A stretch of 64,000 nucleotides of DNA from Draconibacterium aestuarii. Lineage in GTDB: Bacteria > Bacteroidota > Bacteroidia > Bacteroidales > Prolixibacteraceae. Location of the stretch: contig JAPOHD010000066.1 in assembly GCA_026671195.1 (NCBI GenBank), positions 62,001 through 126,000 on the forward strand. The letters are read 5' to 3'. This document shows, piece by piece, positions 1 to 64,000 of the stretch. The number at the start of each line of letters is the position of its first letter. Positions within the stretch are counted from its first letter, which is position 1. Position numbers and translations under genes: made by a program. The notes below the pieces were generated by a model. That model made no database searches. It had not been told where the DNA came from and worked only from the letters and a program-made list of their open reading frames with translations.

Positions 1-1
1 T

Positions 2-862
2 GATTCCAACTTCGTGGTCGAAACGTCCCATATCGCGGGCCAGCATATAGAATTTACCGTTCTCGATAAATACATTCCCATCTTCCAGCTGGCGATTATT
101 TCCAAAAGACGAGTAATCGATGATGGGATTTTCGGAATAGCGCAGGTAAGGGCCTTCCGGTTTTTCAGCAATCGCCAGGCCGTATTTCCGGTTTCCTCTT
201 ATTTTCGGATTTACCGGATTCATGTATTCTTCGTCGTTCCAGGCTTTATAATACAACCAATATTGTCCGTTCGGATGTTTTATAAACGAAGGATTTGAGG
301 TGCAATGATCGTCCCAGACACCTTTTTCGCCCACTTCCAATAAGGGTTGATCCGGTCGTTTCCAGGGGCCGTTCAAGGATTCGGAAGTAGCAACTGCAAT
401 ACGTTTTGTATTTGTTTTTCGGTTTGAGTTGCCAATGTAAAACAGAAAATATTTTCCGTCGATGTACTGAATATGCGGATTGTGGCAGGTGGTTCCGTCG
501 AAATAACTTTCGCCACGCGGTGCAAGAATGGTTTCTATTTTGGAATACGGACCTTCCGGCTGGTCGGCAATGGCATGTGCTATTTCAGAAGAGTTTATCC
601 AGCCACCCATACCTTTTGAGGAACTCCAGCGCGAGAAAAAAACATGTACTTTCCCATCGGGTGCAACAATCGGACTACATCCCCACACATAATATCCTTC
701 CAATTCGAGTATTCTTCCCAGCGGTTTTAAACGTTTCGAAAAATCAGAAATGTCTTTAGCATCGTATTTTTCATTCTGAAAAGAAGCCCAGCCCTTCCAT
801 CCGGAAATAAATAGCGCACTTCCGGTGATCATCGATTTTTGTATGAAACTTCGTCTTTTCAT
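2..862 (-). CDS. Five-bladed propeller glycoside hydrolase (GH43-like), 3' end cut by window
   Basis: The frame is open from an ATG at 862 down to the left edge (287 codons, no stop), so the C-terminus lies outside the window. The N-terminus reads MKRRSFIQKS followed by a hydrophobic stretch, a Tat-like leader. The body has repeated propeller-blade signatures typical of GH43/GH117-like or sucrase-type hydrolases: SPIVAPDGKVHVFF, a DGTTCHNPH strand, KYFLFYIGNS, and DDHCTSNPSF followed by YWLYYKAW. The ATG is only 1 bp past the stop of the DUF4450 gene, so the two are co-transcribed. It probably removes a side-chain sugar such as arabinose or galactose from rhamnogalacturonan, but the substrate cannot be read from the sequence and the family is a fold-level guess. 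Confidence 0.72.
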   Translation of the reverse strand, partial: MKRRSFIQKSMITGSALFISGWKGWASFQNEKYDAKDISDFSKRLKPLGRILELEGYYVWGCSPIVAPDGKVHVFFSRWSSSKGMGGWINSSEIAHAIADQPEGPYSKIETILAPRGESYFDGTTCHNPHIQYIDGKYFLFYIGNSNRKTNTKRIAVATSESLNGPWKRPDQPLLEVGEKGVWDDHCTSNPSFIKHPNGQYWLYYKAWNDEEYMNPVNPKIRGNRKYGLAIAEKPEGPYLRYSENPIIDYSSFGNNRQLEDGNVFIENGKFYMLARDMGRFDHEVGI

Positions 863-863
863 C

Positions 864-3800
864 TTAATTCGCTGATCTTTTTAAAGTGGCTGCCATAAGT
901 CCGATAACCACATCGTTGGTGTTTGTTTCCAGTGTAAGACTTTTCAGTTCCTTTTCCGGATTTAAAACAAGATCGAGTAGGGTAGCTGCACCTCCTTCTA
1001 TTTTATTGGTTTTGTTTTTTGCCAGTACATTGTAACTATCGAGGTGCCATTTGCCGGTTTTTAAATACAAGCGTGGTGGTTGTGGTGCCGTCAATTGAAA
1101 AGCAAATCCATCTTCGTAATAATCCTGTTCGATGGGCCACCAGTTGTCAGGGCTTTTTAATAACAGGTCATCAAAAGTGCCATTAGTATAATTAACCCGC
1201 ACCAATCCGTTGGTCATGTTAATTTGCATGTGATGCATAGAGCCGGCCATTAAAAGATACAGGTGCGAGGCTTTTCCCGCCAACGGCAATACTCTTTTAA
1301 CCGGATAATTATCCCACTGCGAAGTAAAAACAATGTTTGTTTCGCTGTTTGCAGGTATTTTTAAGGGTACTCCTTGTGGCGCTAAAATCTGCCCGTTTTG
1401 TGCTGCAAGTTTTCTTAATCCCGAGTCATCTATTTCTTCGTGCTCGCGATACGAACACCAGTCACCAATTCCCTGTGTTGGTATACTTAGTGTCGGATAA
1501 GGCGAACGCGGACTAAAATATTGTCTGTCGAAAATGCGGTTTATGTTTCCATTAAAATGTTCCGAAAGGTCAACTTTTTCAAAAGTATCTTCTGTTTTCG
1601 TTTGTACTTTCCAGTTTATAAGCTTGTCTGAAAATTGCTTTTCGGCTGTTGTTATATGAATGATGTTACTTCCCGGAACCAGATTATCGGTTAAAACAGT
1701 AATGTTTTTTGAAGTGCTTTTTGAAGGAATGGTAAGTTTCTGAGAAAAATTTCCCAAGGCTACTTTGCCTTTAAAATCAGCGACTGAGTTATTCTGAATA
1801 GCAAAAATAAGCTCATTTTCAGGCTGGTTTTTCGATGCAATAAAACAGACAGGCTTACGCAGTTCAAACGAAAACGGCTGCCACCAGATGGCTTCCTCAT
1901 TTTTTAGCTGAACAAAAAAAGTTCGCCAACCTACTTCACCTTGTAAAATGGCGTTTATCTGGGTGTTAATCTGTTTTATATTGCCCAAAACCTGCTGTGG
2001 ATCGTAAATCCCGATTATTTCTGATTTGTTAAAATCGATGGAAATAGTTTCATCCAAAGCATAAACTTCCTGAATTTGTGTTGGTTGGAATGTGTTATCA
2101 TCCCATTCAATTTCTACTGTGAATTGGGTTCCCGGCAATGAAATCAATTGCAACTCGGGTGTTCCTATGGCGTTTTTATTCCAGGTCCACTCACTTGCTT
2201 TATCGTTAATTTTTACCGATTTAATATTGGTACTTTTTGCTTTCAGAGCCAGTTCCAGTGTTAATTCTTTACCAAACTTAGTTTCAATCAGGTAGCGGTC
2301 AGTATTTCCTTTTTGTTCAAACTGAAAGTTTATATCAGGCGTTTCCAGTTGGGCAAATTCCCATTCTGATGGCCAACCCGGTGTAATACTTATTTTGTTG
2401 TTGAGCAGATTGGGAGAAATACCAAATAATCCTTCCACAAAAGCTCTGGATGCGGTTCCAACCGGATCGGAAAAATCGCGGTACAATTCATCGCGAAATG
2501 CATCGTAATATGACAATTGACCAAAATTACCCGGACTACTACCCATAAACATGTAATCGAGGAAAACGCTTTTGGTGAGTTTAAATGCTTCTTCGTTTCG
2601 TCCGCTTTGCCAGTAAGCCAGCGCCGTATGAAGTACTTCGGCAAATGCTACATTGTTGATCGACCAGGTGTAGGGCATCCAGTTGGTTGTGGACAAAGTA
2701 TAATATTCGCCGCTTGCAAGTCCTGCTGCTTCCACCGGAATATGCGGAATTTGATGATCTACATATTGTGTAGCCTGATAAGCCTGAAAAGGATCTGCCA
2801 ATCCTTCGTCAATACTGTGATAAACAGTCCATAAAGCTGCTGACGGGTGTACCAACTGATTTCCGAGTAAATCTTTGTATTCAGCAAACCAGCCTTTTTC
2901 GGGCAACCAAAGCTGCTGGTTTACGGCAGTTTTAATTTTTTCAGCTTCTGCCAGATAAGGCGCAGGATCTTTGCCAATCAGCGTAGCCAGTTCGGCAGCC
3001 ATTTTATTTGCCCTGTAATTGTATGCCGAAGAGTGAGTTACTCCACCACCGGAGTACTGCAGGGCATCGCTTGCCCAAATGCAACAGTAGGCATCGTACA
3101 AACCATCATCGTTGGCATCAAAATTTCGTTTTTCCCAGGCCAGATGACGTTCCAGAACAGGCCAGCTTTCTTTTAAAAAAGCAAGGTCGCCGGTCCAGTT
3201 AAAATGCGATAAAAGCTGTGCTATAAACACAAGGTTCATGTCGTAATGATGCGGTTTGTTTATTTTTCCGGGATTGCGGCTAATATAACCGTTGGTAAAC
3301 AAGGCAGTACCAACTACTTCTTTTTGCCGCGCAAGGTTTGTTTTTGGATCAGGAACAGAAGGACCGGATGCCGGCTCGGTGTACTGAGCATCAAAATATC
3401 CACGAAAATGAGTTTTTGCGCGGTCGTGCCAACCCAGCCAGTCGGCAGCATAAGCACCCCTCCAGCCATTTAAAGGCATGCGCCAGGCAATCGCCCCGTG
3501 CATAAACGACTGGCCATCCCAAACAGCATCAGCTGCTGTGGAAAGACTGGCTCCAACTGCATTAATGTATTTGTCGGGCGTATTAATTCTAAAACGACTT
3601 GCCAAATCTTTTCTTGCAACGTCGGCTTGCTTAAACAGTTCGGGTATTTTATCGTAATCTATATCTTGTTTGGAATCAGGATTGATCAACAAAATATAGT
3701 TTTCGTTAGCAGAATGAAGCTTATGCCGTGCAGCAATCACCGGTGAATTCTCTTTTTCAGAAGATAATAATTGTAATGGATTTGTCTGATTGGAAGCATC

Positions 3801-4595
3801 CACAATCTTTAGCTTAGTCTCTGCTGGAAAGAAACCAAAAATTCGTTTTCGTGTTGTTAATCTTGTCGATTCGATTTCTTCTTTTGAAGGTATGTAATTG
3901 TTCTCATATACCTCATTATCGCTTAAACTTCTTCCCGAACCATAATACAGTCGAAACGAATTATTATCGATGAAATATTCATTGTCTGTACAATTTTCTG
4001 GTTTCAGATAAAAACTGGATTCCGGATCGGCTCCCAAATCACCATCGCGCGAAAGACGTTTATCGGAAGCGCCTCCAAAGGCCCAGAACAATTCCAAATT
4101 GTCAGGAAGATTTTTGCTGTTTATTTTTAAGATCATTCCATCGGCATCGGGCAGAGCAAGCAGTTGCAGACTAATTTCCCCGTTGTTTAAAAGCGGGTCT
4201 TGAATCTGGTAAGTCATGGTGCCGGCTTCGTAACGTGCGGTTATTTTTTCTGCATCAATTAACCAGCAAGATGAATCGGCTTGTATTAATCCCAATCGCA
4301 GTGTGCCTCCAATGCGAGGCATGTACAAGGCAAATTCGGGCAGGTCGCCGGCTTCTACACGAAAAGCTGAATGCGAACCGTACAAGGCACGATTAAAACG
4401 TAAGGTTCCATTTGTAATTACAAAGCCATTCCCGTCAGGTTGATACCGCATTTCGCGGGTTTGTCCGTGCCACAATTTCTCAGTAGGTTCATTCCCTTTT
4501 TCAGTACTGCAAGCTGAAAAATGCAGAACCATTGCGATTAAAAATGCAACATAAATAAACGATTTTAAAATACGGTATGTGCGCGTTCTTATCAT
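864..4595 (-). CDS. DUF4450-type large lipoprotein, putative (alpha/alpha)6-barrel glycosidase
   Basis: A 1243-residue protein with an SPII leader ending at Cys29 (HFSAC). The N-terminal beta-sandwich (about residues 40-330) has the RFNRALYG and PRIGGTLRLGL features I associate with DUF4450. A helical central region (about 340-760) has alternating aromatic/acidic motifs of an (alpha/alpha)6 barrel: GWRGAYAADWLGWHDRA, NDDGLYDAYCCIWASDA, NYRANKMAAELA, NWMPYTWSINNVAFAE. The segment ending VEGLFGISP and ITPGWPSEW is the usual barrel-to-sandwich junction, and about 400 residues of beta domains follow. DUF4450-like proteins occur in rhamnogalacturonan PULs. A relation to GH142 or GH78/GH95-type enzymes is possible but unproven here. 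Probably periplasmic or outer-membrane anchored. The gap to the GH2 gene is 10 bp. Reaction unknown. Confidence 0.75.
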   Translation of the reverse strand: MIRTRTYRILKSFIYVAFLIAMVLHFSACSTEKGNEPTEKLWHGQTREMRYQPDGNGFVITNGTLRFNRALYGSHSAFRVEAGDLPEFALYMPRIGGTLRLGLIQADSSCWLIDAEKITARYEAGTMTYQIQDPLLNNGEISLQLLALPDADGMILKINSKNLPDNLELFWAFGGASDKRLSRDGDLGADPESSFYLKPENCTDNEYFIDNNSFRLYYGSGRSLSDNEVYENNYIPSKEEIESTRLTTRKRIFGFFPAETKLKIVDASNQTNPLQLLSSEKENSPVIAARHKLHSANENYILLINPDSKQDIDYDKIPELFKQADVARKDLASRFRINTPDKYINAVGASLSTAADAVWDGQSFMHGAIAWRMPLNGWRGAYAADWLGWHDRAKTHFRGYFDAQYTEPASGPSVPDPKTNLARQKEVVGTALFTNGYISRNPGKINKPHHYDMNLVFIAQLLSHFNWTGDLAFLKESWPVLERHLAWEKRNFDANDDGLYDAYCCIWASDALQYSGGGVTHSSAYNYRANKMAAELATLIGKDPAPYLAEAEKIKTAVNQQLWLPEKGWFAEYKDLLGNQLVHPSAALWTVYHSIDEGLADPFQAYQATQYVDHQIPHIPVEAAGLASGEYYTLSTTNWMPYTWSINNVAFAEVLHTALAYWQSGRNEEAFKLTKSVFLDYMFMGSSPGNFGQLSYYDAFRDELYRDFSDPVGTASRAFVEGLFGISPNLLNNKISITPGWPSEWEFAQLETPDINFQFEQKGNTDRYLIETKFGKELTLELALKAKSTNIKSVKINDKASEWTWNKNAIGTPELQLISLPGTQFTVEIEWDDNTFQPTQIQEVYALDETISIDFNKSEIIGIYDPQQVLGNIKQINTQINAILQGEVGWRTFFVQLKNEEAIWWQPFSFELRKPVCFIASKNQPENELIFAIQNNSVADFKGKVALGNFSQKLTIPSKSTSKNITVLTDNLVPGSNIIHITTAEKQFSDKLINWKVQTKTEDTFEKVDLSEHFNGNINRIFDRQYFSPRSPYPTLSIPTQGIGDWCSYREHEEIDDSGLRKLAAQNGQILAPQGVPLKIPANSETNIVFTSQWDNYPVKRVLPLAGKASHLYLLMAGSMHHMQINMTNGLVRVNYTNGTFDDLLLKSPDNWWPIEQDYYEDGFAFQLTAPQPPRLYLKTGKWHLDSYNVLAKNKTNKIEGGAATLLDLVLNPEKELKSLTLETNTNDVVIGLMAATLKRSAN

Positions 4596-4605
4596 TTCAA
4601 ATTAA

Positions 4606-7515
4606 TTATTGCAGCAAGCCAAAGTAGAAATAGAGCGTACGTTTCACAGGTTTTTCCATCTTGTTTAAATTACCGGCAGGCCCCAGATTCCAGGTGTCGT
4701 TACTAATTCCCATTGCCAGTTTTGTTCCCACTGGTGGAATACCGTCAAGAAATGAAATATTTCCAGAGGGGAGGGCAGGATAATTCTTTGGTCCCGAAAT
4801 TCCATAAAAGTCAAATAAACGAACAAACAAATCTTCTTCGTTTGCGACCACAGTAAATTTACCATCTACCGTATTAAATTCCATCCATGAAACATCGGCA
4901 AAATAGCCTTTAAATTGTGGATATTCCCAGGAATTATCACCCGGTAAAATATTGTTATAAAGTCGTTCAAACACATCCAAGCGGCCACCTTGTAAGCGGT
5001 TTTTCCATACATGCGACGGGCCTTCTCCCATCCATTTTGCACCAATAACATCCGACTCCGGAAAATCGAAGCTAATGCCTGTAAAATACTGTTCGCCTTC
5101 CACCTGGTATTCGTAATCCATTTGCAGCCATCCACTGTTGTACATGGTCCAGGTTACTTCTTTCAAATCGCCGGCATACTTCATACTTACCACGTATGCA
5201 TCTTCAATTTCATGGTGCGAAACATTAATCAGTTCAGCATTGCCGGAAACAAGAACCGGTCCGTTGGAAAAGGGAAGAGGCAAACTGAAGTCGTTTCTCA
5301 GGGATTGAATGGTTCCGTTGTTGGTGTTAAAAGTGACAGAAATACCCGAGGCTTTTAGTGTAAGCAAACTGTCGTTTTCAGTATGCTCAACTTTTGCATT
5401 CAGCTTGCTATCGCCTGCCTGCCGGGCAATCGGAAGAATGTTATCTTCTTCAATTCCCTGAGCCTTTAATTTAATTAACCTCTCTTTTTCATTCTCAGTT
5501 AAGGTTTTCTCAACCAGTTTCATTACCTGGTTTGTGTTGCCAACCGTTTTCCAGCTCCAGCAATAAATTTCGTTATCAAATTGATCGAAAGCCTGCAAAT
5601 AAAGTGCATCGTACTGATTGAAACCAGCAGGTAAGTCAAGTTTCAGTTCACCTTTCTGAACAGGTGCAACATCAGGAGATAATGCAACTCCCGATTTCAT
5701 GATTTGATGACTGGCACCACGTTGATAAGGTGTACTAAAATTTACAAGTTTCCATTCAAAACGAAGGTCTTTTAAATTGGTAAAATGATATCTGTTTTCA
5801 AGCGGAATAACTCCATTAAAATTATCGGGAAGTTTATCCATGCTTATTTTAACGGGACTGTAAATTTCGCGCATGGCGTAAAAACTACCTTCTTTTTCGC
5901 GGTGCGGCCCAACAATTCCATCGGGGGCGTTTACACGGTTGGCATCAATTACTCCGGCCAGATCGGTGCGCACCAACCCTTCATCGGCCAGTACCCAGGA
6001 AAAACCACCTGCCGAACGTTCCGAGTTCCAGAACAACTCCCAAAAATCGGCTAGTCCGGCAGCACCACCACCGTCATCCTGAGCATGTAAAAACTCAGTT
6101 GGCATGTAAATTAATCCGGCATCCAGAATCTTTTTCGAGCTGAAATAATTTTCGTAGTGGTTGCAATCGATGCCGTTGTAATCGTTACCCGGTTTGTGGT
6201 GGGCATGTATTACCGGGCGTTTGGAAGGATCGTAGATCAAATAATCATCATCCAGTTCTTTGTTGGTTCCTCCTTCGTTTCCGTTGCTCCAGAAAATTAT
6301 TGACGGGTGATTCACATCGCGGATAACCATTTCTTTTACCAGTTTGCTGCCCGACCCGGTATCGTAAGCATTTTGCCACCCGGCCAGTTCATCCAAAACA
6401 TACAACCCCAGCGAATCGCAATAATTCAGAAATGATTTATCGGGAGGGTAGTGCGCACAACGCACCGCATTCATGTTCATATCTTTAATTAGAAGCACAT
6501 CGTCAAGGTCGATCCGGGAATTTACGCAACGTCCGGTTTCCGGCCAAAAAACATGACGATTTACACCTTTCATTTTAATTTTTGTACCGTTTACATAAAT
6601 ACCGTCACCTTCTCTGATTTCGATTGTACGGAAACCAAATTTTTCTGTCAATTGATAAACTGCATCAGCTTTTTCTCTTAAACTTACTTTTACTGAATAT
6701 AGATTTGGTGTTTCAGCAGTCCAGGTGAGTGGCTTTTCTATCACACACGTTAAGGTTACCAGAGAATCACCTGCTGAAAGTTTTGTTTCAACTGTTTTTA
6801 CAATCGTACCGCGGGCATCTTTAATTTCAGAAACAACGGTCTGATTTTTTTGCACATTTACCGGAAATACATCCATCGAAAACGATCCGTTTGCCAGAGC
6901 GTTTACAGCCACTCTGTCGATAAAAGATGCAGGAACGGCTTCGAGGTAAACCGGACGGAAAATGCCTCCAAAAATCCAGTAGTCAGCGTAACGTTCAGCG
7001 CGGTTAACCGATTGGTTTCCCGAACGTTTGTGTACGGTCACTTCCAGTTCATTTTCTTTCCCTTTATTTAGTTTATCGGTAATGTTGTAACGAAAACGGT
7101 AAAATGATCCCTGATGGATTGGGCCTGCCAACTCTCCGTTTATTTTAACTTCGGTGTCGGTCATTGAACCTTCAAAGACAATAAATACTTCTTTTTTATC
7201 CCAGTTTTCAGGAACAGAAAATTGGTGTTTGTAAATTCCGGTTTCGTCGGCAAATTTGAATTTTTTACCGTAAGTACGGTAATCCCGTCCGTAACCGTAT
7301 TCGCCAAATCCTTGTTGTTCCCAGTGCGACGGAACTTCGATGTTTGTCCAAACGCCACTTTTACGACCCGAAGTACAGAAAAAATCCCAGGTAACTGTAT
7401 TTTCATTGTCGGTCCCCGACAAATATTTTACTTCCTTTTTTTCGGGGCTTGCCCAGGTTGTCAGCCCAAAAAGAAGGACCAACAAAATTGCCGTTGAATT
7501 TTTTATGTACTTCAT
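4606..7515 (-). CDS. Glycoside hydrolase family 2 enzyme (beta-galactosidase / beta-glycuronidase type)
   Basis: A 969-residue exported protein with signal peptide MKYIKNSTAILLVLLFGLTT. It has the full GH2 layout: a jelly-roll sugar-binding domain (about 30-215, with VPSHWEQQGFG and YADYWIFGGIFRPVYLE), an immunoglobulin-like domain (about 215-320), a TIM barrel (about 320-600) and C-terminal beta domains. Barrel landmarks are KGVNRHVFWPETGR, RCAHYPPD, the acid/base motif WSNGNEGG (Glu about 414) and PTEF, with a likely nucleophile Glu about 474. GH2 enzymes hydrolyse terminal beta-linked galactose, glucuronate, galacturonate, mannose or arabinose, and the specificity cannot be chosen from sequence alone. 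It sits between the DUF4450 and GH28 genes in the same minus-strand run, suggesting removal of a pectin side-chain sugar in the periplasm. Confidence 0.88.
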   Translation of the reverse strand: MKYIKNSTAILLVLLFGLTTWASPEKKEVKYLSGTDNENTVTWDFFCTSGRKSGVWTNIEVPSHWEQQGFGEYGYGRDYRTYGKKFKFADETGIYKHQFSVPENWDKKEVFIVFEGSMTDTEVKINGELAGPIHQGSFYRFRYNITDKLNKGKENELEVTVHKRSGNQSVNRAERYADYWIFGGIFRPVYLEAVPASFIDRVAVNALANGSFSMDVFPVNVQKNQTVVSEIKDARGTIVKTVETKLSAGDSLVTLTCVIEKPLTWTAETPNLYSVKVSLREKADAVYQLTEKFGFRTIEIREGDGIYVNGTKIKMKGVNRHVFWPETGRCVNSRIDLDDVLLIKDMNMNAVRCAHYPPDKSFLNYCDSLGLYVLDELAGWQNAYDTGSGSKLVKEMVIRDVNHPSIIFWSNGNEGGTNKELDDDYLIYDPSKRPVIHAHHKPGNDYNGIDCNHYENYFSSKKILDAGLIYMPTEFLHAQDDGGGAAGLADFWELFWNSERSAGGFSWVLADEGLVRTDLAGVIDANRVNAPDGIVGPHREKEGSFYAMREIYSPVKISMDKLPDNFNGVIPLENRYHFTNLKDLRFEWKLVNFSTPYQRGASHQIMKSGVALSPDVAPVQKGELKLDLPAGFNQYDALYLQAFDQFDNEIYCWSWKTVGNTNQVMKLVEKTLTENEKERLIKLKAQGIEEDNILPIARQAGDSKLNAKVEHTENDSLLTLKASGISVTFNTNNGTIQSLRNDFSLPLPFSNGPVLVSGNAELINVSHHEIEDAYVVSMKYAGDLKEVTWTMYNSGWLQMDYEYQVEGEQYFTGISFDFPESDVIGAKWMGEGPSHVWKNRLQGGRLDVFERLYNNILPGDNSWEYPQFKGYFADVSWMEFNTVDGKFTVVANEEDLFVRLFDFYGISGPKNYPALPSGNISFLDGIPPVGTKLAMGISNDTWNLGPAGNLNKMEKPVKRTLYFYFGLLQ

Positions 7516-7569
7516 GTGAAGATTATTTTAGCTTATTTGACTGTTCGAATAGATGTTCTTGGTTGTTTT

Positions 7570-9462
7570 TTAGTTGATTACAAGCGAAAAGTTAGTGCCT
7601 GCTTTTTCAATCAGAATTTGTTTTTTCTCACTATCATAGTGCCATTGATCTGCACCGGTAATACTTTCAGGTTGTATTTCACTGTGTACGATAAAAGAAA
7701 AATCGTGTTGCCGTTGTGCTTTTACCTCCAAAATTCCGTCAGCCGGTGTAAACCTAATTTCAACGGGCATAAAATTACCTCCGTCGCCCATTGGTTCCAG
7801 GTACGAAATAAATGCCTCTTTCATTTGCAGAATCTGAATCTCCATTTCCTCCGAAAAAAGAGTGGTATCTCCCTGTGCAATGGCTTGTTTGGCGGTTGGA
7901 TTTATAGGAATTATAACAAGATCTTTATTCGCTGATAGTACTCTGATTTGTTCGTCCAATGAAGGCAAGGCTTTTTCCTCGGGCTGTTCAATTACGGCAG
8001 GAGAATGAATCTCAGGTTGTTGAATGTTGTTGCATTCTATCAATTCAACGGCTTTGCCACTCGCCGAAGTGAGTTGAACATTGGTCATTGTCCAGTCGCT
8101 GGCATACGTTAATTTGCCGCTTTCTTTTGCTTCAACGGTCACATTTTCGAAACTTATATTATGAATGTGTTTTTCAGGATAAGCATTGGCATAAAATGCC
8201 TGTTCAGCATTTTCAACCCTAACATTGCTGATTTTTATATCGCGAAACTCAGGTATGCCTTTTTCTTCCGGAGTTACACGCTGACTTAACACCCGCCAGC
8301 GATCCTTAATTTCCTCTTCAGGAATACTTTCCGGAATGTTGCAGTAACTGTATTCAGGGTACCAGTTCAATTCAAAATGAAAGGGATTTGCCACGTCTTT
8401 CATTTTTATGTCGTGAAACCAAATATTCTCAATTAAACCACCACGCACTTTTGCCGACTTAAACCGGATTCCGGTGCTTGTTCCAATGGCTTCCAAACCA
8501 TACACTTCAATGTTTTTCATTCCACCTGAAGTTTCGCTGCCCAAAGTAATCAGTCCATGACCGGAGCGGGTAATACAATTCCGGTAAACAATATTTTCGG
8601 CCGGGCGATTTACACGTAACCCATCAGCATCTTTGCCTGCTTTTATACAGAGGTTGTCGTCGTTGCAGTCGATGTCGCAATTTTCAACCAAAATATCTTT
8701 CGACGAATCGGTGTCAACTCCGTCGGAGCTTGGTCCGTGTCCACCAATGTTATTTTGAACCACCAATCCATCTACATGCACACGTGTGCTGTAAGTCAGC
8801 GAAACGGTCCAAAATCCGGCACGTTTTACAGTAAAATCCTTTAAAAGCACATCTTCCGATTCCCAAATCACAACCGGCCGAACCCGCTCGCAGTCGTAGT
8901 CAACGGCCCAGCGAATGCCTTTGTCGTTGTATTCGCCGTACATTCCACCGCTGTATTTTGGATCGCCCCAGAATTTGTCCCACCAGTATTTGCCGTTGCC
9001 ATCAATTACACCTTTACCGGTAATTCGAACGTTTTTTTGTTCGTATACATTTATAAGGGCCGCCGGCCATTTCATTTCTATTCCGGCAATCCGGGTGGGT
9101 AACCTGGGATAGTAATCATTGTTTTGAACCGCCAGAATGATAACACCTTCACCGATGTGCAGGTTAACATTCGACTTTACAAAAAGCGCTCCCGACAAAT
9201 ACGTACCTGCCGGAAAAATTACTTTTCCACCTCCGGCTTCTGCAGCCGCATCAATTGTTTTTTGAATGGCTTCTGTTGTTAGTGTTTTACCATCGGCAAC
9301 CGCACCGTAATCGGCAACATTAAACTCCTGCTCCGGAATTTGCGCAAAAGATGCATCGTAAAAAATAGTTTCAAGGTGTTGAACAAGTTCACTTTTATGC
9401 TCTGAATTGCATGCTGAAAAAAACAAACCGGCTATTAATAATGGAAAGAGTAAACGTTTCAT
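7570..9462 (-). CDS. GH28 polygalacturonase-family lipoprotein
   Basis: A 630-residue protein with an SPII leader (FFSAC, Cys18). After the start-of-fold motif FNVADYGAVADGKT, the right-handed beta-helix carries the GH28 signature set: SSDGVDTDSS, CNDDNLCIKAGKD (catalytic Asp pair), RSGHGLITLGSE and GIRFKSAKVRGG. GH28 enzymes hydrolyse alpha-1,4-galacturonic acid linkages in homogalacturonan or rhamnogalacturonan. Lipoprotein versions in PULs are usually exo-acting and face the periplasm. The C-terminal 150 residues after the helix form an extra beta region. It lies next to the GH106 rhamnosidase (13 bp gap), a pairing that fits alternating removal of rhamnose and galacturonate from the RG-I backbone or RG-II chains. 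Confidence 0.92.
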   Translation of the reverse strand: MKRLLFPLLIAGLFFSACNSEHKSELVQHLETIFYDASFAQIPEQEFNVADYGAVADGKTLTTEAIQKTIDAAAEAGGGKVIFPAGTYLSGALFVKSNVNLHIGEGVIILAVQNNDYYPRLPTRIAGIEMKWPAALINVYEQKNVRITGKGVIDGNGKYWWDKFWGDPKYSGGMYGEYNDKGIRWAVDYDCERVRPVVIWESEDVLLKDFTVKRAGFWTVSLTYSTRVHVDGLVVQNNIGGHGPSSDGVDTDSSKDILVENCDIDCNDDNLCIKAGKDADGLRVNRPAENIVYRNCITRSGHGLITLGSETSGGMKNIEVYGLEAIGTSTGIRFKSAKVRGGLIENIWFHDIKMKDVANPFHFELNWYPEYSYCNIPESIPEEEIKDRWRVLSQRVTPEEKGIPEFRDIKISNVRVENAEQAFYANAYPEKHIHNISFENVTVEAKESGKLTYASDWTMTNVQLTSASGKAVELIECNNIQQPEIHSPAVIEQPEEKALPSLDEQIRVLSANKDLVIIPINPTAKQAIAQGDTTLFSEEMEIQILQMKEAFISYLEPMGDGGNFMPVEIRFTPADGILEVKAQRQHDFSFIVHSEIQPESITGADQWHYDSEKKQILIEKAGTNFSLVIN

Positions 9463-9475
9463 GAAAAGAATGGAT

Positions 9476-12334
9476 TTATTTCGTTTTTATTAATTCAACA
9501 CTCAATTTTGTTAGTGCAGTCAGGTTAACCGGTCCCAAAAGCCCTGATTCCAGAGGATTCCAATGCATGGCAGTAAACGTGCCATCGAGCCCCACATTTG
9601 TTCTCTCATGAGCTGCAAAATTGATGTTGTAGAATTTTTTGTATTGTACACCTCGTTTTTCCAAATCGATCATGCTGTTTGCCATCAGGTTGGTTACCTG
9701 AATCTCCAATTCGTTGTTTTCTGTTAGAAGAGCTCCTGGAATGTTTATTTGAAAATCGGGGCCAACCAGTGTTCCCAGTTTTTCGCCGTTTAGGATAACA
9801 ACTGCCGATTCGTGTACCTTTCCAAGGTTCAACACATATGTGGAAGCATCTTCTGCCGGCTTTTTAAAAGTGGTTTTGTAACTGGCAGTTCCAGAGAACT
9901 TTTGTAATTCATCAGATTCTTCTGTCCATGACTTTAATTCTGACGTTTTATACGACTCGGGTAGGGAAGGAACGCCTTTGGTAAAGCTTATTTCCCATTC
10001 ATTTTTCAGATCTGTTGATGTATTTGAAGTTTGCCACAGTGGAAAGTCAGTTGCTTCAACTGCTGAAGAATACCATTGCAGAATTCGTGTTTCACCGGGT
10101 TTTAGCTGAAGATAAACTTCGCTCTGGATTCCACTCGTTTTTTTAACAGTGGCTTTTCCCATCTCTTCAGTCATCGGATCAAATAGAACAGCTTCTTTTC
10201 CCGACGATTGAATCGTTAACCACTGATCAATGGTTTTACCCGACCAGTTGCTTATAAAATAACAGGTTCCTTCGGGGCGGATAACGCGGTTAAACCAAAG
10301 TCCCGCATCTGCCATACTTTCGGCATAAATATTTTCGGAGTTTAATAGTTCAGGAACGTTTGCACTTTTTACAATCTTTCCGGAACCGTGCGACGCAGAA
10401 GAAACTTCGCCTGTTGTCTGAAAATTTAAACTTTTAACCAGGGTTTGGAATTCTTTTTGCCGTGCTGCCAGATCGGACAATCCGGATACATCGTTTGGTA
10501 GTTCCTTTTCAAAAATGATGGTTGCACCGCCTTCTGCCAAAGCCATCAGTTTTTGCATGGTTTCCAAGGGAATATAATCGGTCGCCGGAATCAGGATGGT
10601 TTTATATTTTACATTTCCTGAAAAGATCGATTGGTTTTGGCAGGTGAGTTTGCCAATTTGTTTGTCCGAAATGTAATCAAAAGTGTATCCTGATTTTATG
10701 AGATGATTACTTAACTGACTTGTTAACTCTTCCGTATGTCCGCCAAAGTGAGGCAAAATAGTACGGTCTCTTTCAGTCCATGCATCGTAAATCGGGAAAT
10801 ACAGCAGGATATCGTTGTTTGGTGTCGAATTTTGCATAAACGACTGGCAGTTGGTAACGTAGCGGTTAACTTCCTTTAAGTCGTTCCACCACGAATTGCT
10901 TGGTGCAAAATGCACTGCTGCATAAAACATCCAGCCCGGGTATTCTTCAGCTTTAGGAGAATAAGGTGTTCCGTGGTACACAATGTGGTTCACACCGTTG
11001 GCAAGGTAATTATCGAGGTTTTGTTTTACCGCCGAAAGATTGGCAAGAAAATGTTCGTCGAGCCAGGTTGCTGCTTCGCAGGCAATTAAAGGTTTGCCCG
11101 AAACATGTCCGGCTGAAGTGGCCATTTTTATACGCATCGGGTCGGTTCCTTCTGTTTCTGGAATGTGACTGGCTTCGTATAAATCCAAAATATTGGCAGG
11201 CGATCCGTGTGCCTGATTACGAATTATGGCCTGATGCGATTCGGCCCAGCCGGCCCACACTTTTGTAAACCGGTCGAGTAACAAATCTGAAATTGTTTCG
11301 CGGTAATCGCACAACACACGTTTGTTGTTTTCTTCTGTGTCGTTGCCAAATAAGGCAGGTAAATATTGTTTCAGGTCGTAGCCTCTTCTATTCTTAAATT
11401 CGTCGAAAAAAAGTGGTGTCCAGTTGGAGTCTCCCCGGGCATCGTCCACTTCGTATGAGTCGTTAAAAAAGGCACGTAAACCGGTTAAATCAATGTCTTT
11501 TGCATTTTTATCAAAGTCAGCTAAAAAGAGTTTGGCTGCTTCTTCCGAGAAATGGTCAATTACGTTTCCTTCGCCACCGGTGCCGGCGCGTTCCACCATT
11601 TTACCGTGCCAGCCCTGAAAAACTGCATATAAATTCCAATCTCCTTCCGGAGCTTCCCAGTTAAGCGTCCCATCCGAATCCACTTTATCTGTTAATTCAA
11701 GCACTTCACCGTTTTTATTAAATGCCATTAGGGTTTGCAGGGGCAGCGGCTTTTCAAATTGTACCTGATCGAGAGCCAGTTCCTGCAGATTGGTGTTGCT
11801 GCTGATGGGGAATTTTACTTCCGATATATCAACCCGGTGTCCAACAGCACGCACGGCTGCCGGCTGAATAAATTGTACTTTCTCATTTAATTTTTCGCCA
11901 CCTTTTAAACTGTAACTTTTAAACTGTACATTTTTACAGGCGTGTTCAGCACCAATCCAGGGACCGCCAAATGGCCAGCCCGAAGCATTTGCCAAATCAA
12001 TGCCCAAACCAAGTCGTTGTCCTTCTTTTAAAGTATGTTCAAACATGGCCATCCATTCCGATGACTGGAAACTGAGTGATTGATCTTCGTATCCTTTTAC
12101 ATCGTAAATCGGAGTAATTTCAACGCCACCAAATCCGGCTGCTTCCAGTTCCTCCATGTTGGCGGTTAAGTCGCCGGCATTTACAGCACTGCCATGCCAC
12201 CACCAACGGGTCCAGGGTTTTGTTTCATTGGTTTTTTCGGGCCATGTAACTTGCTGTGGCTTTTGGCATGAACTACCAATAAGGCCGATTACCAAAGCTG
12301 TAAAAATGATTTTTAGATAAGATTTTGGTGTCAT
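9476..12334 (-). CDS. GH106 alpha-L-rhamnosidase lipoprotein
   Basis: A 952-residue protein with lipobox IGSSC (Cys23). The N-terminal half has the GH106 hallmarks: PWTRWWWHGSAVNAGDL, ELEAAGFGGVEITPIYD, GIDLANASGWPFGGPW, GLRAFFNDSYEVDDARG, and the acidic segment IACEAATWLDEHF near residue 430, where the family's catalytic glutamates are expected. The segment GVNHIVYHGTPYSP is also conserved in the family. The C-terminus is a beta-sandwich ending in a jelly-roll module (VILNGEKLGT, LTENNELEIQVTNL). The enzyme releases terminal alpha-L-rhamnose from rhamnogalacturonan oligosaccharides, probably in the periplasm. A 73-bp gap separates it from the SGNH hydrolase upstream. Confidence 0.92.
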   Translation of the reverse strand: MTPKSYLKIIFTALVIGLIGSSCQKPQQVTWPEKTNETKPWTRWWWHGSAVNAGDLTANMEELEAAGFGGVEITPIYDVKGYEDQSLSFQSSEWMAMFEHTLKEGQRLGLGIDLANASGWPFGGPWIGAEHACKNVQFKSYSLKGGEKLNEKVQFIQPAAVRAVGHRVDISEVKFPISSNTNLQELALDQVQFEKPLPLQTLMAFNKNGEVLELTDKVDSDGTLNWEAPEGDWNLYAVFQGWHGKMVERAGTGGEGNVIDHFSEEAAKLFLADFDKNAKDIDLTGLRAFFNDSYEVDDARGDSNWTPLFFDEFKNRRGYDLKQYLPALFGNDTEENNKRVLCDYRETISDLLLDRFTKVWAGWAESHQAIIRNQAHGSPANILDLYEASHIPETEGTDPMRIKMATSAGHVSGKPLIACEAATWLDEHFLANLSAVKQNLDNYLANGVNHIVYHGTPYSPKAEEYPGWMFYAAVHFAPSNSWWNDLKEVNRYVTNCQSFMQNSTPNNDILLYFPIYDAWTERDRTILPHFGGHTEELTSQLSNHLIKSGYTFDYISDKQIGKLTCQNQSIFSGNVKYKTILIPATDYIPLETMQKLMALAEGGATIIFEKELPNDVSGLSDLAARQKEFQTLVKSLNFQTTGEVSSASHGSGKIVKSANVPELLNSENIYAESMADAGLWFNRVIRPEGTCYFISNWSGKTIDQWLTIQSSGKEAVLFDPMTEEMGKATVKKTSGIQSEVYLQLKPGETRILQWYSSAVEATDFPLWQTSNTSTDLKNEWEISFTKGVPSLPESYKTSELKSWTEESDELQKFSGTASYKTTFKKPAEDASTYVLNLGKVHESAVVILNGEKLGTLVGPDFQINIPGALLTENNELEIQVTNLMANSMIDLEKRGVQYKKFYNINFAAHERTNVGLDGTFTAMHWNPLESGLLGPVNLTALTKLSVELIKTK

Positions 12335-12407
12335 TGAATAAAGTTTTTTTCGTTTATAAAACGAATGTTAAGTTGGTTGATCCTAATAATATAAGCCGGG
12401 AGATCTG

Positions 12408-13175
12408 CTACTTGTCGATTAATAATCCGGCTACTTTTTTGTTCCATTCGCGTGCAATTAGCTCATGGCCAGCAGGCATGGGATGAATACCATCCCAAAT
12501 CCAATAGTTGGCCGGTGCTTTTTCACAAGCTTCTGTAAACGGTTTCTGTAATTCAACATAAACTGTATCGAATTCTTTGGCTAATTTACGAATAACAGTT
12601 TGTCGCTTTTGTATTTCATGCTGATATGTTTCCAGTTTGTCGGCGACTCTTCCAACCGGCAAACAAAAGGGTTCACATAAAATTATCTTTGTATTTGGTA
12701 AAGCCTTTTTTGTTTGGTTTAAGATGTTACGATAATGCTCTTCAAATTTTTCGATGGATTCCGGTTCCCTGTCCCAAATAGTTGCTGCAACATCGTTTAT
12801 TCCAACTAAAATGCTAATTACATCAGGTTTTAAATCGAGCGTGTCTTTTTGCCATCGGGTTTCCAGATCTCTTACCCGGTTCCCACTAATGCCGCGATTG
12901 TAAAACATAAACTTCTTTTCCGGATAGTCAAACCAATATTTACTTGAAATAATAAACTGGTAACCGTGTCCCATTACATGGTTCCAATCGTCATTTCTGG
13001 TACGATTTCCATCTGTTATAGAGTCACCTTGAAAAAGTATAGTCAGGCCACTTTTACCCTCTTTCTGAAGCACCGATCTGCTTGTGTTAACGGCAGATAG
13101 TAAACCGGGTGCAGTAAAGGCTGCCACTCCGGCAATGCCTGTTTTTCTAATAAAGTTTCTTCTCGACTTATTCAT
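12408..13175 (-). CDS. SGNH/GDSL hydrolase with Tat-like leader, putative carbohydrate acetylesterase
   Basis: The 255-residue protein from Met at 13175 begins MNKSRRNFIRKTG followed by a hydrophobic stretch, a twin-arginine-type leader. All SGNH blocks are visible: FQGDSITDG (block I, nucleophile Ser), GISGNRV (block II Gly), LVGINDV (block III Asn) and WDGIHPMP (block V Asp-x-x-His). The open frame extends to a TTG at 13208, with another ATG at 13193, but the Tat leader argues for 13175. SGNH enzymes in PULs usually remove O-acetyl groups from pectic sugars, and that role is inferred. It lies between the GH106 and the (alpha/alpha)6 hydrolase genes of the ECF-controlled PUL. Confidence 0.85.
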   Translation of the reverse strand: MNKSRRNFIRKTGIAGVAAFTAPGLLSAVNTSRSVLQKEGKSGLTILFQGDSITDGNRTRNDDWNHVMGHGYQFIISSKYWFDYPEKKFMFYNRGISGNRVRDLETRWQKDTLDLKPDVISILVGINDVAATIWDREPESIEKFEEHYRNILNQTKKALPNTKIILCEPFCLPVGRVADKLETYQHEIQKRQTVIRKLAKEFDTVYVELQKPFTEACEKAPANYWIWDGIHPMPAGHELIAREWNKKVAGLLIDK

Positions 13176-13214
13176 GGTTCCGATATTATACATTATTGTA
13201 TTGAGCAACTGAGC

Positions 13215-15368
13215 TTAAAAAACTGGTTTCAAATTTTCCCATTTTACATCCCAGTCTTCCGGAAAACCGGGATTTTGTTTTGTGTTGCCTTCATAACCGG
13301 CGCACATCATTGCTACTGCTGTCAATACGCCTCCATTTCCTGGAAGATACAATCGCAGACGTTGATCCTGGTAATTGTGTCCGTTTTTCAGATAGGTATT
13401 TTTTTGTACGCCTTTTAATAAAAGATCTACCGCTTTTTCCGGTTTTCCCAAACGGGTTGCACTCATAGCGGCCATCGGATAGTCCCAACCCCAGGTACGC
13501 GTCCAGTTCCAGGTTTTCTCTATGTAATCGAATGTGTTACTCATCACTGCGGTATCCATTTTTACCGTAGCAGGTAAAATCCCAAAGGCTCCTAAAACCA
13601 TTGGATGATCGGAATAATATTCTTCATTTTCATACGAATCGGGTGCACTTTCAGCAGCCAGATACAATCCGTTTTTCTGCGCAAAAGGAGGCAATCCGTC
13701 TATTATTTCCTGCCAATCGGGATTAATTGGTTTGCCCATTCTTTCATGCCACTTTTGTGCAACAGACAACGCCCAGTGCCAGTAAGCGACTTCAAAAGGC
13801 GGATTAGTTGTAATCTCCCGAATCAGACTTTCCTGTGCAGGAATTAGTGGCGGACCTAAAATGTATCGTTTGTTTTTTTCTTCGTAACGTGTAAAATCGG
13901 CCATAAATTCGGCGGTTGCCAAAACCAGTTTTGCATATTTTTCAAGTGTTTCCGCGCTCGGATTGTTTTGATAACACTGTTCGGCAAAATAAATAATATG
14001 CGGTTGCTGCCAGATTAAAAATTCACCCACTCCCGATGGGCTGTCGTTTCCTGACGAATCGGTCATTTTAGGCCAGCGCACTCCTTCGTAGCCCTGAATT
14101 GATGCCTTTGTTTTAGCTTTGTCGAAAATGGCATTGTAATAGCCCAAACTCTTCTCCAAAAGTTCGGTTCGGTTCCAATAGGCAAAATGTACACCGTGCC
14201 ACCAGTGCATTTCCAGATGTGGTTTGCCGTACCAGCTGTTGTAGGTTAAACCGGTTTCCTGTGGCGGAAAATTTCCTGCACACTGAACGCGGGTGAGGTA
14301 TTGCGACAATACTACACGACGTTCGATTTCAGCAGCACGCGGATCGGCAGTGGCTGAAAAATCGACTGCTCCGCCCGATTGCCAGAATTCCTCCCATTTT
14401 TGAGTGCTGTAGTCTTTTGTGTTTTCGAAATCCGTGGTTTCTGAAAAATCGTTTTTAGGGCTAAATGCTACAAATACTGAAATTTCAGTTGTTTTAGTTG
14501 CAGGTTGAAGTACAAAATAATGGTCCTCTTTTGTAAGCAAATCAGCATTTCCGGTCCAGTTTACCTGCACAAAATATTTTGTTGTATCAATGGAATGTTC
14601 AAAAATAGCACTGTTGTTTGTTTTTGCAATAATGGCTGAATGATGCAGGCTTTGGTTGCCCCAGTCGCAGCCATCGCCGCCCCACAAGGCAGTTGGATAG
14701 GGGAAACGGAGCTTAATTCCGAGAAGCCCTTTTTTAAAACGGTCGAAATTAATGTTTGCGGCAATAAAATCTTTTTCGGGATGCGAAAGCGTTGTTACAC
14801 GGATATTCTCGTTTTCCACATCGAAACTACTTGTGATCAGTCCTTCCCATAAATTAAGCTTCTGATTGATGTTGGTGATCTGTGTGGCTTCCACCGTCGA
14901 CTTATCCTGGTTTAAAAGTTCAAGCCCTATGCTTCCAAGGTGCAAACGGTGTGGATTTTCTCTGAAATAATTGGCCGCATCTTTTTGTCTGCCTGCCTCT
15001 TTCCACTGCACGGCATAAGGAATTTTACGACCTTCAACATCGTAATATTTGTAGGTATCTTTTAGTTCAAAATTTTCTGTGTTTGGATAGCTGTGCCATC
15101 CCCATTCGCTCATTGTTCCCAATGGAATTCCATTTTCGTAGATCTCAGGAAAAGTTTGAAGGCCGGTTGCATCAACTGTTAAAGCAAATTTTCCGTTTCC
15201 AACAGTTAACGATGCAAGTGTATCGAATGATGTATTTTCGATATTGTGACGGGTAACTACTTCGAAACGGTTAATTTTTGAGGTCTGGTTTGTGCTTGTT
15301 GAACACGATAAAACAGACCATAAAACAAGCGCGGATAACAGGCTAATTTTAAACTTTTTGAGATTCAT
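13215..15368 (-). CDS. (alpha/alpha)6-barrel glycosidase-like lipoprotein (GH65/GH95-like fold)
   Basis: A 717-residue protein with lipobox SVLSC (Cys22). An N-terminal beta-sandwich (about 30-310) has TLASLTVGNGKFALTVD, which resembles the opening of GH65/GH95 proteins. The helical barrel contains RRVVLSQYLTRVQCAG, SWYGKPHLEMHWWHGVHF (a conserved acidic/aromatic core) and GYEGVRWPKMTD, followed by a C-terminal segment with LYLPGNGGVLTAVAMM. These motifs recur in Bacteroidetes PUL proteins whose activity I cannot name. The expected role is hydrolysis of a pectin-derived oligosaccharide in the periplasm. It is the first enzyme gene after the susCD pair and is separated from susD by a stem-loop. 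Exact family and substrate are uncertain. Confidence 0.72.
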   Translation of the reverse strand: MNLKKFKISLLSALVLWSVLSCSTSTNQTSKINRFEVVTRHNIENTSFDTLASLTVGNGKFALTVDATGLQTFPEIYENGIPLGTMSEWGWHSYPNTENFELKDTYKYYDVEGRKIPYAVQWKEAGRQKDAANYFRENPHRLHLGSIGLELLNQDKSTVEATQITNINQKLNLWEGLITSSFDVENENIRVTTLSHPEKDFIAANINFDRFKKGLLGIKLRFPYPTALWGGDGCDWGNQSLHHSAIIAKTNNSAIFEHSIDTTKYFVQVNWTGNADLLTKEDHYFVLQPATKTTEISVFVAFSPKNDFSETTDFENTKDYSTQKWEEFWQSGGAVDFSATADPRAAEIERRVVLSQYLTRVQCAGNFPPQETGLTYNSWYGKPHLEMHWWHGVHFAYWNRTELLEKSLGYYNAIFDKAKTKASIQGYEGVRWPKMTDSSGNDSPSGVGEFLIWQQPHIIYFAEQCYQNNPSAETLEKYAKLVLATAEFMADFTRYEEKNKRYILGPPLIPAQESLIREITTNPPFEVAYWHWALSVAQKWHERMGKPINPDWQEIIDGLPPFAQKNGLYLAAESAPDSYENEEYYSDHPMVLGAFGILPATVKMDTAVMSNTFDYIEKTWNWTRTWGWDYPMAAMSATRLGKPEKAVDLLLKGVQKNTYLKNGHNYQDQRLRLYLPGNGGVLTAVAMMCAGYEGNTKQNPGFPEDWDVKWENLKPVF

Positions 15369-15465
15369 ACGATTAAATTTTACTATTGTTTGAATGAAGA
15401 AAAAGGCTATTACGAAATTGAATTTGTATTAATTCTGATTTTCTTTTAAAATGTTGGTTAAATAG

Positions 15466-15512
15466 GAGAGGACAAAACAGCCGGTAATTCCCTTCACTTG
15501 TCTTGTCCTCTC
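15466..15512 (-). terminator. Stem-loop between susD and enzyme genes
   Basis: Perfect 10-bp inverted repeat: GAGAGGACAA at 15466-15475 and TTGTCCTCTC at 15503-15512, with a 27-nt loop. It lies 50 bp after the susD stop on the minus strand. No clean U-run follows, so it is better read as a partial attenuator or mRNA-stabilising hairpin that sets susCD expression above the downstream enzyme genes than as a full terminator. Confidence 0.5.
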
Positions 15513-15561
15513 TGCTAAAATAACTAAACTATTCTACAATAAAAAGTCAGATTTACATCTG

Positions 15562-17067
15562 TTACTCGTAACCCTTATTTTGAGAATATAATCCCTCTTT
15601 AACATCCATTTGCTCTTGAGGGATTGGATAAATTATATGATCTGCATTGATTGATTTGCGCATCTGATCAGCTACGTCTTCAACCGGAATCCAGGCATTC
15701 ATTACGTCAAGTACTTTTCCTGTGCGTACCAAATCGTGCCAGCGTAAACCTTCTCCCAGAAATTCTTTACGTCGTTCTTCCAAAAGATCGTCTAATGTTG
15801 CATTAGAAAGAGGTTCGATTCCAACACGAGCTCTAACATCGTTAATAATTTTATCAACATCGGCCTGAGAGCCTGGAGCACCTTGCAGGATACATTCTGC
15901 TTTCATTAACAGAACATCGGTGAATCGGAGAATTGGAAAATTGATACCGAAATCAAAACGGTCGGCACCCCAGGTTGCCGGATCGGGACGTGAGAATTTT
16001 ATGGTAACCGGATCTTCTACATACTGACCATTACTTTCGTCCACATAACCCATTTGAACATTAAATGCAAAGCGGGCATCGTTTATGGTATCGTATGAGT
16101 TGATAAGATCAAATGATACATCTTTGGTTTCAAGACCGATGGCATATGGATAACCAACAGAACGCCAATATGCAGAACCTGCCAACTCTCCGGGATATGC
16201 ACAACCCACACCAAGGCCACCTTTTTGATACTGGATATCAAAAACAATATCAGAGTTGTTTTCATTGAGCAGATCGAATGTGGCTGCATAATCATCGAGC
16301 ATATCAAAAGGTCCGCCAATTACCTCGTTTAACAAACTTAGAGCCTGGGTATAATCATTTGTTTCCAAACAAGGTCCATCAGTATGAAGAACAGGACCAG
16401 AGCGGGTTAAATAAACCCTGGCAAGAATACCTTTAGCTGTGTATGAAGTTGCACGGCCAATATTATCGCCGGTGTACGATGTAGGCAATAATGAAGCTGC
16501 ATCCTGTAAATCTGAAATAATCAGATCGTATACTTCCGATACCGGATTTCTTCCTATTTCTAATGCTTCAGTTGGCGTAACCAGATGATCGATAACCGGT
16601 ACAGGTCCAAAATACTTAAGCAAATCGAAATAGAACAGAGCCCTTAAAAATTTGGCTTCACCTTCAAATTGATTACGTTTTGTGGCATCAGGAACCAAAT
16701 CTTCTGAAATGTTGTCTAACACAGTATTGGCACGCATAATGCCTGTGAAGTTTGTATTCCATGCTTCTTTCATGTATTCGTTTGTGGCAAGGGTAAGGGC
16801 AAAATTATTTACCGGTTCGTGGGCACGAACCCCCATTGATCCAACTCCGTAAATATTATCGGAACGAACATCAGATAAATGGAATTGTCGTTCAGGATAT
16901 GAACTTAATGACTTATAAACGCCATTGATTGCCTGCTCAAAACCTTTTTCACTGGTGAAAAATCCGTCTGAACTGATGGCTGAAATTGGCACCTGATTTA
17001 ATTCGTCTTCACAGGCGGTTAAACCTACTATGAAGAATGCTAAAAGGATAATTATATTTTTTTTCAT
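15562..17067 (-). CDS. SusD/RagB-family glycan-binding lipoprotein (PUL 1)
   Basis: A 501-residue protein with lipobox GLTAC (Cys19). It has the SusD fold: N-terminal TPR-like helices with FFTSEKGFEQAINGVYKSL, the FLRALFYFDLLKYFGPVPVI segment shared by nearly all RagB/SusD proteins, and a C-terminal RagB region with FPILRFTDVLLMKAE and LLEERRKEFLGEGLRWHDLVR. It sits on the outer leaflet as the lid of the SusC transporter and captures the oligosaccharide. Gene order is susC then susD with a 19-bp gap. The paired SusC has an STN domain, so this complex probably both imports and senses its ligand. Confidence 0.96.
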   Translation of the reverse strand: MKKNIIILLAFFIVGLTACEDELNQVPISAISSDGFFTSEKGFEQAINGVYKSLSSYPERQFHLSDVRSDNIYGVGSMGVRAHEPVNNFALTLATNEYMKEAWNTNFTGIMRANTVLDNISEDLVPDATKRNQFEGEAKFLRALFYFDLLKYFGPVPVIDHLVTPTEALEIGRNPVSEVYDLIISDLQDAASLLPTSYTGDNIGRATSYTAKGILARVYLTRSGPVLHTDGPCLETNDYTQALSLLNEVIGGPFDMLDDYAATFDLLNENNSDIVFDIQYQKGGLGVGCAYPGELAGSAYWRSVGYPYAIGLETKDVSFDLINSYDTINDARFAFNVQMGYVDESNGQYVEDPVTIKFSRPDPATWGADRFDFGINFPILRFTDVLLMKAECILQGAPGSQADVDKIINDVRARVGIEPLSNATLDDLLEERRKEFLGEGLRWHDLVRTGKVLDVMNAWIPVEDVADQMRKSINADHIIYPIPQEQMDVKEGLYSQNKGYE

Positions 17068-17086
17068 TGCTATTCAGATTTAATCG

Positions 17087-20000
17087 TTAAAAAGTAATGT
17101 TTGCTCCAAAAATCATTGATTTTGCCAATGGGGCACCACCGTAGTCATCACCACTGGTATTTACAGCTTCAGGATTGAACCCACCGTAGTAATTGTCGTT
17201 ACCAAACCAGTTTTCAGCAGTGACATAAATGCGTACTCCGCTAACTACGTTGCTTTTGATGTGTTGTCCCAAATCGTAACCAAGGGTAATATTTCTTACT
17301 CTCCAATAATCATTAGAGTACATCCAGTCTGTGTTCTTAATTCGACCAAAACTTGAATTCACTTTTCCTTTCAATCCATCACCCGGATCTTCCGGAGATC
17401 TCCAACGATCGGCCCAAAGTCCGATTGCCTGGTCTAACCATCCCATACCGGTTCTGTCCATAGCCCTTCCAAAAGTTGAGTAGAGTGTTCCTCCGTGTTG
17501 TCCCTGAACTAAAATATTCAGATCGAAACCTTTATAACGGAAGTTATTGGTTATACCCCAAACGTAGTCTGGATTTGGATGTCCCAAAATCTGACGGTCA
17601 TCCGGAGAAATAACTCCATCACCATTGTAATCAACATATTTTGGATCTCCTTCCACCTGGTTCCCATACAATGCCGCTCCGGCATCAATGTCAGCCTGAG
17701 TTAAAATTCCATCCTGTTTTACTACATTAATGCTGTACATGGGTTCACCTACGGTAAGAATGTTGTGTTGAATATCGTATGCTCCACCTAAAATTGGTGT
17801 ATTATTCGGTCCTAACTGACGTACTTCGTTGGCGTTAAACCCTAAGTTGAAACTGGTTGTCCACTCAAATGCTCCGGAAAAGTTTCTGCTATTTAATTCA
17901 AATTCCCAACCGTGATTAAATACTTCTCCAATGTTTGTAAGAGCTGTGGTAAAACCTGTTGCTGCAGGTACCGGAATACTTAGTAAAAGGTTGGTATTTG
18001 TTTTTGTATAGTATTCAATAGAACCATAAACACGATTGCTGTATATTCCAAAATCCAGTCCATAGTTTAAGGTTTCCGATTCTTCCCATCCTAAATCTCC
18101 GTTTGGATAATTTTTTGATGCCTGACCAACCACCTTTGAACCGTTAAATGAATAATCAGCTGCCTGTAGCAAAGCGATATGAGTATAATCGCCAATACTG
18201 TTGTTTCCTGCTTTACCCCAACTAAAGCGCGCTTTTAAGTTGCTTAACCAGTCAACATCAGCTAAAAAGCTTTCTTCAGAAACACGCCATCCGAACGACG
18301 CTGCCGGGAAAATCCCCCATTTAGTATCGTTTCCAAAACGTGAAGAACCATCGCGACGGATACTGGCAGTTAACAAATAACGCTCCATGTAACTGTAGTT
18401 TACCCTTCCGAAATAAGACAGCAACACACTTTGAGATTCGTATGTATCGGTTGCAGTCGCTTTAATGTCATTGGCATCATTTAAAGTGGTGATATAATCG
18501 GTACCAAAACCACCTGTTGTTCCAATTCTAAAATTTTCCAGTTTATTGAAATTATAAGAGAAACCTGCTACTGCCGAAACATTGTGGGTTTCATTATAAA
18601 CTCTATTGTACGCAAGTGTATTTTCGTTTACAAACGTTTGACGGGTAAAACCACTATAACTGCCGCTGGCAACACGTGCTGAAGGCGTTTTCCCATTAAC
18701 AAATGCTGGTCTGTAATATTTGTATTTCTGATCGGTATGATCAATGTTTGCTGATGATTTAAATTTTAACCCATCAATAATTTCATACTCACCAAAGATG
18801 GTTGCCAGTGTTCTGAAAATTTTGGTTTCTCCAATTGTATTTTCTAAAACGGCAACCGGACTGTTACGCGAGTTTCCATAAGTTAACTGTCCGTTCTCGC
18901 CAACGTTAATATTTAAGCTAACTTCTTCTTCAGTTATTGGAGGCATTCCAACAGCAACGTGTAAAATACGGTCTTTCCCTTCTACTCCCGGATCCTGGCC
19001 AATTGAATATGAAGGTGCTATGTTGATTCCTGCGGTAATTTTTTCGTTTGGTGTTACTTCAATATTTGTACGCATCGAGAAACGCTCGTAATCAACATTG
19101 TTAAAATAGGCTTGCTGATTAAGGTAATCACCCGATACAAAATATTTAATTCCATCGTTTCCACCATTGGCCGAAAGCTGGTAGTTTTGCACAATACCTT
19201 TTCTGAAAACTTCATCTTGCCAGTCAACCGATTCATATTTTCCCAGGTCACTTTTATACCAATCCGCATCAGGAATTTGGTTGCGGTCGAAACTGCCAAT
19301 GTTGGCAATGCGTGTTGCATAATCATCTGAAGCCGATCGGTTCTGGTCTCCCGGATCTTTTGATATATAATTAACATCCATATATTCGATGGCACGGTCG
19401 ATCCACTCATCAGTATTTAATACATCCATTTTACGGTTGGGTTCATTCCATCCGCTGTACATGTTAAAGTTGATGGTTGGTTTCCCTGTTTTTCCTTTTT
19501 TAGTTTGAATGAGTACAACACCGTTTGAAGCTCTCGAACCATAGATTGCAGCTGCTGCCGCATCTTTTAAAACCTGGATTGATTCAATGTCGTTGGGATT
19601 GATGTTATCTAAAGGATTACCAGATGAGAAACCTCCCGATGAATTTTGTGTTGACATTTCCAGCGGAAATCCATCGATAACATACAATGGCTCATTGTTT
19701 GCTGTAATCGATCCTGTTCCACGAATTTGGATACTCATCCCTTTACCGGGCATTCCACTGGTTTGTTTTACGCGAACACCAGCCATTTGACCTACTAAAG
19801 CCTGATCGAGGCGTTGAACAGGACGTTCGTTTAACTGGTCTGCGCTGTAGTGTGCAATTGCACCGGTAACCGATGCTTTCTTTTGTGTACCGTAACCAAC
19901 TGCTATTACTTCTTCAATACCAATTGCATCAGGTTCAAGAGTAATATTAATTTCGGTTTTACCTGCAACAGCAATTTCCTGTGGTTTCATTCCTACAAAA

Positions 20001-20539
20001 GAGAAAATCAATACGGCATCTTCAGGAGTGTTGTTTAAAGCATAACTACCATCACCTGTTGTTACAGTACCCTGAGTTGTTCCTTTTATAATAACGGTTA
20101 CTCCCGGAAGTGGAAAACCTTCGCTATCGATTACTTTTCCTTTAATTGGGTTTTGCTGAACTCCATTTCTATTTTCCTGTGCTTCGCTGATTGGAGTAAT
20201 AGCAATGTATCTGTCAATTACTTTGTACGAATAATCGCTTCCTTCAAGTAAATTAGACAGAATGTTTTCAATACTCTGCTCATTGAATTTTACATTTACC
20301 TCTTTATCTAATATTGTTTCATTAGATTTTATTATAAAACGGTAATCTGTAACTTTTTCCAACTGTTCGATAACTTCTCCAAATGAAGATTTCATTTCGA
20401 GAGAAATTTTTTGAGTTTGCCCGTACGAGCTTGCATAAACATGTATGCATAAGAACATTACCAAAAACGCAGTTATTTTCATAATCCGCAAAAGTTTTTT
20501 AATTGGTGCCCATAGTGGGACACAACCTGTTTTTTTCAT
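17087..20539 (-). CDS. SusC/RagA TonB-dependent transporter with STN signalling domain (PUL 1)
   Basis: A 1150-residue outer-membrane protein. The leader (to about residue 41, ending ASSYGQ) is followed by an STN domain (about 45-115; MKSSFGEVIEQLEK and NILSNLLEGSDYSYKV), a carboxypeptidase-regulatory beta domain (about 132-205; VIDSEGFPLPGVTVIIKGT), a plug (about 215-345; RIRGTGS-like IQIRGTGSITANNEPLYVIDG) and the 22-strand barrel. It imports oligosaccharides using TonB energy. The STN domain is the hallmark of transducers that signal to a FecR anti-sigma, and the FecR and ECF sigma genes lie directly upstream, so ligand import likely induces the locus. Its 200-bp leader is overlapped by a proposed antisense sRNA. 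Confidence 0.96.
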   Translation of the reverse strand: MKKTGCVPLWAPIKKLLRIMKITAFLVMFLCIHVYASSYGQTQKISLEMKSSFGEVIEQLEKVTDYRFIIKSNETILDKEVNVKFNEQSIENILSNLLEGSDYSYKVIDRYIAITPISEAQENRNGVQQNPIKGKVIDSEGFPLPGVTVIIKGTTQGTVTTGDGSYALNNTPEDAVLIFSFVGMKPQEIAVAGKTEINITLEPDAIGIEEVIAVGYGTQKKASVTGAIAHYSADQLNERPVQRLDQALVGQMAGVRVKQTSGMPGKGMSIQIRGTGSITANNEPLYVIDGFPLEMSTQNSSGGFSSGNPLDNINPNDIESIQVLKDAAAAAIYGSRASNGVVLIQTKKGKTGKPTINFNMYSGWNEPNRKMDVLNTDEWIDRAIEYMDVNYISKDPGDQNRSASDDYATRIANIGSFDRNQIPDADWYKSDLGKYESVDWQDEVFRKGIVQNYQLSANGGNDGIKYFVSGDYLNQQAYFNNVDYERFSMRTNIEVTPNEKITAGINIAPSYSIGQDPGVEGKDRILHVAVGMPPITEEEVSLNINVGENGQLTYGNSRNSPVAVLENTIGETKIFRTLATIFGEYEIIDGLKFKSSANIDHTDQKYKYYRPAFVNGKTPSARVASGSYSGFTRQTFVNENTLAYNRVYNETHNVSAVAGFSYNFNKLENFRIGTTGGFGTDYITTLNDANDIKATATDTYESQSVLLSYFGRVNYSYMERYLLTASIRRDGSSRFGNDTKWGIFPAASFGWRVSEESFLADVDWLSNLKARFSWGKAGNNSIGDYTHIALLQAADYSFNGSKVVGQASKNYPNGDLGWEESETLNYGLDFGIYSNRVYGSIEYYTKTNTNLLLSIPVPAATGFTTALTNIGEVFNHGWEFELNSRNFSGAFEWTTSFNLGFNANEVRQLGPNNTPILGGAYDIQHNILTVGEPMYSINVVKQDGILTQADIDAGAALYGNQVEGDPKYVDYNGDGVISPDDRQILGHPNPDYVWGITNNFRYKGFDLNILVQGQHGGTLYSTFGRAMDRTGMGWLDQAIGLWADRWRSPEDPGDGLKGKVNSSFGRIKNTDWMYSNDYWRVRNITLGYDLGQHIKSNVVSGVRIYVTAENWFGNDNYYGGFNPEAVNTSGDDYGGAPLAKSMIFGANITF

Positions 20540-20546
20540 AAATTTG

Positions 20547-20678
20547 AAATGTTTTGATTGATGAATAAATAGCCTGTTGTCAGCAGGCTTATGTTTATCG
20601 CCGTTCGGATGGAGGTTTAGAGATCCATCCAGCGTAACAGACCGGAGATATTGTCAGTATTTTCGGTCTGCTTTTTTT
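20547..20678 (+). ncRNA. Candidate cis-antisense sRNA over the susC leader
   Basis: The 199-bp gap between susC and the anti-sigma gene carries, on the plus strand, a perfect -7 element TAAATTTG (20539-20546), then three stems. They are AGCCTG/CAGGCT (20571-20576 with 20584-20589), GGATGGA/TCCATCC (20607-20613 with 20624-20630), and a terminator stem CAGACCG/CGGTCTG (20638-20644 with 20664-20670) followed by C and eight T residues. No plus-strand gene lies within reach upstream, so the terminator most simply ends a roughly 125-nt RNA antisense to the susC 5' leader. Cis-encoded antisense RNAs that repress PULs have been described in Bacteroides. No TTG -33 element is at the right spacing. The transcript itself is inferred. 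Confidence 0.5.
20638..20678 (+). terminator. Intrinsic terminator, plus strand, between susC and fecR
   Basis: A 7-bp stem CAGACCG/CGGTCTG with a 19-nt loop, followed by CTTTTTTTT on the plus strand. On the minus strand the sequence after the stem is not U-rich, so termination works only for plus-strand RNA, whereas both flanking genes run on the minus strand. Confidence 0.65.
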
Positions 20679-20738
20679 TAGGTGATTGTAGTTTTTTCCA
20701 TTTTGTTTTAGTTAAAGTTTGCAATCTAGTTAATTAGT

Positions 20739-21722
20739 TTATTTCCAGTATATTAATGTCGGCTGATCGGTGCGATACTCAATTCTGTATTCGAGCGAAC
20801 TAGTCAGCTTAAATACTTCCAGTATTTGGTCAATAGGTTTGTTTTTTAATATTGTTCCGTTATATAGATCTTCTTTAAGTTCAGTGTTTTCAAAAATTAT
20901 TTCCACATTGTACCACCGTTCAATTTTAAGTGCAATATTCTGAAGGCTTTCATCTCTGAAAGTTACCAATCCTTCTTTCCAGGATGTAAAAAGCCCGGTA
21001 TTCACATCGCTAAGTACAATTTTATTTTCGCTTTTAATATATTGTGCATTCTGGCCGGGAATCAGAAGGCTTAGTTCATTTCCTGCCTGATCGAATACGC
21101 CCAAACTACCTTCAACGAGGGTTGTATTTATTTCCCCTTCTTTAGGGTAAGCCTGAATATTAAAGGAAGTTCCATAAACCTTTAGCGAAATATCGCCTGG
21201 GGTATGAACTATAAAAGGATGTTTTTTATCGGAATATACATCGAAAAAGGCTTCACCTTCCAGTTTAACCAAACGTTTGCCGGAGCTAAAGTCTGCATTG
21301 TAAAATAACTTACTTCCCGAGTTGAGATGTACAGCAGTTCCGTCTGGCAAAGTTACTTTCGACATCTGGCCGGGAGGAACTTCAATTTCGGTTTGTGAAA
21401 AATAAACTGAGTCTGAAGATTCTTTTTGAATGAGATATTCAACAAATAGCCCGAGTGCAAAAATTACGATTGCAACCGCAGCATATTTTTGAACGGATAG
21501 GGTTAATATTCTTGTTTTTTTCGAAAATGAATCTTTTTTATTTAAGCTTTTCCACAGCACCTCCGAATCATCTTGCGATGATGAAGTTAAAGCCCATGCC
21601 TGCTTGTAGCGAATAAATGTTTTTCGATTTTCAGCAGATTCGTCTATCCATTCGAAAAGCGCTTTAATCTCAGCTTCTGAGGCTTCCTGAGCCAGATATC
21701 TGTACATGTAAGTTTGATCCAT
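20739..21722 (-). CDS. FecR-family anti-sigma factor
   Basis: Start chosen at the ATG at 21722 (MDQTYMYRYL, 327 residues), with GAGAG upstream. The frame extends further only to a GTG at 21749. A cytoplasmic N-terminal anti-sigma region (EIKALFEWIDESAENRKTF) is followed by one membrane segment (about residues 80-98, YAAVAIVIFALGLFVEYLI). The periplasmic FecR domain has VPPGQMSKVTLPDGT, VHLNSGSKL, VKLEGEAFFDV and YGTSFNIQAYP, then a C-terminal DUF4974 domain (FRDESLQNIALKIERWY). It holds the adjacent ECF sigma inactive until the STN domain of the PUL 1 SusC transmits ligand binding. The sigma gene is 98-125 bp upstream, in the same direction. Confidence 0.95.
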   Translation of the reverse strand: MDQTYMYRYLAQEASEAEIKALFEWIDESAENRKTFIRYKQAWALTSSSQDDSEVLWKSLNKKDSFSKKTRILTLSVQKYAAVAIVIFALGLFVEYLIQKESSDSVYFSQTEIEVPPGQMSKVTLPDGTAVHLNSGSKLFYNADFSSGKRLVKLEGEAFFDVYSDKKHPFIVHTPGDISLKVYGTSFNIQAYPKEGEINTTLVEGSLGVFDQAGNELSLLIPGQNAQYIKSENKIVLSDVNTGLFTSWKEGLVTFRDESLQNIALKIERWYNVEIIFENTELKEDLYNGTILKNKPIDQILEVFKLTSSLEYRIEYRTDQPTLIYWK

Positions 21723-21847
21723 TTTATTGCTCTCTGTAATTAAGTACACGTTGATTTATTCGAACCCCATATCGGGATGATATTTTTTTTGAAAAAATAA
21801 TTTATAGCGTATTTTTTTTTGATCTCACTCAAAATTCTGAATCAACA

Positions 21848-22459
21848 TCAGTTCAAATACTGAACAATTAGTTGCACCAAAATTGCAGGCAAGTACTCCG
21901 AAAGATTCTTTTTTAAAGCTTTAATTGCACGAGTCATGTTAGCTTCCACCGATTTTATATTGATGCCCAGATCTTCGGCAATTTCTTTGTTCATTTTCCC
22001 TTCAAAACGTTTTTTAATAAAAACCTCCCGGCATTTTTCAGGAAGATTGCTGATTGACTTCTGTATCAATTCTTCCAATTCAATAAATTCGAGGGAGTTA
22101 AAATCGAATGATTCCAGCACTTCTGCATTTAATAGCTGTTCTTTTTCGTGTAAAGCGTGGTCCGTATATTTTTCCTCAACTGCTTGATGACGAATAAAAT
22201 TAAGGCAGTTTGATTTTGCGAAAGTGTATAAAAATGAATTTATCCCGCTGGGTTTTTCAATTTTATTACGATTCAGCCATAAATTTATAAATGCTTCCTG
22301 AGTAATGTTTTTGGCATCATCGTGATCTGAAATAAATTGATCACAAAATCCGATGATCTGATTGAATTTTGACTTGAATATGTGTTCAAATGCCAGTTCG
22401 TCACCGTTTTTAAAGCGGGAGAACAAGAAATCATTTAAACTGTTATTATCAAGTGTCAT
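21848..22459 (-). CDS. ECF RNA polymerase sigma factor, Bacteroidetes FecI-like
   Basis: A 203-residue sigma-70-family protein. Region 2 spans about residues 10-80 (FSRFKNGDELAFEHIF, DDAKNITQEAFINLWLNR, FLYTFAKSNCLNFIR). Region 4 spans about 130-185 (LPEKCREVFIKKRFEGKMNKEIAEDLG, then INIKSVEANMTRAIKALK, the helix-turn-helix for -35 recognition). It should direct polymerase to the PUL 1 susC promoter when released by the FecR protein encoded next to it. Gene order sigma, anti-sigma, susC, susD is the standard arrangement. Its regulon might also include the lyase genes upstream, but nothing in the sequence shows that. Confidence 0.95.
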   Translation of the reverse strand: MTLDNNSLNDFLFSRFKNGDELAFEHIFKSKFNQIIGFCDQFISDHDDAKNITQEAFINLWLNRNKIEKPSGINSFLYTFAKSNCLNFIRHQAVEEKYTDHALHEKEQLLNAEVLESFDFNSLEFIELEELIQKSISNLPEKCREVFIKKRFEGKMNKEIAEDLGINIKSVEANMTRAIKALKKNLSEYLPAILVQLIVQYLN

Positions 22460-22569
22460 AAATTAAGTTGTAGTCCTGAAAAACAAAAATGCAATTTTTT
22501 GGGTGTATTACGCTTAACTGATGAAAAAAACTCTTAAACCCTGCTTTTTCATTTGTTGTTGTACATGTT

Positions 22570-24513
22570 TCAGTAAAAGGCTGTTTTTCCGGAATATACC
22601 GTGTTCGAACCTGCAATTTTTACAAGATAAATTCCATTAATTCTATTCTGTGTTTCAAGTTGCACCTCTTGTTGTCCAACTTCAAGCAATACTTCTGAGC
22701 GGGCAATCAGCTTACCATCAATCGAGTAAAGGGCAAACTGTAACTGTTGAGTTTTATTTGAAAATAAAGTAAAGTTAAAACCATTTCTGTTTTGGTTGAG
22801 CGAAATATTTACCACATTAAAGTCCTCCTCCTGAAGAAAATATTTGGGCGCAGATGTAACGATTTCTATTTTGCCAACCCCTGAATAAGCTTTAACCGAT
22901 AAATTTACGGTATTGGTATTTTCAAGTAAAAAATCGTAGGGAAGCTGGTCGTTCCAAAAATCACAATCCGTAGGATTCGAAATCTCATTGTCGGTTTCGG
23001 TGCACGAACCTGAGTAAATACAGCCCGAAACGCAGGCAAAACCATGACCTTTGAATTTATCGGTAGTAATGGGCAGATTTACACTTTCGAAATAGCAATT
23101 TTCAAATTTTGCATGTGCTCCGTTCCGAACGGCAAAACCATAATCAGTAATATTTTCGAGGTAATTGTTGAAGTAGTGCATTTGTCCAAAACGTAAACTA
23201 GGGTTTCTGCCATCGGTATTTGCAAACCAATTGTGATGAAAAGTAACTTGCAGATTTTGATCCTGTTCGCCGTTGTTATCACTATGTCCCACCAACACAG
23301 TTTTCATGAGGTCGTGAAAGTAGCACCAAGAAACGGTTACATTGTGCGAACCTTTTTTTATATCGTTTATATCGAGCAAACCGTCGTAGGTGTCGTAGCC
23401 AATTTCCGGCCCCACTTTACGATGAAATTCGCAATGATCGATCCACACATGATGACATTCGTCGATGGTTAGATCGTCGTTGGGATAAAACACTTCATGG
23501 ATTTTTAAATTCCTGACAATTACGTTAGAGTAATCGCGTATATTCAGCGATATATTTTGTAGTTCGGCAAAACCCGAAGATGATTGTGAGTCACCTAAAA
23601 ATGAAATGTCTTTTCCTCTTTTTATGGTAATAACTGTAGAGGTTTCAGCTTCAATTTTCCCTTTGATGATAACTGTTTCTGCCGTGTAGTTGTCTTCGCG
23701 TCTGGCTCCCCAAGCAATAAGCTGAGCAAGGCTTTCAATGACCGTTACCTTGCCATTTTTACCTCCGGTTGTTGTTTCAACACCTTCGCTGCTAACAGTG
23801 GCATAGCCAATGATCGAGAACTCGGGTTCCGGAAGATTTAATTCAATTTCAAGGAAATGGGCTACCAGTGTTTTATTCTCGTTTAAGATAAAATTTAAGG
23901 TGTCCGATTCTGAGGTACAATCACCCGTCCAGTTTTTAAAAATGCTGTTAAAATCGGCTTTGGCTATTAAACTTATTTCTTCTCCTTCAAAAAGTAAATC
24001 GTTATCAGGAAGTTGAAGGATTTGCCCGTTTCCATCTATTGATAAATTCAAGGAAAAAGTTTGTGCCTGTTCTCCCGTAATATCAAATAAATCGATATTT
24101 GGGCCACCTTCGCTTCCAACAGAAGTACATTTTAAATAATTAACTCCTGCATTAAATGAGGAATTTATTGAAAGGGTATCCCAGCTTGTCCAGTTTCCGG
24201 TGGTTTCAAAATCAAGCGATTCGGTTATTACAACATCATTCAACTCAATCTTCATTGGTCGGGGAGAGGAATTTCCATTGGCAAAGCGGATGGTTATTTT
24301 TTGTTGCCCGGCCGCAGCCATTCCAACTTTTAAATTGGCAAAACCACCAGATTCGTTATCGAAATTAATATACGAATCACCGGAATAACCAATGTTTTTA
24401 GCTTCGGTTACAGCCTTATACAAAGCAGCTTTTTCTGCTTCGTAAATGGTTGCTTTCGACGAAAAAGCAAGGAATAAACTAGCCAGTATGAGTAGATGTT
24501 GAAGTAGTTTCAC
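22570..24513 (-). CDS. PL1 pectate lyase with N-terminal CBM and T9SS sorting domain
   Basis: A 647-residue secreted lyase that starts at a GTG (24511-24513) reading MKLLQHLLIL..., a good signal peptide. Domains: a CBM6/CBM35-like beta-sandwich (about 22-147; YEAEKAAL, GYSGDSYINFDNESGGF), a bacterial-repeat module (about 150-225; FKNWTGDCTSESD), PL1 parallel beta-helix (about 235-545; VWIDHCEF near residue 353, HNVTVSWCYFHD, VTFHHNWFANTDGRNPSLRFG with the catalytic Arg region), and a T9SS type-A C-terminal domain (about 565-647, ending in GIYLVKIAGSNTVYSGK). It cleaves de-esterified homogalacturonan by calcium-dependent beta-elimination at the cell surface or outside the cell. The next lyase gene is 16 bp away. 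Confidence 0.92.
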   Translation of the reverse strand: MKLLQHLLILASLFLAFSSKATIYEAEKAALYKAVTEAKNIGYSGDSYINFDNESGGFANLKVGMAAAGQQKITIRFANGNSSPRPMKIELNDVVITESLDFETTGNWTSWDTLSINSSFNAGVNYLKCTSVGSEGGPNIDLFDITGEQAQTFSLNLSIDGNGQILQLPDNDLLFEGEEISLIAKADFNSIFKNWTGDCTSESDTLNFILNENKTLVAHFLEIELNLPEPEFSIIGYATVSSEGVETTTGGKNGKVTVIESLAQLIAWGARREDNYTAETVIIKGKIEAETSTVITIKRGKDISFLGDSQSSSGFAELQNISLNIRDYSNVIVRNLKIHEVFYPNDDLTIDECHHVWIDHCEFHRKVGPEIGYDTYDGLLDINDIKKGSHNVTVSWCYFHDLMKTVLVGHSDNNGEQDQNLQVTFHHNWFANTDGRNPSLRFGQMHYFNNYLENITDYGFAVRNGAHAKFENCYFESVNLPITTDKFKGHGFACVSGCIYSGSCTETDNEISNPTDCDFWNDQLPYDFLLENTNTVNLSVKAYSGVGKIEIVTSAPKYFLQEEDFNVVNISLNQNRNGFNFTLFSNKTQQLQFALYSIDGKLIARSEVLLEVGQQEVQLETQNRINGIYLVKIAGSNTVYSGKTAFY

Positions 24514-24529
24514 ACGTTTTTTTTAGGTG

Positions 24530-26215
24530 TTACATATTCATGATTTTCTCAGAGTATACCTGATTCTTTTCGTCAACAATTTTAACAATATGTATTCCCT
24601 GTCGGAGATTTACGATCGGCATTCTTACTGATGAGGAATTCAGCTGTTTTTGATAAACCAAAGCCCCTGTAATGGAATAAACAAAAAGTTGGATGATGTT
24701 ATTGGTATGATTGATTATTAACTCTTTTGAAGAATTGTTCCAATACGCTTTTAACTCGGTTTTATTTACAGGAATTTTATTTACTGCGGTATAAATAGCA
24801 TCTTCGTTTTGAGCTGTAGTTATGTCATCAACCAGGCTGTACAAATACACTTCAATGTTCGGATAAACTCCGTCCACCGATTTTAACTGGGCATCATTAG
24901 CACTTTCAGGGTTTAGATTGTTTGTAATTTCCCACTCATCGGGCATACCATCTTCGTCGGTGTCGGCAGGTGCATTGGCAGTAGCCAAAACCGGCCAGCC
25001 ACCAACTGCATCTTGTGTATCAACCAAGCCATTTGTACTTCCGTTTCCACCATCGGTATAAGTAACAGTTCCGGTAGCCGCTTCATGGAGTACACGGATG
25101 TCTACCGAATCATGTGCTAAACTTGCACCACAGAATTGGATCACTTTTTCGTAAGCCATTTCGGCCCTATGTGTGGTTACCGGAGAATAAGGGAATTCTG
25201 TTTCCGATTTCAGGTCGTCTTTAGTTGTTCCCGGGGCATAATTCGAAAAAGTGGAATGCATATCAACTCCGAGCCAATTGTCGTTGGTAACCGATTGGCT
25301 ATTACTGATATAATTGCCCGTAATGTAAAAAGTACCGTAAGTTCCTGCAGGTTGACTGTTGCCACCATTATCGGCATAAGGTTCAATAATCCGGTTTTTT
25401 TTCGATGTGGCCGGACCAAATTTATAATAATTGTTTACCATGTTATAACGACCACCTTCGGCAGCATAAGCACTGTTGGCGCCCCAATTGTATATTACAT
25501 TATTTCGGTAGTCAATCAGTTCTTCATCGGGTTTATTTGAATATCGGCTTCCGCAAAACCGTGGATTCCGGCTGTCGTGATGTGCCAGTAAATTGTGGTG
25601 AAAAGAAACGCCTCTGCCTCCCCAAATGCCGCCGTAACCGTGTTTACCTTTTTCATGTACCGAATTACGCAGACTTTCGGATAAAATACTCCATTGCAAT
25701 GTAAACTTCTCGTTGTCGTAGAAACTGGCACATTCATCGGTCGACCAACTCATGGAACAATGATCAATGATAATATCTGTGTGTCTTCTTCCGCCCAGCG
25801 CATCGTCTTCCTGGTTGGTTTCGTCGCCCATTCTGAAACGTAAATAACGAAGAATAACATTGTCGGTATTCACAACTACGGGGTAATCGCGGATTGTAAT
25901 TCCATCGCCCGGAGCAGTTTGTCCGGCAATGGTAACATTCGAATTGGAAATATTTAACCTGCTTTTCAACTTAATAGTACCCGAAACCTTGAATACAATT
26001 ATTCGTGGTCCCGATTGGTTGATAGCGTATCGCAAACTTCCTTTACTTGTATTGTCTTCGAGATTGGTCACATACATCACCTGTCCGCCACGACCACCGG
26101 TAACAAATTTCCCACTTCCCTCAGCACCCGGAAATGCGGGTACACTTTCTACTTGTGCAAATCCGGTTACTACAAAAAGTAATAACATAAGATTACCTGC
26201 CAAAATTTTAACCAC
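24530..26215 (-). CDS. Pectate lyase (PL1-type) with T9SS sorting domain
   Basis: A 561-residue protein. The start is a GTG (26213-26215) that shares its first base with the TAG stop of the methylesterase gene before it (TAGTG). AAGGAG lies about 10 nt upstream of it, so translation is probably coupled. After the signal peptide comes AFPGAEGSGKFVTGGRGG, then the beta-helix with TIAGQTAPGDGITIRDYP, IIIDHCSMSWSTDECASFY and SFHHNLLAHHDSRNPRF. A Ca-binding-like segment DTDEDGMPDEWE (about 430) precedes a T9SS type-A tail ending VKIVDEKNQVYSEKI. It is a close paralogue of the PL1 domains at 27366 and 37417. It probably cleaves polygalacturonate at the cell surface. Confidence 0.93.
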   Translation of the reverse strand: MVKILAGNLMLLLFVVTGFAQVESVPAFPGAEGSGKFVTGGRGGQVMYVTNLEDNTSKGSLRYAINQSGPRIIVFKVSGTIKLKSRLNISNSNVTIAGQTAPGDGITIRDYPVVVNTDNVILRYLRFRMGDETNQEDDALGGRRHTDIIIDHCSMSWSTDECASFYDNEKFTLQWSILSESLRNSVHEKGKHGYGGIWGGRGVSFHHNLLAHHDSRNPRFCGSRYSNKPDEELIDYRNNVIYNWGANSAYAAEGGRYNMVNNYYKFGPATSKKNRIIEPYADNGGNSQPAGTYGTFYITGNYISNSQSVTNDNWLGVDMHSTFSNYAPGTTKDDLKSETEFPYSPVTTHRAEMAYEKVIQFCGASLAHDSVDIRVLHEAATGTVTYTDGGNGSTNGLVDTQDAVGGWPVLATANAPADTDEDGMPDEWEITNNLNPESANDAQLKSVDGVYPNIEVYLYSLVDDITTAQNEDAIYTAVNKIPVNKTELKAYWNNSSKELIINHTNNIIQLFVYSITGALVYQKQLNSSSVRMPIVNLRQGIHIVKIVDEKNQVYSEKIMNM

Positions 26216-27183
26216 TATTTTGCTCCTTCTTTTTTATTAATTATCCAATTGCCGAATATGTTTTTTTTAGTATATTTTTTCGCTTCCGAATCCGATAACT
26301 GGTGCGACCATATAATCCGTTCATTTGTTGAAGCTCCCGAACCTGAATTTTTATATTCGGCGTAATAAGTTGTTGACTTATCCTCTTTGTTGCTCCATTC
26401 TTTCCATCCTTCAGGATGAATGTGTTTACCTTGAACACAATTTAAAAATACCGTTTTTGCATAAGGCCTCCAGGGGCGTCCCAGGTAAACTCTCGATACG
26501 TTTTCTTCGGCGATTAGTTTGCAGTTTATGAAAACAAAACCATAATCTTTTGTTTTGGGGGTACTTGCAGCTGTAATGTATGAATCACTTTTGCTGATAA
26601 TTGTGCATGAATCAAATACAACAGTTGCCGAACCAAAAATAAAATCGGTAGTTCCGCTAATTGTACAATTGGTAAATAATTGCTTGCTGTTTTCACCCGT
26701 TAAATACGCAGTGTCCTGGTTCCCCAGGAACTTACAGTTGTTAAAACTACATCGGTTGCCTTCCACATGAATCGCTACTGCTTGTCCAACAAGGCCGGCA
26801 GTGTTTTCCACCGTCAGATTTTCAAGCTTAACATCATCAGCATCAATTTTTAGTGTGTAGGTAAAAAAGGTACTGTTACGGCCCCGGTTAATTTTATCGA
26901 AATAATCATCCCACGAGATAATTGTTTTGTCCACATCTTCGCCGATTATCGATAGAGTATTGTTCCAGGATGGGATGCAAACCTTTTCTTTGTAGATACC
27001 ATTTTTTATGAAAATAGTAATTGGTTTTGGAGGAAATGCTTTTGTTGCATCTATTGCCTTTTGGATACTTGTAAAATCACCACTTCCATCTTGAGCAACA
27101 ATTATGTTGTACATAACATCCGTCTGTGCTTCAGCCATAACGGCTGAAAACACAAACAGAATATATAAGCCTAATTTACTCAT
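26215..27183 (-). CDS. Pectin methylesterase (CE8)
   Basis: A 322-residue protein with signal peptide MSKLGLYILFVFSAVMAEAQ. CE8 motifs in order: IVAQDGSGDFTSIQKAID, NGIYKEKV, GQAVAIHVEG, FLGNQDTAYL (catalytic Asp), GTTDFIFGSATVVF (nucleophile Asp) and YLGRPWRPYAKTVFLNC (substrate-binding Arg). It removes methyl esters from homogalacturonan to make it a substrate for the pectate lyases on either side. It has no T9SS tail or lipobox, so it is probably periplasmic. It overlaps the following lyase gene by one base. A 182-bp gap upstream may hold a separate promoter, but no clear element was found there. Confidence 0.95.
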   Translation of the reverse strand: MSKLGLYILFVFSAVMAEAQTDVMYNIIVAQDGSGDFTSIQKAIDATKAFPPKPITIFIKNGIYKEKVCIPSWNNTLSIIGEDVDKTIISWDDYFDKINRGRNSTFFTYTLKIDADDVKLENLTVENTAGLVGQAVAIHVEGNRCSFNNCKFLGNQDTAYLTGENSKQLFTNCTISGTTDFIFGSATVVFDSCTIISKSDSYITAASTPKTKDYGFVFINCKLIAEENVSRVYLGRPWRPYAKTVFLNCVQGKHIHPEGWKEWSNKEDKSTTYYAEYKNSGSGASTNERIIWSHQLSDSEAKKYTKKNIFGNWIINKKEGAK

Positions 27184-27365
27184 TCTTAAATTACTTTTTA
27201 TGAAAAATCTTTGTTCTGGTTGTATACTACGGTTCCAATTTTAACTTCATTTTTTTAAAAGGACGAATTAAAAATTTGTTCCTATTGGTTGAAGTTTTTA
27301 GAACAACGAATAGCGCAATTACAGACAGCTCTATTTTATTTTTCTCATTTTAAAAGATGTTCGCT

Positions 27366-30300
27366 CTAAAATTTGGCCAGTTTTTTCGAGAATATTTTGT
27401 TTTGTGTATCGCGAACGGTGACAATGTAAATTCCATTTTTTAAAAATGATGAATTTAATTTGACTTCGTGCTGATATACATCCTCATTGACTAACATCTG
27501 GCCGGTAATACTGTAAATGCAGATATTCGTAATTTCTTCAGAGTGATTTACAATTAGTTTGTTTTCAGACGAATTGAAATACATTTTAATGCTCTCTGTT
27601 TCAGGTGTAGTCCATTTTATTTCATTTACAGAGGTTGGAATACCACCTTCATTCTGAGCTTCTATAATATCGAAAACCAAACTGTTAATGTATACTTCAA
27701 TGTTTGGATACATACCGTCAACCGATTTTAATTGCGCATCGCCATCATCGTAGGGATTTAATCCATTTACGGTTTCCCATTCGTCAGGCATTCCGTCGTC
27801 GTCACTGTCAGTTGGTGCATTTAACGAATTCAGCACCGGCCATCCACCAACGGCTCCCTGTGTATCAACTATCCCGTTAACACTTCCGTTTCCACCGTCC
27901 ATATAAGTAGCTGTTCCGGTACTGACATCGTGCAGTATCCGTGTATCAACCGAATCGTATATTAAGCTTGCACCACAGTATTCAATTATCTTTTCGTAAG
28001 CTTGTTGTGCAGTGTGGGTGGTAACTTCTCCCGGATTATGAGGCGTTTCAATTTTTATGGCGTCTTTGTCTTCCTGTGTAATGGTTCCTTCGCTGCTGTG
28101 AAATTGATTAAATACTCCGTAGGTCCAGTTGTCGTTGGTTGCTCTGTCTGATTCTGTTGTAACATTCCCATCGATAAAATATTTACCCCACACATTGTAA
28201 ATTGGTGTTCCTTCTTTATGATTTCGGTTAATGGAAGCTATTCGTTCTATTTTTGAAGTTGCAGGTCCTGCTTTATAATAACAATTCACAATATTCACAT
28301 TCATGGCTTCGCCGCCATAACAGCTGTTCCCCTGCCAGTTGTAAATTACATTGTTTCGCAAATCAACCAGGTCGGTTAAAGCATAGTCCGTATCTGCCGA
28401 CTCGCCAAGGCGCGGATTCCGGCTGTCGTGATGTGCCAACAGGTTGTGATGGAAGGAAGCATTTTTTCCTCCCCAAATTCCACCGTAGCCGTGATTGCCC
28501 TTGGCATGAACAGAATTACGCAAACTTTCAGAAACGATGTTCCACTGTAAAGTAAAGTTTTCGTTTACATAAAACGATACACATTCATCGGTACTCCAGC
28601 TCATTGAGCAGTGGTCAATAATTATATTTTTGTGAAAACGGCCGCCAAGTGCATCATCTTCCTGTTCGGCTGCATCTCCCATTCTAAAACGCATAAAGCG
28701 TATGATAACATTATCGGCATCAACATGTACACCGTAATCGCGAAGCGTAATTCCATCGCCAGGTGCTGTTTGTCCGGCAATGGTAACATCGCCGTTTGAG
28801 ATGTTTAATTTCGATTTTAACTGGATGGTACCGGATACTTTAAAAAGAATCATTCGCGCACCGCTTTGATTAATGGCCCAGCGTAAAGAGCCTTCACTGT
28901 TGTTGTCTTCCAGGTTTGTTACATACAATACACGTCCGCCACGTCCTCCGGTTGTGTATTTTCCATGTCCTTCGGCACCGGGGAAAGCGGGCAACTCATC
29001 TGTTTCAGGAACTGAATCTGATCCGCCTACAACAATTTTTCCATGTCCTTCGTATAGCTCCGGATTGGTAGTTGCAGTGTATTCTCCATTGGCAACGGCT
29101 GTTCCGTTCAGCATATACTTATTAACCTGCAGACTTGTATTCAGGACCGCTTTTGCATTATCACTTAAATTCAATCGTAACGTATCTCCGGCAGCTTTCG
29201 AATGGCTAAAAATAACTCTGTTGGCTAAACCAACGGATATTGTTCCTTTTCCAAAAGCATTCTCACTGTTCCCTTCGATATACGTAATATAATCGCTTGA
29301 GCTAGGATATTTGGTAGAATTTTGAGTTGCATCCCAGGTACCTGTGAATGCCGAATTATCACCATTCAGTAGTAATGTTCCTTTGTTTGGAGTTCCTTTT
29401 CCATTATTCAGGGCTGTTATGGTATTCGCTCCGGTAATCGGGCCCAAAAGTCCCAACGTACTTCCGTCAGCATTGCCACTTTCCATAATCATCATTACAT
29501 TGCCTTCAAGTACAATCGGTGCTTCCAGCGACATTCCTGTTCCGCCTGTATTGTATTTAAAGTTGGTTCCTTCTTTCATATAAACGGTACCGGTACTTTT
29601 ATGCGCACCTCGCATACGCAGGTTCCCTGTGTTTTGGATAATAAGGTCTGCTGCAAATACGGTAGATGTGGTTTCCATTTCTTCTTCAACAATAACTGTT
29701 TCACCGGCTTCAGGAAGCAGGGCAGGGGTGTAATTTTCAGCTACGTCCCAATTCCCGTTCGATCCACGATGAAAAATGAATGTTTCGGGCCGTCCGATGA
29801 TTATTTTGCCGGTTCCGCTAATAAGAGCCGGATTTGTAATGGCAGAATATTCTCCAACCGCTTGCAACACTCCATCTATAAAAAATTCGCTTGTGGTAAC
29901 ATCGGCATTTAAAACAAGATTTGCACCTGTTGTTACTTTTAACTGCGATTTGGCATAAAAAGCATTTGCATGACCAATGGTTAACGTAGCTCCACTGTTT
30001 ACTGTTATTGAGCTTTTTCCCAGCGATGATGAAGTTGCTGCTTTCAAAGAACCGTTTTCAATATGAATATCTCCTGAGAAATTTGTGTTGTCTGCATTTA
30101 AAATGAGGTTTCCTGAACCTGTTTTTGTTAACATGTGCACTCCCGAAAGCGAAGAATTTAGTGTGAACATTGATTCACCGGAAAATGTAATCGAATCTTT
30201 TGTTGCAATTTTGCCCGACAAACTAACATCGGAAATGGCTTGAATTTGCGCCGATGCAACAGAAATGTAAGGAGCCACACTATTGGATTCGATACTTAGA

Positions 30301-31523
30301 ATGGCACCGTTTTTTAGCATTAAATCTGCTGCAAAAGTATCGCTTGCCGAAATCGTATAAGCACTGTCAACTTCTGCCGATTCTCCTTTTGCAGGAACTC
30401 CAACCGGATTCCAGTTATTCGATTCCAACCACCCGGTAGTTGTGCCATTGCCTGTCCATTTGTAGGTATTTACAAGTGGTGCTTCAGCGGTAGGATCCCA
30501 ACCGTCAGTACCTCCCATAACTTTTTGAACGGTGTATTCCAACGCCTCTTCGTTGGTTAGTGCTTTAATCCCTGCCCAGTCAGCGCGTCCACTCATGTCG
30601 GCGCCGCCTCCGGTATTGTTGTATTCGTACAAATGAAGTTTGTCGCTGGTAGCTGCATATTCCATGTTCCATGTATCGCCCCAACCCAGCGGATTCATCA
30701 TTTCTGTAATGTTGCAGTTTAGCCACGCCACTTTAGGATATTCGTGCCAGGGACGACCCATCCGGATCATCTCGCCATCATCACCACCACGCGGGCTGTT
30801 ATAGGCATAGGTAATGTCACATTCGTTAAAAACAAAACCGTAGGGTTGATCTTCGTATGTTGAAGGTGCTGTAATGTATGCGCCTCCCCAGCTTCTGATT
30901 TCGCAGGCCTGAAAAAATACAGTTCCCGATCCATAAATATAATCGGTGCGCCCAACTATTAAACAACCTTCAAAATAGCTGCGTTTTTTGTTGCTCCAGA
31001 AATACATGGTATCCTGGTATCCGTAAAAATCAACATTGATGAATACACATTTGTCTGCACGAACGGTAATGGCTTGCGCCTGTCCAACCGGGCCGGCCGT
31101 ATTCTGAATGGTCATGTTTTCAACACGAAAACCATCGGCCATAATTGTTAAAGTTGCTGAAGTCCGAATGTTGTCTCCTGTCCAGAGAGCAGCATCTTCA
31201 GCAGGACATTTCCCCGTGCTGCAATCGTAAATGTGATAACTTAAAATTGTTTCTTCGCGACTTTCGCCTATAAGAGTTAAATTGATTTTATCACCCGGAA
31301 CAATTAATTTCTCCGTATTGTACAATCCACGTTTAATGTAAATTACTGTTCGGTATTCACTGTTCGACGGCGCTGCATCAATTGCGGCCTGAACGGTAGT
31401 AAAATCTCCTGAACCGTCGGTGGCGACAACTATATCAGCGTTAACCGGGTTTTCGTTGGCAAACATTTGCCCCGAAATTCCGGAGAATATGATAAGTGTA
31501 AGTATAAGTAAGATTTGTTTCAT
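27366..31523 (-). CDS. Bifunctional pectin methylesterase-pectate lyase (CE8 + spacer + PL1 + T9SS)
   Basis: A 1385-residue secreted multidomain enzyme. Residues 1-22 are a signal peptide. CE8 spans about 30-345 (IVVATDGSGDFTTVQAAID, GYQDTMYF, GRTDYIYGSG, MGRPWHEYPKVAWLNC). Two related spacer modules span about 350-573 and 580-830. Each opens with a W-rich strand and ends in a matching motif (GEYSAITNPAL... then GTGKIIIG; GEYTATTNPEL... then GHGKIVVG). The first contains an autotransporter-type strand repeat (LTKTGSGNLILNADN). The PL1 pectate lyase domain spans about 840-1290 (AFPGAEGHGKY, IIIDHCSMSWSTDECVSFY, HHDSRNPRL), with DSDDDGMPDEWE near its end. A T9SS type-A tail closes the protein. 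The methylesterase and lyase would act in sequence on one surface-exported polypeptide. No frameshift is seen. Confidence 0.93.
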   Translation of the reverse strand: MKQILLILTLIIFSGISGQMFANENPVNADIVVATDGSGDFTTVQAAIDAAPSNSEYRTVIYIKRGLYNTEKLIVPGDKINLTLIGESREETILSYHIYDCSTGKCPAEDAALWTGDNIRTSATLTIMADGFRVENMTIQNTAGPVGQAQAITVRADKCVFINVDFYGYQDTMYFWSNKKRSYFEGCLIVGRTDYIYGSGTVFFQACEIRSWGGAYITAPSTYEDQPYGFVFNECDITYAYNSPRGGDDGEMIRMGRPWHEYPKVAWLNCNITEMMNPLGWGDTWNMEYAATSDKLHLYEYNNTGGGADMSGRADWAGIKALTNEEALEYTVQKVMGGTDGWDPTAEAPLVNTYKWTGNGTTTGWLESNNWNPVGVPAKGESAEVDSAYTISASDTFAADLMLKNGAILSIESNSVAPYISVASAQIQAISDVSLSGKIATKDSITFSGESMFTLNSSLSGVHMLTKTGSGNLILNADNTNFSGDIHIENGSLKAATSSSLGKSSITVNSGATLTIGHANAFYAKSQLKVTTGANLVLNADVTTSEFFIDGVLQAVGEYSAITNPALISGTGKIIIGRPETFIFHRGSNGNWDVAENYTPALLPEAGETVIVEEEMETTSTVFAADLIIQNTGNLRMRGAHKSTGTVYMKEGTNFKYNTGGTGMSLEAPIVLEGNVMMIMESGNADGSTLGLLGPITGANTITALNNGKGTPNKGTLLLNGDNSAFTGTWDATQNSTKYPSSSDYITYIEGNSENAFGKGTISVGLANRVIFSHSKAAGDTLRLNLSDNAKAVLNTSLQVNKYMLNGTAVANGEYTATTNPELYEGHGKIVVGGSDSVPETDELPAFPGAEGHGKYTTGGRGGRVLYVTNLEDNNSEGSLRWAINQSGARMILFKVSGTIQLKSKLNISNGDVTIAGQTAPGDGITLRDYGVHVDADNVIIRFMRFRMGDAAEQEDDALGGRFHKNIIIDHCSMSWSTDECVSFYVNENFTLQWNIVSESLRNSVHAKGNHGYGGIWGGKNASFHHNLLAHHDSRNPRLGESADTDYALTDLVDLRNNVIYNWQGNSCYGGEAMNVNIVNCYYKAGPATSKIERIASINRNHKEGTPIYNVWGKYFIDGNVTTESDRATNDNWTYGVFNQFHSSEGTITQEDKDAIKIETPHNPGEVTTHTAQQAYEKIIEYCGASLIYDSVDTRILHDVSTGTATYMDGGNGSVNGIVDTQGAVGGWPVLNSLNAPTDSDDDGMPDEWETVNGLNPYDDGDAQLKSVDGMYPNIEVYINSLVFDIIEAQNEGGIPTSVNEIKWTTPETESIKMYFNSSENKLIVNHSEEITNICIYSITGQMLVNEDVYQHEVKLNSSFLKNGIYIVTVRDTQNKIFSKKLAKF

Positions 31524-31545
31524 TTTATGATTCGTTTTTAATCGT

Positions 31546-32286
31546 TTAGTTCAGCCTTATGGCAAATGGAAGGTTTTGCTCTTTTGCATTTTCCATGGCA
31601 AGCCGGGCAATTTCTTTAGCTCCTTCAACGCGTAAATGAGTATCGTCCTGTCTTCCTTCAGGGAATTTTTCGGTAGGTTCGGTCCATAACCACATTTTTT
31701 TTGATGCTTCATCGCCCAATTCATTTACCCATTTTTCGGTAATTTGTTGCAAATCGATTAATGGTACATTTAGCTTTTCGGCTACCTGTTTGGTTGCAAC
31801 CGGATAATCGCCGTGCGTGTCAACCAGTTTTCCATCCTCACCAAAATGCCTTCGTATTATTGATGTAAACAAGATTGGTGTGGCTCCTTTTTCGCGTGTT
31901 TCCAGTACGTATTTTTCAAGGTTTTTTGTATACTCCCCAAATGGTTCGGTGTACCGGTCGGGAGATTTTATTTTTTGATCGTTGTGTCCGAACTGGATAA
32001 ATACATAGTCGCCGGGTTGCAAGCTGTCCAGTACCGTTTGCCATTTTCCCTGGTCGATAAAACTTTTAGAGCTGCGACCGTTTACTGCATGGTTTCTAAC
32101 AGTTACTGATTCATCAAAAAATTCATCTAGTACCATACACCATCCTGTTTCGGGATAAACTTCTGCTTTTTTATTTGCCATTGTTGAATCGCCAACCGCA
32201 TAGATTGAGAACGATTTTTTTTCGGTTTTACATGCACCCAAAACAGTCAACAATAGAAGTGAGACTGTAATCAATTTTTTCATCAT
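31546..32286 (-). CDS. Rhamnogalacturonan acetylesterase-type SGNH lipoprotein (CE12-like)
   Basis: A 246-residue protein with lipobox VLGAC (Cys19). Motifs: YAVGDSTMA (block I, Ser nucleophile), HAVNGRSSKSF (block II), IQFGHNDQK (block III Asn) and RQDDTHLRVEGA (block V Asp/His), which together are typical of CE12. It removes acetyl groups from galacturonate residues of the rhamnogalacturonan backbone, probably in the periplasm. It is 7 bp after the GH28 gene and 22 bp before the bifunctional methylesterase-lyase. A second CE12-type protein is encoded at 34968. Confidence 0.9.
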   Translation of the reverse strand: MMKKLITVSLLLLTVLGACKTEKKSFSIYAVGDSTMANKKAEVYPETGWCMVLDEFFDESVTVRNHAVNGRSSKSFIDQGKWQTVLDSLQPGDYVFIQFGHNDQKIKSPDRYTEPFGEYTKNLEKYVLETREKGATPILFTSIIRRHFGEDGKLVDTHGDYPVATKQVAEKLNVPLIDLQQITEKWVNELGDEASKKMWLWTEPTEKFPEGRQDDTHLRVEGAKEIARLAMENAKEQNLPFAIRLN

Positions 32287-32293
32287 CAGAGGT

Positions 32294-33985
32294 TTAAAAT
32301 TTTACAGCACCAGAAGGAACTAAATTGTCAACTTTAGTACTTTTTGAGAAATCAACCTCGGGGGACGAGATCAAAGAAATATTTTCAGATTCTGATCCGG
32401 TTATTGTTACAGCTGTTTCCGAATTTATATTCCCCTCTATTTCTTTAATCTCAACGTTTTTGCAATTAATCATTTCAAACGCGTTGTCGTTTTTTGTAAT
32501 TAAATTGATATTGCTGATTTTGACTCCATTGGCATCAATAATTGAAAAACCGTTTTTTGCCTGAAGATTTAAATTTTTGAGCTCAACATTTTCAAGGTTC
32601 ATTTCGGGTAAGCCTTGTAAAAATACGGCCTGATTTGCCCCTTTTACGGTAACATCGCTAATTGAAATGTTTTTGAATTGCGGTGTTTTTTCAGAAACAG
32701 GAACTTTTTCTGAATTTTTAGTAGCCCCACCTGAAGCCAGCATTTCTGAAATGGATTGACCGCCGTAATAAAGGTTGAACGAAATGGCATTGGTCGGTAT
32801 ATCCGTCATCCAAACATTTGAAATAAAAATGTTTTCGACAACACCTCCACGTCCGCGGTTACTTTTAAAACGAAGCCCAACATCGGTTCCCATAAATGTA
32901 CAGTTCGAAACGTGCATATTTTTAACACCACCCGACATTTCAGAACCCACTGTAACTCCTCCGTGTCCGTGGTAAACAATGTTGTTTCTTATTACCAGGT
33001 TTTCGCAGGGAATTCCACGTTTTCTTCCATCTTCGTCTTTCCCCGATTTAATACAGATTGCGTCGTCACCCACATCGAAATTTGAGTTTTCAACCAGCAC
33101 ATTCTTGCACGATTCCACGTCAATTCCGTCGCCATTTTGCGAATACCACGGATTGCGCACGGTAACATTTCGTACAATCAAATTTTCAACCATTAAAGGA
33201 TGCAGACACCAGGCCGGCGAATTTTGAAATGCTGGTCCGTCGAATAGTACATTTTTACTGTTTTGAATACTAACCATCACCGGACGTAAATAATCACGTA
33301 CGGCTTCAAAATCTTCTTTTGTTTTTAAATCATCGCGAACATTCTGATCGCCGCTACCTTCGTAACCCAGTTTAAATTGTTCCGAGGGGTACCAAATCCT
33401 TTTGTCGTCGCTAACCATACCGCCCGATTCAACAAATTTTTTCCATTGCGAATCGGTAAGTTTACTGCGTTTTACAGCGCGCCATGCATCGCCCGAACCA
33501 TCCCACACACCGTTGCCGGTAAAAGCGACATTTTCAAGGTTTGTACCGTAAATCGGGGAGATACAACGCCATGTTTCCAGTCCTTCAAAACTTGTAGAAA
33601 CCAAAGGATACAGATCTTTGTTTCGCGAAAACAGCACCAACGCACCCGCTTCGGTATACAGCTCTAAATTGCTTTTAAGGATAATTGGGCCGGTTAACCA
33701 AATTCCTGCCGGAATTATAATTTTACCACCGCCTTTTTCTGACACCGCATCAATGGCATCGGCAAAAGCTTTTGTATTTAGCACCTGGCCACCGCTAACT
33801 GCACCAAAATCGGTAAGGTTTACCACATAATCGGGAATCATTGGTTCCGGTATTGCCGGCATTTCAAATTCAATGTTTGTGAAACTAATCGAAGTACCAG
33901 ACATAGTTTGTTCCGTCTGCTGGCCACAGCCGGTACAGAAAAAAGTAATAATTGCCAGAAGTTGTGTAATCGTTTTTGTATTCAT
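32294..33985 (-). CDS. GH28 polygalacturonase-family lipoprotein
   Basis: A 563-residue protein with lipobox FCTGC (Cys20). GH28 motifs: VNLTDFGAVSGG (fold start), QNGDGIDVES, VGDDAICIKSGKD (catalytic Asp pair), YHGHGGVTVGSEMSGG (His) and GLRFKSNRGRGG. It probably hydrolyses oligogalacturonides from the non-reducing end in the periplasm. It lies in a tight gene run, 7 bp from the CE12 gene and 11 bp from the CE8 gene, so co-expression with de-esterifying enzymes is expected. It differs from the 630-residue GH28 at 7570 by an insertion at about 170-230 (including RIWYPSEQFKLGYEGSGDQN) that may shape the active-site rim. Confidence 0.93.
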   Translation of the reverse strand: MNTKTITQLLAIITFFCTGCGQQTEQTMSGTSISFTNIEFEMPAIPEPMIPDYVVNLTDFGAVSGGQVLNTKAFADAIDAVSEKGGGKIIIPAGIWLTGPIILKSNLELYTEAGALVLFSRNKDLYPLVSTSFEGLETWRCISPIYGTNLENVAFTGNGVWDGSGDAWRAVKRSKLTDSQWKKFVESGGMVSDDKRIWYPSEQFKLGYEGSGDQNVRDDLKTKEDFEAVRDYLRPVMVSIQNSKNVLFDGPAFQNSPAWCLHPLMVENLIVRNVTVRNPWYSQNGDGIDVESCKNVLVENSNFDVGDDAICIKSGKDEDGRKRGIPCENLVIRNNIVYHGHGGVTVGSEMSGGVKNMHVSNCTFMGTDVGLRFKSNRGRGGVVENIFISNVWMTDIPTNAISFNLYYGGQSISEMLASGGATKNSEKVPVSEKTPQFKNISISDVTVKGANQAVFLQGLPEMNLENVELKNLNLQAKNGFSIIDANGVKISNINLITKNDNAFEMINCKNVEIKEIEGNINSETAVTITGSESENISLISSPEVDFSKSTKVDNLVPSGAVKF

Positions 33986-33996
33986 TTTATGTTATG

Positions 33997-34971
33997 TTAT
34001 TGATTTTCAGATTTAAATAAGTTTGTACTTTTTACCCATTCACCAAGAATGTTTTCCGGAGTATACTTTTCAGCTTGTTCTTTTGTCAGCTGGTGCGACC
34101 AACTCACACGTTGTTCAGTTTTCGCACCTGCTCCTGTATTGTTGTATTCAGCAAAAAATGCTATTTTTTCTTTGTTCGGATCGTTCCAGTTGTGCCAGGC
34201 TTCGGGTTTAATTAGTTCATCGAGTTTACAATTGATAAAAACTGATTTTCCATAAGGTCGCCAGGGGCGTCCCAGATAAAAGGAGGCTTTGGATGCCGAT
34301 CCTGTTATGGTACAGTTTAAAAAGACAAAACCATAAGGAGTTTCTTCCGTTGTTGAGGGAGCTGTAACATAACCGTGATCTTTACAAAAGATTGTACAGT
34401 GGTCGAACACTGCGGTTGACCATCCAAAAATAAAATCAACAGTACCCTCTATGTAGCAATTATTATAATACTGATGACTTCTGTCGCCGTGTGGATAAAG
34501 CGTGTCCTGAAACCCCAGGAAACGGCAGTTTTTAAAAGCAACTTTGTCGCCATCGATACGAACAGCTACGGCCTGCCCAACTGGCCCGGCTGAGTTTTTG
34601 AATGTGATATTCTCGGCAGTAAATCCATCTCCAAAAATAAAGAACGATGTGGAACCGGTTGTCCCAACTTCTTCACCAAAACGGTTCTTTTTTGAAGCAA
34701 AATCGTCGTAGGTAAGTATTGTTTTATGAAGGTCCTCGCCAATAAACGATACGTTTGTTTTACTGGCTGCAAGGACCAGTTTTTCTTTGTAAATTCCGTT
34801 TTTTATCAGAATGGTAGTTTTATTTTTTCTGAAATCGGGAACTGAATTTATGGCTTCCTGAACGGTTTTGAAATCGCCACTTCCATCTTTGGCTACCACA
34901 AAATCGTAGGCATTTGCAGGAAATACAATTGCCGACATCAAAAAAATGGCTATTAATACTACTATTCTCAT
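33997..34971 (-). CDS. Pectin methylesterase (CE8)
   Basis: A 324-residue protein with signal peptide MRIVVLIAIFLMSAIVFPANA. CE8 motifs: VVAKDGSGDFKTVQEAIN, NGIYKEKLVLA, GQAVAVRIDG, FLGFQDTLYPHG (catalytic Asp), GTVDFIFGWSTAVF (nucleophile Asp) and YLGRPWRPYGKSVFINC. No lipobox or T9SS tail, so probably periplasmic. It overlaps the upstream CE12 gene by 4 bp (ATGA), which suggests translational coupling of an acetylesterase and a methylesterase acting on the same polymer. It is a paralogue of the CE8 at 26215. Confidence 0.95.
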   Translation of the reverse strand: MRIVVLIAIFLMSAIVFPANAYDFVVAKDGSGDFKTVQEAINSVPDFRKNKTTILIKNGIYKEKLVLAASKTNVSFIGEDLHKTILTYDDFASKKNRFGEEVGTTGSTSFFIFGDGFTAENITFKNSAGPVGQAVAVRIDGDKVAFKNCRFLGFQDTLYPHGDRSHQYYNNCYIEGTVDFIFGWSTAVFDHCTIFCKDHGYVTAPSTTEETPYGFVFLNCTITGSASKASFYLGRPWRPYGKSVFINCKLDELIKPEAWHNWNDPNKEKIAFFAEYNNTGAGAKTEQRVSWSHQLTKEQAEKYTPENILGEWVKSTNLFKSENQ

Positions 34972-35792
34972 TCTTCTTTCTGTGTTTGAAATGTCAAGTC
35001 TTTTAGTCCTTCGAACATCAGCTTTGCAACTGCTTTTGCACCTTCAGGTTGAAAGTGGGTATTGTCGTTTTGCCCTTCGGGATATGCTTCATATTTTCCG
35101 GCCGGCAGGTTCATAAAATAATTGGTTTTTACATACTCACGTCCTTTGGCCGTGAAGAAATCCATCGATCGTTTATTTAAATCTATGAGTAAGGTTTGAG
35201 TTTCTTCGGCAATTTCAAACATACATTGCGGATAATTGCCGTGTATGTTTTTCAGAGTATCATTTTCCCACGGATAATTGCGCGCGACAGGTGTTACCAG
35301 TATTGGTGTTCCATTTTTTTGTCGGGTTTGCGAAATAAACAAACGCAGAAACTCTTTGTAGCCTTCTTCGTTTACATAACGTTCGGTTTTTTGCACCGAA
35401 GCATCGTTATGTCCAAATTGCATTAACACAAAATCGCCGGGCTGCATTTCCTCGTACACTTGTCTCCATCTTCCTTCCTGGAAAAAGGTGCGGGTACTTC
35501 TTCCTCCTTTTGCACGATCGTCAATAATTACACTATCGGCTTTTAAAAAGTCTTTGAGTGCCGGTAAATTATTGCCAGATACAAATGGCTGAAATACTTG
35601 TCCCCACCCGGTAATCGGGTATTTTTCCGATTTGTAATTGTCCTCTTTTGAGTAATCGGCAACAGTTGAGTCGCCTATTAACCACATTTTAATGGTTTTT
35701 TGTTTTGTTTCCGGTTGTTTTTCAGCCGAAACATTACCAGCCAAAAATGTGAGCGAAAGTATGACAATGAGTATGTATTTTATTTTTACCAT
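34968..35792 (-). CDS. Rhamnogalacturonan acetylesterase-type SGNH hydrolase (CE12-like)
   Basis: A 274-residue protein with a cleavable leader (to about residue 23, GNVSA). Motifs: WLIGDSTVADY (block I), RAKGGRSTRTFF (block II), LMQFGHNDASV (block III) and GQNDNTHFQPEGA (block V, with His). It probably deacetylates rhamnogalacturonan in the periplasm. Its TGA stop overlaps the ATG of the next CE8 gene. Compared with the CE12 lipoprotein at 31546, it lacks the lipobox and is about 28 residues longer, so the two may act at different places or on different acetyl positions. Confidence 0.9.
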   Translation of the reverse strand: MVKIKYILIVILSLTFLAGNVSAEKQPETKQKTIKMWLIGDSTVADYSKEDNYKSEKYPITGWGQVFQPFVSGNNLPALKDFLKADSVIIDDRAKGGRSTRTFFQEGRWRQVYEEMQPGDFVLMQFGHNDASVQKTERYVNEEGYKEFLRLFISQTRQKNGTPILVTPVARNYPWENDTLKNIHGNYPQCMFEIAEETQTLLIDLNKRSMDFFTAKGREYVKTNYFMNLPAGKYEAYPEGQNDNTHFQPEGAKAVAKLMFEGLKDLTFQTQKEE

Positions 35793-35794
35793 TT

Positions 35795-37420
35795 TTAATC
35801 AATTCTAATCCAGTCAATATCTACTGTTCCCGAGTCATTTGTAATTCCTTCTCGCAGTGCGAAATAGCCAAATTTAGCACCGATCCAGCGTCCTGGTTTT
35901 GCTTCCAGTTTTTCGCCAGCTTCTTTAAATTTTTTACCGTTCGAACTAAAACTGAAACTGCAAAGCGCACCTTTCTCAACTTTTACTTTGAAATAGATAT
36001 CTGTTCCTTCAAATGTTTCAGAGAATAATTCTTCCTCAACACCGCCTGTTCGGGCATTTTTAGAGCGAACCACTCTTAGCAGCGTTTTATCTTCCATCTT
36101 TTTTAGCGAAATGTACTGGTAGTCTTCGCCCATAACCACAAAACCGGTTTCTTCGTTTTCAGTGCGAGGAGTAAAGCTTAGTTTGGTGGTAGCCGTAAAT
36201 TCTTCGGCCGGAAACTTTTGTAAAAGCAGGTTTGGAACTTCCCATAAACCTTTACTTCCTTCAGGGCGAACAATACAGTTTAACCTGAAGAATCCGAGGT
36301 TGCCCGATGGGAAGCCATACGAAATATGCGGATTGGCATGCCACTGCCATTGTTTGTTTAAGGTAGCACCGTTAAACTCATCACTTTCTGGTGGGGTAAC
36401 AACGGGATAGGTGGAACCAACATTTGGTTTTTTATAAGTAAGTACGGGTTCTCCAACTCCATCTCCGTCTTCATCAACTCCAATTACAGGCCAGTCGTTT
36501 ACCCACTTCATGGGTTGTAAATGTACAATTCGTCCGTAGGCTTCTTTGTCCTGAAAATGAATAAACCAATCTTCACCACTTTCAGTATCTATCCAGGCTC
36601 CCTGATGAGGACCGTTTATGGCTGTAGAACCTTGATCCATTACAATTTTTTCTTCGTATGGCCCGTAAATATTTTTTGAACGCAGTACCAGTTGCCAGCC
36701 GGTTGAAACACCTCCGGCAGGAGCAAATATGTAATAGAATCCATTTCGTTTGTAGAATTTTGGTCCTTCAACGGTAGGATGTGCTTTGTGTCCATCGAAA
36801 ACCATTACTTCGTTGCCAATAGGTGCAGTTCCTTCGCTGTTTAGTTCCTGAACCATCAAAATACTTTTAACACGCGCCCGGCTTCCTGCAAAGGCAAAAG
36901 TTAAATATACTTTGCCATCTTCGTCCCAAAGGGGAGAGGGATCGATTAAACCTTTTCCGCCTTTTACTAAAATCGGCTCAGACCATGGGCCTGCAGGATT
37001 TATAGCTTTTGTAAGGTAAATACCAAAATCAGGATCAGGATAATAGATGTAAAATTCATTGTTGCGATATCGGATACATGGTGCCCAAACTCCGTTGCCA
37101 TGTTGAGGTGTATTAAAAACATCAAATGGCGGTTGTTTTTCAAGAGCATATCCGATAAGTTGCCAGTTTACCAAATCTTTTGAATGGAGGATTGGAAGAC
37201 CCGGAACACAATTGAATGAAGATGAGGTCATATAAAAATCGTCGCCGGCACGAACCACGTCAGGATCGGAATAATCGGCGTGTATGATCGGATTTTTGTA
37301 GGAGCCATCTCCGTTATCGGCTACCCACACTTTTGAAATTTCATTTTGAGCATAAAGTACTGACGAATAAAGTACAGTTGCCAGTAGCAGTAAAACTGAT
37401 TTTGTAATTTTTAGGTTCAT
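35795..37420 (-). CDS. GH43 glycoside hydrolase with C-terminal beta-sandwich
   Basis: A 541-residue exported protein (signal to about residue 25). The five-bladed propeller has the three GH43 carboxylates: Asp52 in ADYSDPDV, Asp160 in LIDPSPLW and Glu218 in PTVEGPKFY. A C-terminal concanavalin-like domain (about 345-541; ATTKLSFTPRTENEETGF) is of the type found in GH43 beta-xylosidase/arabinofuranosidase proteins. It probably removes arabinose, xylose or galactose side groups from pectin. The gene is coupled by a 4-bp ATGA overlap to the preceding PL1 gene and lies 2 bp before the CE12 gene. Confidence 0.92.
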   Translation of the reverse strand: MNLKITKSVLLLLATVLYSSVLYAQNEISKVWVADNGDGSYKNPIIHADYSDPDVVRAGDDFYMTSSSFNCVPGLPILHSKDLVNWQLIGYALEKQPPFDVFNTPQHGNGVWAPCIRYRNNEFYIYYPDPDFGIYLTKAINPAGPWSEPILVKGGKGLIDPSPLWDEDGKVYLTFAFAGSRARVKSILMVQELNSEGTAPIGNEVMVFDGHKAHPTVEGPKFYKRNGFYYIFAPAGGVSTGWQLVLRSKNIYGPYEEKIVMDQGSTAINGPHQGAWIDTESGEDWFIHFQDKEAYGRIVHLQPMKWVNDWPVIGVDEDGDGVGEPVLTYKKPNVGSTYPVVTPPESDEFNGATLNKQWQWHANPHISYGFPSGNLGFFRLNCIVRPEGSKGLWEVPNLLLQKFPAEEFTATTKLSFTPRTENEETGFVVMGEDYQYISLKKMEDKTLLRVVRSKNARTGGVEEELFSETFEGTDIYFKVKVEKGALCSFSFSSNGKKFKEAGEKLEAKPGRWIGAKFGYFALREGITNDSGTVDIDWIRID

Positions 37421-38802
37421 TTTTTAATCTTTTTGTTTACCAATGAATTAATAAACATTTCAAGGTTGGTATAACTGTTATTTAAAGTATAATCGTTGTT
37501 GTTTGCCTGATTCGGGTTTAAATTCATTCTTTTTTCCCATTTGTCGGGCATCCCGTCGCTGTCTGAATCAAGTGGGGGAGTTGTAGATTTTAAGTTTGGC
37601 CATCCGCCAACATCCGTTTGCGAATCAATTATTCCATTTCCTCCTCCTTCAAATGAATGACCAAATGTTTCATTTTGTGTTTTTGCTTCTTTTACAATGC
37701 GTTTGTCAACCGCATCGCGTGAGAGGCTTGCACCTGCATATTTTAAAATATTTTTGCCGGCCGTTTTTGCATCGGAAGTTATTATTGCAGTGTGTTCCAC
37801 CGGAGTGTTCAGCTTCGATTTGGAAATAATTGCTTCGTTTATTCCTTTTAACTGAACACCACCGTTCCAGTTGTTTTCTGATATTTCAGGAAATCCTTCA
37901 ACTGTATTTCCTGAAATGTAAAATTTACCTGCGCGAAGTGTATCTGTATTGTGAGCCGAACTGTAGAAACTTTGCGTAAGTTCCAGAATTCTGTTTTGTT
38001 TGTCTTTTTTTGTTGCCGGGCCGGCTTTAAAATAGTTGTTTACTATGTTGTAGAAGCCTTCTTCGCCACCGTAAATTGTATTGTACCCCCAGTTGTATAT
38101 TAAGTTATTTCTGAAGTCGGTTTTTTCGGTTTCGGGATTGTTGGTATAACGCGAACCTTGTAAACGAGGATTGCGGCTGGTATGATCGGATAAAAGATTG
38201 TGATGGAAACTGGCGTTTAAACCACCCCAAATTCCACCAAAACCGTGTTCCCCTTTGTGGTGAGCCGATTTGTACAAGCTTTCGCTTATGATACACCATT
38301 GCAGAGTAAAGTCTTCGTTTTCATAAAACGAGGCGGTTTCATCAACCGACCAGCTAAAACTACAATGATCGATAATAATATTTTTGTGATGGTTAACGGA
38401 TATTGCATCCATTTCTTTGTTCATTTCATCACCGGGCCTTACTCTAATGAACCTGATAATTACATTGTCGGCATCCACCCTTAATCCATAATTTTTTAAA
38501 CAAATGCCATCTCCGGGTGCAGTTTGGCCGGCAATGGTTAAGTCGCCGTTTTTAATGTGAATTGCTTTTTGAAGTTCAATGGTTCCTGAAATTCTGAAGA
38601 TAATAGTACGCGGTCCTTCTGCTTCAATTGCTTTACGAAAGCTGCCATTTCCTTTGTCGTTTAAATTATCGACAAAAATAATTTTACCTCCACGTCCTCC
38701 GGAGGCAAATTTACCGCCACCTTCGGCTCCCGGAAATGCAACTTGCTGTGTAGATGATGTAAGGAGTGCAAAATAGATAAGTACTAAAACCAAATATTTC
38801 AT
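37417..38802 (-). CDS. Pectate lyase (PL1-type), no T9SS tail
   Basis: A 461-residue protein with a short signal peptide (MKYLVLVLIYFALL) and then VAFPGAEGGGKFASGGRGG. Beta-helix motifs: TIAGQTAPGDGICLKNYG, IIIDHCSFSWSVDETASFY and SFHHNLLSDHTSRNPRL. A Ca-binding-like segment DSDSDGMPDKWE is near residue 420. It is a paralogue of the PL1 domains at 24530 and 27366 but stops before any sorting domain, which suggests a periplasmic lyase acting on imported oligosaccharides. It is the first enzyme gene after the SusCD/SGBP block and overlaps the GH43 gene by 4 bp. Confidence 0.93.
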   Translation of the reverse strand: MKYLVLVLIYFALLTSSTQQVAFPGAEGGGKFASGGRGGKIIFVDNLNDKGNGSFRKAIEAEGPRTIIFRISGTIELQKAIHIKNGDLTIAGQTAPGDGICLKNYGLRVDADNVIIRFIRVRPGDEMNKEMDAISVNHHKNIIIDHCSFSWSVDETASFYENEDFTLQWCIISESLYKSAHHKGEHGFGGIWGGLNASFHHNLLSDHTSRNPRLQGSRYTNNPETEKTDFRNNLIYNWGYNTIYGGEEGFYNIVNNYFKAGPATKKDKQNRILELTQSFYSSAHNTDTLRAGKFYISGNTVEGFPEISENNWNGGVQLKGINEAIISKSKLNTPVEHTAIITSDAKTAGKNILKYAGASLSRDAVDKRIVKEAKTQNETFGHSFEGGGNGIIDSQTDVGGWPNLKSTTPPLDSDSDGMPDKWEKRMNLNPNQANNNDYTLNNSYTNLEMFINSLVNKKIKK

Positions 38803-38820
38803 TGAGAAACATTGAATAAA

Positions 38821-38850
38821 CTCCAGGATGCCAAAATCAGCATCCCGGAG
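38821..38850 (-). terminator. Strong stem-loop after the susCD/SGBP block
   Basis: CTCCAGGATGC (38821-38831) pairs with GCATCCCGGAG (38840-38850) across an 8-nt loop, with one mismatch. On the minus strand it lies about 57 nt after the SGBP stop and is followed by TTTATTC, only a weak U-tract. It is a partial terminator or processing/stability hairpin separating the binding proteins from the enzymes, in the same relative place as the stem-loop at 15466. Confidence 0.6.
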
Positions 38851-38906
38851 TTGTATAACTAACTAAAACTAACCTAACTAATACTAAACCATATTAATCG
38901 GAAATA

Positions 38907-40556
38907 TTATAAACCTATTCTCCAACGAGGGTCACCAGAGCTGCTTTTGCCCGGGAATCCCGTGTCAAGAAAATCGAATACCGCATTGTAAGGATCAGTC
39001 CATAATTCGGCTGCTGTTCCTGTATAAGGAGCCGATGGTAATCCCGGAATTTGTTCTTTTCCTTCGGCATAACCAAAGTCGCCTGTAGTGTAAGAATTTA
39101 CAACATTCCAGTTGGTATTTTCCATACCATCGTAACCATCTACCAGGTAATCTGCTTCACCTGCCATATTCCAGCCATGACCCCAAATTGTATTGGTAAT
39201 AGTAATACCATTTGCAACATCACTTTGTCCGCTTTCTCTCCAACGGAACATTTGTCTTCCTTTTTCAGGAGCTTCACTAATGGTACAGCCATCAATTGTA
39301 ACCGAATTTGAATTATTTCGACTTACAAGGAAATACTGACATTTTGAGAAGGTTGAATTCTGAAGCAGAATATCATTACACATCCAGGTGTTTTTATCCA
39401 CTGATATTACACCATAACCATTAATACTATCTACACGGCAATCGTTGATAATGTATTTATCCAAAACTCCCTCTCCACCTTTCATTCGCACAATTCCACG
39501 TAGTGTGCGTATTACACACGATTCAAAGCTTAATTCGCCAAGAGTAGAAGTCTGGTCGATGTTAAACACATATCGTCCTCCAAAACCTTCGCCTCCGTCT
39601 GGTGTTGTAAGTTTTATGTCTTTAAATGTAACATAACCCACATTGGCATCGGCAACGAGGTTAAAATTGCTCGACATATCAATTACTGGCAAAGCCTGTA
39701 CAAAGCTGTAGCCGGCAACAAACGAAATGGATTTATCAAATGCATAACCACCTGCTTTGTAGGTTTTACCACCTTCTAAAACAACTATGGTTCCATCAGC
39801 AACATCAGGAAGTACATCTGCAAGGTTTACAGTTGAATCGATCCCTGATAAATTAAGTACATTGTCACCTGAAACAAAGGCCTCACGCGTTTGATATTGT
39901 TCCCAGCCGCGCAACTGGTCGCCACTATAAATGGCAACCTGGTACGAAGTGCTTGGTTCTAAACCACTAATAATTTTCAAGGTTGCCTCTATTTCTTCAG
40001 CTGTTAACTCGTATTCCTGAAGTGGGGTGGTCAAACGGTCGTCGTCGCCTGCAAATACTTTTACATGCGTAATTGTTGCTCCTGCTTCGGTCCAGAAAAC
40101 TTTTGCCTGGGTATCCAAAATGTCGAAATAGGTTGGTGCTCCCATATTCGAAGGATATTTCTCGGTACGAATACTTCCCAGTAACGAGGGCAAGCTATTG
40201 TATTCAGCATCGTCGGCATGTGCCGTTGCTTGAACCTGATAAATGGTAAACCACAGCAATTCTTCGCCAATTTTGCTCTCATCAATGATAACATAATTGG
40301 TATCTGTTTGAAAACTGTATTCAGTAGTTGTGAAAGAATCGCGACTCACTTCAATGGTGTAGGTTTCGGCTTCCTTCATTTTTCCCAGATGAACAATAAT
40401 GGTATTGCCAACCGCTTCAAGATCTTCGTTCAGTACCGGTTGAAACAGACGTGTTCTCGGATAATTGCCTTCGTCTTCATTACAGGAAATAAATGCTATA
40501 AATCCTGTTATAAGCGCGATAGACAAGAGTTTTATTTTGTTGTATTTTATATTCAT
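38907..40556 (-). CDS. Surface glycan-binding lipoprotein, DUF4957/DUF5123-type beta-helix
   Basis: A 549-residue protein with lipobox FISC (Cys25). The N-terminal two thirds of the first half look like fibronectin-III-type sandwiches (AETYTIEVSRDSF; a second near residues 140-235 with SGLEPSTSYQVAIYSGD). The C-terminal part (about 250-480) is a parallel beta-helix of the DUF4957/DUF5123 kind (SISFVAGYSFVQALP, YVTFKDIKL, ILLQNSTFSKCQYFLVSR) without pectate-lyase or GH28 catalytic motifs. It follows susCD, the usual position of a SusE-like surface glycan-binding protein, so it probably binds pectin outside the cell. Binding is inferred from fold and location. Confidence 0.82.
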   Translation of the reverse strand: MNIKYNKIKLLSIALITGFIAFISCNEDEGNYPRTRLFQPVLNEDLEAVGNTIIVHLGKMKEAETYTIEVSRDSFTTTEYSFQTDTNYVIIDESKIGEELLWFTIYQVQATAHADDAEYNSLPSLLGSIRTEKYPSNMGAPTYFDILDTQAKVFWTEAGATITHVKVFAGDDDRLTTPLQEYELTAEEIEATLKIISGLEPSTSYQVAIYSGDQLRGWEQYQTREAFVSGDNVLNLSGIDSTVNLADVLPDVADGTIVVLEGGKTYKAGGYAFDKSISFVAGYSFVQALPVIDMSSNFNLVADANVGYVTFKDIKLTTPDGGEGFGGRYVFNIDQTSTLGELSFESCVIRTLRGIVRMKGGEGVLDKYIINDCRVDSINGYGVISVDKNTWMCNDILLQNSTFSKCQYFLVSRNNSNSVTIDGCTISEAPEKGRQMFRWRESGQSDVANGITITNTIWGHGWNMAGEADYLVDGYDGMENTNWNVVNSYTTGDFGYAEGKEQIPGLPSAPYTGTAAELWTDPYNAVFDFLDTGFPGKSSSGDPRWRIGL

Positions 40557-40586
40557 GATATAAAGTTTTACCGTTTTAAAGTTTGA

Positions 40587-42419
40587 TTAATAACCAAAAT
40601 TGTATCCATCGTTTTTCAGTAAGCCTTTACTATTGTCGATACCAATTGTTGGAATTGGGAAAATGTAACGAATTACTCCTTCGGGTACACCAATGTTCCC
40701 AGGATTAACGTAGTTGTCCCAGTCTCTGGTCATCCATTCTGCGTAACCATCAGTGGTTGTTTCACTAGACATGCTTATTAACCACGATTCTCGCTCCCAT
40801 GAATCATCAGGAGGAGCAATTAATTTTTCGTGTAGATTCAGAATTACTAAATTTCCGGTTTCGTCGAGTTTTGTATAAAGATAATCGGGTAGAGTACCTG
40901 TACCGGCAAGTGCCTCGTCAGCCATTTGTTTACATCCTTCAACGGTTTCGTTTATTTTTTCAGAGTAAAGGTTCCAGCGAATCAATTCATATTTACGAAT
41001 CATTTCTCCACCAAATTCCCAGGCACGTTCGTCAACTATAGCATCAAAAAACGATTCTTTATTTGCCGATGCAGTGCTTACATACTGGTCAACTTTTGTA
41101 TTCCAAACTGCTTCGTCGAAAGCACGCTGGCGAACACGTTTTAAAGCCGCTTGTGCTTCTGCAGTAGGCCCGTTAATTTCGTTTTCGGCTTCGGCAAACA
41201 TTAGTATTACATCGGAGTATCGTAACATTGGCCAGTTAATTCCGGTACCTTTCGCGGTTGTTCTTCCCGGAGGTGTATCCAGAAAATGGCGACTCCATTT
41301 TCCTTGCGAAATATTCATACTACCCGAACTAACCAGTTCCTGAATAAAATCAGAGTTAATTGTGTATAAGCCACAAGTTACCGGTAAACGTTTGTCTTCT
41401 GCGTCGAATGAGTACAAATAAGTTGGAGGCATAGCCATGTAGTTACTTCCCGAACCGTATTCGTGGTTTCCGCCATCAACGCGAATACCAATATTCCATG
41501 CTACATCTCCACGTCCAATGGCAAAAGGCACTTCAAATAGAATATCCTCGTTTACAGGCGAAATAAATTTACATTGATTCATAAAAATCTGTCTGAAATC
41601 TTCCGGCAGGTCACGGTCTTTGAGTGTCATTAATTTGTTAGAATAATCGCGGGCAATTTTGTAATAATCGAGGTAATCGCTTTCGCGTGCCATGCTTAAT
41701 TCGGGAGTTAAATAGTAACCTCCACGCTGAAGAGCTAAACGGGCAATCATACCCAGAGTATATTCGCGGTTAATTTGTTCAATTCCGTAACGAGTATCGT
41801 CGGCCCACTTCATTTTTTCTTCAATGTCAATCAGGTCTTGAATAACGGTACTTAAGATTACATTTCTGTCTTCTTTTGGCAGATTGAATTCAACGTCAAC
41901 AGCAGGTGCCTGGGTTGAAAAAGGAACGTCGCCAAAATAGAAAATAAGCATGCTGTACCAATAGGCGCGCATAGTATAAGCTTCACCTAATAAATGATAC
42001 ATTTCGTTTGATAAAGCTACGTCATTCGAATTTAAAGCTTCACTTGCGCTAATTCCTTCAATGGCAATATTGGCATCTCTGATAGCCTGGTAACCGATGT
42101 TCCAAACATAAGCAAGGTCACCATTGTTTTCCTGCGCATCCAGTCTCCAAATCTGGTAACGGGCTCCATCGCTCGATCCACCGGCATGTTCAATGTCGGT
42201 ATTTCCGGTCATGTTATTCGAAAGTCGCGAACGGAATCCATCGTGACTGTAATGTACATACATTGCATTAACTGCTTTTCGTGCATCATCAGCATTCGAA
42301 AAGATGTATTCTGAATCGAAAGTCGAAAGAGACTCCGGATCCAAAAAATCCTGGCAGGCGCTTGTGCTTAAAAAGACTGCCAAAGTATATAGGATATATT
42401 TAAATTTCATTTTTTTCAT
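40587..42419 (-). CDS. SusD/RagB-family glycan-binding lipoprotein (PUL 2)
   Basis: A 610-residue protein with lipobox TSAC (Cys22); a second in-frame Met is at 42410. SusD features: FSNADDARKAVNAMYVHYS, YHLLGEAYTMRAYWYSMLIFYFGDVPFS, and the C-terminal WPMLRYSDVILMFAEAENEI and VDERAWEFGGEMIRKYELIRWN. It is about 110 residues longer than the PUL 1 SusD, with insertions in the TPR region. It forms the lid of the SusC encoded 17 bp upstream and should bind homogalacturonan or rhamnogalacturonan oligosaccharides. Confidence 0.96.
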   Translation of the reverse strand: MKKMKFKYILYTLAVFLSTSACQDFLDPESLSTFDSEYIFSNADDARKAVNAMYVHYSHDGFRSRLSNNMTGNTDIEHAGGSSDGARYQIWRLDAQENNGDLAYVWNIGYQAIRDANIAIEGISASEALNSNDVALSNEMYHLLGEAYTMRAYWYSMLIFYFGDVPFSTQAPAVDVEFNLPKEDRNVILSTVIQDLIDIEEKMKWADDTRYGIEQINREYTLGMIARLALQRGGYYLTPELSMARESDYLDYYKIARDYSNKLMTLKDRDLPEDFRQIFMNQCKFISPVNEDILFEVPFAIGRGDVAWNIGIRVDGGNHEYGSGSNYMAMPPTYLYSFDAEDKRLPVTCGLYTINSDFIQELVSSGSMNISQGKWSRHFLDTPPGRTTAKGTGINWPMLRYSDVILMFAEAENEINGPTAEAQAALKRVRQRAFDEAVWNTKVDQYVSTASANKESFFDAIVDERAWEFGGEMIRKYELIRWNLYSEKINETVEGCKQMADEALAGTGTLPDYLYTKLDETGNLVILNLHEKLIAPPDDSWERESWLISMSSETTTDGYAEWMTRDWDNYVNPGNIGVPEGVIRYIFPIPTIGIDNSKGLLKNDGYNFGY

Positions 42420-42436
42420 TTTGTAGTCGTTTTAAG

Positions 42437-45400
42437 TTAGAAAGTTACATTAACACCAAAAGTGAAGGAACGGCTACGTGGGTACGACGAATAATCGAGA
42501 CCCGGAGTTAACGCGCCGTAGCTGCTGCTTCTTGAAGTACTTACTTCCGGATCGTATCCCGAATAGTTGGTAAATAACCACAGATTATATCCAGTTGCAT
42601 ATACACGAAAATCAGAAATACCTACTTTCGAAGTTAAGCTTAAAGGTAATGTGTATCCAACAGTTAAAGTACTTAGACGCAGGAAGGAACCGTCTTCAAT
42701 TGCCCAGTCGCTAACTACGGCTGTGGCTTGCCCAAACGAAGTATTACCACTCCAAATTGTTTTGTCTTTGTTTAATTCAGCTAACTGATTTAAATCGGTA
42801 ATTACACCGCCTGCAGTTCCGGTTATTGTTCCGTCAACATCAATGTAAGTAAAACGTTTGTCTGAACTCATTGAACTCAACATATTTCCATAACGGGTTC
42901 TGTAAAGTTGGTTGTAATCAATTTTACCAGAGTTATATACATCGTTGCCAATTGACCAGTTGAAAAGAACAGACGCATCGAAATTTTTATAGGTTGCATC
43001 GAAACTAAAACCTCCAATGGCATCAGGAAGTGCACTTCCAATAACTTTACGGTCAAGACTATTGATTTCGCCGTCGTTGTTCAAATCTTTTAGTTTCATG
43101 TAGCCCGGGCGAATATCGCTAACGCCAAGTGTATTTTTAGCATTTGGAACACCATCTTTTAATGTATAGGTTTCGGACACTTCATCGTAAGCCGTAAAAT
43201 CGCTGGTTGTATACATTCCATCGTTTACATATCCGTAAATTAGACCGACGGTTTGTCCTACAGCAAGATAGTAATCATCACGGTCTTTTAAGTCGGTACT
43301 TGCCCAGTTCGACTGGAAGAATCGTTCGTCGGTACCATCGAGTTCATCAATATTTGCTTTATTTATACCGAAGTTGAAATTAGTTCTCAACGTAAAATCA
43401 GTAGCTGAAACCAATGTTGCATTCAGGTTCAACTCGAAACCTTTATTTGAAGTGCTACCAATGTTGTTCCACTGTGTACTAAATCCTGAAATTGGAGAAA
43501 TTGCTGAAGCCAATAGCAGGTCTTTGGTAGTGTTTTTATACAAATCAATGTTACCGCTAATTCTACCAGTAAACATCGTAAAGTCCAATCCTAAGTTTCG
43601 GTTGATAGTAGTCTCCCAAACCAGATCCGGATTATATAAAGTTGATCCTTCCGGTGAATAATATGCATTTTCGGTGTTGGTGCCCATACCCGGACCTCTT
43701 GTAGTGCTTGCGTCGAATAGAAACTTGGTGGCATTCGACGAAATACGGTCGTTACCAGTTGTACCGTAACTAACACGAAGTTTTAATTCGTCAATTTTAT
43801 CGGCACTACTCATAAATGCTTCTTCGTTTATTTTCCAACCTAAAGCAACTGCAGGGAAAATACCCACCCTGTTTTCTTTCGAGAATTTGCTCGACATATC
43901 AGAACGTACAGTGGCTGTTACCAAATATTTTTCTCTGAACTGATAATTTGCTCTTCCAAAGAAAGACAACCTGTTTTGTTCCGTAGATTCTGATGTCCCA
44001 TAAGAGTTTAACTCACCTAGCGCCATATTTGCAAACATTTCATCGGGTTGCATCGACTCTCTGAATTTGATTGATCTAACCGCACTCGATTTTCCTCCGT
44101 TTGAGTAAGTTTCATGTCCCAATAAAATATCCAGATTGTGTTCGCCAAGATCTTCGAATATATACTGAGCTGTATTTAACCAACGTAAGGAGTGGTTGTC
44201 GTAATTATTAATGGTACCCAGAGGTAAACTGCTACCTTCTTGTTGTGCGGTACTTGTTAACGGACCGTAATACCTTAAACGTTCGTCGAAGGTCTGGCTA
44301 TTTGAAATTGTCGTTTTTAAGGTCAGACTTTTCATCGGATTCCATGTCAATCCCCCCTGTAATACGTAGTTTTTTGTATTACGTTGTCTCCAGTCTTGTT
44401 CAGCCAGCTCCAACGGATTAATCATACTCAACAAAAATGACTGATAATCGTCGTCGCTGTTGATGCTGTTTAAGTCAATATCCAACTCGTCGGCAATACC
44501 ATTTACCGGACGGGCAGTAATAATGTTTTTAACGCGTAATTGCGAACTTCCCGATGTTCCGGCTCCGTCAACCTGAGTATCGGTAATTCTTGCCGAGGTT
44601 TCCAGTATCAACGATTTTGCAATTTCGTGGTTTAATTTAAAGTTAATGGCATTTCGTTTGTAACCATTCCCAACCATGATGCCTTCGTCGTTATTACTTG
44701 ATAAACTCAGACTAATTTTTGTTTTTGCAGTACCTCCGCTAACACTAATGTTATGCATTTGCGAAACAGTAGGATCGCCAAAAAGTTCTTCCTGCCAGTC
44801 ATTTGGTCTTTTGTAATTATACAACTCAAGATCATCGTATTTACCGTAGTATTTTTCAAAGTTTTTTAAATCCGATTCTGAACGTAAAATGGCATATTCA
44901 TACTGCATCATTACAAATTCATAAGGATCAAGAACATCGTATTTACGTTCTTGTGGCAATGTTTTTATTTGAACAAAACCATTGTAACTTACCTTTGTTT
45001 TTCCTTCAGTAGGGCTTTTGGTTGTAATCAGTATTACTCCGTTTGCAGCTTGCGCACCATAAATAGCCGTAGCTGCAGCATCTTTTAAAACGTTAATGCT
45101 GGAAATGTCAGTAGGAGGGACGTCGCGGATACTGCTAACAATAAAACCATCAACCACATAAAGTGGTGAATTGTCTTGTGTAACAGAACCACCCCCACGA
45201 ACACGGATAACTACCTCTGCATCGGGCGAACCATCAGTTGTAATGATGTTTACCCCGGCCAAACGACCTTTGATTGCTTCTGCTGCGTTGGCAACCGGAA
45301 TTTTTTTCAAAGTCTCGCTCGACATAGTAGCCATCGAACCCGTTAAATCGCGACGACGCGCAGTACCATATCCAACGGCAACTACTTCATCTAAGCCAAT

Positions 45401-45739
45401 CGAAGCACTTTCGAGTTGAACATTAATTTCTGTTCTTCCATTTACTGGAATCTCTTGAGGAGTATATCCAATAAAAGAATACGACAGAACTGCATCGGTA
45501 CCCGAAACGTCGATTTGATAAGAACCGTCAATCTGGGTAATTGTACCTTTTGTGGTTCCTTTAATAATAACGTTAACTCCGGGAAGTTCTTCTCCGGATT
45601 TTTGGTCGATTACTTTACCTTTCACTGTCTGTGAATACGAAGTAAAGGCAAAAATAAACTGAGCCAAAACCAAAACAACTACGAATCGAAGTGCATTTCG
45701 CAGTCGTAGTTTTTGATTTTTTCTTTTTTTGTTTACCAT
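42437..45739 (-). CDS. SusC/RagA TonB-dependent transporter, no STN domain (PUL 2)
   Basis: A 1100-residue outer-membrane protein. The signal peptide ends near residue 37. A carboxypeptidase-regulatory domain (about 38-112; VIDQKSGEELPGVNVIIKGT) is followed by a TonB-box-like region (DEVVAVGYGTARRRDLTGS), the plug (about 125-240; IRVRGGGSVTQDNSPLYVVDG) and the barrel. It lacks the STN domain of the PUL 1 SusC, consistent with control by the hybrid two-component system encoded upstream rather than by a sigma/anti-sigma pair. It imports pectin oligosaccharides with SusD. The 334-bp upstream gap contains phased TTCCC repeats. Confidence 0.96.
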   Translation of the reverse strand: MVNKKRKNQKLRLRNALRFVVVLVLAQFIFAFTSYSQTVKGKVIDQKSGEELPGVNVIIKGTTKGTITQIDGSYQIDVSGTDAVLSYSFIGYTPQEIPVNGRTEINVQLESASIGLDEVVAVGYGTARRRDLTGSMATMSSETLKKIPVANAAEAIKGRLAGVNIITTDGSPDAEVVIRVRGGGSVTQDNSPLYVVDGFIVSSIRDVPPTDISSINVLKDAAATAIYGAQAANGVILITTKSPTEGKTKVSYNGFVQIKTLPQERKYDVLDPYEFVMMQYEYAILRSESDLKNFEKYYGKYDDLELYNYKRPNDWQEELFGDPTVSQMHNISVSGGTAKTKISLSLSSNNDEGIMVGNGYKRNAINFKLNHEIAKSLILETSARITDTQVDGAGTSGSSQLRVKNIITARPVNGIADELDIDLNSINSDDDYQSFLLSMINPLELAEQDWRQRNTKNYVLQGGLTWNPMKSLTLKTTISNSQTFDERLRYYGPLTSTAQQEGSSLPLGTINNYDNHSLRWLNTAQYIFEDLGEHNLDILLGHETYSNGGKSSAVRSIKFRESMQPDEMFANMALGELNSYGTSESTEQNRLSFFGRANYQFREKYLVTATVRSDMSSKFSKENRVGIFPAVALGWKINEEAFMSSADKIDELKLRVSYGTTGNDRISSNATKFLFDASTTRGPGMGTNTENAYYSPEGSTLYNPDLVWETTINRNLGLDFTMFTGRISGNIDLYKNTTKDLLLASAISPISGFSTQWNNIGSTSNKGFELNLNATLVSATDFTLRTNFNFGINKANIDELDGTDERFFQSNWASTDLKDRDDYYLAVGQTVGLIYGYVNDGMYTTSDFTAYDEVSETYTLKDGVPNAKNTLGVSDIRPGYMKLKDLNNDGEINSLDRKVIGSALPDAIGGFSFDATYKNFDASVLFNWSIGNDVYNSGKIDYNQLYRTRYGNMLSSMSSDKRFTYIDVDGTITGTAGGVITDLNQLAELNKDKTIWSGNTSFGQATAVVSDWAIEDGSFLRLSTLTVGYTLPLSLTSKVGISDFRVYATGYNLWLFTNYSGYDPEVSTSRSSSYGALTPGLDYSSYPRSRSFTFGVNVTF

Positions 45740-46073
45740 ACTTTTAGATTTAATTAAGAAAACATTATTGATTTATGTTAGAATTAAATTTGTTTAAAAA
45801 GAAAACAAAGACAACCTCTTCACTACAAGTGAAAATATTGTTGTTTTACTTCATTCGTTTTTTGGTTTAAAAAATCTGAATGAAAATTACATAATATTGG
45901 ATTCCTTTACTTTTAATTCTTCCCAAATGGTAGAGTCAGAATTCCCGATAGCGGGGAATATTTCCCAAAAAGCGGGCAAATGTGCTAGTGCTCAGAGAGG
46001 AAACAATAAATTTGTTACTGTAAGGTGTTGTAATCCAGTGAGGTGGTTGTGTTGGGGGTTAAATTGCAAAAAC
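45740..46073. other. 334-bp control region between HTCS gene and PUL 2 susC
   Basis: Non-coding gap upstream of susC (minus strand). It holds three TTCCC motifs at 45920, 45942 and 45962, the last two followed by GCGGG, and the odd palindrome GGGAATATTTCCC nearby (from 45954). I found no exact TAnnTTTG promoter on the minus strand. TGTCTTTG (45806-45813) is one base off. No terminator is obvious after the HTCS gene, so readthrough is possible. Confidence 0.5.
45920..45976. promoter_or_regulatory. Phased TTCCC repeats, candidate HTCS operator
   Basis: TTCCC occurs at 45920-45924, 45942-45946 and 45962-45966, start-to-start 22 and 20 bp. The second and third are followed by GCGGG after 4 and 5 nt (45951-45955 and 45972-45976). 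Spacing near two helical turns puts the motifs on one DNA face, as expected for AraC-type regulators binding direct repeats. The site is 181-237 bp upstream of the susC start. Confidence 0.4.
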
Positions 46074-49000
46074 CTATTTTTCTTTCTTTTCTTCCGAGAT
46101 ATATTCGCTTGCACTCATGCCAAATTCGCGTTTAAAACACTTTCTGAAATGTGATAAATCTTTAAAGCCAACCTCGTATGCTACCTCTGAAATATTCATT
46201 TTATTTTGCGATAAAAGCTGAGAAGCACGCTTTAAACGAATATGTCGGATAAATTCCTTAACGGTCATGTCGGTTAATGCATGTAGTTTTCTGTAGAGTT
46301 GCATTCTGCTAACACCAACTTTGGCCGAGAAATTTTCAATATCCAGTTCACTGTCAGAAATATTTTCTTCAACAATTTCGATGGCTCGTTGCAGGAATTT
46401 TTCGTCGTGTGATGTAATTATAATATTCTTGGGTTCAAGAATTACTGTGCCGGTGTATTTTTGTTTTAACGATTCGCGTATTGAGAGCACATTTTCAACT
46501 TTAACCTGTAGCACAGATAAATCAAAAGGTTTGGTAATATAATCGTCGGCTCCGGTTGTCAGTCCTTTTATTTCATTCTCTTTTGAGTGCATTGCAGTAA
46601 GTAGCAATACCGGAATGTGAGAAGTTCTCTCGTCGTTTTTAATTCGTTTACACAACTCGTATCCATTTGAAACAGGCATTAAAATGTCGCTAATAATAAT
46701 ATCCGGAATTGCTTTCAGTGCAAGATCCCAACCTTCCTGTCCATTTTTCGCTTCTATAATTTTATAGCTCGAATTAAAATGACTTGAAATAAACTGTCGT
46801 ACATCAGGATTGTCATCAACAACCAACATAATTTTTTCACCAGGAATCTCTTGACTATCCTCGAATTGTTGCTCAATATTGATGTAATCAGCTTCAATTT
46901 CTTTTGCGAAATTATCGGTTTCTATTGGTTTGTCTTGTAAAGTAGCCATATAAGGAATACGAATGGTAAATTTTGTTCCCATTCCTGTTTTACTGCTCAC
47001 AAATATCTCTCCTTTGTGCAGCTTTACCAACTCTTTTACAAGGGCTAAACCAATTCCTGCACCTGAATTTCCGTCTTCTTCATCCGATTGAAAGAAGCGG
47101 TTAAATATTTTTTTTAAGTTTTGAGGAGGAATTCCTCTTCCTGTATCTTTAACCGTGATTTCAATAAACTGATTGTCTTTATTTGTTGTGTGAAAATCAT
47201 CATCCGAGTTAAAAACAAGCGATAAAGTTACTGAGACAGAACCTCCGGGAGAAGTGAATTTAAAGGCGTTTGAAAGCAAATTGTTGATGATCTTTTCAAT
47301 TTTATCGTGATCGAAAACTGCTGTTAATTTCTTTTTAAGCGTTGTGAATTTCAGGCTAACCTGCTTTTCTTCCGCAAAGTCGTTAAACGAGTGTACCAGT
47401 GTTTCAATAAATCGTACAATATCGGCTTCGGTTAAATTAAGTTTTAAATTACCGGTTTGAAGTTTTCTAAAATCCAGCAATTGATTAATTAAACGATCGA
47501 GGTTGTTGGCGTTACGGTGCATTAATTGCAGGTTTTCTTTTATCTCTGCCGGACTAACTTCATTTTTTATCAATTTATTTAAAGGCCCCAATATTAAAGT
47601 TAGTGGAGTTCTGATTTCGTGCGAAATATTGGTGAAAAACTTCAATTTTAACATATCCAATTCGTGCAGTTTGCGTGCATTCAAACGTTCAACTACTAAT
47701 TGGTTTTTAATTTTTTCCCGATTAATAAAAAAATGTACCAAGGTGTAAATTAATCCAATAATAAACAGAATTAATAAAGTCATGAACCATTTTGTTTTCC
47801 AGAAAGGAGGAAGTACCGTAATGTGTAACTGTAATTCTTTCCCACCTTCAGGATTTCCGGGAATTACTCTTTTAACATGTAAAACATAATCGCCCGGATT
47901 TAAATTGGTATACGTAGCAGAGCGGTTGTTGCTCGGATCGTTCCATTCTTCGTTAAATCCTTCCAAACGGTAAGTGTACATGTTTTTATTGCTGTTTACA
48001 TAGTTTAAAGCAGCAAATTCAAGCGTAAAAATATTTTGATCGTAGTTTAAGACCAGTTTGTCGGTTTCAGAAATGCTTTTTTGAAGTACCGATTTTTTAT
48101 CGTTGCCAATTTCAACCGATTTGTACAGGATTTTAAAATCAGTAAAAACAAGAGGAACGTCATTGTCAACAGAAATAATTTCAGTGGGATTGAAGATATT
48201 AAAACCTGATATTGATCCAAAAAGCAAGTTGCCCGATTTTGTTTTATAAGCTGCACCATAACAAAACTGATTGTTGCTTAAACCATCTTTGTTTGTGAAG
48301 TTTTGAAAATAATTATTTTCTACATCTAATTTCGACAATCCATTGGTTGTACTAATCCATAAATAATTATCATCGTCTTCCAAAATGCAAAGTGCCTGGT
48401 TGTTGGCAAGCCCGTCGTTTTCGTTATAGTAGGTTATTGGCCCGGTAAATGGTGAATAAATGGCAATTCCTTTGTCGTTGGTGGCAATCCATATTCGGTT
48501 ATGCGAGTCTTCAAACATGGCTCGTGTATGTTCAGGAAAACGTTTTGTTGTTTGTTTATTTTTATTGTACACTAACACTTCATCCATACTTCCAGCCCAA
48601 AGGTTGTTTTGAGAATCAAATTCGAGCCACGAAATTCCAATCGATTCATTTATTTTGGTTTGATGTATAAACGAATTTGTTTCTGAATCGAATTTATCGA
48701 TACCTGAAGCACTTCCTACCCATATCTCGCCGTCATTATCCATTGCGATGTCCCAAACGCGGTTGTCCGATAAACTGTTGGGATCGTCGGCGTTGTGCTG
48801 AAAATGTTTAATTTGTTTTGTTTTCAGGTTAATTATGTCAATTCCGCCTAAAAAGGACCCCACCCACAAATTGCCTTTGCCATCGTCGAGAAACGCTTTT
48901 ATGCAGTTCTTCGAAATGGAATTTTTGTTCTTTTCGTCGTGCATCATGTATTTGTAGGTACCTGTACGCGGATTATAAATATTTATTCCTCCATCTTCGG

Positions 49001-50156
49001 TTCCTATCCAAATATTGTCTTGCTCATCAATCCAAAATGCATAAACAATACTGCTGTTTAAATAGTTGTTTTCGCCGGGCAGGGCGCTGTAATTGTGAAA
49101 AACCTGTTTCCTTTTGGCCAGTAAATTCAATCCTCCTCTTGTTCCAATCCATGTTTCACCACGCGCATCGTGAAAAATAGAGAGCACCGAATTATTCGAT
49201 AAACTGCGTGGTTCTTTTTCGTTGTGTCTGAAATATCCGGTTATACCTTTGGTTTTTGAGTATTTGTAAAAACCGCCGCGGGTACCAATCCAGTATTCTC
49301 CAAAATATCCTTTCGAAACGGTTCTTACTGTTTCAGTGCGTTTTTCCTCAGGTATTAAATCTAGTTTTTTTATTGAATAGTCATCCATGTTTACCAAAAA
49401 CAGACCTGCTGCGTAGGTTCCTATCCACATTAACCCCTCTTCGTCCAGGTAGAGTTCCCAAATCTCTCTATTCTGATTTTTTTGAAATGGAAGAGAGAAT
49501 ATTTCCATTGTATTCTTCTTCGGATTGTAAATGTAAACACCTGTATTGGTTCCTATCCATAGTTTTCCCGTCCGGTCGAATTGTATATCACGCACATAAT
49601 TCCCTTCAAATTTAATTTTTGGATCAGCAAAAACGGGATCGAGAGAAGTAATATTCCCCACTGTGTCAAGAATCAGGATATTAAAATCCGATCCCATCCA
49701 GATTAATCCGTTTTCATCCTCTTCAATGTCGTTTACCGAAATGCCGCTATTTTTATATTCCGGCAGATTGTTAAAAGGATGATAAAACCGTTCTTTTCTC
49801 CTATCGAAAACATTAAGCGCACCGTTTTCTGTTCCTACCAGTAAATTGCCATGTCTATCTTCTTTTATAACACGAACCAGATTTCCGTTTAAACTTGCAC
49901 TGTCGTCTGGATTTGGAAGGAAATTTACAAAACTGTAACCGTCAAAACGACTTAACCCCTGACTGGTGCCAATCCACATCCATCCTTTTGAATCCTGATA
50001 AATACATTGAATCTGATTATTTGGTAACCCGTTTCCCTGAGAAAAAATGTCAAAACTGATTTCTGATGAAATGGCATTAACTGACACCGCTTTTAGTAAC
50101 AACAAAACTACCATTACAACAAAACTCACAAATCTCTTTTCTACGCCTACTTTCAT
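46074..50156 (-). CDS. Hybrid two-component system sensor-regulator (HTCS)
   Basis: A 1360-residue one-polypeptide regulator. Signal/anchor (about 1-28); periplasmic two-component-regulator propeller repeats (about 30-690; many W-M/I-W-I-G-T motifs such as GWMWIGTSQGLSRFD); Y_Y_Y domain (about 700-785); one membrane segment near residue 799; histidine kinase with FFTNISHEIRTPLT (His near 845) and ATPase boxes NNLLSNAFKFT and GAGIGLALVKEL; receiver domain (about 1110-1225) with Asp near 1155 in IIISDILMP; and a C-terminal AraC-type helix-turn-helix (about 1255-1355; FSAKVGVSRMQLYRKLHALT, VAYEVGFKDLSHFRKCFKREFG). It senses an imported pectin oligosaccharide in the periplasm and activates PUL 2. 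Confidence 0.96.
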   Translation of the reverse strand: MKVGVEKRFVSFVVMVVLLLLKAVSVNAISSEISFDIFSQGNGLPNNQIQCIYQDSKGWMWIGTSQGLSRFDGYSFVNFLPNPDDSASLNGNLVRVIKEDRHGNLLVGTENGALNVFDRRKERFYHPFNNLPEYKNSGISVNDIEEDENGLIWMGSDFNILILDTVGNITSLDPVFADPKIKFEGNYVRDIQFDRTGKLWIGTNTGVYIYNPKKNTMEIFSLPFQKNQNREIWELYLDEEGLMWIGTYAAGLFLVNMDDYSIKKLDLIPEEKRTETVRTVSKGYFGEYWIGTRGGFYKYSKTKGITGYFRHNEKEPRSLSNNSVLSIFHDARGETWIGTRGGLNLLAKRKQVFHNYSALPGENNYLNSSIVYAFWIDEQDNIWIGTEDGGINIYNPRTGTYKYMMHDEKNKNSISKNCIKAFLDDGKGNLWVGSFLGGIDIINLKTKQIKHFQHNADDPNSLSDNRVWDIAMDNDGEIWVGSASGIDKFDSETNSFIHQTKINESIGISWLEFDSQNNLWAGSMDEVLVYNKNKQTTKRFPEHTRAMFEDSHNRIWIATNDKGIAIYSPFTGPITYYNENDGLANNQALCILEDDDNYLWISTTNGLSKLDVENNYFQNFTNKDGLSNNQFCYGAAYKTKSGNLLFGSISGFNIFNPTEIISVDNDVPLVFTDFKILYKSVEIGNDKKSVLQKSISETDKLVLNYDQNIFTLEFAALNYVNSNKNMYTYRLEGFNEEWNDPSNNRSATYTNLNPGDYVLHVKRVIPGNPEGGKELQLHITVLPPFWKTKWFMTLLILFIIGLIYTLVHFFINREKIKNQLVVERLNARKLHELDMLKLKFFTNISHEIRTPLTLILGPLNKLIKNEVSPAEIKENLQLMHRNANNLDRLINQLLDFRKLQTGNLKLNLTEADIVRFIETLVHSFNDFAEEKQVSLKFTTLKKKLTAVFDHDKIEKIINNLLSNAFKFTSPGGSVSVTLSLVFNSDDDFHTTNKDNQFIEITVKDTGRGIPPQNLKKIFNRFFQSDEEDGNSGAGIGLALVKELVKLHKGEIFVSSKTGMGTKFTIRIPYMATLQDKPIETDNFAKEIEADYINIEQQFEDSQEIPGEKIMLVVDDNPDVRQFISSHFNSSYKIIEAKNGQEGWDLALKAIPDIIISDILMPVSNGYELCKRIKNDERTSHIPVLLLTAMHSKENEIKGLTTGADDYITKPFDLSVLQVKVENVLSIRESLKQKYTGTVILEPKNIIITSHDEKFLQRAIEIVEENISDSELDIENFSAKVGVSRMQLYRKLHALTDMTVKEFIRHIRLKRASQLLSQNKMNISEVAYEVGFKDLSHFRKCFKREFGMSASEYISEEKKEK

Positions 50157-50186
50157 TTAATTATCCTCTAATTTTTGTTGCTGTCT

Positions 50187-50194
50187 CAAAAATA
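50187..50194 (-). promoter_or_regulatory. Candidate -7 element for the HTCS gene
   Basis: Minus strand TATTTTTG matches the Bacteroidota TAnnTTTG element, placed to give a leader of about 25 nt before the ATG at 50156. No TTG -33 element lies at 18-21 bp, so the call rests on one motif. Confidence 0.35.
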
Positions 50195-50409
50195 CAAATA
50201 ACGAGAATTTTATTTAACTACTGAGCTATAGCCTCTAAAAATAGAAATTTGATTATATATTATTTTAAAATAAACACCATTAAGAAGTTGGTTTTTATTG
50301 GTTGGTAACCTGTTTCTTATGAGCAATATAGACAAGTAGCTGTGTTTTATTGTGGTTTAGTAGCCATATTGGAAGTATTGTGCCGGAGGTATTCAAATTT
50401 GATTAGCAT

Positions 50410-50446
50410 AAGAAAAAGCACTTCTCTTTAGATCGAAAGCGCTTTC
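50410..50446 (-). terminator. Intrinsic terminator of the carbamoyltransferase gene
   Basis: On the minus-strand RNA, AAAGCGC (50445-50439) pairs with GUGCUUU (50421-50415) through six Watson-Crick pairs and one G-U, with a 17-nt loop and a following U-rich tract. The same region contains the 12-bp palindrome GAAAGCGCTTTC (50435-50446). Confidence 0.5.
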
Positions 50447-50498
50447 CCTTATTTTTTGTCAGCTTATTTGTAGAATGTAAACGAATAAAATTGTTTAA

Positions 50499-51497
50499 CT
50501 ACGAGAGTGTGGCTACCATAACAGCTTTAATGGTATGCATTCGATTTTCAGCTTCATCAAAAACAATGGAGGCTTCGCTTTCGAAAACTTCTTCGGTAAC
50601 TTCCATGGCTTCAATACCAAATTTTTTAAAAATTTCTTCGCCAACTTTTGTTTCGCGGTTGTGAAAAGCCGGCAAACAATGCAGGAATTTTACATCCGGA
50701 TTCCCTGTTAATTCCATTGTTTTTTTATTTACCTGATAGGGTAACAGTTGTTTAATTCGTTCTGCCCAAACTTCATCCGGTTCGCCCATCGACACCCAAA
50801 CATCGGTATATAAAAAGTCGCAATCTTTAACGGCTTCAATAACATCGCTTGTAATTGTTGTCTTTCCTCCTGTTTGTTTTGCTATTTCTTTACATTGTTT
50901 CTGGAGTTCGCAGCCTGGCTGACATTCAGCCGGAGCAGCAGCACGAAAATCCATACCCAGCTTGGCAGCACCTACCATAAGCGAGTTTCCCATATTATTA
51001 CGTGCATCGCCTAAATAACAGAATTTAATTTCCGAAAGCGGTTTGTCAGAGTGTTCTTTCATAGTTAAAAAATCGGCCAGAATTTGAGTGGGATGAAACT
51101 CGGTGGTTAAACCATTCCAAACCGGAACACCGGCATATTTTCCAAGTTCTTCAACAATATTCTGTCCAAAACCGCGGTACTCAATTCCATCGTACATGCG
51201 ACCCAAAACACGGGCAGTGTCTTTCATCGATTCCTTTTGCCCTATTTGCGATCCGGAAGGTCCAAGATAAGTGACTTTTGCACCCTGATCGTAGGCCGCG
51301 ACTTCGAATGCACAGCGTGTGCGTGTTGATGCTTTTTCAAAAATAAGAGCAATATTTTTTCCGGAGAGTTGTGGTTGCTCAATTCCGGCATATTTTGCTT
51401 TTTTCAGTGATTCTGATAACTCCAGTAAAAAGTGAATCTCTTTGGGGGTGAAATCGAGAAGTTTTAGAAAGTTTCTGTTTTTTAAATTTAATGCCAT
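50499..51497 (-). CDS. arcB: Ornithine carbamoyltransferase (catabolic-type)
   Basis: A 332-residue cytosolic enzyme that interconverts carbamoyl phosphate plus ornithine with citrulline plus phosphate. Motifs: [12 protein letters not shown] (carbamoyl phosphate binding), [33 protein letters not shown] and [13 protein letters not shown] (ornithine binding). Length and motifs match the OTC family that includes catabolic ArcB. The carbamate kinase gene 103 bp upstream in the same direction supports a role in citrulline breakdown with ATP formation, although an anabolic ArgF role cannot be excluded. No arginine deiminase gene is in the window. Confidence 0.93.
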
Positions 51498-51600
51498 GTT
51501 GTTCGTATTTATTTATTGATTTATTTGCAGTTTGAAAACATTGCCATTGAATAGCTGCAAAAGCACAATTTAATGCTGTATCCTGATTGTCGTTGCTTTC

Positions 51601-52557
51601 CTATTCATAGTACATGGTAATTTTCGAGCCGTAACTTTTGTCTTCCAGTTTTGTCGCTTCAGTAATAATACTTTTGCTGCCACCATTTTCAATAAAATTC
51701 AGGCATGCCTTTATTTTCGGTTCCATGGTACCTTCAGAAAAGGTTCCGTTTTCGAGGTATTTCATGGTATCAGCATAATCCAGAAATTCGAGTTTTTCCT
51801 GGGTTTCCAATCCGAAATCTTTATAAATAAACGCAACATCGGTAAGAATATACAATTCGTCAGCTTTAATATTTGAAGCAAGTAAGCTGGAGGCCATGTC
51901 TTTATCTATAACAGCGTCCAAGGTTCTTACATCTTTATTCTCATCGTAATAAACGGGTATACCACCACCACCGGCTGCAATTACAATATTACCATTTGCT
52001 GTGAGTTGTTCAATAATCTCACCATTTACAATACTTACCGGAGTGGGCGAGGGAACTACCCTGCGAAAGCCATCTTTTGTTTTTGACGAGGTTTTAAAAA
52101 TCCACCCCTTTTCTTTACTTAGTTTTTCGGCTTCTTCCTGATTGTAAACTTTACCAATACGTTTCGATGGATTTTGAAATGCCGGATCGTCTTTACTGAT
52201 TTCAACCAGCGTAACCATCGCAATAACATTCTTTATTATGCCATGTTTATTTAAAACGTTTCGCATCATACGTTCAATCATAAAGCCAATTCCACCCTGC
52301 GAATCGGCCACACAAATATTTAATGGCATCGGGGCAATGTTATACATCTGTTCTCCGGCATCGTTTTGCATTAATATATTTCCAACTTGCGGCCCATTGC
52401 CATGTGTGATTACAATTTCGTAACCTTGTTTAATTAAGTGAACCAGGTTTTCAAGGGTTTCGGTAACATTCTTTTCTTGCTGAACAATGGTGCCTTTTTC
52501 GTTTTCCCTGAGAATGGCATTACCGCCCAGTGCAATCACAGCCAATTTCTTTTCCAT
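51601..52557 (-). CDS. arcC: Carbamate kinase
   Basis: A 318-residue amino-acid-kinase-family enzyme that converts carbamoyl phosphate plus ADP to carbamate plus ATP. Motifs: LAVIALGGNAIL (phosphate loop), ITHGNGPQVGNIL, DSQGGIGFMIERMM, RRVVPSPTP, IVIAAGGGGIPVYY and AVIDKDMASSLLA. Together with the carbamoyltransferase downstream it forms the last two steps of the arginine deiminase route, or it may use carbamoyl phosphate from other sources. A candidate promoter lies directly upstream of its ATG. Confidence 0.96.
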   Translation of the reverse strand: MEKKLAVIALGGNAILRENEKGTIVQQEKNVTETLENLVHLIKQGYEIVITHGNGPQVGNILMQNDAGEQMYNIAPMPLNICVADSQGGIGFMIERMMRNVLNKHGIIKNVIAMVTLVEISKDDPAFQNPSKRIGKVYNQEEAEKLSKEKGWIFKTSSKTKDGFRRVVPSPTPVSIVNGEIIEQLTANGNIVIAAGGGGIPVYYDENKDVRTLDAVIDKDMASSLLASNIKADELYILTDVAFIYKDFGLETQEKLEFLDYADTMKYLENGTFSEGTMEPKIKACLNFIENGGSKSIITEATKLEDKSYGSKITMYYE

Positions 52558-52586
52558 CCTTTGTTACTTTAATCTTTGTACGCTAA

Positions 52587-52594
52587 CAAACATA
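52587..52594 (-). promoter_or_regulatory. Candidate -7 element for arcC
   Basis: Minus-strand TATGTTTG fits TAnnTTTG. A start about 7 nt downstream would give a leader of about 23 nt before the ATG at 52557. No clear -33 TTG. Confidence 0.4.
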
Positions 52595-52811
52595 TAAAAT
52601 CAAGCATTAAAAAGAAATGTTAATGTACTGCTTTTTAGTTAACTAAAGATATTATAAAACAGTATTTTAACTGCGGATTTTTAATTCGGAAAACAGGTGT
52701 TGTTAAATCTTTCAATTTAAAATGTTTTCTACCTGTTTTGTTAACACTTTGTTCTTAATATGATTTTGTTTTATGAGGTAAACTTACAATGATAACCTGA
52801 CTTTTTTTAGT

Positions 52812-52819
52812 TAAATTTG
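52812..52819 (+). promoter_or_regulatory. Candidate -7 element for ftsK
   Basis: TAAATTTG followed by C matches the TAnnTTTGC consensus. The predicted transcript would start near 52826, about 16 nt before the ATG. No TTG at the -33 position. Confidence 0.45.
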
Positions 52820-52841
52820 CGGTCAATTTAAAAAAATCCTG

Positions 52842-55274
52842 ATGGCATTTAGACAAAAAAAGAAGCCAGTAAAAACAAAAAAGAAGCCAACAAAAAAGCG
52901 GAATTCAATCTTTAAAAATGAGAAAGCTCATTTCATTTTTGGAGTAATGCTGCTATTGATTTCGGCGTATTTGCTGATCTCTTTTGTGTCGTTTTTGTTT
53001 TATGGTGCAGCCGATCAAAGTTTAATGGACTCAAGCTGGTCTCAGTTTTTATTTAACTCCGATTTAAATGCCAAAAATGCGGGGATGAAACTGGGAGCCT
53101 ATCTTTCAGAAGTAATTATAAACCGCGGATTTGGAATCGCTTCGTTTATCTTTATTTATATTATTGCAATAACCGGTTTTAAAGTTCTGGGAATTTTTAT
53201 TTCCAGTTATCGGAAAAGTTTGGGTTACAGTATTCTTACAATTATTTGGGTGTCGGTTGCCTTTGGGCTTTTTTTTAATAAAAGTGAATCGGGATCGTTC
53301 ATTTACTGGGGAGGACATTATGGTTTTATTTTAAGTAGTTGGTTGCGTTCTCTGATTGGCATTGTAGGACTCGTGTTTTTACTTTTTATTTCGGGATTAA
53401 GCATTGTAGTTGTCCGTTTTGATAAAGTTTATTCACTTATTAAAAACAGTATTAAACAGAAGCCTAAAACAGGCGCCGATGAGGAAGAGACTTCTGAAAT
53501 GGAGGATGTAATAACTGATTCTGCAAGTGAGGTACAAGCCGGTGATGATGTCATTTCAAAAGTAATTGATGACGATGATGTTGTTAGGGCCATTTTTGAA
53601 CCCGACGAAGATGATGATATTATTTCTCCGTCAGCTTCCAATTTAGAAGTGGAAGTTTCGGACCCGGAGCAGGAAGATGCCCCGGCGGAGATCGAAGAGG
53701 AGGATCTGAAACTGGTTGTTGAAAAGAAAATTGAAGAGGAGAATGCAGACGGGGATAAACCTGTTGAGCTGGAAGATTATGATCCAACCCTTGATCTGTC
53801 GGATTTTAAATTTCCGACACTTGATTTGCTTGAAGACCATAAGTTTGGAAATGCGGAGGTGAAAAATGATGAGCTGGTTGCCAATAAAAACAAGATTGTT
53901 GAAACCCTTCGACATTATAAAATTGAAATTACCAAAATTAGGGCTACAATTGGTCCAACCATAACTTTATACGAGATTGTACCGGCACCCGGTGTGCGTA
54001 TTTCAAAAATTAAAAATCTGGAAGACGATATTGCTTTAAGTCTTGCTGCCTTAGGTATTCGTATTATCGCTCCAATTCCGGGCCGTGGTACCATTGGTAT
54101 CGAGGTGCCAAATCAGCACCCCGAAACTGTTTCGATGCATTCGATCGTGCGTTCGAAAAAATTCCAGGAAACTACGGCTGAATTGCCGGTAGCTTTAGGA
54201 AAAACTATTTCGAACGAAACCTTTTTGTTCGACCTTGCCAAAATGCCTCACATTCTTGTTGCCGGTGCCACAGGGCAAGGTAAGTCTGTGGGTATTAATG
54301 CAATAATTACCTCGTTGCTTTACAAAAAGCACCCTGCTCAGTTGAAGTTTGTATTCATCGATCCTAAAAAGGTTGAACTGAATATCTATTCTGTTCTGGA
54401 AAAACATTATCTGGCGAAATTACCCGATGCCGAAGAACCTGTAATTACTGATATTCAGAAAGTAAAGAATACGCTGAACTCTGTAAATATAGAGATGGAT
54501 GCGCGTTATGATCTGTTGAAGATAGCTCAGGCACGGAACATTAAAGAATACAACAAGAAATTTATAAGCAGAAGGCTGAATCCTGAAAAAGGACATAAAT
54601 ATATGCCTTATATAGTTGTAATAATCGACGAGTTTGCAGATTTGATTATGACCGCAGGAAAGGAAATTGAATTACCAATTGCAAGGATCGCCCAGCTGGC
54701 CCGTGCGGTTGGAATTCATATGGTTATTGCAACTCAAAGACCATCAACAAATATTATTACTGGTGTAATTAAGGCTAATTTTCCGGCACGTATTGCGTTT
54801 AAAGTTGCTTCGATGATCGACTCGCGTACCATTTTAGATACCCCGGGAGCCAACCAGTTAATAGGACGTGGTGATATGTTAATTGCTTCCGGAAGTGATA
54901 TTACAAGGGTGCAGTGTGCTTTTGTTGATACACCTGAAGTGGAAAATATAATTAAATATATATCGGAACAACGTGGTTACCCAACTGCATTCTTATTGCC
55001 TGAATATGTTGGCGAAGACGAAATTGGTCCGGGTGATGTTGATTTAAGAAACAGAGATGAGTTATTTGATGATGCTGCCCGGATTGTTGTATTAAATCAA
55101 ATGGGATCAACTTCAATGATTCAGCGTAAATTTTCGATTGGATACAACCGTGCCGGACGATTAATGGATCAGTTGGAGGCAGCCGGAATTGTTGGACCCA
55201 GCGAAGGAAGTAAAGCACGGCAGGTATTAATTCAGGATGAATATACTTTGGAACAGTTATTGAATAGTTTGTAA
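52842..55274 (+). CDS. ftsK: FtsK/SpoIIIE DNA translocase
   Basis: An 810-residue septal DNA pump that moves chromosome termini through the closing division septum and activates XerCD. A Lys-rich N-terminus (residues 1-30) is followed by four membrane helices (about 30-185), an acidic Asp/Glu-rich linker (about 205-330), and the motor: Walker A GATGQGKSVGIN near residue 474, Walker B VVIIDEFADLIM near 593, and IATQRPSTNIITGVIKANFP. The C-terminal gamma winged helix (about 745-805; MIQRKFSIGYNRAGRLMDQLE) reads the polar KOPS-type sequences. The LolA-like gene begins 15 bp downstream, so the two form an operon. Confidence 0.97.
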   Translation: MAFRQKKKPVKTKKKPTKKRNSIFKNEKAHFIFGVMLLLISAYLLISFVSFLFYGAADQSLMDSSWSQFLFNSDLNAKNAGMKLGAYLSEVIINRGFGIASFIFIYIIAITGFKVLGIFISSYRKSLGYSILTIIWVSVAFGLFFNKSESGSFIYWGGHYGFILSSWLRSLIGIVGLVFLLFISGLSIVVVRFDKVYSLIKNSIKQKPKTGADEEETSEMEDVITDSASEVQAGDDVISKVIDDDDVVRAIFEPDEDDDIISPSASNLEVEVSDPEQEDAPAEIEEEDLKLVVEKKIEEENADGDKPVELEDYDPTLDLSDFKFPTLDLLEDHKFGNAEVKNDELVANKNKIVETLRHYKIEITKIRATIGPTITLYEIVPAPGVRISKIKNLEDDIALSLAALGIRIIAPIPGRGTIGIEVPNQHPETVSMHSIVRSKKFQETTAELPVALGKTISNETFLFDLAKMPHILVAGATGQGKSVGINAIITSLLYKKHPAQLKFVFIDPKKVELNIYSVLEKHYLAKLPDAEEPVITDIQKVKNTLNSVNIEMDARYDLLKIAQARNIKEYNKKFISRRLNPEKGHKYMPYIVVIIDEFADLIMTAGKEIELPIARIAQLARAVGIHMVIATQRPSTNIITGVIKANFPARIAFKVASMIDSRTILDTPGANQLIGRGDMLIASGSDITRVQCAFVDTPEVENIIKYISEQRGYPTAFLLPEYVGEDEIGPGDVDLRNRDELFDDAARIVVLNQMGSTSMIQRKFSIGYNRAGRLMDQLEAAGIVGPSEGSKARQVLIQDEYTLEQLLNSL

Positions 55275-55288
55275 ACTAAAACGAAAAA

Positions 55289-55936
55289 ATGAGAAGGATA
55301 GTAGTAATAATAGCGGCACTGTTTGTTTGCAATGCGCTATGGGCACAAGACACAAAAGCAAATAAAATTTTAGACGAAGTAAGTGCCAAAACAAAAACCT
55401 ATAAAAGTATTTCAGCCGATTTTGTGTTTTCCATGGAAAATAAAGAAATGGAAATCGATGAGCAGAATGAAGGCTCGATAAAATTAAAGGGACAGAAGTA
55501 TTGTGTAGCACTTCCAGGCGTTGGTATTGAGGTTTTTTCTGATGGGACTACACTTTGGAATTATATGAAGGAAGGCAACCAGGTTACCATTTCAAGCATT
55601 GATGATGAAAGTAGTGAGTTGATGGATCCTTCGTCGCTTTTCACGATTTACGAAAAAGGATTTAGATCGGAGTTTGTTGATGAGAAAAAGGAAGGTACAA
55701 AAACAGTTTATCGAATTAACCTCTTTCCAGACTCTGACGCATATGAAGTTTCGAAAATTGAAGTTTCTATTGATAAGGCAACCATGATGATTCATGAGGC
55801 CACGTTATATGGAACCGATGGGAATTTATATGGCATCCTTGTTAAAAGGATAGAGTCAGACAAAGATCTCTCTGATTCTGATTTTATTTTCGATGTTTCG
55901 AAATATGCCGATGTAGAGGTAATTGATTTTAGGTAA
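55289..55936 (+). CDS. LolA-like outer-membrane lipoprotein carrier
   Basis: A 215-residue periplasmic protein with signal peptide MRRIVVIIAALFVCNALWAQ. The LolA-type half-barrel begins with ILDEVSAKTKTYKSISADFVFSM, followed by EGSIKLKGQKYCV and EVFSDGTTLWNYMKE, and ends with DFIFDVSKYADVEVIDFR. Proteins of this family carry outer-membrane lipoproteins through the periplasm, and a large lipoprotein load is evident in this genome. Placement directly after ftsK is common in this phylum. The exact lipoprotein client set is unknown. Confidence 0.88.
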   Translation: MRRIVVIIAALFVCNALWAQDTKANKILDEVSAKTKTYKSISADFVFSMENKEMEIDEQNEGSIKLKGQKYCVALPGVGIEVFSDGTTLWNYMKEGNQVTISSIDDESSELMDPSSLFTIYEKGFRSEFVDEKKEGTKTVYRINLFPDSDAYEVSKIEVSIDKATMMIHEATLYGTDGNLYGILVKRIESDKDLSDSDFIFDVSKYADVEVIDFR

Positions 55937-56000
55937 ATAGTTTTAAAAAACAATAAAAGTAAAAATTGCCCTGTTTTGAAAAGATGGGCATCTTTTACAA

Positions 56001-56036
56001 AAAAATCCTCGCCGTTATCGACGAGGATTTTTTTTA
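56001..56036. terminator. Bidirectional intrinsic terminator between lolA-like gene and pyk
   Basis: AAAAATCCTCG (56001-56011) pairs perfectly with CGAGGATTTTT (56022-56032), loop 10 nt, with a T-run to 56035 on the plus strand and an A-run on the other side. It can end transcription from both convergent genes. Confidence 0.85.
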
Positions 56037-56063
56037 TCATTGATTTCATCAGAAATAGAATTG

Positions 56064-57473
56064 TTATTCATGCGATTTCTGAAACAACTTGTCGGCAGTA
56101 GAAATCTCAAGAAAGGATGCACCTGCATCTTCTCCAAATCTTCCTCCTATATAAATCACCAAATCATCCATGTCGATAATACCTTCATGAACCAGTTCCT
56201 GAATAGCTGCTTTTTGAATTTTTATTTTATTCTTTTTAGCTTCCAAATACGATGGATGAACACCAAATGAAAGAGCCATTTCGCGAACCACACGGTGCGA
56301 GTGACATTTTATGAACACAGGAAAAAATGAGCGGTGCGCAGCCAGGTAGCGACCTGTTTTTCCAGTAGTGGTTGATGTAACAATTGCATCGGGTTTTAAC
56401 TCGCGTGCAGCACGAATTGCCGATTGAGCCAAATATGCGGGTATATCTGTTTTTCTGGGTATTGTTAATTCTCGTTTATCGCGATTTGGTTCTACCTCGC
56501 GCGCAATGTTGGCCATAACTTTTACTGCTTCAACAGGGTATTTGCCATAGGCAGTTTCGCCACTAAGCATAATTGCATCTGTACCAATATAAATTGCACT
56601 TGCTACATCGCTCACCTCGGCACGCGTTGGACGCGGATGTTCAATCATAGTGTGCAACATTTGAGTGGCAATAATTACTGGTTTTTGGTGTAGCATGGCT
56701 TTTCCCACCAGGTTTCGTTGTATCGCAGGAATTTTTTCTTCCGGCAACTCAATTCCCAAATCGCCACGGGCAACCATAATGCCATATGCGTGTTCCAAAA
56801 TTTCGTCTATCTTTTCAACGCCTTCCACATTCTCAATTTTTGCAATAATCTTGATTGGACTATTGTGTGCATCAAGAATTTTTTGCACTTCCTTTACATC
56901 GGCTTTGTTGCGAACAAATGAATGTGCAATGAAGTCAAGCTCATTTTTAATGGCAAAATCAATAAATTCAATGTCCCGTTCAGAAAGAGATGGTAATTTG
57001 ATTTCTACACCCGGAACATTAATACTTTTTTTCTTTTTGACAGTACCTTTATTTTCTACCTTACAAACAAGAAAATCCTTGCGTTTTTCTTCAACCGTAA
57101 AAGCAATGTCTCCATCGTCAATAAGAATTTTGTTTCCAGTATTTAAATCGTTAACAAACCCTTCATAGTTTACGCAAACATTTTTAAACCCGGTATTTTG
57201 AGGTGAATGCGAGAAGGTAACTTTTTCTCCTTCAGCAACCGAAATTTCATCCTGAATGCTGCAAGTTCTTATTTCAGGCCCTTTGGTGTCAATTAGGATG
57301 GCAATTTTGTCCGATACTGCCCGAATATTGTCGACCACTATTTTCCCTGATTCGGTTGAAATATGTGCAGTATTAATTCGGGCTACATTCATCCCTGCCT
57401 CGTACAACGATTTGATGAAATCTATCTCACATCGGTCGTCTGATATTGTTGCTACAATTTTGGTCTGTCTCAT
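56064..57473 (-). CDS. pyk: Pyruvate kinase
   Basis: A 469-residue cytosolic glycolytic enzyme: phosphoenolpyruvate plus ADP to pyruvate plus ATP. Motifs: MNVARINTAH (substrate loop; Thr-Ala-His in place of the common Phe/Ser-His), LIDTKGPEIRT, DFIAHSFVRNKADV, IIAKIENVEG (active-site Lys region), GIMVARGDLGIELP and AIMLSGETAYGKYPVEAV, then the C-terminal regulatory domain with TSTTTGKTGRYLAAHR. Length is normal for the family. It has its own promoter-like element just upstream and converges on the lolA-like gene through a shared terminator. Confidence 0.97.
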   Translation of the reverse strand: MRQTKIVATISDDRCEIDFIKSLYEAGMNVARINTAHISTESGKIVVDNIRAVSDKIAILIDTKGPEIRTCSIQDEISVAEGEKVTFSHSPQNTGFKNVCVNYEGFVNDLNTGNKILIDDGDIAFTVEEKRKDFLVCKVENKGTVKKKKSINVPGVEIKLPSLSERDIEFIDFAIKNELDFIAHSFVRNKADVKEVQKILDAHNSPIKIIAKIENVEGVEKIDEILEHAYGIMVARGDLGIELPEEKIPAIQRNLVGKAMLHQKPVIIATQMLHTMIEHPRPTRAEVSDVASAIYIGTDAIMLSGETAYGKYPVEAVKVMANIAREVEPNRDKRELTIPRKTDIPAYLAQSAIRAARELKPDAIVTSTTTGKTGRYLAAHRSFFPVFIKCHSHRVVREMALSFGVHPSYLEAKKNKIKIQKAAIQELVHEGIIDMDDLVIYIGGRFGEDAGASFLEISTADKLFQKSHE

Positions 57474-57494
57474 TCCTTTAAATTTTTAAGGGCG

Positions 57495-57502
57495 CAAATG
57501 TA
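57495..57502 (-). promoter_or_regulatory. Candidate -7 element for pyk
   Basis: Minus-strand TACATTTG followed by CG-rich GCGCC, close to the full TAnnTTTGC consensus. It implies a leader of about 15 nt. No TTG -33 element at the expected distance. Confidence 0.45.
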
Positions 57503-57578
57503 TAATAAATGCCGATTAAATAGTTAAAATATTTTTAAACTGAGTTTAAATTTAAGATACTATTTTTGTAAATTCTGT

Positions 57579-57995
57579 TCAATTTACGAAACTTTGTATT
57601 GCCAACCTATACGATTGTAATCCAAATCCCATAATGCAACCTTTACAAACGGGGCCGATTATTGACTTATGTCTGAAATCCTCACGAGTTAGTGTATTCG
57701 AAATGTGTACCTCAATTACCGGTGTATTAATTCCGGCAATTGCATCGCGAATAGCTACAGAAGTATGCGTGTATGCTCCTGCATTAATTATAATGCCATC
57801 ATAATCAAAGCCATACTTGTGTAATTTGTTAATGATTTCTCCTTCAATATTTGACTGATAATATGTAAATTCAATGTCAGGAAAAGATTCCTGTAAGCTA
57901 GCAAAATAACTTTCGAAATTTTCCGATCCGTAAATGGATTTTTCTCGTACACCTAATAAGTTTAAATTAGGTCCATTGATAATCAATATGTTCAT
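57579..57995 (-). CDS. aroQ: 3-dehydroquinate dehydratase, type II
   Basis: A 138-residue cytosolic shikimate-pathway enzyme that dehydrates 3-dehydroquinate to 3-dehydroshikimate. Motifs: INGPNLNLLGVREKSIYG (active-site loop with catalytic Tyr and Arg), GIIINAGAYTHTSVAIRDAI (substrate-binding Asn) and VIEVHISN (catalytic His). Length fits the small dodecameric type II family. It lies divergent from xerD, 142 bp apart. Confidence 0.97.
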   Translation of the reverse strand: MNILIINGPNLNLLGVREKSIYGSENFESYFASLQESFPDIEFTYYQSNIEGEIINKLHKYGFDYDGIIINAGAYTHTSVAIRDAIAGINTPVIEVHISNTLTREDFRHKSIIGPVCKGCIMGFGLQSYRLAIQSFVN

Positions 57996-58137
57996 TTATT
58001 GCAATTTTAATTATTTTTATAGTAACTTTATATAAAAAGAAAACGTAATTAGTTTTGATAAAGTTAGTTAATACTACTGAAATTATGACAAACACTAGAT
58101 AACAACAAACTATAAAATTAACTTTAATTAGTAGATT

Positions 58138-59037
58138 ATGAAATGGGAGGATAGTAAAAAGGGTTACGAAAATTATTTAAGACTGGAAAAGTCGTTATCG
58201 CAAAATTCAATTGCAGCCTATGTAAACGACATAAATAAACTTGTCGTATTTTTCGAAAAAAAGTTTAAAGGGATTGCTCCTGATAAAGTAAAACTTGATC
58301 ATTTAAAAAGTTTTGTAGAATGGTTAAATGAAAGGGGAGTTAGTCCAAGGACCCAGGCAAGGACAATTTCAGGAATTAAATCGTTTTACAAGTATCTGTT
58401 AATCGAAGGAGATATAACAAGCGATCCAACGGCGTTGCTGGAATCTCCAAGAATTGGACGAAAACTTCCGGATATTCTTTCGATGGAAGAAATTGACACG
58501 CTCATAGAAGCGATTGATTTAACAAAAGCAGAGGGACAGCGTAATAAGGCTATGCTGGAAACACTTTATAGTTGTGGACTTCGGGTTTCAGAATTAGTCA
58601 ACCTTAAAATCACAAATTTGTTCTTCGAGCAGGGTTTTATTAAGGTTGAAGGAAAAGCCGATAAGGAGCGTTTAGTGCCAGTAAGCGGCAGGGCGGTTGA
58701 AGAAATAAACAAATATTTAAATAAATACCGCAAAACTTTGCGTGTTAATAAAGACAGCGAAAATGTACTATTCTTAAATCGTCGTGGTAGAAAATTAAGC
58801 CGGGTTATGATTTTTACAATTATTAAAAATCTTGCAGAAAAGGTAGATCTTGGTAAAAAAATTAGTCCGCATACTTTCCGGCATTCATTTGCAACGCATT
58901 TAATAAACGGTGGAGCTGATTTACGTGCTGTTCAGGAAATGCTTGGTCATGAATCGATTCTTACAACCGAAATTTATACACATCTCGACAGGGATTACCT
59001 GCGGAATACGATTCATCAATTTCATCCAAGATCGTAA
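58138..59037 (+). CDS. xerD: Site-specific tyrosine recombinase XerD
   Basis: A 299-residue tyrosine recombinase that resolves chromosome dimers at dif with XerC. The N-terminal SAM-like core-binding domain spans about residues 1-90 (SQNSIAAYVNDINKLV). The catalytic domain has Arg in SCGLRVSELV, Lys in KADKERLVPV, HTFRHSFATH, and LGHESILTTEIYTHL with His and the nucleophile Tyr. Length, order and housekeeping neighbours (aroQ divergent, pckA downstream) indicate the chromosomal Xer enzyme rather than a mobile-element integrase. Assignment to XerD rather than XerC is by overall resemblance. A strong terminator follows. Confidence 0.93.
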   Translation: MKWEDSKKGYENYLRLEKSLSQNSIAAYVNDINKLVVFFEKKFKGIAPDKVKLDHLKSFVEWLNERGVSPRTQARTISGIKSFYKYLLIEGDITSDPTALLESPRIGRKLPDILSMEEIDTLIEAIDLTKAEGQRNKAMLETLYSCGLRVSELVNLKITNLFFEQGFIKVEGKADKERLVPVSGRAVEEINKYLNKYRKTLRVNKDSENVLFLNRRGRKLSRVMIFTIIKNLAEKVDLGKKISPHTFRHSFATHLINGGADLRAVQEMLGHESILTTEIYTHLDRDYLRNTIHQFHPRS

Positions 59038-59063
59038 TTAAACTAATCTTATTCGATTAATAG

Positions 59064-59094
59064 GAGCGTTATATTAAAATTGTAACGCTCTTTT
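59064..59094 (+). terminator. Intrinsic terminator of xerD
   Basis: GAGCGTTA (59064-59071) pairs perfectly with TAACGCTC (59083-59090), loop 11 nt, followed by TTTT. It lies 27 nt after the xerD stop codon. Confidence 0.85.
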
Positions 59095-59181
59095 AGTTTT
59101 TAAGAGTGACTTTAAACTACTTAAATGGGGAATAATTTCTATTGTTAAGAGAATGTTTAATCGGTGTCTAAAAGGAGCTAA

Positions 59182-59268
59182 ATGCCTAAAGTGAACATTG
59201 GCGATTGGAAAAAAAAGTTATTTTTGTCAACCGATTTACGTAGAAGAAAAATTGTATTATTAAGTTAA
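59182..59268 (+). CDS. 28-codon micro-ORF ahead of pckA
   Basis: An ATG at 59182 is preceded at 4 nt by AAAGGAG (59171-59177), the clearest Shine-Dalgarno site in this AT-rich region. The frame runs 28 codons to a TAA, 13 bp before pckA. The product is basic (MPKVNIGDW..., then a KKK and an RRRK run). The proposed pckA promoter lies inside it, so it would need an upstream transcript. No function or homologue is known to me and it may be chance. Confidence 0.25.
   Translation: MPKVNIGDWKKKLFLSTDLRRRKIVLLS
59198..59226 (+). promoter_or_regulatory. Promoter of pckA
   Basis: TTG at 59198-59200 and TATTTTTG at 59219-59226, separated by 18 bp. This fits the Bacteroidota -33 TTG / -7 TAnnTTTG arrangement and gives a leader of roughly 50 nt. 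It is the only candidate promoter found here with both elements. Confidence 0.55.
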
Positions 59269-59281
59269 TTATTAGGTAGTT

Positions 59282-60886
59282 ATGAAAAATTTAGATTTAT
59301 CGAAGTACGGAATTGTTGACGTGCAGGAAATCGTACATAACCCATCGTACGAGCAACTATTCGAAGAAGAAATGAATCCTGCTTTGGAAGGATTTGAAAA
59401 AGGTCAGTTAACAGAACTTGACGCTGTTAATGTAATGACCGGTGAATTTACAGGTCGTTCTCCTAAGGATAAGTACATCGTAATGGACGATGTAACAAAA
59501 GATACTATGTGGTGGAATTCACCAGGATCTCCAAACGATAATAAACCAATTACTCCGGAAGTTTGGGCAGATCTTAAAAAAACTACTACTGATCAGCTTT
59601 CTGGGAAAAGACTGTTCGTAGTTGATACTTTTTGTGGTGCAAACGAAGATTCACGTTTGAAAGTTCGTTTTATTATGGAAGTAGCATGGCAAGCGCACTT
59701 TGTAACCAATATGTTCCTTCGTCCTTCTGCAGAAGAACTTGAAGTATATGGTGAGCCAGATTTCGTTGTAATGAACGGATCAAAAAGTTCAAATAAAAAA
59801 TACAAAGAGCACGGCTTAAACTCAGAAGTTTACACTGTATTCAACATGACTGAGAAAATGCAGGTTATCGGTGGTAGCTGGTACGGCGGTGAGATGAAAA
59901 AAGGTATGTTCGCAATGATGAACTACTACTTGCCACTTAAAGGTATGGCTTCAATGCACTGTTCGGCAAACGTTGGAAAAGAAGGTGATGTAGCTATCTT
60001 CTTCGGTCTTTCTGGTACAGGTAAAACTACACTTTCAACTGACTCTACCCGCCAGTTAATTGGTGACGATGAGCACGGTTGGGACGAAGACGGTGTATTC
60101 AACTTCGAAGGTGGTTGTTACGCAAAAACTATTAATCTTGATAAAGATGCAGAGCCAGAAATTTTTGGTGCAATTAAACGTAACGCTTTATTAGAAAACG
60201 TAACTGTTGATGCTGATGGTAAAATTGATTTTACTGATGGTTCAGTAACACAAAACACTCGTGTTTCTTACCCAATCAATCACATTGAAAACATTGCTGT
60301 TCCTTCAAAAGCTGGTCACGCTAAAAAAGTTATCTTCCTTTCGGCTGATGCTTTTGGCGTACTGCCTCCGGTTTCTAAATTAACCCCGGAACAAACTCAA
60401 TATCACTTCCTTTCAGGATTTACTGCAAAATTAGCTGGAACTGAGCGTGGTGTAACTGCTCCACAGCCTACTTTCTCAGCTTGTTTTGGTGCTGCTTTCT
60501 TAACTCTTCACCCAACTAAATACGGTCAAGAGTTAGTGAAAAAAATGGAAGAGCATGGAGCTGAAGCATACTTGGTAAACACTGGTTGGAACGGAACTGG
60601 AAAACGTATTTCAATTCAGGACACTCGTGGTATCATCAATGCAATCCTTGATGGTTCTATCGAAAGTGCACCAACTAAAAACCTTCCGGTATTCAACCTT
60701 GAAATTCCTACTGAATTGAAAGGTGTTGACACTGGTATTCTTGATCCTCGTGATACTTATGCTGATGTAGCGGAGTGGAATGAGAAAGCTCAGGATTTAG
60801 GTAGCCGTTTTGTTAAAAACTTCGTTAAATACACTGATAACGAAAAAGGTAAAGCATTGGTTGCTGCTGGTCCTCAAGTTGACTAA
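59282..60886 (+). CDS. pckA: Phosphoenolpyruvate carboxykinase (ATP)
   Basis: A 534-residue cytosolic enzyme that interconverts oxaloacetate plus ATP with phosphoenolpyruvate, CO2 and ADP. In fermentative Bacteroidota it often runs toward oxaloacetate, feeding succinate formation. Motifs: [41 protein letters not shown] (Walker A/kinase-1a), IGDDEHGWD (kinase-2, metal binding) and [11 protein letters not shown]. Length is normal for the ATP-dependent family. It has its own promoter and a terminator shared with the convergent epimerase gene. Codon use looks biased, as for a highly expressed gene. Confidence 0.97.
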
Positions 60887-60913
60887 TAACTACTTAGTAC
60901 AGAGATAAATAAA

Positions 60914-60940
60914 AACCTCGTCTACGGACGGGGTTTTTTT
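60914..60940. terminator. Bidirectional intrinsic terminator between pckA and epimerase gene
   Basis: AACCTCGTC (60914-60922) pairs with GACGGGGTT (60927-60935) through a TACG tetraloop, with one T-G wobble, and a T-run on the plus strand. The A-run at 60911-60915 gives a U-run on the minus strand. It reaches the stop codon of the convergent gene. Confidence 0.85.
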
Positions 60941-61799
60941 ATGTCAATATTTCGGTTAATGTTGAATCTATAGTTGGATATTGAAATTCAAAATCAGAAT
61001 CCAATAAAACTGTTGGGTTAACTATTGGGCTTTCCAAAAGTAGCATTGAAGCCTTCCCTAAAATCAGTTTAATTACAAATGCCGGAATTGCAATAAATGC
61101 AGGGCGGTTTAATTTGTTTGCAAAAGTTCGTGTAAAATCTTTGTTTGAGATATTTTGTGGGGCGACCAGGTTAAAAGTTTGACTTTCGCGATTTGTTTCA
61201 ACAGCCCAAAGAAAAGCATTTACCACATCTGTTTCATGAATAAAAGGAAAAGCCTGGTTACCCGATCCAATTTTTCCTCCCAAACGCAGATTGAACGGTA
61301 AAAGTAAATTAGTAATAGTTTTGGCATCTTTCCCTAATACCATTCCTAATCTAAAAACAGTTTGATGTACGGAAGGAGGAAGTTGGTTCAGTGTATCTTC
61401 CCAGTCTGCTACTACCTTCCCTATAAAATCCGTGCTAAAATAGGTACTGTTCTCATCGTGTACAATTCCCGGTTTATAAATTCCAATGGCAGACGCTGTA
61501 ATTATTTGTTTGGGTTGTTGTTCGGGTTTTAACATATTTATTGCTGTTACCAAATTTGTTGTTGTTTTTACCCGACTGTTGTAAATAAGTTGTCTGTTTT
61601 TTGAAGTCCAACGTTTAAGAATTGAAGCACCGGCAAGGTTAATAATCACATCGCATCCGTTAATTTCATTTTTGAGATTTTCAACAGGGTCATACAAGAG
61701 CTCTCTATCAATCCCGGAAACCTCATGGTGTTGTTCCATTAGTTTCTTCGAGATTAATTTTCCCAAATATCCGTTTATTCCACTAATTTTAATTTTCAA
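60939..61799 (-). CDS. TIGR01777-family NAD(P)-binding epimerase (SDR)
   Basis: A 286-residue atypical short-chain dehydrogenase/reductase. The Rossmann signature ISGINGYLGKLI is at residues 5-16. NLAGASILKRWT, ITASAIGIYKPG and FRLGMVLGKDA are the characteristic motifs of this epimerase family (related to YfcH/SULA). The start codon is TTG (61797-61799): the frame has a TAA two codons upstream, and the nucleotide-binding motif begins only a few residues in, so no other start is possible. The family's substrate is not established. Confidence 0.88.
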   Translation of the reverse strand: MKIKISGINGYLGKLISKKLMEQHHEVSGIDRELLYDPVENLKNEINGCDVIINLAGASILKRWTSKNRQLIYNSRVKTTTNLVTAINMLKPEQQPKQIITASAIGIYKPGIVHDENSTYFSTDFIGKVVADWEDTLNQLPPSVHQTVFRLGMVLGKDAKTITNLLLPFNLRLGGKIGSGNQAFPFIHETDVVNAFLWAVETNRESQTFNLVAPQNISNKDFTRTFANKLNRPAFIAIPAFVIKLILGKASMLLLESPIVNPTVLLDSDFEFQYPTIDSTLTEILT

Positions 61800-61927
61800 G
61801 TTTTAAATAATTAAATATTATACATTGTGAGCACTGCTTCCGGTTTGTTAGTTAAACAAAAACTTTCCCTATTTAGTTCTTAATAGTTGTTAAGTGAACT
61901 CGCTATTTGTTACTTTTACGTTTTGAA

Positions 61928-63712
61928 ATGAGCCACAGCAATCTTCATATAGTAGTACGGTTACACCGTTGGCGCTTAAAACATTTAAGCGAACGTGGAT
62001 TTATAACAATATTAAGTATTGTTGTTGGAATTCTTGCCGGTGTTGCAGCCGTAATTATAAAAAATACGGTTTGGCTTACGCAACGATTGGTGCATTCTTT
62101 GGTTGCCTCAAACGAGGTGGTAAATTATCTTTATTTTGCTTTACCGGTTGTGGGAATTTTGGTGGCAATTTTGGTTGTAAAATACGTTGTTCGTTCCGAG
62201 GTTCGACATGGAATCCCAAACGTGCTTCACAGTATCTCAAAACGAAAAGGAAGGATTCGTCCTCATAATTTATATTCGTCGATAATTACCAGTTCGCTGA
62301 CGGTGGGATTTGGAGGCTCGGTTGGTTTGGAAGGACCAACAGTAGCTACCGGAACTGCATGGGGATCGCGGCTGGCAAGTGCTTTTCGTTTAAATTACAA
62401 AAATACCATTTTGATGCTGGCCTGTGCGTGTGCAGGGGCCATGGCAGCTATTTTTAAAGCACCCATTGCCGCCATCGTTTTTGCAGTTGAAGTAATAATG
62501 ATAGACTTGACTGTATTTTCGTTGGTGCCATTATTATTAGCTTCGGCAACGGCGGTAGTTACTTCGTATTTATTTTTGGGACAGGATGTTTTATATCCTT
62601 TCGAAGTGATTGAAACTTTCGATCTGGCAGATTTACCGTATTATATTTTATTGGGAATAGTTGCCGGATTTGTATCGGTATATTTTACCAAAATGTACAT
62701 GTTTTTCAGTGATCAGTTTGATAAATTAAAGAACAATAAAATTCGACTGGTAGTTGGCGGAATCGGGTTGGGAATACTCATTTTTATTTTTCCACCGCTA
62801 TATGGCGAAGGTTATGAATCAATTAATGAATGTTTGGCGGGTGATCTTCAGTATTTGTTCGACAACAGCATTTTTTACTCCTATCAGGAGGAAATGTGGA
62901 TGGCAATGTTTCTTCTTGCTGCGGTTATCCTTCTTAAAATTGTGGCTACCTCGCTTACTTTTGGCGCCGGCGGTGTTGGTGGTATATTTGCCCCAACCCT
63001 TTTTATGGGAGTCAACACCGGAATGCTTTTTGCTCAGATTATAAATTGGATGGGTATTCGACAGATTAGTACGCATAATTTTGCGTTAATCGGTATGGCT
63101 GGTTTAATTGCCGGAGTTTTACATGCCCCACTTACCGGTATTTTTTTAATTGCAGATATTTCAGGTGGTTATCAGCTATTTGTGCCTTTGATGTTTACCG
63201 CCACTTTTGCCTTTTTAATTGTAAGGGCTTTTACGCCTAATTCAGTGTATCATATTCAATTGGCACGCCGAAAAGAGTTACTAACTCATGATAAGGATGC
63301 GAATGTTTTGCGAATGATGGAGGTGAAAGAATTAATCGAAACCGACTTTGAAGTACTTTCGCCAGATGCAACTTTACGCGACTTAACTGTTGCAATCTCA
63401 CGCAACCACAGAAATCTTTTTCCGGTTGTGAATACAGAAGGTTTTTTGGTGGGAATGGTAAAAATGGATGATGTTAGGAAGATGATATTTGATCATGATT
63501 TATACGATAAAGTAAAAATAAGTGAGTTGATGTATATGCCTGAATACCATATTGATCCGAATGATAATATGGAAGTTGTTGCCAATAAATTCGAAACATC
63601 GGGTAGATATAATCTGGCGGTAATTGAGGATGGGAAATACATTGGATTTGTATCGCGGGCGAAGGCTTTTACCAGATATCGAAAAAAAATAATTGATTTT
63701 TCACATGTTTAA
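61928..63712 (+). CDS. ClC-family chloride channel/transporter with C-terminal CBS pair
   Basis: Start chosen at ATG 61928 (MSHSNLHIVV, 594 residues) rather than the in-frame TTG at 61907. A ClC membrane domain of about 10-12 helices has the anion-pathway motifs GFGGSVGLEGPTVATG (gating Glu) and GAGGVGGIFAPTLFMG. Two CBS domains (about 455-590; LIETDFEVLSPDATLRDL, LFPVVNTEGFLVGMV, YNLAVIEDGKYIGFV) follow and may bind nucleotides. It moves chloride or another anion across the inner membrane, as a channel or an anion/proton antiporter. A second ClC gene overlaps its 3' end. Confidence 0.94.
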   Translation: MSHSNLHIVVRLHRWRLKHLSERGFITILSIVVGILAGVAAVIIKNTVWLTQRLVHSLVASNEVVNYLYFALPVVGILVAILVVKYVVRSEVRHGIPNVLHSISKRKGRIRPHNLYSSIITSSLTVGFGGSVGLEGPTVATGTAWGSRLASAFRLNYKNTILMLACACAGAMAAIFKAPIAAIVFAVEVIMIDLTVFSLVPLLLASATAVVTSYLFLGQDVLYPFEVIETFDLADLPYYILLGIVAGFVSVYFTKMYMFFSDQFDKLKNNKIRLVVGGIGLGILIFIFPPLYGEGYESINECLAGDLQYLFDNSIFYSYQEEMWMAMFLLAAVILLKIVATSLTFGAGGVGGIFAPTLFMGVNTGMLFAQIINWMGIRQISTHNFALIGMAGLIAGVLHAPLTGIFLIADISGGYQLFVPLMFTATFAFLIVRAFTPNSVYHIQLARRKELLTHDKDANVLRMMEVKELIETDFEVLSPDATLRDLTVAISRNHRNLFPVVNTEGFLVGMVKMDDVRKMIFDHDLYDKVKISELMYMPEYHIDPNDNMEVVANKFETSGRYNLAVIEDGKYIGFVSRAKAFTRYRKKIIDFSHV

Positions 63713-64000
63713 ACGGTTTTTTATTAAAGGTCCAAAGGACCTGCTTAACAGGTTAGTGGCCTGGCGAATTGCAAATATTCAGGAAAAGAATTTTTTGTAT
63801 TTGCTGAGCTTGGTAGTAGGGATTTTTAGTGGCTTGGCTGCTTTAATACTTAAAAACCTCATTCATTTTGTTGCAGAGGAACTAACGCAGGTGATTGATT
63901 TTGATCGATTTACTTATCTGTATCTACTTTATCCGTTTGTAGGAATATTACTCACGGTTCTCTTCGTAAAGTATGTTATCCGCGACAATATTGGTCACGG
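63705..64000 (+). CDS. Second ClC-family chloride channel, cut by window end
   Basis: An ATG at 63705 lies inside the last three codons of the first ClC gene (8-bp overlap, different frame). It opens a frame that stays open to the window end (98 complete codons). The product begins MFKRFFIKGPKDLLNR and has two membrane segments (FLYLLSLVVGIFSGLAALIL; YLLYPFVGILLTVLFVKYVI). The segment FVGILLTVLFVKYVIRDNIGHG matches VVGILVAILVVKYVVRSEVRHG in the first ClC protein, showing that they are paralogues. Overlap implies translational coupling, and perhaps a heteromeric channel. Confidence 0.85.
   Translation, partial: MFKRFFIKGPKDLLNRLVAWRIANIQEKNFLYLLSLVVGIFSGLAALILKNLIHFVAEELTQVIDFDRFTYLYLLYPFVGILLTVLFVKYVIRDNIGH

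Follow-up and report, generated by a model that had tools for sequence, protein, structure and literature searches.

The window is a 64,000-nucleotide stretch of the Draconibacterium aestuarii genome, drawn from a 6.37 Mb assembly, and contains a pectin-type locus in which genes for susD, susC, a FecR anti-sigma factor, an ECF-type sigma factor and a pectate lyase succeed one another along the DNA (Table 1). The feature of interest occupies the gap between FecR and susC, at the edge of which the susC start codon appears on the plus strand as CAT at 20537-20539.

Table 1. Genes and sequence features at the FecR-susC gap and its surroundings
Feature	Position	Strand	Description	Basis
susD	15562-17067	minus		Pfam
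susC	17087-20539	minus	1150 aa, TonB-dependent receptor, weak STN match; presumed target	Pfam
FecR-susC gap	20540-20738		both neighbours on minus strand	Pfam
FecR anti-sigma factor	20739-21749	minus		Pfam
ECF-type sigma factor	21848-22459	minus		Pfam
Pectate lyase gene	22570-24513			
Sigma-A -7 box TAAATTTG, putative antisense promoter	20539-20546	plus	perfect TAnnTTTG; first T opposite A of susC ATG	
Predicted transcription start (+1, G)	20551	plus		spacing from box, F. johnsoniae numbering (T-12 ... G-5)
Predicted cis-antisense RNA, ~128 nt	20551-20678	plus	complementary to susC leader up to sense -12	
Stem 1	20559-20600 (inner stem 20571-20589)	plus		fold
Stem 2	20602-20634	plus		fold
Intrinsic terminator	20638-20679	plus	15-pair stem 20638-20670, T x8 at 20672-20679	
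Apical loop UU-GUCA-G	20651-20657	plus	case of recurrent UU-N2-4-G loop	

The original prediction had placed here, in a gap with minus-strand genes on both sides, a perfect plus-strand TAnnTTTG box coincident with the susC start codon, two stable stems and an eight-T terminator working for plus-strand RNA only, and all of these elements were recovered. FecR and susC are both on the minus strand by Pfam, box and start codon have one base in common (20539), and the terminator stem is reduced on the minus strand to 9 pairs with an A-run replacing the T-run. The plus strand between 20553 and 20678 has a folding energy of -50.1 kcal/mol (z -6.79), a value that none of 200 shuffles equalled; the minus strand between 20530 and 20710 also beats its own shuffles, at a weaker z of -5.2, as is expected of the complement of a structured strand. 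Terminator-like sites between 17000 and 23000 numbered 7 against 4.9 in shuffles (sd 2.0), which is not a clear excess, and the terminator in the gap has much the longest stem among the seven. Since TAnnTTTG occurs just 31 times per strand in the 64 kb (about 0.0005 per base), its position on the susC start codon is unlikely to be due to chance. Of the earlier proposal of an RNA of about 125 nt antisense to the susC leader, the complementarity stands, with a predicted length of about 128 nt, whereas the proposed start at 20553 was corrected to 20551 because the F. johnsoniae box numbering was applied. The coding frame found within the predicted RNA was a single 34-codon TTG frame at 20577. At gathering score, no Rfam family matched the window, and relaxing E yielded only a chance-level match beside the gap; 20 of the loci surveyed below likewise had no match to a known RNA family.

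A FecR_C profile search of the same genome, from which the best 30 of 38 matches were taken (leaving out at least one further FecR, C45:11374), yielded a usable FecR-susC gap at 25 of the 30. Script calls identified a terminator in the antisense direction in 22 of these 25 gaps and in the sense direction in 4, the hairpin called at one locus (L017) not being the best one by eye, and CATAnnTTTG lay exactly on the start codon in 17 and CATAnnTTT in 24. The sole usable gap in this genome lacking both CATAnnTTT and an antisense terminator call was L032 (C67, about 300.8 kb). In 88 control tandem gene pairs from the same genome (gaps of 60-300 nt) there were 4 antisense and 13 sense terminators, with CATAnnTTTG in 1 and CATAnnTTT in 3, the combined unit not being observed, and among 213 ORF starts these motifs were present at 1 and 6, respectively. 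A further 11 susC genes, chosen by a missing N-terminal STN match irrespective of their FecR neighbours, had no CATAnnTTTG, CATAnnTTT in two of them (at one of the candidate starts) and one weak terminator, the box-terminator unit being absent as a whole; this set includes the second susC of the window (42437-45739), upstream of which no terminator-like site was found.

Four draws (own genome, genus, order and phylum) of high-scoring FecR_C matches of each search, rather than a random sample, gave 177 loci, from which 146 FecR-susC gaps were kept after dropping 31 loci (9 lacked a start candidate, 15 had a gap shorter than 40 or longer than 500 nt and 7 lacked susC). Antisense-direction terminators were called in 114 of the 146 gaps, against 11 in the sense direction and approximately 6.7 in shuffles, and were distributed as 22/25 in the own genome, 36/44 in the genus, 25/35 in the order, 28/35 in the same class and 3/7 in the rest of the phylum. 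CATAnnTTTG was on the start codon in 78 of 146 (17/25, 29/44, 19/35, 13/35 and 0/7 in the same sequence), and is thus absent from the seven most distant gaps. There was no called antisense terminator in 32 gaps, several of which have a hairpin with a short T run, and CATAnnTTT was missing in 32. The two features occur together: CATAnnTTT was present in 101 and absent in 13 of the gaps with a terminator, and present in 13 and absent in 19 of those without (Fisher p 9e-8, kinship not removed). Across 100 gaps, the predicted antisense RNA had a median length of 88 (range 67-228). The unit therefore recurs at most of the FecR-susC gaps surveyed, and the element originally proposed as one example in a distant genus is real there but not single, belonging instead to a large set. 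Seven FecR-susC pairs (L033, L128, L129, L139, L146, L323 and L327) are separated by only 6-14 nt, which is too short for the unit, and these may therefore be natural controls without an antisense RNA. A sense-strand motif, GCCTATG, was observed between FecR and the hairpin in 34 of the 146 gaps (L009, L020, L028, L102, L314 and others), including 29 terminator-bearing gaps, whereas a single shuffle gave none; the ECF promoter of susC may include this motif, although when sought as such in the window gap it was not found.

A scan of GTDB genomes for the box plus hairpin returned at least 119 stretches, 80 of which were listed and checked, and because hairpins of this kind had served to define the pattern, the result speaks to specificity and not to frequency. 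All 80 listed matches bear the names of Bacteroidota, and two of them (L177 and L219) seem to represent a single contig present in two MAGs. An STN-type susC starting at the CAT, with FecR upstream, was found in 69 of the 80, and the other 11 had an STN-type susC or a FecR, one only, several of them truncated at the edge of the locus. Seven further genomes taken from the scan records provided 47 usable gaps from 60 FecR loci, and are not a neutral sample because each was reached through its own copy of the pattern. Antisense terminators and CATAnnTTTG were found, respectively, in 14/21 and 8/21 gaps of Bacteroides congonensis, 5/5 and 4/5 of Labilibaculum, 5/5 and 1/5 of Pedobacter, 3/3 and 2/3 of Aquimarina, 2/2 and 1/2 of Marivirga, 3/5 and 1/5 of Chitinophaga, 1/5 and 1/5 of Tannerella forsythia, and 0/1 and 0/1 for one further, unassigned gap. 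The lower rate of CATAnnTTTG in these named genomes perhaps arises in part from the start-codon model, which was made on the genome of the window.

The start-codon box is likely a promoter, as judged from the letters downstream of it. Among 114 boxed gaps, 60 have a G at the predicted +1, whereas at the runner-up among positions 10-31 the share of G is 25%, and a pyrimidine-purine step led into the predicted +1 in 58 of 114, the commonest of positions 10-31 (next 38). The -33 TTTG element was absent both from the window gap and from the profile of the 114 gaps, and the idea that it is hidden within susC codons was rejected, as TTG/TTTG counts upstream of the 78 boxes were without a peak. In Flavobacterium johnsoniae, the -33 element is described as having escaped identification or being far less apparent (excerpts of PMC7366714 and PMC6847099). 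The missing -33, which had been named as the weak point of the original prediction, is indeed missing but is no weakness, since its absence family-wide and its scant visibility in F. johnsoniae indicate that it is not a strict requirement outside Bacteroides. Of the cis-antisense RNAs of B. thetaiotaomicron, 52% are reported to have the canonical promoter (excerpt of PMC7366714).

Near-copies of the window leader were found in three relatives (G008, G350 and G004), where the same three-stem fold has z between -6.0 and -7.0. DNA identity over the antisense region was 92%, 79% and 77%, respectively, in each case above that of the FecR, ECF and SusC coding DNA (71, 77 and 84% for G008; 64, 67 and 59% for G350; 63, 66 and 60% for G004, the SusC figures for the latter two covering the N-terminal 479 residues only). 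This conservation, together with the recurrence of the unit, supports the prediction of an antisense RNA candidate. In the alignments of the four near-copies meant for pair counting (A1 and A2), stem 2 was visibly misaligned. A fourth genome, G007 (L052 / L003), differs in its partner genes: relative to window positions 17087-22459, its SusC is 75% identical, its FecR 34% and its ECF at most 39%, and its leader differs from that of the window, yet has both box and antisense terminator. Here the regulatory unit of sigma factor, anti-sigma factor and leader appears, from these identities, to have been exchanged over a SusC 75% identical to that of the window. Leaders kept in the three near-copies and differing in G007 suggest an RNA that follows its sigma and anti-sigma genes, the cases being few.

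The apical loop of the terminator was compared across the 146 hairpins called in 193 gaps (survey and named genomes combined). On the antisense strand, a UU-N2-4-G loop closed by the stem ranked first among 64 combinations of this type and was present in 50 of the 146 hairpins, against 5.2 in a null that permuted base pairs and loop letters; the corresponding sense-strand figures were 13 and 2.0. The window loop, GAUA-UU-GUCA-G-UAUU (window copy L011), fits this form. A stricter form, RUGUU-N3-5-GCAY, was found in 30 hairpins antisense and 15 sense (null 0.2 and 0.1), and more than half of the hairpins have neither motif. As such a motif could serve on either of two complementary RNAs, it suggests a loop-loop contact between antisense and sense RNA, and a protein-binding site is also possible. 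The U-turn (YUNR) rule was considered as the basis of the loop and rejected, because the 27 of 45 motif loops that fit it are near the half expected and do not constitute a clear enrichment. Two groups of longer antisense terminator hairpins (L138, L149 and L152; L127, L131 and L144) seemingly have internal or apical letters in common, two members of the first group having letters like GCGNNAACTTCGAG, unlike the UU-N2-4-G loop, and are perhaps other subfamilies.

Box, +1 signature, stems, terminator, recurrence and conservation are all properties of the DNA as read. Probably, and with reasonable confidence, they mark a cis-antisense RNA gene of the sigma/anti-sigma/susC unit that would damp susC through its leader, by the following steps of transcription, pairing and repression that we infer. 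A housekeeping-type promoter, its -7 box overlapping the susC start codon, would start a plus-strand RNA at 20551, and the resulting transcript of about 128 nt would end at the terminator near 20678 and pair with the susC leader over the stretch between the terminator and a point 12 nt short of the ATG. As long as the ECF sigma factor is bound by FecR, leaky susC mRNA would be kept silent by the antisense RNA, the pairing blocking ribosome entry and/or exposing the duplex to RNase; once the sigma factor is released, susC transcription would outrun the antisense RNA.

The unit may instead be real but act by transcriptional interference, the start-codon promoter blocking or colliding with the susC polymerase and the terminator mainly shielding fecR from readthrough. 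This could occur because polymerase initiating at the susC start codon would head towards polymerase arriving from the susC promoter, and the terminator lies before fecR in every case by layout. Interference alone, however, needs neither conserved stems, nor a leader that outdoes coding DNA in conservation, nor a recurrent loop, and it is considered unlikely as the full account.

In another reading, the hairpins act within the susC mRNA, as a 5' stabiliser or as a leader that senses a ligand or a protein, with plus-strand transcription a by-product. The hairpin is followed by a poor T run in some gaps (L274 and L287), 15 hairpins carry the strict loop motif in the sense orientation, and in 29 of the gaps with the sense GCCTATG this motif precedes a called hairpin by 11-46 nt, which would place the hairpin inside the mRNA. 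Against this, box and +1 signature both read in the antisense direction, as do the T runs. When hairpins were picked blind to strand and T run, a strong one was obtained in 126 of the 144 gaps of up to 350 nt, and at least five Ts in eight followed it in the antisense direction in 99 of the 126 and in the sense direction in 9, against a background of 22.8% of 8-base windows. This reading is therefore judged improbable. Fold-energy asymmetry was tried as a proof of the working strand and discarded: the antisense strand was more stable in 94 of 112 untied cases, but hairpins taken the same way from shuffles gave 55 of 60 untied, identifying the asymmetry as a selection artefact. A strand-neutral fold test found the antisense strand better in 112/143 real and 105/143 shuffled gaps, with a mean difference of -2.9 in real against -1.5 in shuffled gaps (p 9e-6), a small excess. 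The strand argument rests instead on the T-run test.

It is very unlikely that the box is a susC translation start context and no promoter. The box abuts the start codon, and A-rich leaders are used in Bacteroidota translation, with A favoured at -3, -6, -12 and -13 (excerpt of PMC6847099), but the boxed susC genes of the window's genome have A at -3 in 5/24 and at -12 in 8/24, against 121 and 126 of the 213 ORF starts, with A at -6 kept, and the box is found at just 1 of those 213 ordinary starts. Accidental hairpins and an accidental box in an AT-rich gap, where T runs are as common as the background rate above implies, are scarcely credible given the fold z of -6.8, the conservation in three relatives and the recurrence relative to shuffles and genome controls.

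A broader proposal is put forward tentatively, as plausible rather than expected: that in much of Bacteroidota the switch made up of ECF sigma factor, FecR and STN-type receptor has the antisense RNA as a further constant component, with its promoter locked on the receptor start codon and its body over the leader, with the recurrent UU-N2-4-G terminator loop as the first RNA-RNA touch or a protein site (in its strict form on the sense RNA in some loci), and travelling with the sigma/anti-sigma genes rather than the receptor. If true, models of glycan uptake in Bacteroidota built on sigma and anti-sigma factors omit a layer of RNA control at the majority of these loci. The signature of start-codon box and antisense hairpin would give candidate lists in many Bacteroidota genomes, predicts the antisense 5' end with single-base precision (opposite sense position -12) and links antisense RNAs to the FecR/ECF class of susC genes.

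DonS and the PUL-associated cis-antisense RNAs of Bacteroides are reportedly the subject of Cao 2016. The FopS sRNAs of B. thetaiotaomicron are likewise small RNAs repressing susC-type genes near the start codon, but pair with distant targets through a common unpaired 5' seed (excerpt of PMC11697453), whereas pairing of the window RNA would be perfect and local and its 5' part is predicted to be structured. Antisense pairs of the hok/Sok type with YUNR loops (excerpt of PMC6562991) are similar in having complementary hairpins on both RNAs, the loops of which could start pairing, but YUNR is not clearly enriched here (27/45) and the window locus is no toxin system. In Bacteroides, susC expression is lowered by DonS-like RNAs encoded divergently to the gene (excerpt of PMC7366714), and in B. 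thetaiotaomicron 32 PUL antisense RNAs are annotated, with both negative and positive correlations with susC (Ryan 2024, excerpt of PMC10994844); the same excerpt counts one validated example among the PUL antisense RNAs of Bacteroides and calls for functional work on the class. The original prediction had described such Bacteroides RNAs as lying between the anti-sigma gene and susC, a statement not found in the accessible text of PMC7366714 and PMC10994844; in Bacteroides congonensis the unit does sit between FecR and susC. Many antisense RNAs of F. psychrophilum are listed in supplementary tables (of PMC9723704, itself consulted as an excerpt), and these and the contents of Cao 2016 aside, the literature search returned no report of such RNAs outside Bacteroides. 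The start-codon box, +1 signature and loop motif are unmentioned in the accessible text of PMC7366714 and PMC10994844, and what is new here is the widening of the DonS kind from Bacteroides to other Bacteroidota families together with a sequence signature, namely a promoter fixed at the start codon and a terminator loop, UU-N2-4-G, that recurs between loci. The window element differs from DonS-like RNAs in coming from Prolixibacteraceae, in its pectin-type locus and in its predicted three-stem RNA. It resembles them in being divergent to a susC homologue and over its leader, in having by its sequence its own terminator and a sigma-A-type promoter, in a predicted length of 128 nt at the upper edge of the 78-128 nt reported (in the sources as excerpted), and in the presence of the same unit in Bacteroides congonensis, and is most likely a cis-antisense RNA of the DonS kind.
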